Origin: Natronohydrobacter sp.
Lineage (GTDB): Bacteria; Pseudomonadota; Alphaproteobacteria; Rhodobacterales; Rhodobacteraceae
NCBI GenBank assembly: GCA_020832585.1
Contig: JAFIEL010000009.1
Span: forward strand, 1 to 44,054
Direction of reading: 5' to 3'
Length of the DNA: 44,054 nucleotides
In this document: piece by piece, positions 1 to 44,054 of the stretch
Numbering within the stretch: position 1 is the first letter of the stretch
Layout: every line of letters begins with the position of its first letter
Translations under genes and position numbers: made by a program
The notes under the pieces: generated by a model
Database searches by the model: none
What the model saw: the letters and a program-made list of their open reading frames with translations, nothing else
Told to the model about the DNA's origin: nothing

Positions 1-753
1 GGGCGTCGCCGGGGGGCCCCCCCGGGGCGCCCCCCGCCTGCGGGCGTGGCGCTGTGTCGTCATGTGGACCTTGTGGCGCTGGCCGAACGCGATCTGTTGG
101 CGCTGCTGCCGGGCCAGGCTGGCCCTGCGACGCGGGTTACGCTGTCCATCGCGGTCAATTCCGACAGTCTGGCGACATGGTTCCTGCCCGCGATCTGCGA
201 TCATGCCCGTGCTCAGGGACTGCTCCTGAATATCGCGGTGGATGACGAGGAGCACACCGCCGACTGGCTGAAGGCCGGGCGGGTTCTCGCGGCGGTGACG
301 ACGCTGGAAAAGCCGGTGCCGGGGTGCAATGCGGTGCCGCTGGGGGCGTTGCGCTACCATGCCACAGCCAGCCCGGATTTCATGGCGCTGCATTTCGCGG
401 ATGGGGTGCGTGCGTCCACGCTGGCCCATGCGCCTGCACTGACCTTCAACCAGAAAGACCAGTTGCAGCAGGACTGGCTGCGCGCGCGATTCGGGCGCGG
501 GGGGGCGGGGCCGGTGCATTGGCTGCCCTCGACCGAAGGGTTCGTGACAGCGGCGCTGGCCGGTCTGGGCTGGGGGATGAACCCGGCGCTGCTGGTGGCC
601 GCGCATCTGCAGGCAGGGCGGCTGGTGGAGCTGATCCCGGGTGCCGTGCTGGACCGCCCGCTGTTCTGGCAGATCAACCGGCGGGTGGCGGGGCATCTGG
701 AGGGGGTGACGCGCGCGCTGCGGGGGTATGCGCGGGGGGTGTTGGTGGGATGA
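1..753 (+). CDS. argP: LysR-family regulator ArgP (IciA) type, 5'-truncated
   Basis: This is the effector-binding part of a LysR-type regulator that resembles ArgP, the lysine/arginine-responsive activator of the argO/lysE exporter. The reading frame is open to the first base of the window, so the N-terminal winged helix-turn-helix is missing because the window starts inside the gene. The GTG at 46 is probably an internal codon. ArgP-like features are the SIAVNSDSLATWFLP segment, the STEGFVTAALAGLGWGMNP segment and the LVELIPG stretch near the end. The exporter gene that ArgP usually controls is not downstream here and may lie divergently outside the window. The first 45 bases are unusually low in complexity (G and C runs) and may contain sequence errors. 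The family call is good; the exact ligand is inference. Confidence 0.8.
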   Translation, partial: GRRRGAPPGRPPPAGVALCRHVDLVALAERDLLALLPGQAGPATRVTLSIAVNSDSLATWFLPAICDHARAQGLLLNIAVDDEEHTADWLKAGRVLAAVTTLEKPVPGCNAVPLGALRYHATASPDFMALHFADGVRASTLAHAPALTFNQKDQLQQDWLRARFGRGGAGPVHWLPSTEGFVTAALAGLGWGMNPALLVAAHLQAGRLVELIPGAVLDRPLFWQINRRVAGHLEGVTRALRGYARGVLVG

Positions 754-784
754 GGGGGCGTTCGAGGCCCTTGCGGACAGTCAC
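751..784 (+). repeat. short gene-end repeat, family 2 (copy 1)
   Basis: This stretch starts in the argP stop codon. It reads TGAGGGGGCG, then a variable TTCGAGGCCC part, then TTGCGGACAGTCA. The same layout occurs after the TauE gene at 31567-31599 and, inverted, after the 2-hydroxyacid dehydrogenase at 33695-33729. Each copy includes the stop codon of its gene, which suggests a 3'-end element such as a REP-like transcript hairpin. Confidence 0.45.
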
Positions 785-956
785 AGGATCTAGCCCAGGC
801 GCGGGAACAAGGCGCGTTTGCCCGGCAATTCCAGCGCATTCAGGCGCGACGCCGGGTCAATGATGTCGTCATCCTGCTCTGCCATGCCATGAAGGCAGAC
901 CATTTTTTCGCCCATATTCCGCGCTAACCTCTTGGCATGACAGTCAGGAATGCTGC

Positions 957-1481
957 ATGAAATCCGTTCTCGAAATTCCGGGCCTCGATCCGCGGCTTGC
1001 GTTGCTGGTGATCTATTCGACCCTGTTGACGGCTGTGTTCTTCAGCCTGCCCTATGCCGGGGTCATCCTGTTTCAGGGCGAAGTGATCGGCGCAGTGGTC
1101 ACTTTTGTGGTCAGCGCGCCGTCGCTGATGGCGGGCGGGGTCTTGCTGCTGCCCTGGACATTGCCTGCTGTGGTGGTCGTCTGGGCGTTTTGCAGGGTGG
1201 TGTTGTGGTGGTCGGGGCTGTCGGAATTGCGCGCGAGCCAGATTGCCGCCGCGCTGGCGGGGATGATGGTGGTGCCGTTGTCCTTGCAACTGCATCTGGG
1301 ACAGTCGATCCCGGACATGATCCCGGTTCCCCGCTCGTCTTTCTGGGAGTTGGGACGCGAGGAAGCGCCACTTGCGCTGTGGTTGACGTATCTGGCCCCG
1401 GCGCTTGCAGGCTATCTGGCGGCCACGATGGTCTATCGCGTGCCGTTCAGCCCGGTCTGGCCAAGGGGGCGTGCGGGCTAG
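957..1481 (+). CDS. Small integral membrane protein, function unknown
   Basis: This 174-residue protein is strongly hydrophobic, with about four likely membrane segments (roughly residues 15-38, 42-62, 62-85 and 140-160) and a short basic tail. AGGA lies about 8 bases upstream of the ATG. I do not recognise a family. It stands alone, separated by about 200 bases from argP and convergent with the mechanosensitive channel gene that ends only 12 bases away. The unusual residue content (many Val, Leu and Ala, and a RVVLWW stretch) fits a membrane protein, and codon choice is like its neighbours. The function is unknown. Confidence 0.65.
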   Translation: MKSVLEIPGLDPRLALLVIYSTLLTAVFFSLPYAGVILFQGEVIGAVVTFVVSAPSLMAGGVLLLPWTLPAVVVVWAFCRVVLWWSGLSELRASQIAAALAGMMVVPLSLQLHLGQSIPDMIPVPRSSFWELGREEAPLALWLTYLAPALAGYLAATMVYRVPFSPVWPRGRAG

Positions 1482-1493
1482 GGGCGCGCGCGC

Positions 1494-2789
1494 TTATTCA
1501 TCCTTCGTGCGCCCGGCGAACAGGTCTTCCAGATCGGGGTCGTGGATTTCCTCCTCGATGATCTCGACAATCGCTTCATCCTGCGAAATGTCCTGCGCGG
1601 CGGTGGTGGCTTCGGGTTCGGCCTCTGGCATGTCCTGCGCCAGGGTGATGGTCAGCCCCGCCGAGGACAGGCCCTTGCCCGCGCGTTCAAGGGCGTTGAC
1701 GGTCAGGCGCAATGCCTCGCCCCGGCCTGCGTTGAAATTGGTCTGTGCCGGGTCGATCCAGCCCGCGCAGGTGAATTTCGCCGCCCCGTCCGCGACATCG
1801 GTCAGCCAGACAGCCGGGCCGGGGTCATCAAGGATGAAATCGGCGTCGAGCATGGCCTGCAGCATGATCTGGCGCGCGCCGCTGAGATTGCCGGGGTTGG
1901 ACACCGAGAGGGTGAAGGTGAAACGGCGCTGGGGATGGCGGGAGAAATTGGTGATCTTGGACTTGAACACGGTCGCATTGGGGATGCGGACATGGTTGCC
2001 ATCGGCGGTCAGCAGGATGGTCGCGCGCGAGGTCAGGCGCACGACGAAGCCCTGATCGCCGCCGATATCGACGAATTCGCGCGGGCGGAAGGGGGTGCGC
2101 AGCGAGAGCATGATCGAGGCGATGAAATTCTCGACCGTATCGCGCACGGCAAAGCCCACGGCGAGGCCCACGATCCCCATTGCGCCGAAGACCTTGGTCA
2201 TCAGCGCGCCCGCGCCCATGATGTCGAGAAAGATCATCAGCCCGGCCAGAATGGCGATCAGGCGGATGATCTGGCGCAGCACATCGGCCATGAATTCATT
2301 GGGCGCGATCCGGTCCCAGGGCCAGTGCAGTTTTGCGATCTGGAAGCCCGCCCACGTCAGGGCCAGCCCGGTGAGGGCCGCGACCAGCAGGACGGGGGTG
2401 GCGTTGATGCCCGCAAGCAGCCTGCGCCAGAGCCGGTCTGCGACAGGGGCCACGCGTTCGGCCACATCAAGGCTGACCTCGACCCGGTTTTCGACGGCAA
2501 CGACCCCGTCGATGCGCGCGGCGATCTGGTTCAGCGCGTCCTGCTTTTCGGGATCGACGGTGCGTCCGGTGAAGATGACGACACCGCCGCGCACCTCGAC
2601 CCTGACATTCTCGTAGCCGCGCAATTCGGTGAGCAGCTCTTCGAGCCGGCGCAGGATGCGCAGATCATCGCTGGCCCCGGTCTGCACGCCGATGGGCAGG
2701 TCGGTCAGGCCGATCCCGTCATTGGTCTGGGCCTGAAGCGGGGGTGCGGCGAGCATGCAGAGCAAGCAGATAAGGACAAGGCGCAACAT
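1494..2789 (-). CDS. MscS-family mechanosensitive ion channel with BON domain
   Basis: This is a small-conductance mechanosensitive channel of the inner membrane, of about 431 residues from the ATG at 2789. That start is chosen because it begins a clean signal peptide (MLRLVLICLLCMLAAP, cleavage after AQA). After a short periplasmic stretch there is a BON-like domain (about residues 40-110, RGGVVIFTGRTVDPEKQDAL), then membrane helices. The pore-lining helix is rich in Gly and Ala (AMGIVGLAVGFAVRDTVENF) and is followed by the MscS beta domain (FRPREFVDIGG and VRIPNATVFKSKITNF). Such channels release solutes at hypo-osmotic shock. The C-terminus is very acidic. An upstream in-frame ATG at 2888 exists but would spoil the signal peptide. 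Confidence 0.9.
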   Translation of the reverse strand: MLRLVLICLLCMLAAPPLQAQTNDGIGLTDLPIGVQTGASDDLRILRRLEELLTELRGYENVRVEVRGGVVIFTGRTVDPEKQDALNQIAARIDGVVAVENRVEVSLDVAERVAPVADRLWRRLLAGINATPVLLVAALTGLALTWAGFQIAKLHWPWDRIAPNEFMADVLRQIIRLIAILAGLMIFLDIMGAGALMTKVFGAMGIVGLAVGFAVRDTVENFIASIMLSLRTPFRPREFVDIGGDQGFVVRLTSRATILLTADGNHVRIPNATVFKSKITNFSRHPQRRFTFTLSVSNPGNLSGARQIMLQAMLDADFILDDPGPAVWLTDVADGAAKFTCAGWIDPAQTNFNAGRGEALRLTVNALERAGKGLSSAGLTITLAQDMPEAEPEATTAAQDISQDEAIVEIIEEEIHDPDLEDLFAGRTKDE

Positions 2790-2977
2790 GGTGAATGTCT
2801 TTCTGTGTCGAAATTCCTGCCAGCCTAGCCGAGACTGCGCAAACTGCCAGTGATTTGCGCCATTGCGCGGCATGTTGCAGAAATACAAGTGTGCGGTCGT
2901 GTGCCGGAAGCGGGCTTTCCTTCGCCGCTTTGCAGCATATCATGTGCGGTGACGCGTCTTTTCAGGGCCTTTGCCAT

Positions 2978-4261
2978 ATGCCGCCACTTCAGGACCATCC
3001 GAATCGCTATGCGCTGGTGAACGAGCTGCATGCGCGCCCTGCGGCCAAGGTTTCCGTTCCGGGGGTTGCGGTGTTCATCGCGCTCAAGCCCGAGCGCGAG
3101 GCGGCCAAGCGCGACCGGGCGCGGGACCGGGCGCATTTGCTGGCGCTTCTGGACCGGCATGGCGCGGGGCATCCGGCGCCAGAGGCGACGCATCATTCCT
3201 CTGACCTGGGGCGGCATCACCTGAAATGGGAGAGCCATACCGAGTTCGTGACCTACACAGCCTTCGAGCAGGGGCAGGCGGCGCGGCCCTTCGATCCGGC
3301 GGCTTTTGATGTGTTTCCCGAAGCGTGGCTGGGGGATGCGCAGGGCACGCGCCTGACCTCGATCATCTTCCAGATCGAGGAGATGCCCGAGAACCGGCGC
3401 GCGGTGTCAGAGAAGCTGATGGAATGGTTCGTGCCTGAAAGCCTGGCCGCGGCCTATGTGCTGGATGGCAGTGCGATCATTGCCAGTGATTTCCGCATTG
3501 ACCGTGCAGGCCATGTGCGCATGGCGGTATTCGCGAAGCCGGGCATTGGCGGGCGGCGTGTGGGCCGGATCATCCAGCGGCTGTGCGAGATCGAGACCTA
3601 TACGACGATTTCGATGCTGGGACTGTTTCGCGCGCGGGGGCTCTCGGCGCAGATGAATGTGCTGGATGATGAATTGACGCGGCTGACCCGCGCGATGACC
3701 GCGCCCGACTCGCGGTCGGACGAGACGCTGGACGCGCTTTTGGGGATTTCGTCCGAGCTGGAGAACATGATGGTCGAATCCTCGTTCCGCTTTGGCGCGA
3801 CCGGGGCTTATGAGGCGCTGGTGCAGCAGCGGATCGAAGTGCTGCGCGAGGAACGGTTCGAGGATCGCCAGTCGCTGCATGAATTCATGACCCGGCGCTA
3901 TGATCCGGCGATGCGGACGGTCAAATCCGCCGAACTGCGGCTGACCAAGATGGCCGAACGCGCGATGCGGGCAGGGCAATTGCTGGGCACGCGGGTGGAT
4001 GTCGAACGCTCAAGCCAGAACCAGAAACTGCTGGAAAGCATGGACCGGCGCGCGGATCTGCAATTGCGGCTGCAGAACACGGTCGAGGGGTTGTCGGTGG
4101 TGGCGATCAGCTATTACGCGGTCAATCTGGTGGCCTATGTCGTCATGCCCTTTGTCGAGCCGCTGGGGGTGTCCAAGACCGTCGCCATGGCGGTTCTGGC
4201 GCCTGCGGTGGTGCTGGGCGTCTGGGGCATGGTGCGGCGGATACGGCACCATTTCGAATGA
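2978..4261 (+). CDS. DUF3422 family protein with C-terminal membrane anchor
   Basis: This protein of about 427 residues begins PPLQDHPNRYALVNELHARP, the characteristic opening of DUF3422 proteins, so the ATG at 2978 is preferred over earlier in-frame starts (2942 and 2795). The body is soluble and rich in Glu and Arg, with long helices (about residues 280-360) that may form a coiled coil. Two hydrophobic segments near the C-terminus (about 372-395 and 398-420) should anchor it in the inner membrane. The family is widespread in proteobacteria and its function is not established. It diverges from the mechanosensitive channel gene and converges with the ABC exporter gene. Confidence 0.88.
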   Translation: MPPLQDHPNRYALVNELHARPAAKVSVPGVAVFIALKPEREAAKRDRARDRAHLLALLDRHGAGHPAPEATHHSSDLGRHHLKWESHTEFVTYTAFEQGQAARPFDPAAFDVFPEAWLGDAQGTRLTSIIFQIEEMPENRRAVSEKLMEWFVPESLAAAYVLDGSAIIASDFRIDRAGHVRMAVFAKPGIGGRRVGRIIQRLCEIETYTTISMLGLFRARGLSAQMNVLDDELTRLTRAMTAPDSRSDETLDALLGISSELENMMVESSFRFGATGAYEALVQQRIEVLREERFEDRQSLHEFMTRRYDPAMRTVKSAELRLTKMAERAMRAGQLLGTRVDVERSSQNQKLLESMDRRADLQLRLQNTVEGLSVVAISYYAVNLVAYVVMPFVEPLGVSKTVAMAVLAPAVVLGVWGMVRRIRHHFE

Positions 4262-4303
4262 GGGCGTGGTGACAGGGCGGTCAGGACAGCATCCCTGCAA
4301 AGG

Positions 4304-6091
4304 TCAGGCGGCGCGATCTGCGGTGAATTGCAACCGCGCGAGGCGTGCATAAAGCCCGCCTTGGGCCACCAGTTCGTCATGCGTGCCGGTCGCGATGATG
4401 CGCCCTTCGTCAAAGACCACGATCCGGTCGGCTTGTTTCACCGTCGCAAGACGGTGCGCGATGACGATGGTGGTGCGGTCTTTCGACAGGTGATCGACGG
4501 CGCGTTGGACGGCGGCCTCTGATTCTGCGTCAAGCGCGCTTGTGGCTTCATCCAGCAGCAGGATCGGTGCATCGCGCAGGATGGCGCGCGCAAGGGCAAC
4601 GCGCTGGCGCTGTCCGCCTGACAGCATCACGCCGCGTTCGCCCAGTTCGGTCGCATAGCCTTCGGGCAGTTTCGCGATGAAAGCATCGGCATCGGCGGCG
4701 CGGGCGGCGGCGATCACGTCATCGTCGGACGCATCGGGGCGGCTGAAGCGGATGTTTTCCATTGCGGAACTGGCAAAGATCACCGGGTCTTGCGGCACCA
4801 GCGCGATGGCCTGCCGGAAATCGCTGCGCGCCATGTCGCGCAGATCCACGCCGTCGATATAGATGTGCCCCTTGAGCGGGTCATAGAAGCGCATCAGGAG
4901 TTGCAGGATCGTCGTCTTGCCTGCGCCAGACGGGCCGACCAGCGCCACGGTTTCGCCCGGTGCGACATGCAGCGACACATCGTCAAGGGCCTGCTGGCCG
5001 GGGCGGGTGGGGTAGTGGAACTGCACGGCGTCGAAACTGACAGCCCCGCGTGTGGGGCGTGGCAGCGGGCGAGGGTTGCCTGGGTCTTGCACATTGTCCA
5101 CGGCGTGCAGAAGTTCCACCAGCCGTTCCGTCGCCCCGGCGGCACGCTGGAGTTCCGACCAGATTTCCGACAGCGCGCCGACCGAGCCTGCGACGATCAC
5201 CGCATAGATCACGAATTGCGCCAATTCGCCGGGGCTCATCACCCCCGCGGCCACATCGCGCGCACCGACCCAGAGCGTGCCGAGGATGCCCGCGAAAACA
5301 AGGAAGATCACGATCACGGTCAGCAGCGCGCGGGTGAAGATACGGCGGCGGGCCACGTCGAAGCTGGTTTCGGTCACGCTGTCGAAAGCGGCGCGGCTGG
5401 CAGCTTCATGGGTGTTGGCCTGCACGGTCTGCACCGCCGAGAGCGCCTCGGAGGCATTGCCGGAGGAGGCCGCGATCCAGTCCTGATTTTCGCGGCTCAG
5501 GCGGCGCAGCTTACGGCCCATCACCACAATCGGCACGATGATGGCGGGCACCATCAGCAGAACAAATCCCATCAGCTTGGCCGAGGTCAGACCCAGGAGC
5601 ACCAGCCCGCCAAGGAGCGTGAGCGCATTGCGCAGCGCGATCGAGACGGAAGATCCCACGACCGACTGAATCAGCGTGGTGTCGGTGGTCAGGCGCGAGA
5701 GCACCTCGCCGGTCATGATGCGTTCATAAAAGGCGGGCGAGCGATCGATCACGCGGGCGAAGAGCGCCTTGCGGATATCAGCCACCAGACGTTCGCCCAG
5801 ACGGGTCACGAAATAGTAGCGCAGCCCGGTGCCAAGTGCGAGCAGTCCGGCAAGGCCGAAAGCGCCCGCGAAATACTGGTTCAGGAGCATCATCTCGCGC
5901 GCTTCGAACCCGTCCACGACGCGGCGCACCGCAAGCGGCAGCGCGAGTGTGATCGCGGCGGTCGAGATCAGCGCCAGCATCGCCACGGCCAGAAGGCCAC
6001 GATAGGGCCGGATGAAGGGCCAGAGCCCCTTGAGCGCGCTCATGTTCTTCGATTTCGCGCGGGCCTCGAGGGCAGCACTGGTATCAGTCAT
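4304..6091 (-). CDS. ABC exporter half-transporter (ATPase fused to permease)
   Basis: This 595-residue protein has a six-helix exporter membrane domain (about residues 25-320) followed by one nucleotide-binding domain. Visible motifs are Walker A GPSGAGKTT (near 387), the Q-loop region, the LSGGQRQRVALARAI signature (near 490), Walker B ILLLDEATSALD (near 508) and the H-loop IVIAHRLAT. It would work as a homodimer in the inner membrane, pumping a hydrophobic compound or lipid outward (MsbA/BmrA-like layout). The substrate cannot be read from the sequence. The gene is monocistronic, with about 300 bases upstream before the divergent universal stress gene. Confidence 0.92.
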   Translation of the reverse strand: MTDTSAALEARAKSKNMSALKGLWPFIRPYRGLLAVAMLALISTAAITLALPLAVRRVVDGFEAREMMLLNQYFAGAFGLAGLLALGTGLRYYFVTRLGERLVADIRKALFARVIDRSPAFYERIMTGEVLSRLTTDTTLIQSVVGSSVSIALRNALTLLGGLVLLGLTSAKLMGFVLLMVPAIIVPIVVMGRKLRRLSRENQDWIAASSGNASEALSAVQTVQANTHEAASRAAFDSVTETSFDVARRRIFTRALLTVIVIFLVFAGILGTLWVGARDVAAGVMSPGELAQFVIYAVIVAGSVGALSEIWSELQRAAGATERLVELLHAVDNVQDPGNPRPLPRPTRGAVSFDAVQFHYPTRPGQQALDDVSLHVAPGETVALVGPSGAGKTTILQLLMRFYDPLKGHIYIDGVDLRDMARSDFRQAIALVPQDPVIFASSAMENIRFSRPDASDDDVIAAARAADADAFIAKLPEGYATELGERGVMLSGGQRQRVALARAILRDAPILLLDEATSALDAESEAAVQRAVDHLSKDRTTIVIAHRLATVKQADRIVVFDEGRIIATGTHDELVAQGGLYARLARLQFTADRAA

Positions 6092-6229
6092 CGGGTCTGG
6101 CTCTTGTCACAACTGCACCCGGTTTAGGTCAGTGCGGGCAGGGGGGCAAGCCCTGCATCGGTCTGTGCAGATCTGCCGCAGGGGGGACGGGGGCTGATAC
6201 TCTGGCAGGCGATGCGCCTTATTTTTGCA

Positions 6230-6241
6230 GGATTGCAATCC
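6230..6241. promoter_or_regulatory. perfect 12-bp palindrome upstream of the stress-protein gene
   Basis: GGATTGCAATCC is an exact palindrome in the 298-base gap between the divergent ABC exporter and universal stress genes. It lies about 150 bases upstream of the stress-gene start and overlaps a direct repeat of TTGCA. It may be a protein-binding site. The rest of this gap (6092-6389) shows only an AT-richer stretch and a good ribosome binding site (AGGAGAGG) before 6390; no clear -35/-10 pair was found. Confidence 0.25.
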
Positions 6242-6389
6242 AATGTTTCGCATGTGGCGGGCTTAGAAGTGAAATGTCGCTAATTTTGGCCCTGACGCCG
6301 GACAAAGGTAAAAACCGGACCGGAAAAATTCAGAAACATGTATTCTGCATGGACTGGGAGATCCAAAGAAACCCGACAGGAGAGGTGAG

Positions 6390-6824
6390 ATGTCTGAAAC
6401 ATATCTGATTGCCTTTGACGGCAGTGCGGCGAGTGCGCGTGCGCTGACCTTCGGGGCGGAGCGCGCGCGCGCCTCTGGGGCGCGGCTGTTGCTGGCGCAT
6501 GTGCTGGAATGGTCGCCCTATTCCTTTCTCAGCGCCGAGGAAGTGGCCGAGCGCCACAAGCGACGCACCGAGGAAGTGGGCCGTGCCGAGACTGTCATTC
6601 TGGAGCCTGTGCGCAAAAAGCTGACCGCGCAGGGGCTGAGTGTCGAGACAGTGGTGCGCTATGGCCATGTGGCCGAGGTGCTGTGCGATCTGGCGACGGA
6701 ATATGGCGCGACGCAGATCATTGTCGGGCGCACCGGCGAGAAGGGGTTGCAGGCGCGGCTCTTCGGGTCGGTGGCAGGTACACTGGCGCAGGCCGCACCC
6801 GTCCCTTGCACGATTGTTCCGTGA
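6390..6824 (+). CDS. Universal stress protein, UspA family (ATP-binding type)
   Basis: This is a 144-residue cytoplasmic single-domain universal stress protein. It starts with the usual LIAFDGSAAS strand-loop and ends with the nucleotide-binding signature G-2x-G-9x-G-S (VGRTGEKG, nine residues, then GSVAG), which places it in the ATP-binding class. A strong AGGAGAGG site precedes the ATG. The symporter gene starts 20 bases after it, with its own ribosome binding site, so the two are very likely one transcript. The stress protein may therefore modulate or be tuned to the transporter. That link is inference from the arrangement. Confidence 0.93.
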   Translation: MSETYLIAFDGSAASARALTFGAERARASGARLLLAHVLEWSPYSFLSAEEVAERHKRRTEEVGRAETVILEPVRKKLTAQGLSVETVVRYGHVAEVLCDLATEYGATQIIVGRTGEKGLQARLFGSVAGTLAQAAPVPCTIVP

Positions 6825-6844
6825 TGGATTTCAGGAGATTTGAC

Positions 6845-8371
6845 ATGAAATATGCTTTTGCGGCTCTGGCCGCTGCCTCTGTGCTGGCGGGTCCGGCGCA
6901 GGCTTCGCTGGCCGAGCAGGTGGATGCGGTCTTCGCCGCCTCGACAACGTGGTTTGTCAATTTGATCTTTGCCAATCTGCCTGGAACCGGCGTGCCCTGG
7001 ATCGTGGGCTGGCTGGTGGCGGGTGCTGTGGTGTTCACGCTCTATTTCGGGTTCATCCAGTTCCGCGCTTTTGGGCATGCGTTGCAGATCGTGCGCGGCA
7101 AATATTCCGACCCCAAGGATGCGGGCGAGGTAAGTCCGTTTCAGGCGCTCACAGCCGCACTGTCTGGCACGGTGGGTCTGGGCAATATCGCGGGTGTTGC
7201 GGTCGCTGTGTCCATCGGCGGGGCCGGGGCCACGTTCTGGATGATCCTTGCGGGCTTGCTGGGGATGGCGTCCAAGTTCACCGAATGCACCTTGGGCGTA
7301 AAATACCGCAATGAATACCCCGATGGCACAGTCTCTGGCGGGCCGATGTATTACATCAAGAAGGGGTTTGCCGAACGCGGCCTGCCCTTGGGCGGGTTCA
7401 TGGCGGTGATGTTCTCGATCTTCTGCGTGCTGGGCTCGCTTGGTGGCGGCAATATGTTTCAGGCCAATCAGGCCGCGTCGCAGGTCAGTTCTGTCTTGGG
7501 CGTGCCGACATGGATCACCGGGCTTGTGCTGTCGGGGATCGTGTTTCTGGTCATCGTGGGCGGGATCAAATCCATCGCGCGGGTGACGGAAAAGGTCGTG
7601 CCGTTCATGGGCGGGGGCTATTTCCTTGTCGGCATGTCGATCCTGATCCTGAACTGGGACATGATCGGTTGGGCCTTCAGCGAGATCATTCGCGGCGCTT
7701 TCACCGATAGCGGGATTGTCGGCGGCATGGTGGGCGCGATCATCCAGGGCTTCCGGCGCGCGGCGTTTTCGAACGAGGCCGGGATCGGGTCTGCCGCCAT
7801 CGCCCATTCGGCGGTACGCACCAAGGAGCCGATCAGCGAGGGGTTTGTCTCGCTGCTGGAGCCGTTCATTGACACGGTAATCATCTGCACCATGACGGCG
7901 CTTGTGATCATCATCACGCAGCAATTGCTGATCGATGCGAATACGGGGATGTATATTCTGGGCGAAAATGGCCGGATCGCCAATGTCGAAGGCGTGGGCG
8001 CGGGTGTGCCGCTGACCTCGGCAGCCTTTGGGTCTGCTTTTGGCTGGGCACCCTATGCGCTGTCGCTGGCGGTGTTCCTGTTTGCCTTCTCGACGATGAT
8101 CACATGGTCCTATTACGGGGTGAAGGCCTGGACCTACATGTTCGGCGAGGGCGAAGCCAAGGAGCTGGTGTTCAAGTTGATCTTCTGCTTCTTCATCTTC
8201 GTGGGGGCTGTGACCAGTCTCGATGCGGTGATCGACTTCTCGGATGCAGCGCTCTTCTCGATGGCGATTTTCAACATCATCGCGCTCTATTTCCTGATGC
8301 CGATCGTCAAGCGCGAGTTGAACAGCTATCTGCTGCGGCTGAAATCAGGGCAGATCAAGGCGTATAAGTAA
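6845..8371 (+). CDS. Sodium:alanine/glycine-type symporter (AGCS family)
   Basis: This inner-membrane amino-acid:cation symporter has 508 residues. The start at 6845 is chosen because AGGAG lies 9 bases upstream and it begins a signal-like segment (MKYAFAALAAASVLAGPAQA); the frame is open further upstream, but that part overlaps the stress gene. AGCS hallmarks are GTVGLGNIAGVAVAVSIGG, GPMYYIKKG, FRRAAFSNEAGIGSA and WSYYGVKAW. About ten or more membrane helices follow. The extra N-terminal periplasmic-type leader is common in long AGCS members. It probably takes up alanine or glycine with Na+. A strong bidirectional hairpin terminator follows. Confidence 0.93.
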   Translation: MKYAFAALAAASVLAGPAQASLAEQVDAVFAASTTWFVNLIFANLPGTGVPWIVGWLVAGAVVFTLYFGFIQFRAFGHALQIVRGKYSDPKDAGEVSPFQALTAALSGTVGLGNIAGVAVAVSIGGAGATFWMILAGLLGMASKFTECTLGVKYRNEYPDGTVSGGPMYYIKKGFAERGLPLGGFMAVMFSIFCVLGSLGGGNMFQANQAASQVSSVLGVPTWITGLVLSGIVFLVIVGGIKSIARVTEKVVPFMGGGYFLVGMSILILNWDMIGWAFSEIIRGAFTDSGIVGGMVGAIIQGFRRAAFSNEAGIGSAAIAHSAVRTKEPISEGFVSLLEPFIDTVIICTMTALVIIITQQLLIDANTGMYILGENGRIANVEGVGAGVPLTSAAFGSAFGWAPYALSLAVFLFAFSTMITWSYYGVKAWTYMFGEGEAKELVFKLIFCFFIFVGAVTSLDAVIDFSDAALFSMAIFNIIALYFLMPIVKRELNSYLLRLKSGQIKAYK

Positions 8372-8387
8372 GCGTCTGAAATAATGG

Positions 8388-8415
8388 AAAAGGCCGCCGC
8401 ACAGGGCGGCCTTTT
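8388..8415. terminator. bidirectional intrinsic terminator
   Basis: An 11-bp perfect stem (AAAAGGCCGCC / GGCGGCCTTTT) with a 6-base loop is followed by T residues. It lies between the convergent symporter and LysR genes. The A-run and T-run on either side let it act on both strands. Confidence 0.9.
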
Positions 8416-8421
8416 TCTTGG

Positions 8422-9300
8422 TCACGCCGCCGCCAGCTTCGCGACGGTCTGGCCGGCCCAGCCCTCGCGCATCATCTGCGCCAGAGCCAGAACCCCCGGC
8501 GCGGCCTCGTTGCGGCGCAGATAGAGATTGATCTTCTGGCGGGTCAGTTCAGGCAGCGCGCCGCCATGGTCGATCTGTTCGGTGCTGGCCGGTTCGGTTC
8601 CCGCAAGCAGCGTATGCACAGCCATGTCACAGGTCACAGCCGCTTCCAGCGTGCGGTCGGATTCGCTCTCGACGGCCGCGACCCAAGCGATACCGGCACC
8701 GTCCAGCGCGCGGATCACGCCTTCGCGAAACGCGCAGTAGCGCCCGACGGCCAGCCGCAAGGGGCGTTCTTTCCAGCAGGAGCCGCCATGCGCGCCGATC
8801 CAGACCAGCGGGCGCTCGGCGATCGTCTCGGCCTCGGGCGGGCATTGATCTTCGGTTGTCAGGATCAGGTCGCATGTGCCCTTGAGAAACATCTCGCGCG
8901 CGTTGCGGGTATGGGTGGCCTGAAGCTGCACTTTCATGCGCGGATAGGCCCGCTGATAGGCTTGCAGGATCGGCGGGATGATGGGCGTGACGATGTCATA
9001 GGGCACGGCGATGCGGATCTCGCCGGACAGATCGGCATCGGTCAGGCGGCCCACCACTTCATCATTCAGCGACAGCATCCGGCGCGCATAGGAGATAAGT
9101 TGCTCGCCCGCAGCGGTCGGCACCATCGCGCGGCCACGGCGCTCGAAAAGCGCAAGGCCAAGGCTGTCTTCCAGCCGTTTGATCTGCATCGACACCGCCG
9201 ATTGCGTCAGGTTCAGCACACTGGCGGCGCGGGTGACGCCGCCCTGATCCTGCACCGACAGAAGGGCGCGCAGGGCGGTCATGTCCAGATTGCGTTTCAT
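8422..9300 (-). CDS. LysR-family transcriptional regulator
   Basis: This is a DNA-binding regulator of about 292 residues from the ATG at 9300. An N-terminal helix-turn-helix (about residues 6-65: ALLSVQDQGGVTRAASVLNL, then SAVSMQIKRLE) is followed by a LysR substrate-binding domain that opens at GEIRIAVPYDIV. A second in-frame ATG at 9333 has no ribosome binding site. The gene is divergent from a DUF1127 micro-protein gene. LysR regulators paired this way usually control their divergent neighbour or a related target, but the effector is not evident. The C-terminus is ordinary and the protein appears complete. Confidence 0.9.
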   Translation of the reverse strand: MKRNLDMTALRALLSVQDQGGVTRAASVLNLTQSAVSMQIKRLEDSLGLALFERRGRAMVPTAAGEQLISYARRMLSLNDEVVGRLTDADLSGEIRIAVPYDIVTPIIPPILQAYQRAYPRMKVQLQATHTRNAREMFLKGTCDLILTTEDQCPPEAETIAERPLVWIGAHGGSCWKERPLRLAVGRYCAFREGVIRALDGAGIAWVAAVESESDRTLEAAVTCDMAVHTLLAGTEPASTEQIDHGGALPELTRQKINLYLRRNEAAPGVLALAQMMREGWAGQTVAKLAAA

Positions 9301-9437
9301 ATCACGAACCCTGATGGATGAGATCAAGAACATTCGTTTTCATTGTGCATGGCTTGGCGGTAAATATCAAGCATGAACATGCAAACTGCAGTTCACATCA
9401 CAAAGCCTGAAGATAGGCCAAAAGAAAGGACAGTCCC

Positions 9438-9647
9438 ATGCTGCGCGCAATTCATCTGCCTGTGCGGTCGGTTCTTCGCTGGAAGGGTCGTTTTTCCCTT
9501 GCGCGGTTCTTCGCGATGCGCCGCACGCGCGCGCGATTGTCGCTGCTTGATGATCACCTGCTCAGGGATATTGGCCTGACGCGCGAAGAGGCCGCGCGTG
9601 AAGCCGCGCGGTGCAGTTGGGATGCGCCGCGCCATTGGCTGGAGTGA
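9438..9647 (+). CDS. DUF1127 domain micro-protein
   Basis: This 69-residue basic protein carries the DUF1127 (YjiS-like) motif near its C-terminus: LLDDHLLRDIGLTREEAARE. The N-terminal half is rich in Arg. AGAAAGGA lies about 9 bases before the ATG. It diverges from a LysR regulator, with about 137 bases between the two starts holding candidate operator DNA. Some Rhodobacterales and rhizobial DUF1127 proteins bind RNA and affect sRNA turnover or phosphate and stress responses. Whether this one does is unknown. Confidence 0.88.
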   Translation: MLRAIHLPVRSVLRWKGRFSLARFFAMRRTRARLSLLDDHLLRDIGLTREEAAREAARCSWDAPRHWLE

Positions 9648-9667
9648 GCGGCGCGCGCATGCGCGCG

Positions 9668-10285
9668 TCAGGCGGCCTTTTCCATGCGCAGGAAGGTAAA
9701 CAGGCCAAGGCTGGTCAGCGGTTTTTCCTCGACCAGCTGCAGTTCATGCACGCCCAGCACGCGGGCTTTCGGGAAATTCGAATGCCAGCCCAGATAATCC
9801 GCAAACGGGGCGAATTTGCGCTCGAACCAGGCCAGCCAGCCCTCGTCGCGGGCGAAATGGTTGACGAGCAGGATTTGACCGCCGGGACGACAGACGCGTG
9901 CCATTTCCGCCATGACCTGTTCAGGGTCGGGCACGACCGAAATCAGATGCATCGCCACCACTGTGTCGAAACTGGCATCGGGGAAATCCAGCGCGCGGGC
10001 ATCCATCTGGCGCAATTCGGTGACATGGGTCAGGTTTTCTTCCGCCACCTTGGCGCGGGCGCGCTCGAGCATGTCTTCGGAAAAATCAATTCCGGTCACT
10101 TGCAGATCGCCCTTGTAATAGGGCAGCGCCAGCCCGGTGCCGACACCCACTTCGAGCACGCGCCCGCCGGTTTCATTGACGACCTTGGTCGCATGACGCC
10201 GCCCGGCATGGGTAATGCGCCCGAAAGTCATATCATAGACAGGCGCCCAGCGGCGATAGCTTGACGTAATGGCTTCTGGTTTCAC
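9668..10285 (-). CDS. pmtA: Phosphatidylethanolamine N-methyltransferase, Rhodobacter type
   Basis: This 205-residue SAM-dependent methyltransferase very closely resembles the Rhodobacter PmtA type, which methylates phosphatidylethanolamine three times to phosphatidylcholine at the inner membrane. The SAM-binding motif I is VLEVGVGTGLALP (about residues 43-55), followed by TGIDFSEDMLERAR and the MARVCRPGG turn. The start is a GTG at 10285 with an AAAGGGG site upstream; the N-terminus SSYRRWAPVYD is typical. A perfect 9-bp inverted repeat lies 36 bases upstream of the start and may regulate it. The gene is monocistronic, between a DUF1127 gene and erpA. Confidence 0.92.
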   Translation of the reverse strand: MKPEAITSSYRRWAPVYDMTFGRITHAGRRHATKVVNETGGRVLEVGVGTGLALPYYKGDLQVTGIDFSEDMLERARAKVAEENLTHVTELRQMDARALDFPDASFDTVVAMHLISVVPDPEQVMAEMARVCRPGGQILLVNHFARDEGWLAWFERKFAPFADYLGWHSNFPKARVLGVHELQLVEEKPLTSLGLFTFLRMEKAA

Positions 10286-10320
10286 GCGTGACCCCTTTAC
10301 TGTTTCCAGTGATGTGGGGC

Positions 10321-10343
10321 TTTATTGACTAATGGTCAATAAA
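10321..10343. promoter_or_regulatory. perfect inverted repeat upstream of pmtA, TetR-operator-like
   Basis: TTTATTGAC - TAATG - GTCAATAAA is a perfect 9-bp inverted repeat with a 5-base spacer, centred 47 bases upstream of the pmtA GTG. On the pmtA strand it contains TTGACC, a reasonable -35 element, so a bound protein would cover the promoter. The TTGAC/GTCAA half-sites and AT-rich flanks resemble operators of TetR-family regulators, including BetI-type choline regulators. That identity is inference. Confidence 0.55.
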
Positions 10344-10392
10344 AACTGCATCGCGGTTGGGGCAAAATTTCCGTGATGCCTGCACGGGCAGC

Positions 10393-10731
10393 TTACATCG
10401 AGAAAGAGATGCCGCAACCGCAACTGGATGAGGCATTGGGATTGTTGATCACGAAGCGCGCGCCGATCAGTTCTTCGGTGAAATCGATCACTGCATCTTG
10501 CAGGAAAGGCAGCGAGACCGGATCGATCAGCACTTGCTGGCCGGATTTTTCCAGCACCAGATCATCGGGCGCAGGCGCATCGAAACGGATATCGTATTGA
10601 AATCCTGAACAGCCGCCGCCGTTGACGGCCACCCGCAGGGCCTTGACCTCGCCAGTATCTTCGGCAATCTCGGCCAGACGGGCAAAGGCGCGGTCGCTTA
10701 CGCGCGGGGGCAGGGTCAGGGTCAGAGACAT
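10393..10731 (-). CDS. erpA: Iron-sulfur cluster insertion protein ErpA (A-type carrier)
   Basis: This 112-residue A-type Fe-S carrier hands [4Fe-4S] or [2Fe-2S] clusters to apo-enzymes in the cytoplasm. The three conserved cysteines are present: one in NGGGCSGFQY (mid-protein) and two in SSCGCGISF at the C-terminus. The ATG at 10731 is chosen from the domain boundary, and the much longer open frame upstream runs antisense through dgt. It diverges from dgt with about 80 bases between starts. This erpA-dgt pairing is common in alphaproteobacteria. Confidence 0.93.
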   Translation of the reverse strand: MSLTLTLPPRVSDRAFARLAEIAEDTGEVKALRVAVNGGGCSGFQYDIRFDAPAPDDLVLEKSGQQVLIDPVSLPFLQDAVIDFTEELIGARFVINNPNASSSCGCGISFSM

Positions 10732-10809
10732 GGTCTTGCGTCCAATTCTGATAACTTTGCTCGAGATATAGGCCGGAACGCGGCCATCGGCAAGATGACG
10801 GGAGAAATC

Positions 10810-12024
10810 ATGCTCAAACCATACGCCACGCGCCCCGAAGACTCGCGCGGGCGCGCGCATCGCGAGGCGATGAGCACGTTTCGCTCGCCCTTTCAGCGCG
10901 ACCGCGACCGGATCATCCATTCCTCGGCCTTTCGCCGCCTGAAACACAAGACACAGGTGTTCATCGAGCATGAGGGCGATTACTACCGCACGCGGCTGAC
11001 CCATTCGATCGAGGTGGCGCAGGTCGCGCGTACCCTGGCCGCCGCATTGGGGCTGAATACGGATCTGGCGGAAGCGATCGCACTGGCGCATGATCTGGGC
11101 CATCCGCCTTTCGGCCATACGGGCGAGGATGCGCTGTGTGATCTGATGGCGCCCTATGGCGGGTTTGACCATAATGCGCAGGCGCTGCGCATTGTCACCA
11201 AGCTGGAGCGGCATTACGCGGATTTCGACGGGCTGAACCTGACATGGGAGACGCTGGAAGGGATTGCCAAGCATAACGGTCCTGTCACGGATCGCGACGG
11301 CCATCCGCTGAAGGGGGATGCGGTTCCCTATGCGCTGGCCGAATGCAATGCGGGGTTCGATCTGGAACTGTCGGGCTATGCCAGCGCCGAGGCGCAGGTG
11401 GCGGCAATCGCTGATGACATTGCCTATAACCACCATGATCTGCATGACGGGTTGCGCTCGGGGTTGTTTACGGAAGCCGATCTGATGGAATTGCCGATCA
11501 CGGGACCGGCCTTTGCCGAAGTGGACCGGCTCTATCCGGGGTTGGAGCCGATGCGGCGCAGGCATGAGGCTTTGCGGCGGGTGTTCGGGGTGATGGTCGA
11601 GGATGTGCTTCTGGTCGCGGGCACGCGGCTGGGGCCTGCGGAACTGACCCATGCGCAGGATATTCGCGATCTGCGGTTGAAGATCATCCGGTTTTCAGAT
11701 CGGCTGTTTCGGGAATTGAAGGTGATCCGGCAGTTTCTGTTCACGCACATGTATCGCGCGCCCTCTGTGGTGGCGATGCGCGCGCAGGTGACGGGCATGG
11801 TGCGGGCGTTGTTTCCGCTGTTTCTGGCGCGGCCGGACTTGTTGCCGGGGGAATGGCGGCGCGATGTGGAACTGGCGCGGTCCGAGACGGAATTGGCGCG
11901 GATCGTGGCGGATTATGTATCGGGGATGACGGATCGCTTTGCGATACAGGAACATGCGCGGCTGGTGCTGGGGGAAGGGGGGCGACCCTTGGACCCCATC
12001 GAGGGGTCCGCGGGCCGGCGCTAA
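10810..12024 (+). CDS. dgt: Deoxyguanosinetriphosphate triphosphohydrolase-like protein
   Basis: This 404-residue HD-domain phosphohydrolase cleaves dNTPs (dGTP in the namesake) to deoxynucleoside plus triphosphate. The ATG at 10810 follows GGAGA by 5 bases. Visible motifs are SSAFRRLKHKTQVF, the first His in TRLTHSIEVAQ, the HD pair in IALAHDLGHPPFGHTGE and the second Asp region IADDIAYNHHD. The length fits the alphaproteobacterial type-2 group. It is cytoplasmic and affects dNTP pools. A hairpin and a gene-end repeat lie in the 420-base region downstream. Confidence 0.94.
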   Translation: MLKPYATRPEDSRGRAHREAMSTFRSPFQRDRDRIIHSSAFRRLKHKTQVFIEHEGDYYRTRLTHSIEVAQVARTLAAALGLNTDLAEAIALAHDLGHPPFGHTGEDALCDLMAPYGGFDHNAQALRIVTKLERHYADFDGLNLTWETLEGIAKHNGPVTDRDGHPLKGDAVPYALAECNAGFDLELSGYASAEAQVAAIADDIAYNHHDLHDGLRSGLFTEADLMELPITGPAFAEVDRLYPGLEPMRRRHEALRRVFGVMVEDVLLVAGTRLGPAELTHAQDIRDLRLKIIRFSDRLFRELKVIRQFLFTHMYRAPSVVAMRAQVTGMVRALFPLFLARPDLLPGEWRRDVELARSETELARIVADYVSGMTDRFAIQEHARLVLGEGGRPLDPIEGSAGRR

Positions 12025-12069
12025 AGCGCGGCGCCATGCGCAGAGGGTGTGCAGGGGCTGATGGGGTAT

Positions 12070-12084
12070 GGGGGCTTTGCCCCC
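12070..12084. terminator. hairpin downstream of dgt
   Basis: GGGGGC-TTT-GCCCCC forms a short, very GC-rich hairpin 46 bases after the dgt stop. It lacks a T-run, so it may be a 3'-end stabiliser or a factor-dependent stop rather than a classical terminator. It is followed within 45 bases by the family-1 gene-end repeat. Confidence 0.4.
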
Positions 12085-12128
12085 GTCGCCAGACGCGGTG
12101 TTCCCGCACGCACAGTCGTCAGGGGCGA

Positions 12129-12158
12129 CTCCCCCAGGATATTTGGGCAAGACTGAAA
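12129..12158 (+). repeat. gene-end repeat, family 1 (copy 1)
   Basis: CTCCCCCAGGATATTTGGGC followed by AAGACTGAAA matches the pattern CTCC...GGAGTATTT-TGGCAAGATGAAA seen at 26835-26866 and, on the minus strand, at 42154-42176. It is in sense orientation downstream of dgt and is the most diverged of the three copies. Confidence 0.5.
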
Positions 12159-12170
12159 GAGCCTGTCGGG

Positions 12171-12311
12171 ATGTCCGGCGCGAAAGAGAGTGCGCGCAGG
12201 GACGAAAAGCCGGTTCGGGTGCGGGTGCCTGGCCATGCCGATGCCTTGGCGCTGCTGCGCTGGATCGACCGGATGACAGGGGCCACAAGCGGGATCGTGT
12301 CGGGTTCGTGA
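12171..12311 (+). CDS. Possible 46-residue ORF, unrecognised
   Basis: An ATG-to-TGA frame in the dgt-CBS gap (12025-12447) encodes a 46-residue Arg- and Ala-rich peptide with the core VRVRVPGHADALALLRWIDRM. The composition is plausible for a helical micro-protein, but the ribosome binding site is weak (CGGG). I do not recognise the family. It could equally be non-coding. The rest of the gap holds the hairpin, the repeat and the CBS gene's leader. Confidence 0.25.
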   Translation: MSGAKESARRDEKPVRVRVPGHADALALLRWIDRMTGATSGIVSGS

Positions 12312-12447
12312 GGGGATCATGTCGGGAACTGGCGCAGCAGCTTGCGGGATAAGCCTTTCATCTTATTGACCGGATTTCACTTGACAGGGCAGGGTGCCGT
12401 GTCTGACCCTTGGGCTGGGCACATTCGGTCAGAGGAGGGCGGTTCCG

Positions 12448-12882
12448 ATGCTAGTCAGTCAGATCATTCGCAACAAGGCGCAGCAGGGTGTCGTCACATT
12501 GCAGCCCGGAGTGACATTGAGCGAGGCTGCGAAACTCTTGTCTGAGAAGCGGATCGGGGCTGTGGTGGTTTCGGTCGATGGCGAGAAGGTCGCGGGGATC
12601 CTGTCGGAGCGTGATGTCGTGCGCGTGATCGGGCAGCGGGGCGCGGCGGCGCTGTCGGATACAGTGGATACCGTGATGACGCGCAATGTCTTTGGCTGCG
12701 GCCCCGATGACAATGCCGATCTGGTCTTGCAGACCATGACGCAGAAGCGCTTTCGCCATCTGCCGGTCATGGAAGCGGGCAAGATGATCGCGCTGATCTC
12801 GATCGGGGATGTGGTGGCGGCGCGTCTGGCGGAGCTGGAACTGGAGAAAGACGCGCTGACCGGCATGATCATGGGCTATTGA
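12448..12882 (+). CDS. Two-CBS-domain protein
   Basis: This 144-residue cytoplasmic protein consists of a CBS pair (about residues 7-62 and 76-133). Typical strands are RIGAVVVSVDGEKVAGILSE, RDVVRVI and FRHLPVMEAGKMIALISIGDVV. CBS pairs bind adenine nucleotides and act as energy or redox sensors; the partner is unknown. AGGAGGG stands 8 bases before the ATG at 12448. It lies just upstream of coaD in the same direction (73-base gap), but coaD has its own ribosome binding site. Confidence 0.9.
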   Translation: MLVSQIIRNKAQQGVVTLQPGVTLSEAAKLLSEKRIGAVVVSVDGEKVAGILSERDVVRVIGQRGAAALSDTVDTVMTRNVFGCGPDDNADLVLQTMTQKRFRHLPVMEAGKMIALISIGDVVAARLAELELEKDALTGMIMGY

Positions 12883-12955
12883 GCGCGCAACCAGTCTTGC
12901 AACTTGCGTCGCAATATTGTTGCGTCACCCCCGAGGGACACGAGAAGGGGATAGT

Positions 12956-13456
12956 ATGCGCATCGGTCTGTATCCGGGGACATTCGATCCGCTGACGCTG
13001 GGGCATCGCGATATCATCACACGCGCGGCGCAACTGGTGGATCGGCTGGTGATCGGGGTTGCGATCAATCGCGACAAGGGGCCGCTCTTCACGCTGGAAG
13101 AGCGGGTCGCAATGATCGAGGAAGAGGTCGCCGATCTGCGCGTGCGCACAGGCGTCGAGATCGTGGCGCATCCGTTCGAGAACCTGCTGATCGACTGCGC
13201 GCGCGATGTGGGCGCGAAGGTCATCATTCGCGGGCTGCGCGCGGTGACGGATTTCGAATACGAGTTCCAGATGGTCGGCATGAACCGGGCGCTGGACGAT
13301 TCGATTGAAACGGTTTTCCTGATGGCGGAGGTCCGCCATCAGGCGATTGCGTCGAAGCTGGTCAAGGAAATCGCGCGGCTGGGTGGCGATGTGTCGAAAT
13401 TCGTCTCGCCCGCGATCCGGGATGCACTGGTCGCGAAGCTGGCTCAGCGCCCGTAG
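12956..13456 (+). CDS. coaD: Phosphopantetheine adenylyltransferase
   Basis: This 166-residue enzyme catalyses the fourth step of coenzyme A synthesis (4'-phosphopantetheine plus ATP to dephospho-CoA). The nucleotidyltransferase motif GTFDPLTLGH is at residues 8-17, followed by VIIRGLRAVTDFEYEFQM and the C-terminal KEIARLGGDVSKFVSP loop. GAAGGGG precedes the ATG. Its last 13 bases overlap the end of a convergent small ORF. Confidence 0.96.
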   Translation: MRIGLYPGTFDPLTLGHRDIITRAAQLVDRLVIGVAINRDKGPLFTLEERVAMIEEEVADLRVRTGVEIVAHPFENLLIDCARDVGAKVIIRGLRAVTDFEYEFQMVGMNRALDDSIETVFLMAEVRHQAIASKLVKEIARLGGDVSKFVSPAIRDALVAKLAQRP

Positions 13457-13608
13457 ACGGCTTTTTCGGCGATCCGGGCCGCGTCGGGTTTGTAGATGTC
13501 CAGATCGATGGCCACATCAAGCGGCATGGCTTCAAGCTCTGCCTTGGTACGCAGATAGGCGGCGCGCTGGCGCAACCGGGTCTGGATCGTGCTCAGAATG
13601 GTGCTCAT
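13444..13608 (-). CDS. DUF1127-like micro-protein
   Basis: This 54-residue protein starts at the ATG at 13608, behind an AAGGG site. Its N-terminal half is a basic helix (TRLRQRAAYLRTKAELEAMP). The C-terminal part (DIYKPDAARIAEKAVYGR) resembles the end of the longer DUF1127-type proteins of Rhodobacterales, in which an IAREAAYG-like tail is usual. It overlaps the 3' end of coaD by 13 bases in convergent orientation. The role is unknown, with RNA binding possible by analogy. The 280-base gap to the next gene (13609-13888) shows no other clear feature. Confidence 0.7.
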   Translation of the reverse strand: MSTILSTIQTRLRQRAAYLRTKAELEAMPLDVAIDLDIYKPDAARIAEKAVYGR

Positions 13609-13888
13609 GGGGTTGCCCTTTCGTGTTATCTTGCTCGTTCCTGCAAAGATGGGCATGCTGCAGCGCAGCACAAGATGGGCGGGCGCAGAGCCGCGTTGCA
13701 GAAAATGCAGGGCTGATCGAGGTGCAACTGCGGAAGATGCACCATGATCACGCAGATCTTGTCCGGTATCGGCAAGGGATGGAAGCGCGGTTCACGGGTG
13801 GGGCGCTGGCCTGCGGGCGCTTGACTTGAGGACATCTGTGGCGTTCTTGTGAGAGCGCTAACGGTTCAGCATGAGAGAGGAACAGAGG

Positions 13889-14539
13889 ATGTCCGGCTAC
13901 GCGTTGCGCGAGGCGCATGTGGTTTCATCGGAAGCGGCGCTGCGGGATCTGTTCCCGCCGGTGCATGATCTGGCGCAGCGCAAATCCCTGACCCGGCTTG
14001 AGCGCCATTCGCGCAGCTTCATCGAACGCGCGCCGTTTCTGTGTCTGGGCACGCAGGCTGAAGATGGTACGGCGGATGTCAGCCCGAGGGGTGACAGCCC
14101 CGGCTTCGTGCATGTGCTGGATGACCAGACATTGCTGATACCGGATCGTCCGGGCAATAACCGGCTGGACAGCCTGTCGAATATCATCGGCAATCCGTCG
14201 GTCGGGCTGCTGTTCCTTATTCCCGGCATTGACGAGACGATGCGCGTGAATGGCACGGCACGGCTGACCTGCGACCCGGACTTGCTGGCGCTTTGTGCGG
14301 TCGAGGGGCGTTTGCCGCGTGTGGCGATTGTGGTCGATATTGCAGAGGTCTTTATCCATTGCGCCAAGGCATTCCGGCGCTCTGGTCTATGGGACCCGGA
14401 GCAGTTTCAGGATCGCCGTTCGATGCCCTCGCTGCCGCAGATCATTCATGAGCAGACATCGGGGATCGCGGTCGATCCGCAAGAGATGGCGCAGGCCGAG
14501 GCCGATCTGGAAGTGGCCTATGCGAAGTCGATGTATTGA
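13889..14539 (+). CDS. PPOX-class FMN-binding flavoprotein (MSMEG_1061-like)
   Basis: This 216-residue protein belongs to the pyridoxamine-5'-phosphate-oxidase split-barrel fold. The FMN-binding barrel strands include FLCLGTQAEDGTADVSPRGD, LLIPDRPGNNRLDSLSNI and VGLLFLIPG. The in-frame ATG at 13871 is possible, but AGAGAGGA sits properly before 13889. These proteins are probably flavin-dependent reductases or oxidases of small molecules; the substrate is unknown. It converges with the PQQ dehydrogenase gene. Confidence 0.88.
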   Translation: MSGYALREAHVVSSEAALRDLFPPVHDLAQRKSLTRLERHSRSFIERAPFLCLGTQAEDGTADVSPRGDSPGFVHVLDDQTLLIPDRPGNNRLDSLSNIIGNPSVGLLFLIPGIDETMRVNGTARLTCDPDLLALCAVEGRLPRVAIVVDIAEVFIHCAKAFRRSGLWDPEQFQDRRSMPSLPQIIHEQTSGIAVDPQEMAQAEADLEVAYAKSMY

Positions 14540-14614
14540 GCGTCTGCCCGCCCGACGCGAAGGCTGTTTGAAACCGCATCCGGGGCGCGAAGGACACGCG
14601 GCGCATGCGAGAGG

Positions 14615-14642
14615 TCTGCCCCGCATCGGAATGCGGGGCAGA
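14615..14642. terminator. strong hairpin between convergent genes
   Basis: TCTGCCCCGCAT-CGGA-ATGCGGGGCAGA is a perfect 12-bp stem with a tetraloop, placed between the convergent PPOX and PQQ-dehydrogenase genes. There is no T-run on either side. It probably ends or protects both transcripts. Confidence 0.6.
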
Positions 14643-14650
14643 GGCTTGCA

Positions 14651-15934
14651 TCAGTTCGGCGTCACGCGGAAGATGTCGCCTTCGTCAATGGCGGCATAAA
14701 GCGCGCCATCAGGCCCCTGCACCAGCGAGCGGAAGCGGCCCGACCCCATTGGCAGCGGCATCTCGATGACGGAATGGACCGAGAGGCCATCATCGGTCAG
14801 ATCCACAAGGTCGATGCGCTGGCCGACAGGCGTTCCGCCAAAGCCGATCCCCATGATGCCCACGGCCATGCGGCCATTCCACTCGCCCCAATGCTCGCCG
14901 GTCAGGAACACGGCCGAGGATGAGCCTTGCGACAGGCCGTTATTCGTCCACGCAGGCGGCATGGCGTCAGGATAGGTGGCGAAATCGGTCATCGGCATGA
15001 AGGCCGCGCGTTCTTCGGGGTTCATGCCTTCCATCTGGTTGGGGGAATAACCGCAGTAATTGTCCGGGCAGTCCTCGCGTCCGGCCATGTTCGGGCGCGG
15101 ATCCCAGCCGCCATTGCCGCCGGGCACAAGGGCTGTGATCTCGTCCGAGTGCCATGGCCCGTGTTCGGCGATGATCGGGCGATTGTCGCCGGGGCGGAAA
15201 GCGATGCCCTGCACGTTGCGGAAGCCGTAGCCATAGATGCGCGCGTCGAAGCCATCAGGGGCGCCATTATCGGGCGCGGCATTGCCATCGGTGTCGATTC
15301 GCAGCACCTTGCCGCCCAGAAGTGTCGGCGATTGCGGGACTTCGCCGTTATGGGTATCGCCTGTGGTGACATATAGGAACCCGTCGCCCGGATTGAAGCG
15401 GATCCGGCCCCCGTTATGCGCGCCGGGACCACCGAAGGGATGGTCGCTGGCCTGTGGCTTGTATGGGATCGAATCGACAATGTCGGTGCGGTCCGAGACA
15501 GCGGTCAGGTCGTCATTGACAACAAGGCGCATGACCCGGTTGCTCCCCGGCGCGGTCATGCTGGAGGTGGAATAGACATAGATGCGGCGATTGTTGTCGA
15601 AATCGGGATCGATCGCGACGCCCATCATGCCGGCCTGACCTTCGCAGAACAGGTCATCGGCTGTTGAGGCGTAGCCATCGCTCCCGGTCATGCCCAGAAG
15701 CGCATTCACATCGCCCGATGGCATTCGGACGGACAGGCCGAGGCATTTTTCAGTGTAGAACATGGTGCCATCAGGCAGAAAGGCCATGTCCCACGGATTG
15801 TCGAGATCGGACAGGACTGTTTCGGCTGACAGATCGGGTGCGCCTGCAGCGAGGGCGATGCCGGATGTCAGCGCGAGGGCGGTGGCGGATACGGCAAGAC
15901 AGGATGCCGATAGCGTGCTCAGTCGACGTTTCAT
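14651..15934 (-). CDS. PQQ-dependent sugar dehydrogenase, periplasmic
   Basis: This secreted beta-propeller dehydrogenase of about 427 residues belongs to the soluble glucose/aldose-dehydrogenase-like family. The ATG at 15934 is preferred to earlier starts because GGGAGGAG precedes it and it begins a signal peptide (residues 1-30, ending ALAAGAP). Family features are DNPWDMAFLPDG at the start of the propeller, GGPGAHNGGRIRFNP with the likely catalytic His, GYGFRNVQGIAF and a C-terminal FRSLVQGPDGALY blade. It probably oxidises a sugar with PQQ and passes electrons to the cytochrome c encoded just upstream. The gap upstream (15935-16136) holds a hairpin and an AT-rich tract that may contain a promoter. 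Confidence 0.88.
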   Translation of the reverse strand: MKRRLSTLSASCLAVSATALALTSGIALAAGAPDLSAETVLSDLDNPWDMAFLPDGTMFYTEKCLGLSVRMPSGDVNALLGMTGSDGYASTADDLFCEGQAGMMGVAIDPDFDNNRRIYVYSTSSMTAPGSNRVMRLVVNDDLTAVSDRTDIVDSIPYKPQASDHPFGGPGAHNGGRIRFNPGDGFLYVTTGDTHNGEVPQSPTLLGGKVLRIDTDGNAAPDNGAPDGFDARIYGYGFRNVQGIAFRPGDNRPIIAEHGPWHSDEITALVPGGNGGWDPRPNMAGREDCPDNYCGYSPNQMEGMNPEERAAFMPMTDFATYPDAMPPAWTNNGLSQGSSSAVFLTGEHWGEWNGRMAVGIMGIGFGGTPVGQRIDLVDLTDDGLSVHSVIEMPLPMGSGRFRSLVQGPDGALYAAIDEGDIFRVTPN

Positions 15935-16089
15935 GTGCTTAACTCCTCCCAGGGTTGAGTCGTCCACGCTCCCCCGTGGTCGACAGCGCTGAAGGTAAGC
16001 AATGAGTTTCCCTGACGTCAACTTTTTTAATTTGCATGTGAAATAAATTATCTTCCGCTCAGAGAACCTCTTCACGCCAGCTGCCTTTG

Positions 16090-16111
16090 GGCGCGCTCGG
16101 GGGAGCGCGCC
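16090..16111. terminator. hairpin between cytochrome and dehydrogenase genes
   Basis: GGCGCGCTC-GGGG-GAGCGCGCC forms a perfect 9-bp stem, 26 bases after the cytochrome c stop on the minus strand. It has no T-run. It may partly end the cytochrome transcript or set the stability ratio between the two mRNAs. Confidence 0.45.
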
Positions 16112-16136
16112 GCACCCTTGCGTTCAGGTGGCTGTT

Positions 16137-16472
16137 TCAGCCGAAGTTTTCAGAGATATAGGCGCTGAGGCTTTCGATCATCTGGTCCGAAAGTTCTTCG
16201 GCGATAGGATACATCAGCATCGAGTTCGGACCGACGGCATCTCCGGCGCGATAGGTTTCGAGACGTTGCGACAGGTAGTCCGGCGTTTTGCCCCTGAGCG
16301 ATGGGAAACTGGCCATGCCGCGCGCGGCGCGCCCGTGGCACTGGCTGCATTCGGCCGCGAAATAGGCTTGCGGGTCGAACGCCTCGTCGCTGTCGCCATT
16401 GGCGAGGGCCGGGGTTGCGCAGAACGCAGACGCAACTGCGGCGAGTTTTGCAAAATTCAGTGTTTTGCCCAT
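16137..16472 (-). CDS. Periplasmic c-type cytochrome (c553-like)
   Basis: This is a 111-residue monoheme cytochrome. The ATG at 16472 follows GGAGG and starts a signal peptide (about residues 1-24, ending ALA). The heme site is CSQCH at residues 42-46. A Met ligand is likely in the SMLMYPIAEELS segment, which is typical of the small c553/c4-like class. It lies directly upstream of the PQQ dehydrogenase on the same strand and is its likely electron acceptor. The 197 bases upstream contain only the gap terminator and no other clear feature. Confidence 0.9.
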   Translation of the reverse strand: MGKTLNFAKLAAVASAFCATPALANGDSDEAFDPQAYFAAECSQCHGRAARGMASFPSLRGKTPDYLSQRLETYRAGDAVGPNSMLMYPIAEELSDQMIESLSAYISENFG

Positions 16473-16615
16473 CTTGTCCTCCCTCAAGTGTCAGACAGGG
16501 AATGCAACATGGCCGCATCCTGTCCAAAGGCTTGGGTATTTGCGCTGAAAGAAATGTGAAGATCAAATGCCAATTTCACCGGATGCAAGACTGTTTCATC
16601 GGGGTGGGGCTGAGG

Positions 16616-16647
16616 AAAAAGAAAAGCCGCATCCGGGGATGCGGCTT
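16616..16647 (-). terminator. intrinsic terminator of gap
   Basis: On the minus strand an 11-bp stem (AAGCCGCATCC / GGATGCGGCTT) with a 2-base loop is followed by a T-rich run (TTCTTTTT). It lies 23 bases after the gap stop codon. Confidence 0.88.
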
Positions 16648-16669
16648 CTGGTCCGGAATGGCCTGTGTT

Positions 16670-17671
16670 TCAACCCGCCTTGGCCATTGCCGCGGCCGTA
16701 TCCAGCATCCGGTTCGAGAAGCCCCATTCATTGTCATACCATGACAGCACGCGGACCATGCGCCCCTCCAGAACCTTGGTCTGGTCCAGATGGAAGATCG
16801 ACGAGCGCGGGTCGTGGTTGAAATCCATCGACACATTGGGCTGATCGGTCGCGCCAAGAATGCCTTTCAGCGGGCCGTCGCTGGCGGCGGCGATGATGGC
16901 GGCGTTGATTTCGTCCACTGTCACATCGCGCGCGGCTTCAAAGGTCAGATCGACGACCGAGACATTGGGGGTCGGCACGCGGATCGCCACGCCGTCAAGC
17001 TTGCCCGCGAGTTCCGGCAACACCAGACCCACGGCTTTCGCGGCCCCGGTCGAGGTGGGGATCATGCTCATGGCGGCGGCGCGGGCGCGGTAGAGATCCT
17101 TGTGCATCGTGTCCAGCGTCGGCTGGTCGCCGGTATAGCTGTGGATCGTGGTCATGAAACCGCGCGAGATGCCCACGGTGTCATTCAGCACCTTGGCGAC
17201 GGGGGCGAGGCAGTTGGTGGTGCAGGAGCCGTTCGACACGATCTTGTCGCTGGCCTTCAGAGTCTGGTGATTCACACCGAAAACCACGGTATTGTCCGCA
17301 CCCTTGGACGGGGCAGAGACCAGCACCTTGCCCGCCTTGCCCAGATGCACGCGGGCTTTCTCGGCATCCGAGAAGATGCCGGTGCATTCCAGCACGATGT
17401 CGATATCGTCCCAGGGCAGGTTGGCGGGGTCGCGCTCTGCCGTGACCTTGATCGGGCCGCGCCCGACATTGATGCTGTCGCCATCGACTGTCACATCACC
17501 GGGGAATTTGCCATGAACCGAGTCGAACCGCAGCAGATGCGCGTTGCTTTCGACCGGGCCAAGGTCGTTGATGGCGACGATTTCCAGGTCGTCACGATTC
17601 TGTTCCACGAGCGCGCGCAGCACAAGCCGCCCGATCCGCCCGAAACCGTTGATTGCAAGCCGTGTTGTCAT
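16670..17671 (-). CDS. gap: Glyceraldehyde-3-phosphate dehydrogenase, type I, NAD-type
   Basis: This 333-residue enzyme of central glycolysis and gluconeogenesis has the GFGRIGR Rossmann loop at residues 10-16, the catalytic Cys in SNGSCTTNC (near 152) and the [18 protein letters not shown] substrate loop. Asp36 follows the second beta strand (AINDLG), the residue that selects NAD over NADP. It is the last gene of a three-gene minus-strand group: a second GAPDH, a rhodanese, then this gene. An intrinsic terminator follows. It is complete and of normal length. Confidence 0.96.
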
Positions 17672-17765
17672 GGGTCATTCCCCCCGAAAGTGGCGCTGTG
17701 TTCCTGAATTGCGTTTGCGCTAACATATCTGTGCGCCCAAAAGCAAGGCCCATGCAGGGTGTGAC

Positions 17766-18176
17766 TTAGCAGATGGTGCAGCCCTGGGCGCGTCTGGGGC
17801 GGTCGGGCTGGTAGCCAGCGCCCATCAGGCGGAACATGCCGCCTGCAATATCGATCACAGGCACATCCAGCGCGGGCGCTATGATCTGCGCCGCGCGCGC
17901 CGTGCGGTTCCCGGTGCGGCAGATCAGCGCGACAGGCTGGCCGGGGGTCAGATGCGGCGCAAGATCGGTCAGGAACTGTTCGGGGGTGTTGAAGGGCAGC
18001 AGCAGCGCATTGGGCAGCACGCCGGTCTCGATCCATTCATGAGGCTGGCGGATATCGACGACCAGCATGGGCGCGTCCTGTATCTGCTGCGCCGAGGGTT
18101 GGGCCGTATAGACCTGTTGCGCTTGAACGGGCAGGGCGAGCGACAGGGCGAGGCAGGTGGCGAGGATGCGGAGCAT
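17766..18176 (-). CDS. Secreted rhodanese-domain protein
   Basis: This 136-residue protein has a signal peptide (MLRILATCLALSLALPVQAQ) and one rhodanese domain. The active-site loop CRTGNR carries the catalytic Cys, and the domain starts at LVVDIRQPHEW. It should act in the periplasm as a sulfurtransferase or thiol carrier; the substrate is unknown. It ends with a CTIC motif that might bind metal or form a disulfide. It sits between the two GAPDH genes on the same strand. Confidence 0.9.
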   Translation of the reverse strand: MLRILATCLALSLALPVQAQQVYTAQPSAQQIQDAPMLVVDIRQPHEWIETGVLPNALLLPFNTPEQFLTDLAPHLTPGQPVALICRTGNRTARAAQIIAPALDVPVIDIAGGMFRLMGAGYQPDRPRRAQGCTIC

Positions 18177-18254
18177 ATATAGACCTTCGTGATTTCTTGA
18201 ATGTGTAGCCTGTCTGGCAGGTCACGGAAAGGCGACAAATCATCACAATGACGA

Positions 18255-18282
18255 AACCCGTCAGCCCTGCGGCTGACGGGTT
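18255..18282 (-). terminator. hairpin downstream of the second GAPDH gene
   Basis: AACCCGTCAGCC-CTGC-GGCTGACGGGTT forms a perfect 12-bp stem 26 bases after the gene's stop, followed on the minus strand by a short T-run (TTT). It should end or attenuate the GAPDH transcript before the rhodanese gene. Confidence 0.7.
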
Positions 18283-18307
18283 CCGGTTTTCGGCTTTGCA
18301 GGCGGGA

Positions 18308-19312
18308 TCAGTGGATCAAACGGCCCATGGCACCGGCGACATCGGCCATCCGGCACGAAAAGGCCCATTCATTGTCATACCAGGCCAGCACGCGCACCAT
18401 GCGCTTGCCCACGACCTTGGTCTGGTCGGGGGCGAAGATCGAGCTGTGCGGCGTGTGGTTGAAGTCGATCGAGACCTTGGGTTCCGGGTCATAGGAGAGC
18501 ACCGCGCCCATCGCGCCGCTCGCAGCTTCGCGCACGATCTCATTCACATCGGCCACAGTCACATCGCGCCCGGCATAGAAGGTCAGATCGACCGCGCTGA
18601 CATTGGGGGTGGGCACGCGCAGCGCGGTGCCGTCAAGCTTGCCTGCGAGTTCCGGCAGCACCTCGCCCAGCGCTTTCGCGGCCCCGGTCGAGGTGGGGAT
18701 CATCGCCATCGCAGCAGCGCGGGCGCGATACAGATCCTTGTGGCGGCGGTCCAGTGTCGGCTGGTCGCCGGTATAGCTGTGCACTGTGGTCATGACGCCC
18801 GATTCAATGCCGATGGCGTCATTGAGAACCTTGGCCAGCGGTGCCAGGCAATTCGTGGTGCAGGAACCGTTCGAGACGACCAGATGTTCGCTGCGCAGGC
18901 TGCGGTGGTTCACGCCGTAAACGATGGTCGCATCCGCGTTCTTGGCCGGGGCCGACACAAGCACCCGGCTTGCGCCCCGCGTCAGGTGCACGGCCGCCTT
19001 GTCGCGGTCATTGAACTTGCCGGTACATTCCAGCACGACATCGACGCCTTCCCAGTCCAGCTCGGTCGGTTCATAGGTGGACATGACCTTGATCGGGCCG
19101 CGCCCCAGATCGATTGTGTCGCCTTCGACCCGGATCGAACCGGGGAAGCGGCCATGCACGGAATCGTATTTCAGCAGATGTGCGTTGGTTTCGATCGGGC
19201 CAGTGGCGTTGATCCGGACAACCTCGACATCATTGCGTGCGCTTTCGGCGATATGGGCGAGGGTGCAGCGCCCGATCCGGCCAAACCCGTTGATCCCGAT
19301 GGTGATGGTCAT
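18308..19312 (-). CDS. gap: Second glyceraldehyde-3-phosphate dehydrogenase, probably NADP-using
   Basis: This 334-residue type I GAPDH keeps the GFGRIGR loop and the catalytic SNGSCTTNC. The residue after the second beta strand is Ala36 (RINATGP), where the neighbouring gene has Asp36 (AINDLGP). The loop that normally carries Leu-Pro in NAD enzymes reads LDRRHKDLYR. Loss of the Asp and gain of two Arg suggest NADP preference, as in biosynthetic (GapB-type) or Calvin-cycle enzymes. A CGGAG site precedes the ATG. Paralogy with the downstream gene is plain from the alignment. Confidence 0.94.
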   Translation of the reverse strand: MTITIGINGFGRIGRCTLAHIAESARNDVEVVRINATGPIETNAHLLKYDSVHGRFPGSIRVEGDTIDLGRGPIKVMSTYEPTELDWEGVDVVLECTGKFNDRDKAAVHLTRGASRVLVSAPAKNADATIVYGVNHRSLRSEHLVVSNGSCTTNCLAPLAKVLNDAIGIESGVMTTVHSYTGDQPTLDRRHKDLYRARAAAMAMIPTSTGAAKALGEVLPELAGKLDGTALRVPTPNVSAVDLTFYAGRDVTVADVNEIVREAASGAMGAVLSYDPEPKVSIDFNHTPHSSIFAPDQTKVVGKRMVRVLAWYDNEWAFSCRMADVAGAMGRLIH

Positions 19313-19529
19313 GAGCGTTACTCCGCGCTTGCTGTAGCCTGTGGTCTCTATACCCAGCCAATGCCGTCAGAAAAAGGGCGAAACCCGTTACAAATAAAGT
19401 CGTTAGCGCAATCTGCACCATGATAGCGCCAACGTGGGCACAGGGCGGCGCTGAGAGCCTGCTTGCGCCCGCGCGCGCGGCGTTGCATGAAGTGGCAAGG
19501 TTAAGACACAGGAAAATGGCGGGCGCGGA

Positions 19530-20060
19530 TTGGCCTTTCTGGATAATATCTTCGGCTTGATCGACATGCGGTCGTTTTCCTCGGTCTGGTACTGGATCGT
19601 GGTGGCGCTGTATTGGTCATCGGCCAGCCAGACGATTCTTGGTGCGCCTTATGATCTGATCATGCGCGCGCGGCGCGGGGACAATCCGCAAAACGAACAG
19701 GATCTTGGCGATCTGGTGGGGATTCATGTGCGGCGCAAGCTGTCCCTGATGCGCCGGGTCGGGCATTGGATTGTTGCGTTCAGTGCGGCGGGGCTGACTG
19801 CCATCGGCGTTCTGGCGGTGGTCTACCGGCTGGAATTTGCGCAGGCGGTGATGCTGATCCTCATTCCCCTGACGATCGTGCGCCTGCTGGGGCTGCGACT
19901 GGCCTTTCGCGTCGAGCGCGAACATATGGATGGCGCGCGACTGAGCCGGGCGCTGCTGACCCACAGGCTGTGGATACAGGTGCTGGGGGTGATTTCCATT
20001 TTCGTGACCGCGGTCTGGGGCATGCTGCTGGTCATGTCGCGTTCGGTGCTGGGGTTTTAA
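19530..20060 (+). CDS. Membrane protein of the type labelled component of SufBCD complex
   Basis: This 176-residue inner-membrane protein has about four hydrophobic segments (roughly residues 18-40, 82-104, 108-126 and 152-172). The opening (FGLIDMRSFSSVWYWIVVAL) matches a family common in Rhodobacterales that automatic annotation calls a component of the SufBCD complex; I know of no experiment behind that label. The start appears to be a TTG at 19530, because no ATG or GTG lies in frame before residue 13. It lies upstream of mfd in the same direction (53-base gap). Confidence 0.8.
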   Translation: MAFLDNIFGLIDMRSFSSVWYWIVVALYWSSASQTILGAPYDLIMRARRGDNPQNEQDLGDLVGIHVRRKLSLMRRVGHWIVAFSAAGLTAIGVLAVVYRLEFAQAVMLILIPLTIVRLLGLRLAFRVEREHMDGARLSRALLTHRLWIQVLGVISIFVTAVWGMLLVMSRSVLGF

Positions 20061-20113
20061 CGGCCGCCGAGATCCGCTAAAGCCCCGCCCGGTCAGACAG
20101 GAATATCGAGAAC

Positions 20114-23100
20114 ATGCCCGCTTCGTTACACACAGTGCTGATGGGGGGCGCGCCCGAGGGCTTTGATGCCGCCCTGCTGGCGCGCGAGATCGAGAAAAGC
20201 GGCGCAAGCCTGATCCATGTCGCGCGCGATGACAAGCGGCTGGAGGCGATGGCGCAGGCGCTGGCGTTTTTCGCGCCCGGTCTGACGGTGCTGCGTTTTC
20301 CGGCATGGGATTGCCTGCCCTATGACCGCGTGTCGCCCAATCCCGAGATTGCATCCGCCCGGATGGCCACGCTTGCGGCTTTGGCGCATGGCGTGCCGGG
20401 GCGTTTTGTGCTGTTGACCACGCTTTCGGCGGCAACCCAGCGCCTGCCTGCGCGCGAGGTGGTGGCGGATGCGTCCTTTCGCGCGGTCGTCGGCAAGCGG
20501 CTGGATGAACAGGCTTTGCGGCATTGGCTGGTGCGGATGGGGTTTTCGCAATCGCCCACAGTGACCGAACCGGGTGATTTCGCGATTCGTGGCGGGATTT
20601 TCGACATTTTTCCGCCCGGCGAGGGTGGGCCGGTGCGGCTGGACCTGTTCGGCGATGTGCTGGACGGGGCGCGCAGGTTTGATGCCGAGACACAACGCTC
20701 GCTGGAGAAACTGCAGGCGGTCGAGTTCGCGCCTGTCTCCGAGATCATTCTCGATGATGCGGCGATCACGCGGTTTCGGCAGAATTACCGGATCGAGTTT
20801 GGCGCGGCGGGCAGTGATGATCCGCTCTATGAGGCGGTGAGCGCGGGGCGCAAGCATCAGGGGATGGAGCATTGGCTGCCCTTCTTCCATGCCCGGATGG
20901 AGACTGTGTTTGACTATCTGCCCGGTGCCTCTGTCGTGCTGGATGACCAGTTGGAGGCCGCGCGCGCGGCCCGCTGGGAAGGGATCGCCGATCAGTATGA
21001 CGCGCGGCGCGAGGCGATGAGCGCCAAGGGGCGGCTAGACACGGTTTACAAGCCCTGCCCGCCGCATCTGCTATATCTTGATGATGCAGGCTGGCAAGGC
21101 GCGCTGGCGGGACGGCGGGTGGTGCAGTTGAACCCGCTGAAGACCGCGCCGGGGCCGGGGGTGGTTGATGCAGGCGGGCGCGCGGGGCGCAGTTTCGCGC
21201 CAGAGCGTCAGGCGGGGGCGAATGTGTTCGATGCACTGGCCGCGCATGTGACCGACTGCTTGAAACAGGGCAATGTCGTTCTGGCCAGCCATTCCGAGGG
21301 CGCGCGCGAGCGGCTGTCGGGGCTGTTGGAAGATCACGGCGCGGGTCTGGGCACGGCGATTGCCACAGCGCGCGATCTGGATGGCAAGAGCGGGCTGTAT
21401 CTCGCGGTCTGGCCGCTGGAGGAGGGATTTGAAGCGCCCGGCCTGACCGTGATCTCGGAGCAGGATGTGCTCGGCGACCGGCTGGTGAACCGCACCAAAC
21501 GGCGCAAACGGGCCGAGAATTTCCTGCAGGACGCGCAAACGCTTAGCCCCGGCGATCTGGTGGTTCATGTCGAGCATGGGGTGGGCCGCTATACGGGGTT
21601 GGAGACCATCACCGCGATGGGCGCGCCGCATGAGTGCATCGCGCTGGAATATGCGGGCGGGGACCGGCTGTTTCTGCCGGTCGAGAATATCGAACTGCTC
21701 TCGCGCTATGGCCATGAGGAAGGGCTTCTCGACAAGCTGGGGGGCGGTGCCTGGCAGGCGAAGAAAGCCAGGCTCAAGCAGCGCATCCGCGAGATTGCCG
21801 ACAAGCTGATCCGCATTGCGGCAGAGCGGCAGTTGCGCAAGGCGCCTATGTTCACCGCGCCCGAGGGGATCTGGGAGGAATTTCTCGCCCGCTTCCCCTA
21901 TTCCGAAACTGACGACCAGTTGCGCGCCATCGAGGATGTGCTGGATGATTTCGACTCTGGGCGGCCCATGGACCGGCTGGTTGTGGGCGATGTGGGTTTC
22001 GGCAAGACCGAAGTGGCGATGCGCGCGGCCTTTATCGCGGCCATGTCGGGCGTGCAGGTGGCGGTGATCGCGCCAACAACGCTGCTGGCGCGGCAGCATT
22101 ACAAGACCTTTGCCGAACGCTTCCGGGGGTTTCCGATCAATGTCAGACCCTTGTCGCGCTTTGTGAATGCAAAGGATGCGAGCGCCACGCGCGAAGGGCT
22201 GACCAAGGGCACTGTGGACATTTGCATCGGCACCCATGCGCTGCTGGCCAAGGGGGTGAAATTCGCCAATCTGGGCCTGTTGGTGATTGATGAGGAACAG
22301 CATTTCGGTGTGGGCCACAAGGAACGGCTGAAGGAATTGCGCAGCGACATTCATGTGCTGACGCTGACAGCCACGCCGATCCCGCGCACGCTGCAACTGT
22401 CGCTGACCGGCGTGCGCGATCTGTCGATCATCCAGACCCCGCCGGTCGATCGACTGGCGATCCGCACCTATGTCAGCGAGTTCGACACGCTGACGCTGCG
22501 CGAGGCACTTTTGCGCGAGCATTACCGGGGCGGGCAATCGTTCTTCGTGGTGCCGCGCATCTCTGATCTGCCAGAGGTCGAGGATTTCCTGAAAACCCAT
22601 GTGCCAGAGGTCAGTTACATGATCGCCAATGGGCAGATGGCGGCAGGCGAACTCGATGAGCGCATGAATGCGTTTTATGACGGGAAATATGACGTGCTAC
22701 TGGCCACGAGCATCGTGGAATCGGGGCTGGATATCCCGCGCGCGAATACCATGATCGTGCACCGCGCCGATATGTTCGGGCTGGCGCAGCTTTACCAGAT
22801 CCGCGGACGTGTGGGTCGGTCCAAGACCCGCGCCTATTGCTTCCTGACGACGAAACCGCGCAGCCCGCTGACCCCGCAGGCGCAGCGGCGGCTGAAACTC
22901 CTGGCCTCGCTGGACAGTCTGGGCGCCGGGTTCAATCTGGCGTCGCACGACATGGACCTGCGCGGCGCGGGCAATATCCTGGGCGAGGAACAGTCGGGCC
23001 ATATCAAGGAAGTGGGCTACGAGCTGTATCAGCAGATGCTGGAGGAAACGATTGCACGGCTGCGCTCGGGCGAGATCACCTCGCTGGAGGATCTGGACGG

Positions 23101-23554
23101 GCAATGGTCGCCACAGATCAATCTTGGCGTGCCGGTGCTGATCCCGGAAGACTATGTGCCCGATCTGGACGTGCGGCTGGGTCTGTATCGGCGTTTGTCA
23201 GGGCTGGCGAGCAAGGTCGATCTGGAGGGTTTCGCTGCCGAGTTGATCGACCGTTTCGGCAAGCTGCCGCGCGAGGTGAACACGCTCTTGGCCGTGGTGC
23301 GGATCAAGGCCGAATGCAAGCGCGCGGGGATTGCCAAACTGGATGCAGGGCCGAAAGGGGCGACGGTGCAGTTTCACCGCGACAAATACGCCTCGCCCAA
23401 GGGGCTGGTGGAGTTCATCCAGGGCGAAAAGGGGCTGGCGAAGATCAAGGATAACAAGATCATCGTGCAGCGCGACTGGGCAACCGAGAAAGAGCGCGTC
23501 CGCGGGGCGTTTGCGATTGCGCGGGATCTGGCGGCGAAAGCGGGCGCTGCCTGA
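20114..23554 (+). CDS. mfd: Transcription-repair coupling factor Mfd
   Basis: This 1146-residue translocase removes RNA polymerase stalled at DNA lesions and recruits UvrA. The UvrB-like N-terminal module covers about residues 1-400, with TVLRFPAWDCLPYDRVSPN and RGGIFDIFPPG. The CarD-like RNA polymerase-interaction domain (about 480-560, GDLVVHVEHGVGRYTGLE) follows. The SF2 helicase motor has Walker A VGDVGFGKTEVAM near 625, DEEQHFGVGHKERLK near 725, TATPIPRTLQ, and QIRGRVGRSKTRAYCF. The C-terminal TRCF domain is present. It is full length. Confidence 0.97.
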   Translation: MPASLHTVLMGGAPEGFDAALLAREIEKSGASLIHVARDDKRLEAMAQALAFFAPGLTVLRFPAWDCLPYDRVSPNPEIASARMATLAALAHGVPGRFVLLTTLSAATQRLPAREVVADASFRAVVGKRLDEQALRHWLVRMGFSQSPTVTEPGDFAIRGGIFDIFPPGEGGPVRLDLFGDVLDGARRFDAETQRSLEKLQAVEFAPVSEIILDDAAITRFRQNYRIEFGAAGSDDPLYEAVSAGRKHQGMEHWLPFFHARMETVFDYLPGASVVLDDQLEAARAARWEGIADQYDARREAMSAKGRLDTVYKPCPPHLLYLDDAGWQGALAGRRVVQLNPLKTAPGPGVVDAGGRAGRSFAPERQAGANVFDALAAHVTDCLKQGNVVLASHSEGARERLSGLLEDHGAGLGTAIATARDLDGKSGLYLAVWPLEEGFEAPGLTVISEQDVLGDRLVNRTKRRKRAENFLQDAQTLSPGDLVVHVEHGVGRYTGLETITAMGAPHECIALEYAGGDRLFLPVENIELLSRYGHEEGLLDKLGGGAWQAKKARLKQRIREIADKLIRIAAERQLRKAPMFTAPEGIWEEFLARFPYSETDDQLRAIEDVLDDFDSGRPMDRLVVGDVGFGKTEVAMRAAFIAAMSGVQVAVIAPTTLLARQHYKTFAERFRGFPINVRPLSRFVNAKDASATREGLTKGTVDICIGTHALLAKGVKFANLGLLVIDEEQHFGVGHKERLKELRSDIHVLTLTATPIPRTLQLSLTGVRDLSIIQTPPVDRLAIRTYVSEFDTLTLREALLREHYRGGQSFFVVPRISDLPEVEDFLKTHVPEVSYMIANGQMAAGELDERMNAFYDGKYDVLLATSIVESGLDIPRANTMIVHRADMFGLAQLYQIRGRVGRSKTRAYCFLTTKPRSPLTPQAQRRLKLLASLDSLGAGFNLASHDMDLRGAGNILGEEQSGHIKEVGYELYQQMLEETIARLRSGEITSLEDLDGQWSPQINLGVPVLIPEDYVPDLDVRLGLYRRLSGLASKVDLEGFAAELIDRFGKLPREVNTLLAVVRIKAECKRAGIAKLDAGPKGATVQFHRDKYASPKGLVEFIQGEKGLAKIKDNKIIVQRDWATEKERVRGAFAIARDLAAKAGAA

Positions 23555-23568
23555 GCTTGCGATAAAAC

Positions 23569-23596
23569 GAACGGCCGGGACAATGCCCGGCCGTTC
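23569..23596. terminator. hairpin terminator between convergent genes
   Basis: GAACGGCCGGG-ACAATG-CCCGGCCGTTC is a perfect 11-bp stem with a 6-base loop, 14 bases after mfd and 24 bases after the convergent minus-strand gene. AAAA precedes it on the plus strand, giving T residues on the minus strand. Confidence 0.75.
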
Positions 23597-23620
23597 AGCG
23601 GTGTCCTGATCAGGGCCGGG

Positions 23621-24442
23621 TCAGATGACCTCCAGCTCTTCTTCTTCTGCATCATCCTCGATGGCCGCGTCTTCGTCCCCGACAAAGGCAATCATCAGGC
23701 CATCCACATCGACGCCCTGAATCGCCTCGTCATAGGCAGCAAGCAGGGCATCCGCATCCGCGAACGGACCCTCAAGGCGGAACACTTCTTCCAGATCCTC
23801 GCCTTGAAAGAAGATCACGGCATTGAAGAGGGGGATGTCATTGGGTGAGGTGCTGTCCATCAAGGCGACGTAATCGGCGAAAGTGCCTTCGGCATCTTCC
23901 GGCAGATCATCGGCGGTAAAGATGAAACCACCAAGAATGTCAGCGTCCGGGTCATAGACGAAGAAGACCTTGGAATAGGTCGCGTCGCCGTCATCATCGC
24001 CACCATCATCGCCGTCATCATCTTCGGGATCGCCCGAAACACCCTTGATCGAGCCTTCCGGCGTGCTGGTCGAAGTGGCGCGGATGCCGAAGAAATCGAC
24101 ATCCTCGATGCTGTCCACATTCAACAGAACAGTCAGGGTTTCCCCTTCTTGGAGGAATGTGGTCTTGTCCGTGCCTTCGCTGCCAAGGCCGGGACGGCTG
24201 AGGGCGATGGCATCGTCCCATTGCACTGTTTCGCCCTCATATTGCGACCCGCCACCATTCATGTTCAGCGGACCGCCCAGATTGGCGCTTGTCCCCGAGA
24301 AGTCATCATCCCCGATATAGACGGCGTTCACATCCATGAAGCCGCTGGTGACGGTGATATCGGCGAATATCTGACCATCGCGTTCAAAGACTGTCACAGT
24401 ATAGGACAGTCCGTTTTCCTGATAAGTGAAGATTCTGGACAT
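23621..24442 (-). CDS. Acidic protein of unknown function with Asp-rich linker
   Basis: This 273-residue protein is extremely acidic, with no signal peptide or membrane segment. The N-terminal part (about 1-133) looks like a beta-sandwich (SYTVTVFERDGQIFADITV, then TLTVLLNVDSIEDVDFFGI), reminiscent of domains in secreted alphaproteobacterial repeat proteins. Residues 137-153 are almost all Asp and Gly. The C-terminal part (154-258) may be a second domain, ending in a Glu-rich tail (EDDAEEEELEVI). AAGGAAA precedes the ATG. Calcium binding or non-classical export is possible but unproven. I do not recognise a family. Confidence 0.75.
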   Translation of the reverse strand: MSRIFTYQENGLSYTVTVFERDGQIFADITVTSGFMDVNAVYIGDDDFSGTSANLGGPLNMNGGGSQYEGETVQWDDAIALSRPGLGSEGTDKTTFLQEGETLTVLLNVDSIEDVDFFGIRATSTSTPEGSIKGVSGDPEDDDGDDGGDDDGDATYSKVFFVYDPDADILGGFIFTADDLPEDAEGTFADYVALMDSTSPNDIPLFNAVIFFQGEDLEEVFRLEGPFADADALLAAYDEAIQGVDVDGLMIAFVGDEDAAIEDDAEEEELEVI

Positions 24443-24807
24443 TTCAGTTTCCTTCAGTGCCGCAAGACTGCGGGTTTCGTGTCTGAACTGAACATCTTGG
24501 GACCATACGCTACAAAGCGGCGCGGGCCTCTGACGACGTTGTGCCGGGCTGCGTGCGCTATGCGTCTAAGCTACACGGGGCATATCGTAAAAAAAGGCAA
24601 AAAATTGGTGATTGGCCTAGATTTTTAACGGATCTTTAAGGTTATGTATCGCTTTGCGAAACAGTTCTTGCGCATGGTTTGGATTGTCCACGTTCGTCAC
24701 CATGGCAGCGCGGGCTTGACATCAGGGAGCGCTTGAAACTGCATGAGGGTCTTGCCGCCAGGCGGAACATGCCCGCGCCGCCCCGGTTGCCAAAGGACAT
24801 ATCTCTG
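24443..24807. other. 365-base intergenic region between divergent genes
   Basis: This gap separates the starts of the acidic protein (minus) and oxyR (plus). It has a markedly AT-rich core (about 24585-24650, with A-runs and TTTTTAACGGATCTTTAAGG), which is likely promoter DNA. No convincing OxyR-type or other operator could be picked out. Upstream in-frame starts for oxyR at 24679 and 24769 are less well supported than 24808. Confidence 0.4.
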
Positions 24808-25764
24808 ATGCGCATAACGCTCAAGCAACTGCTCTATTTCCGCGCGCTGGCGGAGGCGCGCAATTTCGGGCGGGCCGCCGAGATCGCCAATGTCACGCAA
24901 CCCGCCTTGTCGATGCAGATCAAGGAGTTGGAGGCAGCACTTGGGGTCAGGCTGGTCGAGCGCCTGCCGCGCGACGTGCGGCTGACGCGCGAGGGCCGGG
25001 CCGTGCTGGAGCGCGCCGAGCGAGTGTTGTCGGAAGCGATGGAACTGGAGGCCAGTGCGCAGCGCGACAATCTGGGGGCGGCGCTGAATGTCGGCATGAT
25101 CCCCACGGTTGCGCCCTATCTGCTGGCGGGCACGCTGGCGCGGTTGCGTGCGGCGGATATTACGCGTGATCTGCGGCTGCGCGAGGCGCAGACGGCGGAT
25201 CTGCTGGGCGCTTTGCGCGAGGGGCGGCTGGACGCGGTGGTGCTGGCCGACCCGCCGCCAAGTCCGGATCTGGAAGCGCTGCGCCTGTTCGAGGACCGCT
25301 TCCTGCTTGCGGGCACGCCTGCGCGGCTTGATGCGCTGGGGGATGGCTCTGAGGCGCTGCGGCCGATGGCGCTGCGGCCCGAACATCTGCTGCTGCTGGA
25401 TGAGGGGCATTGTCTGGCTGATCAGGCGCTGGAATTCTGCCGTCTGGACCGGCGGCAGACGCGGCTGGATCTGGGGGCCTCTTCGCTGGGCACGCTGTGC
25501 GGGCTGGTGGCGGAAGGGTTCGGGCTGACCTTTCTGCCCGAGATTGCGCTGGCGTCGGAAACGGCGGCCAGTCCGGCGCTTGCGCTACGCCGGTTCGAAG
25601 CACCGGAACCCGCGCGCCAGATTGCGCTGGTGCGGCGCAAGGGCAGTGCGGGGGGCGCATGGTTCGAGGATTTGCAGGCGCATCTGTGTGCAGCGGGGGC
25701 TGATCTGCTGGCCCGCGCCGAGGCGATTGCCCCGCGTGGCGGATCGGACCAGAAGGGGCCATGA
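24808..25764 (+). CDS. oxyR: Hydrogen peroxide-sensing regulator OxyR
   Basis: This 318-residue LysR-type regulator has an N-terminal helix-turn-helix (FGRAAEIANVTQPALSMQIK). The effector domain holds the OxyR redox segment GHCLADQALEFC, in which two cysteines nine residues apart match the peroxide-sensing Cys pair (Cys199/Cys208 in E. coli). They form a disulfide on H2O2 exposure and activate antioxidant genes. AAAGGA lies 10 bases before the ATG at 24808. No catalase or peroxiredoxin gene is adjacent, so it is probably a stand-alone regulator. The C-terminal tail beyond the domain is longer than in E. coli. Confidence 0.92.
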   Translation: MRITLKQLLYFRALAEARNFGRAAEIANVTQPALSMQIKELEAALGVRLVERLPRDVRLTREGRAVLERAERVLSEAMELEASAQRDNLGAALNVGMIPTVAPYLLAGTLARLRAADITRDLRLREAQTADLLGALREGRLDAVVLADPPPSPDLEALRLFEDRFLLAGTPARLDALGDGSEALRPMALRPEHLLLLDEGHCLADQALEFCRLDRRQTRLDLGASSLGTLCGLVAEGFGLTFLPEIALASETAASPALALRRFEAPEPARQIALVRRKGSAGGAWFEDLQAHLCAAGADLLARAEAIAPRGGSDQKGP

Positions 25765-25853
25765 CCGGGCTGCATGGCGGTCTTGCGCAGGATGCGTTGT
25801 TTTTCGGGTCATTCAGGGATATGTGACCAAGAAGATTTGGAGGAGGCCATGCC

Positions 25854-26798
25854 TTGCGCGACTTGAAACTGCCCGACCAGCGCCACCCGGAAAAAGCCCG
25901 CAAGCCTGTGCAGGCGCAACCCAAGAAACCCGACTGGATTCGCGTGAAGGCGCCGGGCGGGGCGGGCTATGCCGAGACCCACAAGATCATGCGAGAGCAC
26001 AAGCTGACGACCGTGTGCGAGGAAGCGGGTTGTCCGAATGTGGGCGAGTGCTGGTCCCAAGGCCATGCCACCATGATGATCATGGGCGAGATCTGCACGC
26101 GCGGCTGCACATTCTGCAATGTGGCGACGGGCCGCCCCGATACGCTGGATGCGTTCGAGCCGGGACGAGTGGCCGATGCGGTCGCGAAACTGGGGTTGAA
26201 GCATGTGGTCATCACCAGCGTCGACCGCGATGATCTGGACGATGGGGGCGCCGAGCATTTCGCGCAGACCATCCGCGCCGTGCGCCACCGCGCGCCCGGC
26301 ACGACGATCGAGATTCTGACGCCGGATTTCCTGAAATGCGCGCCCTCGGTGCTGGAAACTGTCGTGGCGGCGCGGCCTGATGTGTTCAATCACAATCTGG
26401 AAACCGTGCCGGGGCTTTACCCCGAAGTACGCCCCGGTGCGCGCTATTTCCACAGCTTGCGGCTGTTGCAGCGGGTCAAGGAACTGGACCCGTCGATGTT
26501 CACCAAATCGGGCATCATGGTGGGTCTGGGCGAAGACCGGCAGGGCGTGTTGCAGGTCATGGATGACATGCGCGCCGCAGACGTGGATTTCATCACCATC
26601 GGGCAATATCTGCAACCGACCCCGCGCCATCATCGGGTGGACCGGTTTGTCACGCCGGATGAGTTCAAGGCTTATGAGAAAGCGGCCTGGGGTAAAGGGT
26701 TCCTGATGGTCTCTGCCACGCCACTGACGCGCTCAAGCTATCATGCGGGCGATGATTTCGCGCGGCTGCGGGACGCGCGGCAGGCGGCGCTGGCCTGA
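25854..26798 (+). CDS. lipA: Lipoyl synthase
   Basis: This 314-residue radical SAM enzyme inserts two sulfurs into octanoyl-protein to make lipoate. The auxiliary-cluster cysteines are in [12 protein letters not shown] (C-x4-C-x5-C) and the radical SAM cluster in CTRGCTFC (C-x3-C-x2-C). The N-terminus [13 protein letters not shown] matches relatives and requires a TTG start at 25854, 7 bases after GGAGGAGG. An ATG 5 bases earlier, in another frame, opens a five-codon frame that ends over the lipA start. It is followed by a family-1 gene-end repeat. Confidence 0.95.
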
Positions 26799-26834
26799 TC
26801 CGCGGGCGTTGGTCCGGGGCGGTGAGGCTGTGTG

Positions 26835-26866
26835 CCTCCGGCGGGAGTATTTGGGGCAAGATGAAA
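26835..26866 (+). repeat. gene-end repeat, family 1 (copy 2, best formed)
   Basis: CCTCCGGCGGGAGTATTTGG followed by GGCAAGATGAAA lies 37 bases after the lipA stop, in the same direction. CTCC and GGAG at its left end can pair around GGCG. The pattern matches 12129-12158 and 42154-42176, and I recall it as frequent in Rhodobacterales genomes. Confidence 0.6.
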
Positions 26867-26935
26867 CGGGCAGGGCGTGCAATTCCTCTTGCCGGGGACT
26901 AAAAGAGGCGAGATGCTGATTCAGGAGCCTGCGCC

Positions 26936-27634
26936 ATGAGTTTTTCCCGTGCCATCAAGATCGCGCCGTCGATCCTTGCGGCGGATTTCGCGAATTTCGG
27001 TGCCGAGTGCCGCGCCATTGAAGATCAGGGCGCGGATTGGGTGCATGTCGATGTGATGGACGGGCATTTCGTCCCGAACATCACCTTCGGCCCTGCAACC
27101 TGCGCCGCGATCCGGCCTCATATCCGGGGCGTGATGGATGTGCATCTGATGATCGCGCCGGTGGACCCCTATATCGAGGGATTTGCGAAGGCAGGCGCAG
27201 ATATCATCACTGCGCATCTGGAAGCCGGGCCGCATATTCACCGGACCTTGCAGGCGATCCGTGCGACCGGGGCCAAGGCCGGGCTGGCGCTGAACCCCGG
27301 CACGGGGCTGGACGGGGTGGAGAACCTGCTGGATCTGCTCGATCTGGTCTGTGTGATGACCGTCAATCCGGGCTTTGGCGGGCAGGCGTTTATCGATATG
27401 AGCGACAAGGTGCGCCGCTTGCGCGCGCTGATCGGGGATCGGCCCATCCATATCGAGATCGATGGCGGGATCACGCGTGAGACAGCGCCGATCATGGCGC
27501 GGGCAGGCGCGGATGTGCTGGTTGCAGGATCGGCGGTGTTCAAGGGCGGATCGGTTGCGGACCCTGGCCCCTATGGCGCGAATATCCGCAGCATCCGCGC
27601 GGCGGCAGAGGGCGCGCTTGGGGTGGTCGTGTGA
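26936..27634 (+). CDS. rpe: Ribulose-phosphate 3-epimerase
   Basis: This 232-residue TIM-barrel enzyme of the pentose phosphate and Calvin pathways interconverts ribulose-5-P and xylulose-5-P. Conserved parts are KIAPSILAADFANFG, HVDVMDGHFVPNITFGP (metal-binding His and Asp), MTVNPGFGGQAF and IEIDGGIT. The next gene, gph, starts with a GTG that overlaps its stop (GTGA), so the two are translationally coupled, as is common in Rhodobacterales. Confidence 0.96.
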   Translation: MSFSRAIKIAPSILAADFANFGAECRAIEDQGADWVHVDVMDGHFVPNITFGPATCAAIRPHIRGVMDVHLMIAPVDPYIEGFAKAGADIITAHLEAGPHIHRTLQAIRATGAKAGLALNPGTGLDGVENLLDLLDLVCVMTVNPGFGGQAFIDMSDKVRRLRALIGDRPIHIEIDGGITRETAPIMARAGADVLVAGSAVFKGGSVADPGPYGANIRSIRAAAEGALGVVV

Positions 27635-28284
27635 TCCGGGCGGTCGTCTTTGATCTGGATGGCACGCTGATCGACAGCGCCCCGGATATCTGGCGCGCGG
27701 CCAATCAGGTGCTGGAGGGCGAAGGGCTGCCGCCCGTCACATTCGAGCAATCGCGCGGCTTTATCGGGCGCGGCGCGCGGGTCTTTGTCGAGCGGATGGA
27801 GCGGGCCGTGACAGGCGCGAATGAGCCTGCGCGCACGGCGCATCTGCATGCGCGGTTCCTGCATTTCTACGAGCGCGCGCATGAAGGCACGCGTGTCTAT
27901 CCGCATGTGGTCGAGACACTGGCAGAGTTGCGCGGGCAGGGGCTGCGGCTGGGGCTGTGCACGAACAAACCGTTGCGGCCCACGCAGGCGGTGCTGGCGC
28001 ATCTGGGCTGGGACGGGTTGTTCGAGATGGTGATCGGGGGCGACTCGTTGCCAGTTGCGAAACCTGACCCTGCGCCGCTGCTGGCGGTGCTGGAGGGGAT
28101 GGGGCTTGGTCTGCCCGAGATTGCCTATATCGGTGACAGCGAGACGGATGCAGAGACTGCCGAGCGCGCGGGTGCGCGCTTCGGTCTTTATACCGAGGGG
28201 TATCGCAAATCGGCCCCTGAGGCGCTGTATCATCAGTTCCGGTTCGATGATTACCGCGTTTTGCCGGGGTTGGTGCATGGCTGA
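27631..28284 (+). CDS. gph: Phosphoglycolate phosphatase
   Basis: This 217-residue HAD-superfamily phosphatase hydrolyses 2-phosphoglycolate. Motif I is FDLDGTLIDS (residues 6-15), motif II LCTNKPLRPT, and the late motifs are KPDPAPLLAVLE and YIGDSETDAETA. The GTG start overlaps the rpe stop by four bases. The gene's last eight bases overlap the start of the TehA-like gene, so rpe-gph-TehA form one tight transcript. Repair of Rubisco side product or of oxidised DNA ends are known roles of the family. Confidence 0.93.
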   Translation: MIRAVVFDLDGTLIDSAPDIWRAANQVLEGEGLPPVTFEQSRGFIGRGARVFVERMERAVTGANEPARTAHLHARFLHFYERAHEGTRVYPHVVETLAELRGQGLRLGLCTNKPLRPTQAVLAHLGWDGLFEMVIGGDSLPVAKPDPAPLLAVLEGMGLGLPEIAYIGDSETDAETAERAGARFGLYTEGYRKSAPEALYHQFRFDDYRVLPGLVHG

Positions 28285-29269
28285 GACGCGCCGCCCCTTG
28301 CCGCCGCCCTTGCCGATGCCCAAGCCAGGCCTGTGGCGACGCACGCCGCCTGCGATATTTCCGCCGATCATGGGGCTCTTTGGCTTGGGTCTGGGCTGGC
28401 GCGCGGCGGCACCGGCTTTTGGTATTTCGCCCGCCATCGGGGATATGATCCTTGGGGCGGTGGCGCTGCTGTTCCTCTTTGCGCTGGTGGCATGGATCGC
28501 GAAACCCTTGCGCCGTCCGTCGGTGGTGCTGGAGGAATTGCGCGTGCTGCCCGGTCGGGCGGGGCTGGCGGCGGCGTCCTTGAGCGTGATGCTGCTCGCG
28601 GCTTCGCTTGCGCCGTTTTCTGCGGGACTGGCGCGGGGGCTGGCGGTGCTTGCGTTCAGCCTGCATGTGGGGCTTCTGGTCGCGCTGATCCATGTGCTGC
28701 GCTCTGGGCCGCCCGAAGGGCGCGTGGTCACGCCGATCTTTCACCTGACCTTCGTGGGCTTCATCATCGGGGGTGTCGCGGCCAATGCACTGGGCGCGCA
28801 TGAGATCGCGCGCTGGCTGGTCTGGTCCATGCTGATCCCGGCGGGCGTGATCTGGGGGATTTCTGCGCGCCAACTGACCCGCACGTTGCCGCCTGCGCCC
28901 TTGCGCCCGCTCTTGGCCATTCATCTGGCCCCGGCGAGCCTGTTCACGATTGTCGCGCATGGCGCGGGGATGCAGGCGGCGGCGCACGGTTTCCTTGCGC
29001 TGGCTGTGGCGATCCTTGTGGCGCTTCTGGCATCGCTGCGCTGGTTGACGGCTGCAGGCTTCTCGGCGCTTTGGGGGGCATTCACCTTTCCGCTGGCGGC
29101 AGTGGCCACGGCGCTGATCCTTGTGTCGCAGGGCGAGGGCGTGATGGGCTGGATCGGTGGTTTTCTGCTGGCCTTTGGCACGCTATTGATACCGGTGATC
29201 GCCTACCGCATCCTGAAGCTCTGGGCGGGCGGGATGTTGGCGGTCAAGACGAATGCTGCAGAGGCCTGA
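28277..29269 (+). CDS. SLAC1/TehA-type (TDT family) membrane transporter
   Basis: This 330-residue protein has about ten membrane helices after a Pro-rich cytoplasmic start. The TPPAIFPPIMGLFGLGLGW segment resembles the first helix of TehA/SLAC1 channels and related tellurite-resistance or dicarboxylate transporters. The start at 28277 overlaps gph by eight bases. It may export an anion, but the substrate is unknown. A tellurite role should not be assumed. The length is normal for the family. Confidence 0.85.
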   Translation: MAETRRPLPPPLPMPKPGLWRRTPPAIFPPIMGLFGLGLGWRAAAPAFGISPAIGDMILGAVALLFLFALVAWIAKPLRRPSVVLEELRVLPGRAGLAAASLSVMLLAASLAPFSAGLARGLAVLAFSLHVGLLVALIHVLRSGPPEGRVVTPIFHLTFVGFIIGGVAANALGAHEIARWLVWSMLIPAGVIWGISARQLTRTLPPAPLRPLLAIHLAPASLFTIVAHGAGMQAAAHGFLALAVAILVALLASLRWLTAAGFSALWGAFTFPLAAVATALILVSQGEGVMGWIGGFLLAFGTLLIPVIAYRILKLWAGGMLAVKTNAAEA

Positions 29270-30789
<1,520 letters not shown>

Positions 30790-30790
<1 letters not shown>

Positions 30791-31569
30791 TGCCTTTTCT
30801 TGATGGGCTGACGCTGTTCGGCGACCCGGCCACGCTGATTGCGGCGTTGATCGCGGTATTTCTGGTGGGCCTGTCCAAAGGCGGGCTTGGGGGTGCCTTC
30901 GCGCTGATGGGCGTGCCGATCCTGTCGCTGGTCATGTCACCGGTGCAGGCGGCAGCACTGTTGCTGCCGATATTGCTGATGATGGACGGGATCAGCCTGT
31001 GGGCGTGGCGCGGCTGGTTTGACCGGGCGACACTGCTACATCTGCTGCCGGGGGCTGTAGTGGGCATCGGCCTTGGCTGGGCGACCGCCGCCTATACGTC
31101 AGAGGCCGTGGTGCGGCTGATGGTGGGGCTTGTCGCGCTGGGATTTGTCGCGCGGATGTGGCTTGCGCGGGGCGGGGGCCGGGCGCAGGGGCAAAGCTGG
31201 GGGCGCGGCAGTTTCTGGGGGATCGGCGCGGGGTTCACGAGTTTCGTGGCCCATGCGGGCGGGCCGCCCTTTCAAGTCTATGTGCTGCCGTTGCGGTTTG
31301 ATCCCAAGGTCTATACCGGGACGAGCGTGATCTTCTTTGCAGTCGTGAATGTGATCAAGCTTGGCCCCTATGCGGCGCTGGGGCAGTTCGACCGGGTGAC
31401 GCTGGTCTCGGCCTTCGCCATGCTGCCGCTGGCGGCGGTGTCCACTTTGCTGGGCGCGTGGATCATCAAGCGGATGCGGGCCGAGGTGTTCTATCCGCTG
31501 ATGTATGGCATGATCGCGCTGGTGGGGGTGAAGCTTGTCTGGGATGCTGTGGGGGCGTTGGTGGGGTGA
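30790..31569 (+). CDS. TauE/SafE-family sulfite/organo-anion exporter
   Basis: This 259-residue integral membrane protein has about eight hydrophobic segments and the two TauE half-motifs: GLSKGGLGGAFALMGVPILS near the start and FTSFVAHAGGPPFQVYVLP in the middle. These exporters move sulfite, sulfoacetate or similar anions across the inner membrane; the substrate here is unknown. It overlaps guaB by one base, so it is co-translated. Its stop codon begins a family-2 gene-end repeat, after which the foreign island starts. Confidence 0.9.
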
Positions 31570-31599
31570 GGGGCGCTTGGAGCCCTTTGCGGACGGTCA
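31567..31599 (+). repeat. short gene-end repeat, family 2 (copy 2), left edge of island
   Basis: TGAGGGGCGCTTGGAGCCCT followed by TTGCGGACGGTCA begins in the TauE stop codon. An inverted partner lies at 33695-33729. Together they bracket the AT-rich darG-darT island and may mark the original junction of two convergent genes. Confidence 0.5.
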
Positions 31600-31732
31600 G
31601 AACTGCTGCGGGTGCAGTCGGCAGAAGCAAGCCATTCTGAAGACATTGATGCAGGAGCCCATTGACACCGCGCCCACGTTTACACCTTCGTACTAGCCCC
31701 CGATACACATTTCCTTGGTGCGGCACCTATAA

Positions 31733-32716
31733 TCAGAACAGGCTATCGTTAAGGCGTATCATCGCCTCATATGCAATGTGGTTCTCTAGTTTAACGCGAA
31801 CGAAATAATTGTCCGGCTCGAGCGTCCTCTTGAGAATCCAGCGCCCCCCAGATTGATTGATGGTCTTGAAGTCATCATTCTGAAAATCAACACAAATCTC
31901 ATTTTGAGTGTTATAAACTTGAATCGCGATTGATACATTTTTTAAATCGTGTCGATGATTTAATCTAAAACTCACCCCTTCTTGGGAAAGGTCGATATCT
32001 GCAACAAATGAAAACCTTTTGTCGAACACCTTTAGTTCTTCCGAAACAGAGCATAATGGCTGCCACTGACGTGCCTCTGCACCCAACCTGTGAAGGAAAG
32101 TGTCGCGTTCGGGCTCCGAACGGAACCAAATGCTAGAAAGTACATCTGCCAATGGCAAGGGCGACGTTGGCAGGACTTCAGCACACCTACGGTCGATAAT
32201 TGAATAATCACCAGCTACCCCACCTTCGTGGAACACTGACGAAAAGGGGATGTTGGAAAAAAACGCCTCGTCATTACCGGTTTGCGCAGCATTTTTCTGC
32301 ATGTTTCGATCTGAGAATAATACATCGGGACGCGTGAGCACGCGTTTTGCGTCAAGTACGAACATTACCAAGACCGGAGCGTGCGCGTCAGGACCGTATT
32401 GGCAGTCCCCATCTTTCCGTATGCCTTCGATATGAAACTGCGTCGGGTTTCGCGGGCGAAAGTAAAGACGTACACGCCCGTGCGCCTCTTGACAATTGTC
32501 AATTACCCCGCCTGCTGCCACATCCTGAACTTGCTGACGTTGTGGATCATTTCGGGCACGCAAGCATCCATCCTTGATGATAGCTAATGCTGTTTCAAGG
32601 GGGGCGTGATGGAACAACCTAGAAGGCCAGTGTTTTCGGTATGTGCGGACCCCGGTGGCGAGTTGTGAGCTCCAATTGTCGATATGTTGATCCACAAAGG
32701 CTTCCGTTAGTGCCAT
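31733..32716 (-). CDS. darT: DarT-like DNA ADP-ribosyltransferase toxin with C-terminal extension
   Basis: This 327-residue protein shows DarT (DUF4433) features. LFHHAPLETALAIIKDG (residues 34-50) has the NAD-binding His region, RLYFRPRNPTQFHI (83-96) corresponds to the family's YF-PR-P-L motif, and RRCAEVLPTSPLPL (176-189) contains Glu180 at the position of the catalytic glutamate. WFRSEPERDTFLHRL follows, as in relatives. DarT enzymes attach ADP-ribose to thymidine in single-stranded DNA and block replication. Residues 228-327 form an extra beta-rich domain, where canonical DarT is roughly 210 residues long. The ATG overlaps the upstream darG stop by 10 bases, so expression is coupled. The family call is from motif reading, not a search. 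Confidence 0.78.
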   Translation of the reverse strand: MALTEAFVDQHIDNWSSQLATGVRTYRKHWPSRLFHHAPLETALAIIKDGCLRARNDPQRQQVQDVAAGGVIDNCQEAHGRVRLYFRPRNPTQFHIEGIRKDGDCQYGPDAHAPVLVMFVLDAKRVLTRPDVLFSDRNMQKNAAQTGNDEAFFSNIPFSSVFHEGGVAGDYSIIDRRCAEVLPTSPLPLADVLSSIWFRSEPERDTFLHRLGAEARQWQPLCSVSEELKVFDKRFSFVADIDLSQEGVSFRLNHRHDLKNVSIAIQVYNTQNEICVDFQNDDFKTINQSGGRWILKRTLEPDNYFVRVKLENHIAYEAMIRLNDSLF

Positions 32717-33606
32717 AGCAATTCAGCTTGTGCGCTTGGGCTTGGTATCTCAAAGGAAGCTGAGAACTCCGGCTTCAACTCGACAGCAATTTCAGGTTCC
32801 GGTCTGCCGTGCCGATGAATTTGTACCGCGCGTACATCTGGCAATAGTTGCATCATTGTCAGCAAGGGTGCAGCGGACCCTTTCGCTGCCCATTCAGCTT
32901 TCTCATTCGTAACTAGGCCATTCAATAGGCTGAGCCATACACCACGCAGGTCGTCTTCTTCGAACAACCAGTCATGATCCTGAGTTTGAATTCGCAGAGC
33001 GTCATTTCTAAAGTCAATTTCGTACTTGCGCTCATCATCTAAACGCAACACTGGTGCAAGCTTCGTTATGCTTTCTAGAGCGCTGACGAAGCCTTGAAAA
33101 GATAAATCTTTTGCCGATTTGCGAACTTCGACAGCAAGCAGTTCAAGGTGTTCTGGTAACCCGATGTCTTTAGTAAAGTCATGTATAAAGACTGGAATAG
33201 CCAGGCTGGATAAGTACCGCTCCATTAACGGTCTTACGTTCTCCCAATCTAGGCCACCGTTTCCACAACCAAGCTTAGGGAAAGCAATGTCAGTCACACC
33301 CTGTGCTTCATAGGTATTGGTAAACTTTTCCAGACCAGCTTCGATCCACTCTATACGCGACGGACTGCGCCAGTGCTTCTTGGTGGGAAAGTTCAGAATC
33401 CAGTGCTCTGAACCTCGCCATAGCCATAGCTTACCAGGTTCCAATAATTTCTGATCACAAATTTGCTTGTAAGCCGTGAACATCTTGGGTTCACGTTCCT
33501 TGAAGGCTTTTGCTATCCCTTTCCCCATGACACCAACGCAGTTTACTGTGTTGACCAGTGTCTGCGTGTTAGCTTCAAGGAGGCTGGTTCTCTTATATGT
33601 CAGCAC
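32707..33606 (-). CDS. darG: DarG-like macrodomain DNA ADP-ribosyl glycohydrolase (antitoxin)
   Basis: This 299-residue protein from the GTG at 33606 fits the usual DarG opening (xLTYKRTSLLEANTQTLVNT) and has AAGGTGG 6 bases upstream. In-frame ATGs at 33642 and 33636 are alternatives. The macrodomain spans about residues 1-150: VNTVNCVGVMGKGIA (ADP-ribose loop), NFPTKKHWRSPSR with Lys76 equivalent to the catalytic Lys of DarG, and FPKLGCGNGGLDW. The domain removes ADP-ribose from DNA and so reverses the toxin. Residues about 165-299 are a separate C-terminal region that I do not recognise and that may bind and inhibit the toxin directly. It is first in the operon, unlike classical darT-darG. 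An exact SOS box lies upstream. Confidence 0.85.
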   Translation of the reverse strand: MLTYKRTSLLEANTQTLVNTVNCVGVMGKGIAKAFKEREPKMFTAYKQICDQKLLEPGKLWLWRGSEHWILNFPTKKHWRSPSRIEWIEAGLEKFTNTYEAQGVTDIAFPKLGCGNGGLDWENVRPLMERYLSSLAIPVFIHDFTKDIGLPEHLELLAVEVRKSAKDLSFQGFVSALESITKLAPVLRLDDERKYEIDFRNDALRIQTQDHDWLFEEDDLRGVWLSLLNGLVTNEKAEWAAKGSAAPLLTMMQLLPDVRAVQIHRHGRPEPEIAVELKPEFSASFEIPSPSAQAELLWH

Positions 33607-33663
33607 GTTCTTCCACCTTTTCTCCCGATGACACATAAACATGTTCTTTCCTACGCTTCAATA

Positions 33664-33678
33664 GAACATAGATAGAAC
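33664..33678. promoter_or_regulatory. SOS box (LexA site) upstream of darG-darT
   Basis: GAAC-ATAGATA-GAAC is an exact match to the direct-repeat LexA site of alphaproteobacteria (GAAC-N7-GAAC / GTTC-N7-GTTC, shown for Rhodobacter recA). It lies 58 bases upstream of the GTG at 33606, or 22 bases upstream of the ATG at 33642, where a promoter is expected. The repeat extends to ATAGAAC-ATAG-ATAGAAC. Island DNA is AT-rich, so chance matches are somewhat more likely than in the core genome. Confidence 0.65.
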
Positions 33679-33694
33679 AAAGCTGCAAGGACAG

Positions 33695-33729
33695 TGACCG
33701 TCCGCTCCGTCCCGCAAAGCCGCCCCTCA
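33695..33729 (-). repeat. short gene-end repeat, family 2 (copy 3, inverted), right edge of island
   Basis: On the minus strand the sequence TGAGGGGCGGCTTTGCGGGA, then CGGAGCGGACGGTCA, begins in the stop codon of the 2-hydroxyacid dehydrogenase gene. It shares its ends (TGAGGGGCG and GCGGACGGTCA) with the copy at 31567-31599 in opposite orientation. Confidence 0.45.
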
Positions 33730-34677
33730 CACCGGATTGACCAACCCCCGCCCCTCCAGATGTGCGATGGCGTTTTCAACCGCCATCAGCCCCATTTCCT
33801 CGCGCACATCCAAAGCCGCTGTGCCCAGATGCGGCAACAGCACCACATTGTCCATCTTGCGCAGCGCCTCGGGCACTTTCGGCTCGAACTCATAGACATC
33901 CAGCCCCGCGCCGCCGATCTGGCCCGCTTGCAGGGCGGCGACAAGGGCCGCTTCATCCACCACATCGCCGCGCGCGATGTTGATCAGACGCGCATGCGGG
34001 CGCATCGCGGCCAACTCGGGCGCGCCCACCATATGCCGCGTCTCGGCCCCGCCCGGCACGGCCAGGACCACGCAATCGGAGGCGACCATCAGCTCGTTCA
34101 GACTGCCCACCTGCCGCGATGGCATGTCAAGCACCTTGGCCGAGCGGTTGTGATAGATCACCTTCATCCCCAGCCCGAAATGCGCGCGCCGCGCAATAGC
34201 CTGACCGATGCGGCCCATGCCGACAATGCCGCAGGTCTTGCCGCCCAGATGCAGGCCCAGCATCTGCGTCGGGTGCCAGCCGGTCCATTTGCCCGACCGC
34301 ACCAGCCGTTCGCCTTCGCCCGCGCGCCGCGCGGTCATCAGCATCAGCATGAGCGCAATATCGGCCGTGGCCTCGGTCACGGCACCCGGCGTGTTGGTGA
34401 CAGAGATGCCAGCGGCGCGGGCGGCGGCGACGTCGATATGGTTGTAGCCCACACCGAAATTGGCAAGCAGGCGGCAGCGGGAATCGCTCATGCCGTCGAA
34501 CACCTCGGCGCTGAACAGATCGCCCAGTGTCGGGATGACCACATCATAGAGCACCAGCGCCGCGCGCATTTCGCCCTTTTTCAGCGGCGTGTTCTGTTCG
34601 CGCACGGTCACGTTGAAATGCGCCTGCGCGCGTTCGAGCACGCGCTCGGGCATGGGGCGGGTGATGTAGAGTTCCAT
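33727..34677 (-). CDS. D-2-hydroxyacid dehydrogenase (glyoxylate/hydroxypyruvate reductase type)
   Basis: This NAD(P)H-dependent dehydrogenase has about 316 residues. The Rossmann loop is GIVGMGRIGQAIARRA. The substrate-side loop ANFGVGYNHIDV, the catalytic Arg in INIARGDVVDE, the Glu in YEFEPKVPEAL and the His in LLPHLGTA are all present. It probably reduces glyoxylate or hydroxypyruvate. The ATG at 34677 (MELYITRP) is preferred to one at 34692 that would overlap csaA. csaA lies directly upstream on the same strand, 11 bases away. Confidence 0.9.
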   Translation of the reverse strand: MELYITRPMPERVLERAQAHFNVTVREQNTPLKKGEMRAALVLYDVVIPTLGDLFSAEVFDGMSDSRCRLLANFGVGYNHIDVAAARAAGISVTNTPGAVTEATADIALMLMLMTARRAGEGERLVRSGKWTGWHPTQMLGLHLGGKTCGIVGMGRIGQAIARRAHFGLGMKVIYHNRSAKVLDMPSRQVGSLNELMVASDCVVLAVPGGAETRHMVGAPELAAMRPHARLINIARGDVVDEAALVAALQAGQIGGAGLDVYEFEPKVPEALRKMDNVVLLPHLGTAALDVREEMGLMAVENAIAHLEGRGLVNPV

Positions 34678-34688
34678 CTGCGTCTCCG

Positions 34689-35027
34689 TCAATGCATCCG
34701 CGCGCCCAAGGGCACGTCATGGTCGGGGGCCAGCAGCGAAATGCGGCCCTGATCGTCGGACGCGCCCAGCACCAGCACTTCGGACATGAACGGCCCGATC
34801 TGGCGGGGCGGGAAATTCACCACCGCCATGACCTGCCGCCCGATCAGCGCGTCGGGCGTATAGAGCGTGGTGATCTGGGCCGAGGATTTCTTCTCGCCGA
34901 TCTCTGGCCCGAAATCGATCCAGAGCTTGATTGCGGGTTTGCGGGCTTCGGGGAAGGGTTCGGCGCGGGTGACGCGGCCTGCGCGGATGTCCACTTTCAG
35001 GAAATCGTCAAAGCTGATCGTGCTCAT
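34689..35027 (-). CDS. csaA: tRNA-binding domain protein CsaA
   Basis: This 112-residue homodimeric OB-fold protein resembles the anticodon-arm-binding EMAP/Trbp111 domain and B. subtilis CsaA, which has export-chaperone activity. Typical stretches are FLKVDIRAGRVTRAEPFPEA, RKPAIKLWIDFGPEIGEKKS and VVNFPPRQIGPFMSEVLVLG. The start overlaps the proC stop (ATGA), so the two genes are translationally coupled. It is complete. Confidence 0.93.
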   Translation of the reverse strand: MSTISFDDFLKVDIRAGRVTRAEPFPEARKPAIKLWIDFGPEIGEKKSSAQITTLYTPDALIGRQVMAVVNFPPRQIGPFMSEVLVLGASDDQGRISLLAPDHDVPLGARMH

Positions 35028-35827
35028 GCCGACAGTTCCTTCGAGCGGTCGGTCGCGGCCTTGATCGCGCGGACCATCAGGGGGGGCAGTTCCGGCATCA
35101 GCACATCAAGGGCGGCGGCGGTTGTGCCCTTGGGGCTGGTGACGTTGATGCGCAACTGTTCTGCGCTCTCTCTCGATCCGGCGGCAAGCTGTCCGGCACC
35201 GATCACAGTCGCACGGGCGAGTTGCATCGCCAGGTCCGGGGCAAGGCCCTGTGCCTCGCCAGCCTGTGCCATCGCCTCGATCATGTGGAACACATAGGCG
35301 GGGCCAGAGCCGGACAGTCCGGTGACGGCATCCATTTGCGCCTCGTCCTGAAGCCGGACGGTCTGGCCGACAGCGGCGAGCAGGGCTTCCGCCAGTGCCA
35401 TCTGCTCCTCCGAGACATGCGCATTGCCGATCAGCGCGCTGATGCCCGCGCCCACTGCCGCGGGCGTGTTGGGCATGGCGCGGATGATGGGGGTGTCGGC
35501 GCCAAGGGCTTCGGAAAACCGCGCCATGGTGGTGCCTGCGGCGATCGAGATGAACAGCGTCGCGCCATTGCCCAGAGCCTGCAGCGCGGGCAGGGCGTCG
35601 CCCATCATCTGCGGCTTGACCGCGACAATCGCCACAGCAGGCGCAGGGGGCAGATCCGTGTTCAGGTGAACGCCTGTGCCGCGCAGCCAGTCCGAGGGGT
35701 TGGGGTCGATCACATGCACGCTGGATGCAGGCACGCCCCGCGCAAGCCAGCCTGCCAGCATGGCAGAGCCCATCTTGCCGCACCCAAGAAGGACCATGCC
35801 GCCCTGGGCAATCCTGTCGAAATCCAT
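35024..35827 (-). CDS. proC: Pyrroline-5-carboxylate reductase
   Basis: This 267-residue NAD(P)H enzyme catalyses the last step of proline synthesis. The dinucleotide loop is VLLGCGKMGSAMLAGWL, followed by IRAMPNTPAAVGAG and the substrate-binding GLSGSGPAYVF segment. The C-terminal dimer helices are present, including LRINVTSPKGTTAAAL. It lies between a YbjN gene upstream and csaA, with which it overlaps by four bases. The 71 bases before it contain no special feature. Confidence 0.95.
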   Translation of the reverse strand: MDFDRIAQGGMVLLGCGKMGSAMLAGWLARGVPASSVHVIDPNPSDWLRGTGVHLNTDLPPAPAVAIVAVKPQMMGDALPALQALGNGATLFISIAAGTTMARFSEALGADTPIIRAMPNTPAAVGAGISALIGNAHVSEEQMALAEALLAAVGQTVRLQDEAQMDAVTGLSGSGPAYVFHMIEAMAQAGEAQGLAPDLAMQLARATVIGAGQLAAGSRESAEQLRINVTSPKGTTAAALDVLMPELPPLMVRAIKAATDRSKELSA

Positions 35828-35898
35828 GCCATAGCCCCCGTGTTGTTCTTCACCCTTTGATGCGCGCGGCGCGCGCGAGGGTCAAGAGGGGGCGCGGA

Positions 35899-36402
35899 TC
35901 ATGCGCGACCAACCGCCTCGGCCAGAGCCATGCGAAGCGCGTCTTCGGGGCTGTGATCGGCCCAGGCGACAAGCTGGAAGGCCGGGTAGAAGCGTTCTGC
36001 CGCCATGATCGCGCTGCGGATCATGCGCTCGATCTGGTCGATCCCGGCGGGCTGGTCTTCGCTGAGAAGAAGCCCGTAGCGCCAGACCATCAGGCGCTGG
36101 CTGTCCCAGAAGCTGAAGCCCCCGGACCAGACCATGTCATTGGCCCGGTTCAGCGTTTCATAAAGCGCAGGCATCGCCCCTTCGGGTGGGTCCATCTCAA
36201 AGGTGCAGACCAGACGCAGCATGTTTTCGTAAGGGTCCAGTGCGAGTGTGACCGAATAGGTGCGCCATTGCCCCTCGACGGCCATGGCGATCTGATCCTC
36301 GTTCATGCGGTCGAAATCCCAGGCGTGATGTTCGGCCAGGGTTTCCACCATATCGATCGGGTGCAGGCTGTCGGAGGAAAGATAGAACTCTGCTGCTGAC
36401 AT
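35899..36402 (-). CDS. YbjN-domain protein
   Basis: This 167-residue cytoplasmic protein from the ATG at 36402 has an AGAGGCGG site upstream. The YbjN fold (type III secretion-chaperone-like) is suggested by the SLHPIDMVETLAEHHAWDFD start, the RTYSVTLALDPYENMLRLVC strands and the ALYETLNRANDMVWSGGF helix. Its role is unclear; in E. coli YbjN affects motility and stress. It is upstream of proC on the same strand and probably co-transcribed. The 252-base gap upstream shows only a short AT-rich stretch and the possible small ORF after imuA. Confidence 0.85.
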   Translation of the reverse strand: MSAAEFYLSSDSLHPIDMVETLAEHHAWDFDRMNEDQIAMAVEGQWRTYSVTLALDPYENMLRLVCTFEMDPPEGAMPALYETLNRANDMVWSGGFSFWDSQRLMVWRYGLLLSEDQPAGIDQIERMIRSAIMAAERFYPAFQLVAWADHSPEDALRMALAEAVGRA

Positions 36403-36654
36403 ATCCGCCTCTTTGCGTTGCCTGTGCCTTGATCCCCAAGACACAGAGGATGACCGCTTTTATGGTGCGCCCCTTGCTGTGCGCTTACTAGATATGGTGT
36501 GGTCAAACAATGCGCCTGTAAAGGGAAAATTTACGGCCCCTGCAGAAAACTGGGGATAACTGCGCTTGTATGCCGTGGTCGTGGTCTGCTGGCCTGTCCG
36601 GGTGCCGTGGCGCGGGTCGGTCCGTGCGACAGCGTTGCGCGGGACGATTCCGTT

Positions 36655-37320
36655 TCAGCCATGCTGCGAATCCCCCTTGTGGCGCAGTGGGTGCGCGCAC
36701 AGCCTGTCAGGGCGGTCGCCCGAGACCTGCCAGCAACCGGGCGGGGCCATGCGGGCGCGCAACCGGTCCAGCCGCCACTGGGGTTGCACGGGGTTGTGGC
36801 GCGGCGGGTCCGGGGCCGGGCAGGGGGTCAGGCGCCAGCGGCTTTCCACCCCCGCCGCACCGCCATCGCCCGGTGTCAGGACCAGTCCGAGCAGGCCTGC
36901 CGCGCGTGATGTGCTGCGGCGGCGGGCCAGACCTGTCTCGGCGGCCAGATGCAACCGGCGCAGGGGCGTCAGCGCCGGGGGCGTGGCCAGTTCCGCAACC
37001 ACAAGCTCGACCGCGCCCGAGCGCAACGCCTCTTCCGCGCAGGCCAGGGCCTCTGGTTCGCGCGCGGCGTTCAGGGTGATCAGCCGTTCGGGATTGCCCC
37101 AGTCATTCAGGCCCAGCGGGTTCAACCGGTCACGGTTCCAGCGCGGGCGAATCCACAGCACTGGCCCGGTCGTGGCCGCCAGCATCCAGACCGCCAGCAT
37201 GCGCCGCGCGGGGCCGCAGAATTCATGCGCCCGGCCCGGTTGCAACTGCAAGATCGCGCCCAGCGGCTGCGGGGCGTTGATCGCGGGGGTATCGGTCAGG
37301 GGCGGGGCTATCAGGGTCAT
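36655..37320 (-). CDS. imuA: ImuA-like SOS mutagenesis protein
   Basis: This 221-residue RecA/SulA-like protein without a Walker motif resembles the ImuA partners of ImuB and DnaE2 in translesion synthesis. Relevant stretches are EFCGPARRMLAVWMLAATTG, LNPLGLNDWGNPERLI, ALRSGAVELVVAEL and LGLVLTPGDGGAAGVESRW. An exact SOS box lies 9 bases before its ATG. imuB and dnaE2, which normally follow in one operon, are absent; only a 43-codon frame overlaps its 3' end. It may act with an ImuB encoded elsewhere or be a remnant. Confidence 0.75.
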   Translation of the reverse strand: MTLIAPPLTDTPAINAPQPLGAILQLQPGRAHEFCGPARRMLAVWMLAATTGPVLWIRPRWNRDRLNPLGLNDWGNPERLITLNAAREPEALACAEEALRSGAVELVVAELATPPALTPLRRLHLAAETGLARRRSTSRAAGLLGLVLTPGDGGAAGVESRWRLTPCPAPDPPRHNPVQPQWRLDRLRARMAPPGCWQVSGDRPDRLCAHPLRHKGDSQHG

Positions 37321-37329
37321 ATGTCAAAT

Positions 37330-37344
37330 GTTCCACATTTGTTC
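37330..37344. promoter_or_regulatory. SOS box (LexA site) upstream of imuA
   Basis: GTTC-CACATTT-GTTC is an exact match to the alphaproteobacterial LexA site GTTC-N7-GTTC. It lies 9 bases upstream of the imuA ATG, an expected position for an SOS-controlled gene. It also lies upstream of the divergent I78 inhibitor gene (130 bases), which is a less likely target. Confidence 0.85.
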
Positions 37345-37473
37345 ACTTATGGCAAGCCCTCGCGTGCCGGGTCCTGGGGGCGCGCAAAACCAAGTGCAGC
37401 CAGCGGCAGGCTTTGCTATGGTTCGCAGGACTTGCGCGCTGATAGCGCGCCCCAGACGGAAAGGACCGGTTCC

Positions 37474-37761
37474 ATGCGTGCCATGATGATTGCGGCAACT
37501 CTGCTTGCCCTGACGGCCTGTCAGGCCCAGACGCCCGAGGAGGACACCATGCCCGAGGCAAACCCCACGCCCGAGACCTGTATCGCCGACCAGCTGCAGC
37601 ACCATGTCGGCCAGCCATTGTCGCGTCTGCCGCTGCACACTCTGCCAGAGCCTGTGCGCGTGATTGCACCGATGTCGCCTGTGACGATGGATTACCGGCT
37701 GGAGCGGCTGAATATCGAGCATGACGGCAAGCAGATCATCACGCGGATCTATTGCGGTTGA
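37474..37761 (+). CDS. I78-family peptidase-inhibitor lipoprotein
   Basis: This 95-residue protein has a lipoprotein signal peptide with lipobox LTAC (Cys near residue 16), so it should be lipid-anchored in the envelope. The I78 inhibitor core is visible: CIADQLQHHVGQPLS, VRVIAPMSPVTMDYRLERLN and a final IYCG. The two core Cys likely form a disulfide. I78 proteins inhibit serine proteases. AAGGAC precedes the ATG at 37474. It is divergent from imuA. Confidence 0.88.
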   Translation: MRAMMIAATLLALTACQAQTPEEDTMPEANPTPETCIADQLQHHVGQPLSRLPLHTLPEPVRVIAPMSPVTMDYRLERLNIEHDGKQIITRIYCG

Positions 37762-37829
37762 AAATACGGGGTTTTCTTGCGCGCAAAACAGGTTAGGTTG
37801 CGGCTCGAAATGATCTCCAGAGGCGAAAG

Positions 37830-38870
37830 ATGAAGAAACGCACGCTCGGCCAGTCGGATCTGGTGGTCTCGGACTATTGTCTGGGCACGATGACTTATGG
37901 CACCCAGACGGATCAGGCCGACGCCCATCGCCAGCTTGACATGGCGCTTGATGCCGGGGTGAATTTCCTTGATGCGGCAGAGATGTATCCGGTCAATCCG
38001 GTGCGGCTGGAAACGGCGGGCCGCACCGAAGAGATCATCGGGAACTGGATCGCGGCGCGCAAGCCGCAAGGGCTGGTGGTCGCGACCAAGATCACTGGCG
38101 CGGGGTCCAATGCGGTGAAGGATGGCGCGCCCATCACAGCGGCGCGGATGCGTGCGGCGGTCGAGGGGTCGCTGCGGCGGTTGCAGGTCGAGTGCATCGA
38201 CATCTATCAGTTGCACTGGCCCAATCGCGGCTCTTATCACTTTCGCAAAAGCTGGAGTTTCGATCCCTCTCGTCAGAACCGCGCCGTGACATTGGCGCAT
38301 ATGCGCGAAATCCTGACCTGCGCGGATGAACTGATCGCAGAGGGCAAGATCCGCCATATCGCGCTGTCGAATGAAAGCGCCTGGGGGTTGGCGAACTGGC
38401 TGCATCTGGCCCAAAGCGAGGGACTGCCGCGCGTCCTGACAGTGCAGAATGAATATTCGATGCTGTGCCGGACATTCGATCTGGATCTGGCCGAAGCCTG
38501 CTGGAACGAAAACGTGCCGCTGCTGGCCTTCTCGCCTTTGGCGGCAGGTCTTTTGACGGGCAAATATGCGGGCAATGTCACGCCGGACGGGTCGCGCCGG
38601 GAACTGAACCCGGATCTGGGCGGGCGCATCACCGGGCGCGTGTTCGAGGCGGTCTCGGGCTATCTGGCGATTGCGCATGAATTCGGCATTGATCCGGTGC
38701 ATATGGCCGTGCAATGGACGCTGACGCGCCCTGCGCCGACGCTGCCGATCATCGGGGCCACCACATCGGCGCAACTGGCGCATCTGCTCAAGGGGGCAGA
38801 GGTCGTGATCTCGCCAGAACTCCGGTCTGCCATCGACCAGATGAACCGTGCCATGCCGATGGTCTATTGA
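37830..38870 (+). CDS. Aldo/keto reductase, Tas-like
   Basis: This 346-residue NADPH-dependent TIM-barrel reductase has the catalytic tetrad visible as Asp and Tyr in FLDAAEMYP, Lys in VVATKITG and His in YQLHWPNR. The C-terminal nucleotide region PIIGATTSAQLAHLLKG follows. The inserted GAGSNAVKDGAPIT and RGSYHFRKSW stretches resemble E. coli Tas. The substrate is unknown. It starts 68 bases after the I78 gene, and a HAD phosphatase follows after 28 bases in the same direction, so these two may be co-transcribed. Confidence 0.92.
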   Translation: MKKRTLGQSDLVVSDYCLGTMTYGTQTDQADAHRQLDMALDAGVNFLDAAEMYPVNPVRLETAGRTEEIIGNWIAARKPQGLVVATKITGAGSNAVKDGAPITAARMRAAVEGSLRRLQVECIDIYQLHWPNRGSYHFRKSWSFDPSRQNRAVTLAHMREILTCADELIAEGKIRHIALSNESAWGLANWLHLAQSEGLPRVLTVQNEYSMLCRTFDLDLAEACWNENVPLLAFSPLAAGLLTGKYAGNVTPDGSRRELNPDLGGRITGRVFEAVSGYLAIAHEFGIDPVHMAVQWTLTRPAPTLPIIGATTSAQLAHLLKGAEVVISPELRSAIDQMNRAMPMVY

Positions 38871-38898
38871 TCCTGCCTTGCCAGATGTGAGAGCCATC

Positions 38899-39600
38899 AT
38901 GCCCTTTGACGCGATTGACGCTGTGCTGTTTGACAAGGACGGCACGCTGTTTGACTTCTCGGCCAGCTGGTCCGGCTGGGCCGGGCGGTTGCTGAGTGAT
39001 CTGGCCCCAGAGGATGCCGCCCGTCAGACAGTGCTGGCACATGCGCTGCAATTCGATCTGGCGACGGGCCAGTTCAATCCGGCCTCGCCAGTGATTGCCG
39101 GCACGCTGGAGGAATCCGCCGAGCTGCTTTTGCCGCATCTGCCACATATGCCGCGCGCGCGCCTGATCGAGATGCTGCTGGGCACCGCCGCCGAGGCCGA
39201 GATGATCCCGCCGGTGCCGCTTGCGCCGCTCCTGGCAGCGCTGGCCGGGCAGGGGCTGGTCCTGGGTGTGGCCACAAATGATGGCGAAGCCCCGGCCCTG
39301 GCGCATCTGACCCGCGCGGGCATCCGCGCCTGTTTCGCCGAAGTGCTAGGCTATGACAGTGGCTATACGCCCAAACCTGCGCCCGACATGCTGCTGGGTT
39401 TTGCCGCGCGCACCGGCATTGCGCCTGCGCGGGTGGTGATGGTGGGTGACAGCACGCATGATCTGGTCGCGGGGCGTGCGGCGGGGATGGCCACTGTGGG
39501 GGTGCTGACGGGCCTTGCCGATCGCGCGACCCTTGCGCCCTATGCCGATGCGGTTTTGCCCGATATCAGCCATCTGCCCGCGCTTCTGGCGCGAAGCTGA
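38899..39600 (+). CDS. HAD-superfamily hydrolase (phosphoglycolate-phosphatase-like)
   Basis: This 233-residue phosphatase has motif I FDKDGTLFDFS (the Asp nucleophile, with Lys replacing the usual Leu between the two Asp), motif II GVATNDGEAPA, motif III KPAPDML and motif IV MVGDSTHDLVAG. The cap domain is alpha-helical (about residues 18-90). The DKDGTL variant is common in a subset of Gph-like enzymes. The substrate is unknown. The ATG at 38899 begins MPFDAIDAVLFDK, and there is no strong ribosome binding site. It converges with dtd. Confidence 0.88.
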   Translation: MPFDAIDAVLFDKDGTLFDFSASWSGWAGRLLSDLAPEDAARQTVLAHALQFDLATGQFNPASPVIAGTLEESAELLLPHLPHMPRARLIEMLLGTAAEAEMIPPVPLAPLLAALAGQGLVLGVATNDGEAPALAHLTRAGIRACFAEVLGYDSGYTPKPAPDMLLGFAARTGIAPARVVMVGDSTHDLVAGRAAGMATVGVLTGLADRATLAPYADAVLPDISHLPALLARS

Positions 39601-39630
39601 ACTGCCCCCGTTTTTCGCCTCCGATCTGGC

Positions 39631-40074
39631 TCAGGCGGCTGTATCGAGCCAGATCGTCACAGGCCCGTCATTGACCAGATGCACGGCCATATCTGCGCCG
39701 AATTGCCCGGTTTCGACCGCCACACCCAAGCCGCGCAGGCTTTGGGCAAAATGCTGATACAGCCGCTCGCCAAGTTCAGGCGCTGCTGCCGTCGAAAACC
39801 CCGGTCGGTTGCCGCTGCGCGTATCTGCCGCCAAGGTGAACTGGCTGACCACCAGTGCCGCGCCGCCGGTGTCTTTCAGCGCAAGGTTCATCTTGCCTGC
39901 CGCATCGCGGAAAATCCGCAGCTTGTGGATCTTGGCGGCCAGCGCTGCGGCCTCGGTCTCGGTATCACCCTGCATGGCGCAGACAAGGATCAGCAGACCC
40001 GGCCCGCAGCGCCCGATGATCTCGCCTGCGACTTCGACGCGCGCCTCTGTCACGCGCTGCACGAGCGCGCGCAT
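39631..40074 (-). CDS. dtd: D-aminoacyl-tRNA deacylase
   Basis: This 147-residue enzyme removes D-amino acids and Gly mischarged on tRNA. Family motifs are the start [33 protein letters not shown] and the cross-subunit [12 protein letters not shown] (Gly-Pro motif). Its ATG overlaps the stop of the upstream sugar kinase by one base, so the genes are coupled. It is complete and of normal size. Confidence 0.95.
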
Positions 40075-40991
40075 CAGATCTCGCGCGCCCAGGGCGGGTT
40101 CGCGCCTGCGCGCGACACTGTAACCGCCGCCGCCCGTGCACCAAGCGCAAGCGCGTCATGCAACCGATCCGCGCTGATTGCAGCAATGCCCGGTTTGCTC
40201 AGGCCACCCGCCTTTGACAGCCCCGCCAGAAAGCCCGCATTGAACGTATCGCCTGCACCGACGGTATCGACGACCTCTACCGGGCTTGCCTGCGCATGGG
40301 TTTCGCCAAGTGCCGTGAACGCGCGCGCGCCTTTCGCGCCCTCGGTGATGATCACGATTTTCGGCCCTTGCGCCTGCACTGCGCGCGCCAGCGCTGCGAC
40401 ATCGCCCGCGCCCATCAGCCAATGCAGATCCTCATCCGAGAGTTTCACGATATCGGCCTGCGCGATCATCGCGCTCAGGCGCGCGCGATAGGCGGCCTCA
40501 TCGCGGATGAAACCGGGGCGGATATTCGGGTCCAGCATCACCACCCGGTCGCCCGCCAGCGCACAAAGCGCCTGAAAGGCCGCGCCACAGGGATCCCCCA
40601 CGAGCGAAATACCGCCAAAGAACAGCGCGGTCACACCCGCAGGCAAATCGGGCAGTTCCGCCTCGGTCAGATCGCGCAGTGCCGTGCCCCGGTCATAAAA
40701 CGCATAGCGCGCCTGACCGTTGATCAATGTCACGAAGGCCAGCGTGCAGGGCCGGTCCACCGCAGGCGACAGGCTGTGATCCACGCCTGATGCCTCCAGC
40801 GCCGCGCGCAGTTGCGCGCCGAACAGGTCATCAGACAGCGGGCAGAAGAACCCAACCGCGCGCCCCAACCGCCCCAGCGCAATCGCGGTGTTGAACACGG
40901 CCCCGCCCGGATAGGGCGCGAAACACGCCTCGCCCGCGCCACTTTCGCGCGGCAGCATGTCGATCAGTGCCTCGCCTGCGCACAGGATCAT
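40074..40991 (-). CDS. PfkB-family sugar kinase (fructokinase-like)
   Basis: This 305-residue carbohydrate kinase starts [20 protein letters not shown], with the first PfkB signature [15 protein letters not shown] at about residues 29-43 and the catalytic C-terminal signature [16 protein letters not shown]. Fructose is the likeliest substrate by resemblance, but related ketoses or nucleosides are possible. It is the first gene of a coupled pair with dtd and 12 bases downstream of the zinc-ribbon protein gene, so the minus-strand run may be one transcript. Confidence 0.9.
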
Positions 40992-41003
40992 GGCGCTCTC
41001 CTT

Positions 41004-42095
41004 CTAGAATCCACCCATTTCCGCGACATAAAATGCGAGAACCAGAAATGCTAGCGCAAACACGACTGCGCCCGCGATCTTCCAGACCGACCAGGGCCGC
41101 TCGCCCTGCACCCGTCCGGTCTGGCCATTGACGATAAAACGGTAACTCTTGCCCCGGTAGCGATAGGCCGCCATCCAGATCGGCAACAGCAGGTGCTTGA
41201 AGCGCTCATCGCTGTAATCGGTGTTCACCGAGGTGATGCGTTGTTCATCCCCGCCAATGTCGCGGCAGATATCGGCGCGGATCTGTTCGTCCATGATCTG
41301 TTTCGCCCCGTCGAACCCTTCCGGCAGGCCAACGGTATACCCCTCGGCCCGAAATCCCGACAGGTAATCCGCGCTGTAGGGTTGCAGGTCTGCCAGTGTC
41401 CATGGTTCCAGCCTGCGCGCATTGGCACGCGGCAGCGATTGCGAGGCGATCACCAGCAGGTCCAGAAACTGCCGCTGCACCCGCCCAGAGGCGGGCGACC
41501 AGCGCGTGCGTCGCTCGCGCCGCGCATCCTTGCCCGATCCGACGGTGACATAATAATGCGTGCCGCGCTGGCCCACATAGCGCGAGCGCGTGGCCACGTC
41601 GAACGCCCAATAGGGCACATAAAGCCCGTTCAGCTTGCCCGTGCTGCGCGCATATTTCGCCAAGGTGCCGGGGGCGAACCACAGCCCTTTCAACCATTTG
41701 CCCATCCGCTCATGCGCCTCGCGCTCGGACAGGCGAAAGGGCAGGATCGCCTGCGGCTTGATATGGCGATGCGTGCCGGTATCCGTGACGACCGGCGAGG
41801 CGCAGAACGGACATTCCGCCGAATGGATATGCGCCTCGAACTGCACTTCGGCCCCGCAAGTGTCGCAATGCACGACACGGGTTTCCTCGAATTCGTCCGG
41901 GGGCAGGGTCTGGGCCACTGCCTCGTGATAATCGAGCGATTGCAATGCGGTGACGCGGGTGGCGTCATCCATCTGCGGGATGGGCTGCTCATGGCCGCAA
42001 TATTCGCAGGACAGCCGCGCCTGTCCCGGTTCAAACCGCAGCGAGGCGCCGCATTGGGCGCAGGGGAAGCGGTGTTCCAACTGTGTCGTGGCCAT
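41004..42095 (-). CDS. Zinc-ribbon membrane protein, SPFH-associated
   Basis: This 363-residue protein has two N-terminal zinc ribbons: FPCAQCGASLRF with CEYCGHEQ (about residues 10-35) and HCDTCGAEVQFE with CPFCASPV (about 76-98). A conserved middle part (LNGLYVPYWAFDVATRSRY) follows, then one C-terminal membrane helix (about 338-358). Automatic annotation often gives such proteins helicase-like names because of the zinc ribbon; no helicase motif is present. It lies downstream of the SPFH gene, with which it probably works at the membrane. The function is unknown. Confidence 0.82.
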   Translation of the reverse strand: MATTQLEHRFPCAQCGASLRFEPGQARLSCEYCGHEQPIPQMDDATRVTALQSLDYHEAVAQTLPPDEFEETRVVHCDTCGAEVQFEAHIHSAECPFCASPVVTDTGTHRHIKPQAILPFRLSEREAHERMGKWLKGLWFAPGTLAKYARSTGKLNGLYVPYWAFDVATRSRYVGQRGTHYYVTVGSGKDARRERRTRWSPASGRVQRQFLDLLVIASQSLPRANARRLEPWTLADLQPYSADYLSGFRAEGYTVGLPEGFDGAKQIMDEQIRADICRDIGGDEQRITSVNTDYSDERFKHLLLPIWMAAYRYRGKSYRFIVNGQTGRVQGERPWSVWKIAGAVVFALAFLVLAFYVAEMGGF

Positions 42096-42153
42096 GCCCT
42101 GTCCTGAACAATCGGGCCGTGTTCCGGCCTCTGTCTCATCTTGCGACTGGCAG

Positions 42154-42176
42154 TTTCATCTTGCCAAAAATACTCA
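42154..42176 (-). repeat. gene-end repeat, family 1 (copy 3)
   Basis: On the minus strand GAGTATTTTTGGCAAGATGAAA matches the element at 26835-26866. It lies 44 bases after the SPFH gene stop, again in the direction of that gene. A second, shorter CAAGATGAG follows it. Confidence 0.6.
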
Positions 42177-42219
42177 AAACCGACGCCCGCGCCCCACGCG
42201 CGCCGGTAGCGCAGGTGCG

Positions 42220-43332
42220 TCAGCCCGCGGGTGGCGGGGGCGGCGGCATGGACGCAAAAAGCCGCGCCAGCGCCGGCACCTCGCCTGCTTTCAGCCAGCC
42301 CGATTGCCCCTCGGACCAGACCAGTGTCTCGCGCGTGATCTGGGCTGCAAGCTGCGATTGCGGGAAGGGGCCGCGCGTCTGGCCATTCTCGGCGATATGC
42401 CACATGGGCTCAGCGGCAGGCGGCGGCGGTGGGGGCGGTGCAGACGCCCCCGCCCCTTGGCTGTGACCCATGGCCTGCGCGCCCATGCCCTGTGCCATGG
42501 CCATGCCCATGCCCATTCCCATACCAGCCCCAAGCCCCGCGCCCATGCCGCCATCGCTGCCGCCTTCGGCGGCTTTCTGCATCGCCTGCGCGGCCGAGAA
42601 CTGGGTGAACTTGTTCAGATCGCCCACAATCCCCATGCTGGTGCGCTGGTCGAGCACTTTTTCCACTTCGGGGGGCAGCGAGATATTCTCGATGTAGAGT
42701 TCGGGCATCTCCAGCCCGTATTCCTCCAGCGTGGGTGCAATCGCCTTGGCGACGACATCCGACAGATCCTTGGTGTTGGCGGCCATATCCAGCGCCGGGA
42801 TACCACTTGCGGCCAGCACCCGGCTGACCTTCTGCACCACGATATTGCGGATCTGGCCTGCGATCTTGTCTTGCGTGAAATCGCCATCCGTGCCCACGAT
42901 CTCGCGCATGAAGGGCACCGGGTCTTTCACCCGCACCGCATAAGACCCGAACGCCCGCAGGCGCAGCGGTCCGAATTCGGGGTCGCGCAGCATGACCGGG
43001 TTCTGCGTCCCCCATTTCAGCCCGGCAAAGCGGCGCGTGTTGACGAAATAAATCTCCGACTTGAAGGGCGAGTTGAAGCCGTGATCCCAATGCTGCAGCG
43101 CAGTCAGCAGCGGCATGTTGTTGGTTTCCAACATATACATGCCCGGCTCGAACACATCCGCCAGCTGGCCCTCATGGATGAAGACCGCCATCTGTCCTTC
43201 GCGCACCGTCAGCTTCGCGCCATACATGATGGAATTGCCATAGCGCTCGAAGCGGTAAACCATAGTGTCGCGGCTGGCATCGGTCCATTCGATGACATCG
43301 ATGAACTGGCCTTTGAGGAAACTGAAAACCAT
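42220..43332 (-). CDS. SPFH-domain protein with C-terminal GYF_2 domain
   Basis: This 370-residue protein starts at MVFSFLKGQFIDVIEW (ATG at 43332). The SPFH-like region spans about residues 1-215 (RDTMVYRFERYGNSIMYGAK, EPGMYMLETNNMP). A linker of Met/Gly/Ala-rich sequence (about 245-285) and a Pro run precede a GYF_2-type domain (WHIAENGQTRGPFPQSQL, with the LVWSEGQSGWLKAGEV part). This YdjI-like class often sits beside zinc-ribbon partners. It probably forms membrane-associated assemblies. It has no signal peptide. Confidence 0.88.
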   Translation of the reverse strand: MVFSFLKGQFIDVIEWTDASRDTMVYRFERYGNSIMYGAKLTVREGQMAVFIHEGQLADVFEPGMYMLETNNMPLLTALQHWDHGFNSPFKSEIYFVNTRRFAGLKWGTQNPVMLRDPEFGPLRLRAFGSYAVRVKDPVPFMREIVGTDGDFTQDKIAGQIRNIVVQKVSRVLAASGIPALDMAANTKDLSDVVAKAIAPTLEEYGLEMPELYIENISLPPEVEKVLDQRTSMGIVGDLNKFTQFSAAQAMQKAAEGGSDGGMGAGLGAGMGMGMGMAMAQGMGAQAMGHSQGAGASAPPPPPPPAAEPMWHIAENGQTRGPFPQSQLAAQITRETLVWSEGQSGWLKAGEVPALARLFASMPPPPPPAG

Positions 43333-43377
43333 GCTTGGCACCCTTTCCATGAAGTGCTGAATTTGTGGAAGTATCGC

Positions 43378-44054
43378 CTAACTCTCGCCTGCCATCAACT
43401 CATTCACGATCTGGCGAATGATGGGGCGGGCTTCGGCCTCGCGCATGCCGGGGCGCAGGCGCGGATCGTAGAGAATGCGCAGCATCTGTTCATCCAGCAC
43501 GGTCAGCACTGCGAATTCCGCCGTGTCATTGAACAGCGACGGGCGGGCGCGCGGGCTGTCATTGGGCAGGCCCATGCCTTGCGCCAATTCCTCGTAATAG
43601 CAGGCGCGGCGCGACAGGTCAGGCAATTCGGCGCGGATGATGGCCAGTGCATCCGTATAGGTATCGGTCCCGCTGCGCGAAAAGGCCAGCACAAGGCAGG
43701 AAACCGTGAGCGGGAGGTCGCGCACCAGATCAAGGGTCACGGAATCAACACCGGGGATCAGTTCTTGCAGGCGGGGCCCGCTGGCTCTGCGCTCGGCCTC
43801 GTTCAGCACAAGGACATGAAAGTTCCCGCCCCGATCCACTCGCGACACAGGATGCCCGGTCAGCCCTGCCAGCCGCGCGGCATATCGGGTCACAAAGGCC
43901 GTATCCGATGTGCGCGTGGCATCGGGCACCGCATCGCCGAAGGTGAGCTGCATCCGCACCGGGGCTTGCCAGCGGCGCAGATTGGCGGGGGTTTCACGCT
44001 CGATCACGCGGCTGCCGGTCAGGATGTATTCTTCATAGAGCGCCACCCGCACGA
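43378..44054 (-). CDS. DUF2927 family protein, N-terminus beyond the window
   Basis: This frame runs to the end of the window and is probably 5'-incomplete, because the visible GTG at 44052 would be a very early start in mid-domain. The 224 visible residues resemble DUF2927, a secreted or lipoprotein family with many members in Rhodobacterales (WQAPVRMQLTFGD, FHVLVLNEAERR, CYYEELAQGMGLPNDS, SLFNDTAEFAVLTVLDEQML). It resembles an atypical metalloprotease-like domain. It is on the same strand as the SPFH gene, 45 bases upstream. Confidence 0.8.
   Translation of the reverse strand, partial: VRVALYEEYILTGSRVIERETPANLRRWQAPVRMQLTFGDAVPDATRTSDTAFVTRYAARLAGLTGHPVSRVDRGGNFHVLVLNEAERRASGPRLQELIPGVDSVTLDLVRDLPLTVSCLVLAFSRSGTDTYTDALAIIRAELPDLSRRACYYEELAQGMGLPNDSPRARPSLFNDTAEFAVLTVLDEQMLRILYDPRLRPGMREAEARPIIRQIVNELMAGES

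Follow-up and report, generated by a model that had tools for sequence, protein, structure and literature searches.

A putative LexA operator in front of an antitoxin-first DarTG-like operon of Natronohydrobacter sp.

A LexA-type box precedes a two-gene, DarTG-like toxin–antitoxin operon in the window, by which we mean the whole stretch of 44,054 nucleotides analyzed here, taken from a Natronohydrobacter sp. draft genome (3.3 Mb, 86.6% complete). Judging from sequence comparisons, we read the operon as an antitoxin-first variant of DarTG that occupies an exchangeable slot, and the box in its promoter as a putative LexA operator (probability about 0.8); the operon is probably switched on by DNA damage. 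The reading draws on recurrence of the box upstream of homologous operons and on its resemblance to the boxes at SOS genes of the same genome.

The box, the operon, and the slot that holds them

The features discussed below are the following.

31574–33725, no strand assigned: exchangeable slot with the operon and the box, delimited by comparison with sister genome G1365
31733–32716, minus strand: darT-like toxin gene, with an ADP-ribosyltransferase domain (residues ∼10–232) and a C-terminal beta-sandwich
31736–32011, minus strand: the DarT C-terminal beta-sandwich (residues ∼236–322), beyond the region alignable to solved DarT chains
32707–32716, minus strand: overlap of the darG end with the darT start, 10 nt, from ORF coordinates
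32707–33606, minus strand: darG-like antitoxin gene, with a macrodomain (∼33178–33603) and a C-terminal part unmatched by DarG models
33660–33688, minus strand: possible promoter, found by eye, with TTGCAG (33688–33683), a 17-nt spacer, and TCTATT (33665–33660)
33664–33678, minus strand: putative LexA-type operator (SOS box) of darG-darT, from exact match, homologue conservation, and genomic ranking
37330–37344, minus strand: second exact LexA-type box, preceding a weakly imuA-like gene

The initial annotation described an exact match to the alphaproteobacterial LexA site, placed at promoter distance from an antitoxin-first operon, and both its sequence and its position are borne out. The plus strand at 33664–33678 reads GAACATAGATAGAAC, with coordinates and sequence exact, and the minus strand, in operon direction, reads GTTCTATCTATGTTC. 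This is an exact GTTC-N7-GTTC at promoter distance from darG; GTTCN7GTTC is the published Caulobacter LexA motif, as given in the available part of PMC12700426. The macrodomain ORF (32707–33642) is open from 33642, and we chose the GTG at 33606 as the probable start because a start in MLTY or MLIY is common to the homologues; the edge of the box then lies 57 nt from it. The TTGCAG-17-TCTATT arrangement is a plausible promoter, in which most of the box would fall in the spacer and the rest at the edge of the −10 hexamer. TTGCAA-17-TCTATT occurs in L002 and L005 and partially in L006 and L007; the hexamers in the window are weak, and a consensus promoter scan did not list them.

The DarG-like protein matches Pfam PF01661 (Macro; 2e-18), PADLOC DarG (6.7e-60 over residues 14–155), and solved DarG macrodomains in the PDB. 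DarG models cover only its first half, and the NCBIfam DarG equivalog NF048014 gave 190.6 against a cut-off of 250, matching at positions 2–149 of 338 only. An NFPTK lysine motif, to which we ascribe a presumably catalytic role, is invariant in 10 of 10 aligned sequences and aligns with the DarG macrodomain structures of Thermus and M. tuberculosis. The predicted DarG model is poor in the macro half (mean pLDDT 69). In the comparisons made, no clear match fell to the C-terminal part itself, which is not proof of a new fold.

The DarT-like protein matches Pfam PF14487 (6.4e-13, 49.3 bits against a cut-off of 22.5) and PADLOC DarT (7.3e-10), with no NCBIfam match at E 0.01. In its predicted structure (mean pLDDT 76), residues 10–232 align with Thermus DarT 7omv (Z 17.5, rmsd 2.9, 194 residues aligned), and the best structural matches of the beta-sandwich are Ig/FN3-like (Z 8.7 and below), which is not diagnostic. 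E180 is invariant in 10 of 10 aligned sequences and is placed opposite the AEFL glutamate of toxin-first DarTs, at an hhalign probability of only 20%; the catalytic glutamate mutants in the available parts of the DarT papers are E160A and E170A (PMC7003065, PMC5179494). A Hymenobacter match, H52, lies inside a very long gene annotated as DarT.

The description of the operon as DarTG-like and antitoxin-first thus stands as to both protein families and the gene order, but this is not a textbook DarTG: the order is reversed, DarT carries an extra domain, and DarG models match one half. The same 10-nt overlap was found from match coordinates in L002, L006, L007, and L013. The two genes are probably co-transcribed, and the overlap makes translational coupling possible.

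One contig of sister genome G1365 matches the window on both sides of the slot, on the left as far as 31573 (98%) and on the right starting at 33726 (99%). What lies in between in G1365 is different cargo of 2,014 bp, encoding a C5-methylase and an NgoMIV-type restriction enzyme, whereas the window carries there 2,152 bp with 49% GC against mostly 58–68% around it. This filling holds darG, darT, and the box, and operator and operon would therefore have arrived together; darG and darT are the only ORFs of at least 100 aa wholly inside it. In the two relatives whose neighborhoods were examined, the operon adjoins TIR-type (Thoeris ThsB-like) genes (L010) or SIR2 and DRT reverse-transcriptase genes (L011). 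The alternative cargo and these neighbors point to a defense cassette. An exact GAAC-N7-GAAC also lies ∼75 nt before the methylase gene of the restriction–modification cargo in G1365 (L212:257–271), reflecting either chance or a second SOS-linked cargo.

Motif frequency and recurrence among homologous loci

By frequency, the motif alone is insignificant and unremarkable. The comparison with expected frequency suggested in the initial annotation gave no support: the window has 2 exact GAAC-N7-GAAC matches against a mean of 0.92 in dinucleotide shuffles, 24 of 100 of which reach 2, and 24 matches against 25.2 expected when up to one mismatch is allowed. The whole genome has 70 exact matches against 99 for a reversed-pattern control, and the motif is thus not enriched genome-wide.

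Use of this motif class in the genome, which the annotation had argued from a second exact box near imuA, is confirmed by other genes. The surroundings of every one of the 70 exact sites were examined, of which 68 lie elsewhere in the genome and 2 in the window; 64 of the 70 fall inside some ORF of a simple longest-ORF caller that also swallows real promoters. Boxes in promoter position precede the genome's own lexA (L182; LexA 179 bits, above cut-off) and recA (L157; RecA 427 bits, above cut-off), genes recognized, from their N-terminal parts, as UvrA, PcrA/UvrD, and an error-prone DnaE-type (dnaE2-type) polymerase, and a gene for a Y-family polymerase (Pfam IMS). The second box in the window is indeed exact and lies 9 nt before ORF 36655–37320, but that ORF matches the ImuA model weakly (27.8 bits against a cut-off of 150), and a Pfam scan of it returned no match.

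We trained a weight matrix, covering the spacer plus six bases of flank at either end, on seven SOS-gene sites with darG left out. By similarity to those sites, the darG box comes 3rd of 70; left-out training sites rank 2nd to 14th, with lexA 14th. The best-scoring SOS box (rank 1 of 70) belongs to a 98-aa protein encoded on another contig of the genome (L138:852–1145, contig C56), a candidate SOS-induced small protein that has no Pfam match and, in a slightly longer form, no NCBIfam match. The exact box is present at lexA in all seven homologue-bearing genomes checked, including G014, G735, and G998, which have no near box at their own operon.

Homologues were drawn from whole genomes, named genome contigs, plasmids, and viral contigs, and antitoxin-first loci were found in Rhodobacteraceae, Hoeflea, Gluconacetobacter, and Sphingobium, on Agrobacterium and Rhizobium plasmids, and on one viral contig. 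L006 comes from Hoeflea alexandrii DSM 16655 and L009 from Sphingobium chungbukense DJ77. The conservation check proposed in the annotation came out in favor of the box: an exact GTTC-N7-GTTC, in either orientation, lies within 150 nt upstream of the macrodomain gene start in 13 of the 16 distinct antitoxin-first loci (L001, L002, L003, L005–L013, and L040/L041). The exceptions are L004, with an exact box at −289, L017, and L018. Per-locus dinucleotide shuffles expect 0.0985 loci with a box in total, and the box exceeds chance because it also stands upstream of these homologous operons.

Several choices define this count. Duplicates were dropped beforehand (L014 and L016, identical to L005; L034, to L018; L037, to L001; L039, to L029), as were unpaired or fragmentary loci (L015, L033, L035, L036, L108, and L114). 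L041 duplicates L040, and its sequence represents both; the macrodomain gene start of L010 was set by hand. A Firmicute-looking locus, L183, was kept apart, and including it gives 13 of 17. Of 83 plasmid records, 14 were examined, H8 and H11 being among those outside the 14. A phylum-wide profile search at E 1e-6 added no member, the one genome of 398 being the window's own, with at most five candidates scored in the genomes listed, and the phage records searched contained no DarT relative.

In the box-centered alignment, the half-sites are identical by construction, as rows were picked by motif. The sequence evidence for conservation is instead the count, the diverged flanks, and two spacer T's. 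Around the sites the upstream DNA is diverged, the share of the commonest base in flank columns being mostly 0.33–0.67, and the two T's (GTTC-N4-T-N-T-GTTC), which the search did not demand, are present in all 12 transcription-oriented sites. The box of L012 has the opposite orientation, which is also that of the lexA box, both in the genome of the window and in all seven others checked.

Toxin-first loci provided the comparison: 15 from the same class, drawn from 385 genomes searched with the Pfam DarT model, 20 of which matched, and 6 from alphaproteobacterial plasmids. A box lies within 300 nt upstream in one of these 21 (L027). Because the 13 box-bearing loci share ancestry and are not independent events, the uncollapsed contrast (13/16 against 1/21, p 2e-6) is best read beside that with close relatives collapsed by hand (7 of 10 antitoxin-first against 1 of 19 toxin-first lineages, Fisher p 5e-4).

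Other toxin-first loci stand outside the 1/21 count. The 62 viral loci (L042–L103) comprise 31 unpaired and 31 toxin-first loci, the latter including some duplicates and three without the full 300 nt upstream; one of these 31 has a box (L064). None of three non-alphaproteobacterial plasmid loci (L104–L106) has one. In L064 and L027 the alpha-type box is exact and lies ∼115–120 nt upstream, suggesting either independent gains or chance. Boxes in L019, L020, and L029 were set aside, as they fall within darT and appear to be coincidences of its coding sequence.

A macrodomain tree of 38 rows, in which L032 and L110 form long branches, separates 17 antitoxin-first from 21 toxin-first rows by one branch (100/97). 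The gene order is antitoxin-first in all 17 rows of their branch, the window's included, and antitoxin-first DarTG with the extra DarT domain thus appears to be a separate branch. One antitoxin-first subclade has the box in 12 of 12 rows. In the other, of five rows, the box is near in L012 and distant in L004, and this type is absent from L017, L018, and L183.

Within 500 nt upstream of L017 and L018 there is no alpha-type box even with one mismatch allowed, and these loci were also scanned for Gram-positive and gamma types. L017 has one Gram-positive-type match with one mismatch, at −42. L018 has an exact CTGTGATCGTATACAG, a perfect E. coli-type CTGT-N8-ACAG ∼136 nt upstream of the macrodomain gene; when one mismatch is tolerated, this locus has two matches where 0.72 are expected. 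In its genome, G998, lexA has the alpha box, which does not account for the E. coli-type site. L183, an antitoxin-first operon on a Firmicute-like phage contig, has AAACGTATGTTC at L183:1929–1940, 66 nt before darG. This sequence, which we take to be one base off the Bacillus-type LexA box, is among three matches that turn up when one mismatch is tolerated, where 2.2 are expected, and is no more than suggestive.

Readings of the box and a possible circuit

If frequency were the sole guide, the eight fixed bases could have fallen by accident into an AT-rich promoter: the counts in window and genome agree with this, as does the AT-rich island. We rejected that reading, which has very little probability left given near boxes in 13 of 16 loci where 0.1 were expected, set between diverged flanks, and a spacer and flanks that resemble SOS-gene boxes (rank 3 of 70). 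The box might also belong to the adjoining gene upstream, which encodes a 2-hydroxyacid dehydrogenase and whose end is 48 nt away. But the dehydrogenase gene shares the orientation of darG and is already complete where the box begins, so that the box cannot be its promoter. The window, L010, and L011 also have different upstream neighbors, and in each the box remains with darG; we rejected this assignment too, as scarcely credible.

Who reads the site, and for which gene, leaves more room. A LexA- or CI-like regulator of a mobile element could bind it, or LexA could act as an activator, giving another sign or trigger to the SOS link. The slot is exchangeable, and G288, G998, and G228 have second, weaker LexA-model matches, but the box resembles the host's own SOS-gene boxes and no further ORF of at least 100 aa accompanies darG and darT in the slot, making such a regulator improbable. 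An unlikely but weightier possibility is that the site serves DarG as an inducible repair enzyme with DarT negligible, so that the operon is a repair unit and no defense switch. DarG removes DNA adducts, as reported in the available part of PMC8385414, darG leads the operon, the NFPTK lysine motif is retained in the macrodomain, and darT is short or interrupted in 4 of the 16 antitoxin-first loci. Against this, the other 12 retain a full-length DarT open frame (329 aa or more), the 10-nt overlap is present in all five loci read, and the slot's alternative cargo and the neighbors of L010 and L011 are defense genes. The four affected loci (L004, L005, L009, and L012), and also a toxin-first relative, L108, keep a darG-like gene while darT is variously broken by a stop, an insertion, or IS elements, or left as a fragment. 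Such loss of darT is as expected if the toxin is costly.

Taking the box as a LexA operator of darG-darT, a simple circuit can be proposed. LexA sitting over the promoter would keep expression of both genes low. Damage, stalled replication, or a replicating phage would produce RecA filaments, prompting LexA self-cleavage and release of the operon, and the overlapping genes would yield DarG, an adduct remover, together with DarT, a single-stranded DNA ADP-ribosyltransferase. DNA modification by DarT would in turn provoke SOS and close a positive loop, which DarG would restrain by erasing adducts. The initial annotation envisaged antitoxin rising before toxin; such a timed pulse is a guess, since two genes that share 10 nt are probably transcribed together.

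The premise of that annotation that DarT lesions trigger SOS is already published: DarT induces SOS in the Thermus and EPEC work, and in EPEC a strain whose LexA cannot be cleaved shows greater sensitivity to DarT, according to the available parts of PMC5179494 and PMC7003065. The most likely purpose of the operon is a damage-gated phage-defense or abortive-infection module. A broader proposal, that antitoxin-first DarTG is a distinct SOS-controlled subfamily, a mobile, self-amplifying DNA-ADP-ribosylating switch that adopts each host's LexA box, is tentative and rather doubtful; host-adapted boxes are only hinted at by the E. coli-type site of L018 and the near Bacillus-type site of L183, with the alpha type in 13 of 16 loci.

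The DarTG literature examined is silent, in the parts available, on how darTG transcription is held and released, and a LexA-type operator conserved across most of a DarTG branch would provide a concrete trigger. The box would couple a toxin that modifies DNA to the very pathway by which such lesions are sensed, with a bistable loop as a possible outcome, and offers a way to separate DarTG as a repair unit from DarTG as a damage-gated phage defense. The antitoxin-first branch merits biochemistry in environmental strains, e.g. of Hoeflea and Sphingobium.

Comparison with known systems

The initial annotation knew of no described SOS-controlled DarTG, and we likewise found no description of LexA control of darTG in the available parts of PMC7003065, PMC11437467, PMC11543638, PMC9967889, PMC5179494, PMC8385414, and PMC10732053, with subscription literature mostly outside the search. 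In the EPEC and Thermus DarTG systems, as far as these sources extend, SOS lies downstream of DarT as protection and is not a regulator of darTG transcription. DarTG2 shares with the present operon a DarT-fold ADP-ribosyltransferase and a DarG-type macrodomain in two genes. It is toxin-first, following the usual layout with darT upstream of darG, which is typical rather than defining, whereas the operon here is antitoxin-first, with a DarT beta-sandwich, a half match to DarG models, and a LexA-type box in front.

SOS boxes are also present in the promoters of the E. coli toxin–antitoxin genes yafO and tisAB/istR (available part of PMC8265657). These share SOS-boxed promoters with our operon and differ in their toxins and in the LexA motif. 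To our knowledge, the yafO and tisAB toxins do not modify DNA, and the self-triggering loop is hence absent.

The closest parallel in regulation is higBA of Caulobacter crescentus, which is LexA-repressed and arrived with its own LexA-dependent promoter (PMC13384398, in the part available). It too is an alphaproteobacterial toxin–antitoxin operon arriving with a LexA-type site, but higB comes first and HigB is an unrelated toxin. HigB is an mRNA endonuclease. The LexA-linked higBA insertion is confined, in the portion of that source at hand, to one Caulobacter lineage, whereas the darG box recurs in several alphaproteobacterial genera. LexA-controlled toxin–antitoxin operons are thus already known, and what appears to be new, relative to the available texts, is a LexA-type box on a DarTG variant.
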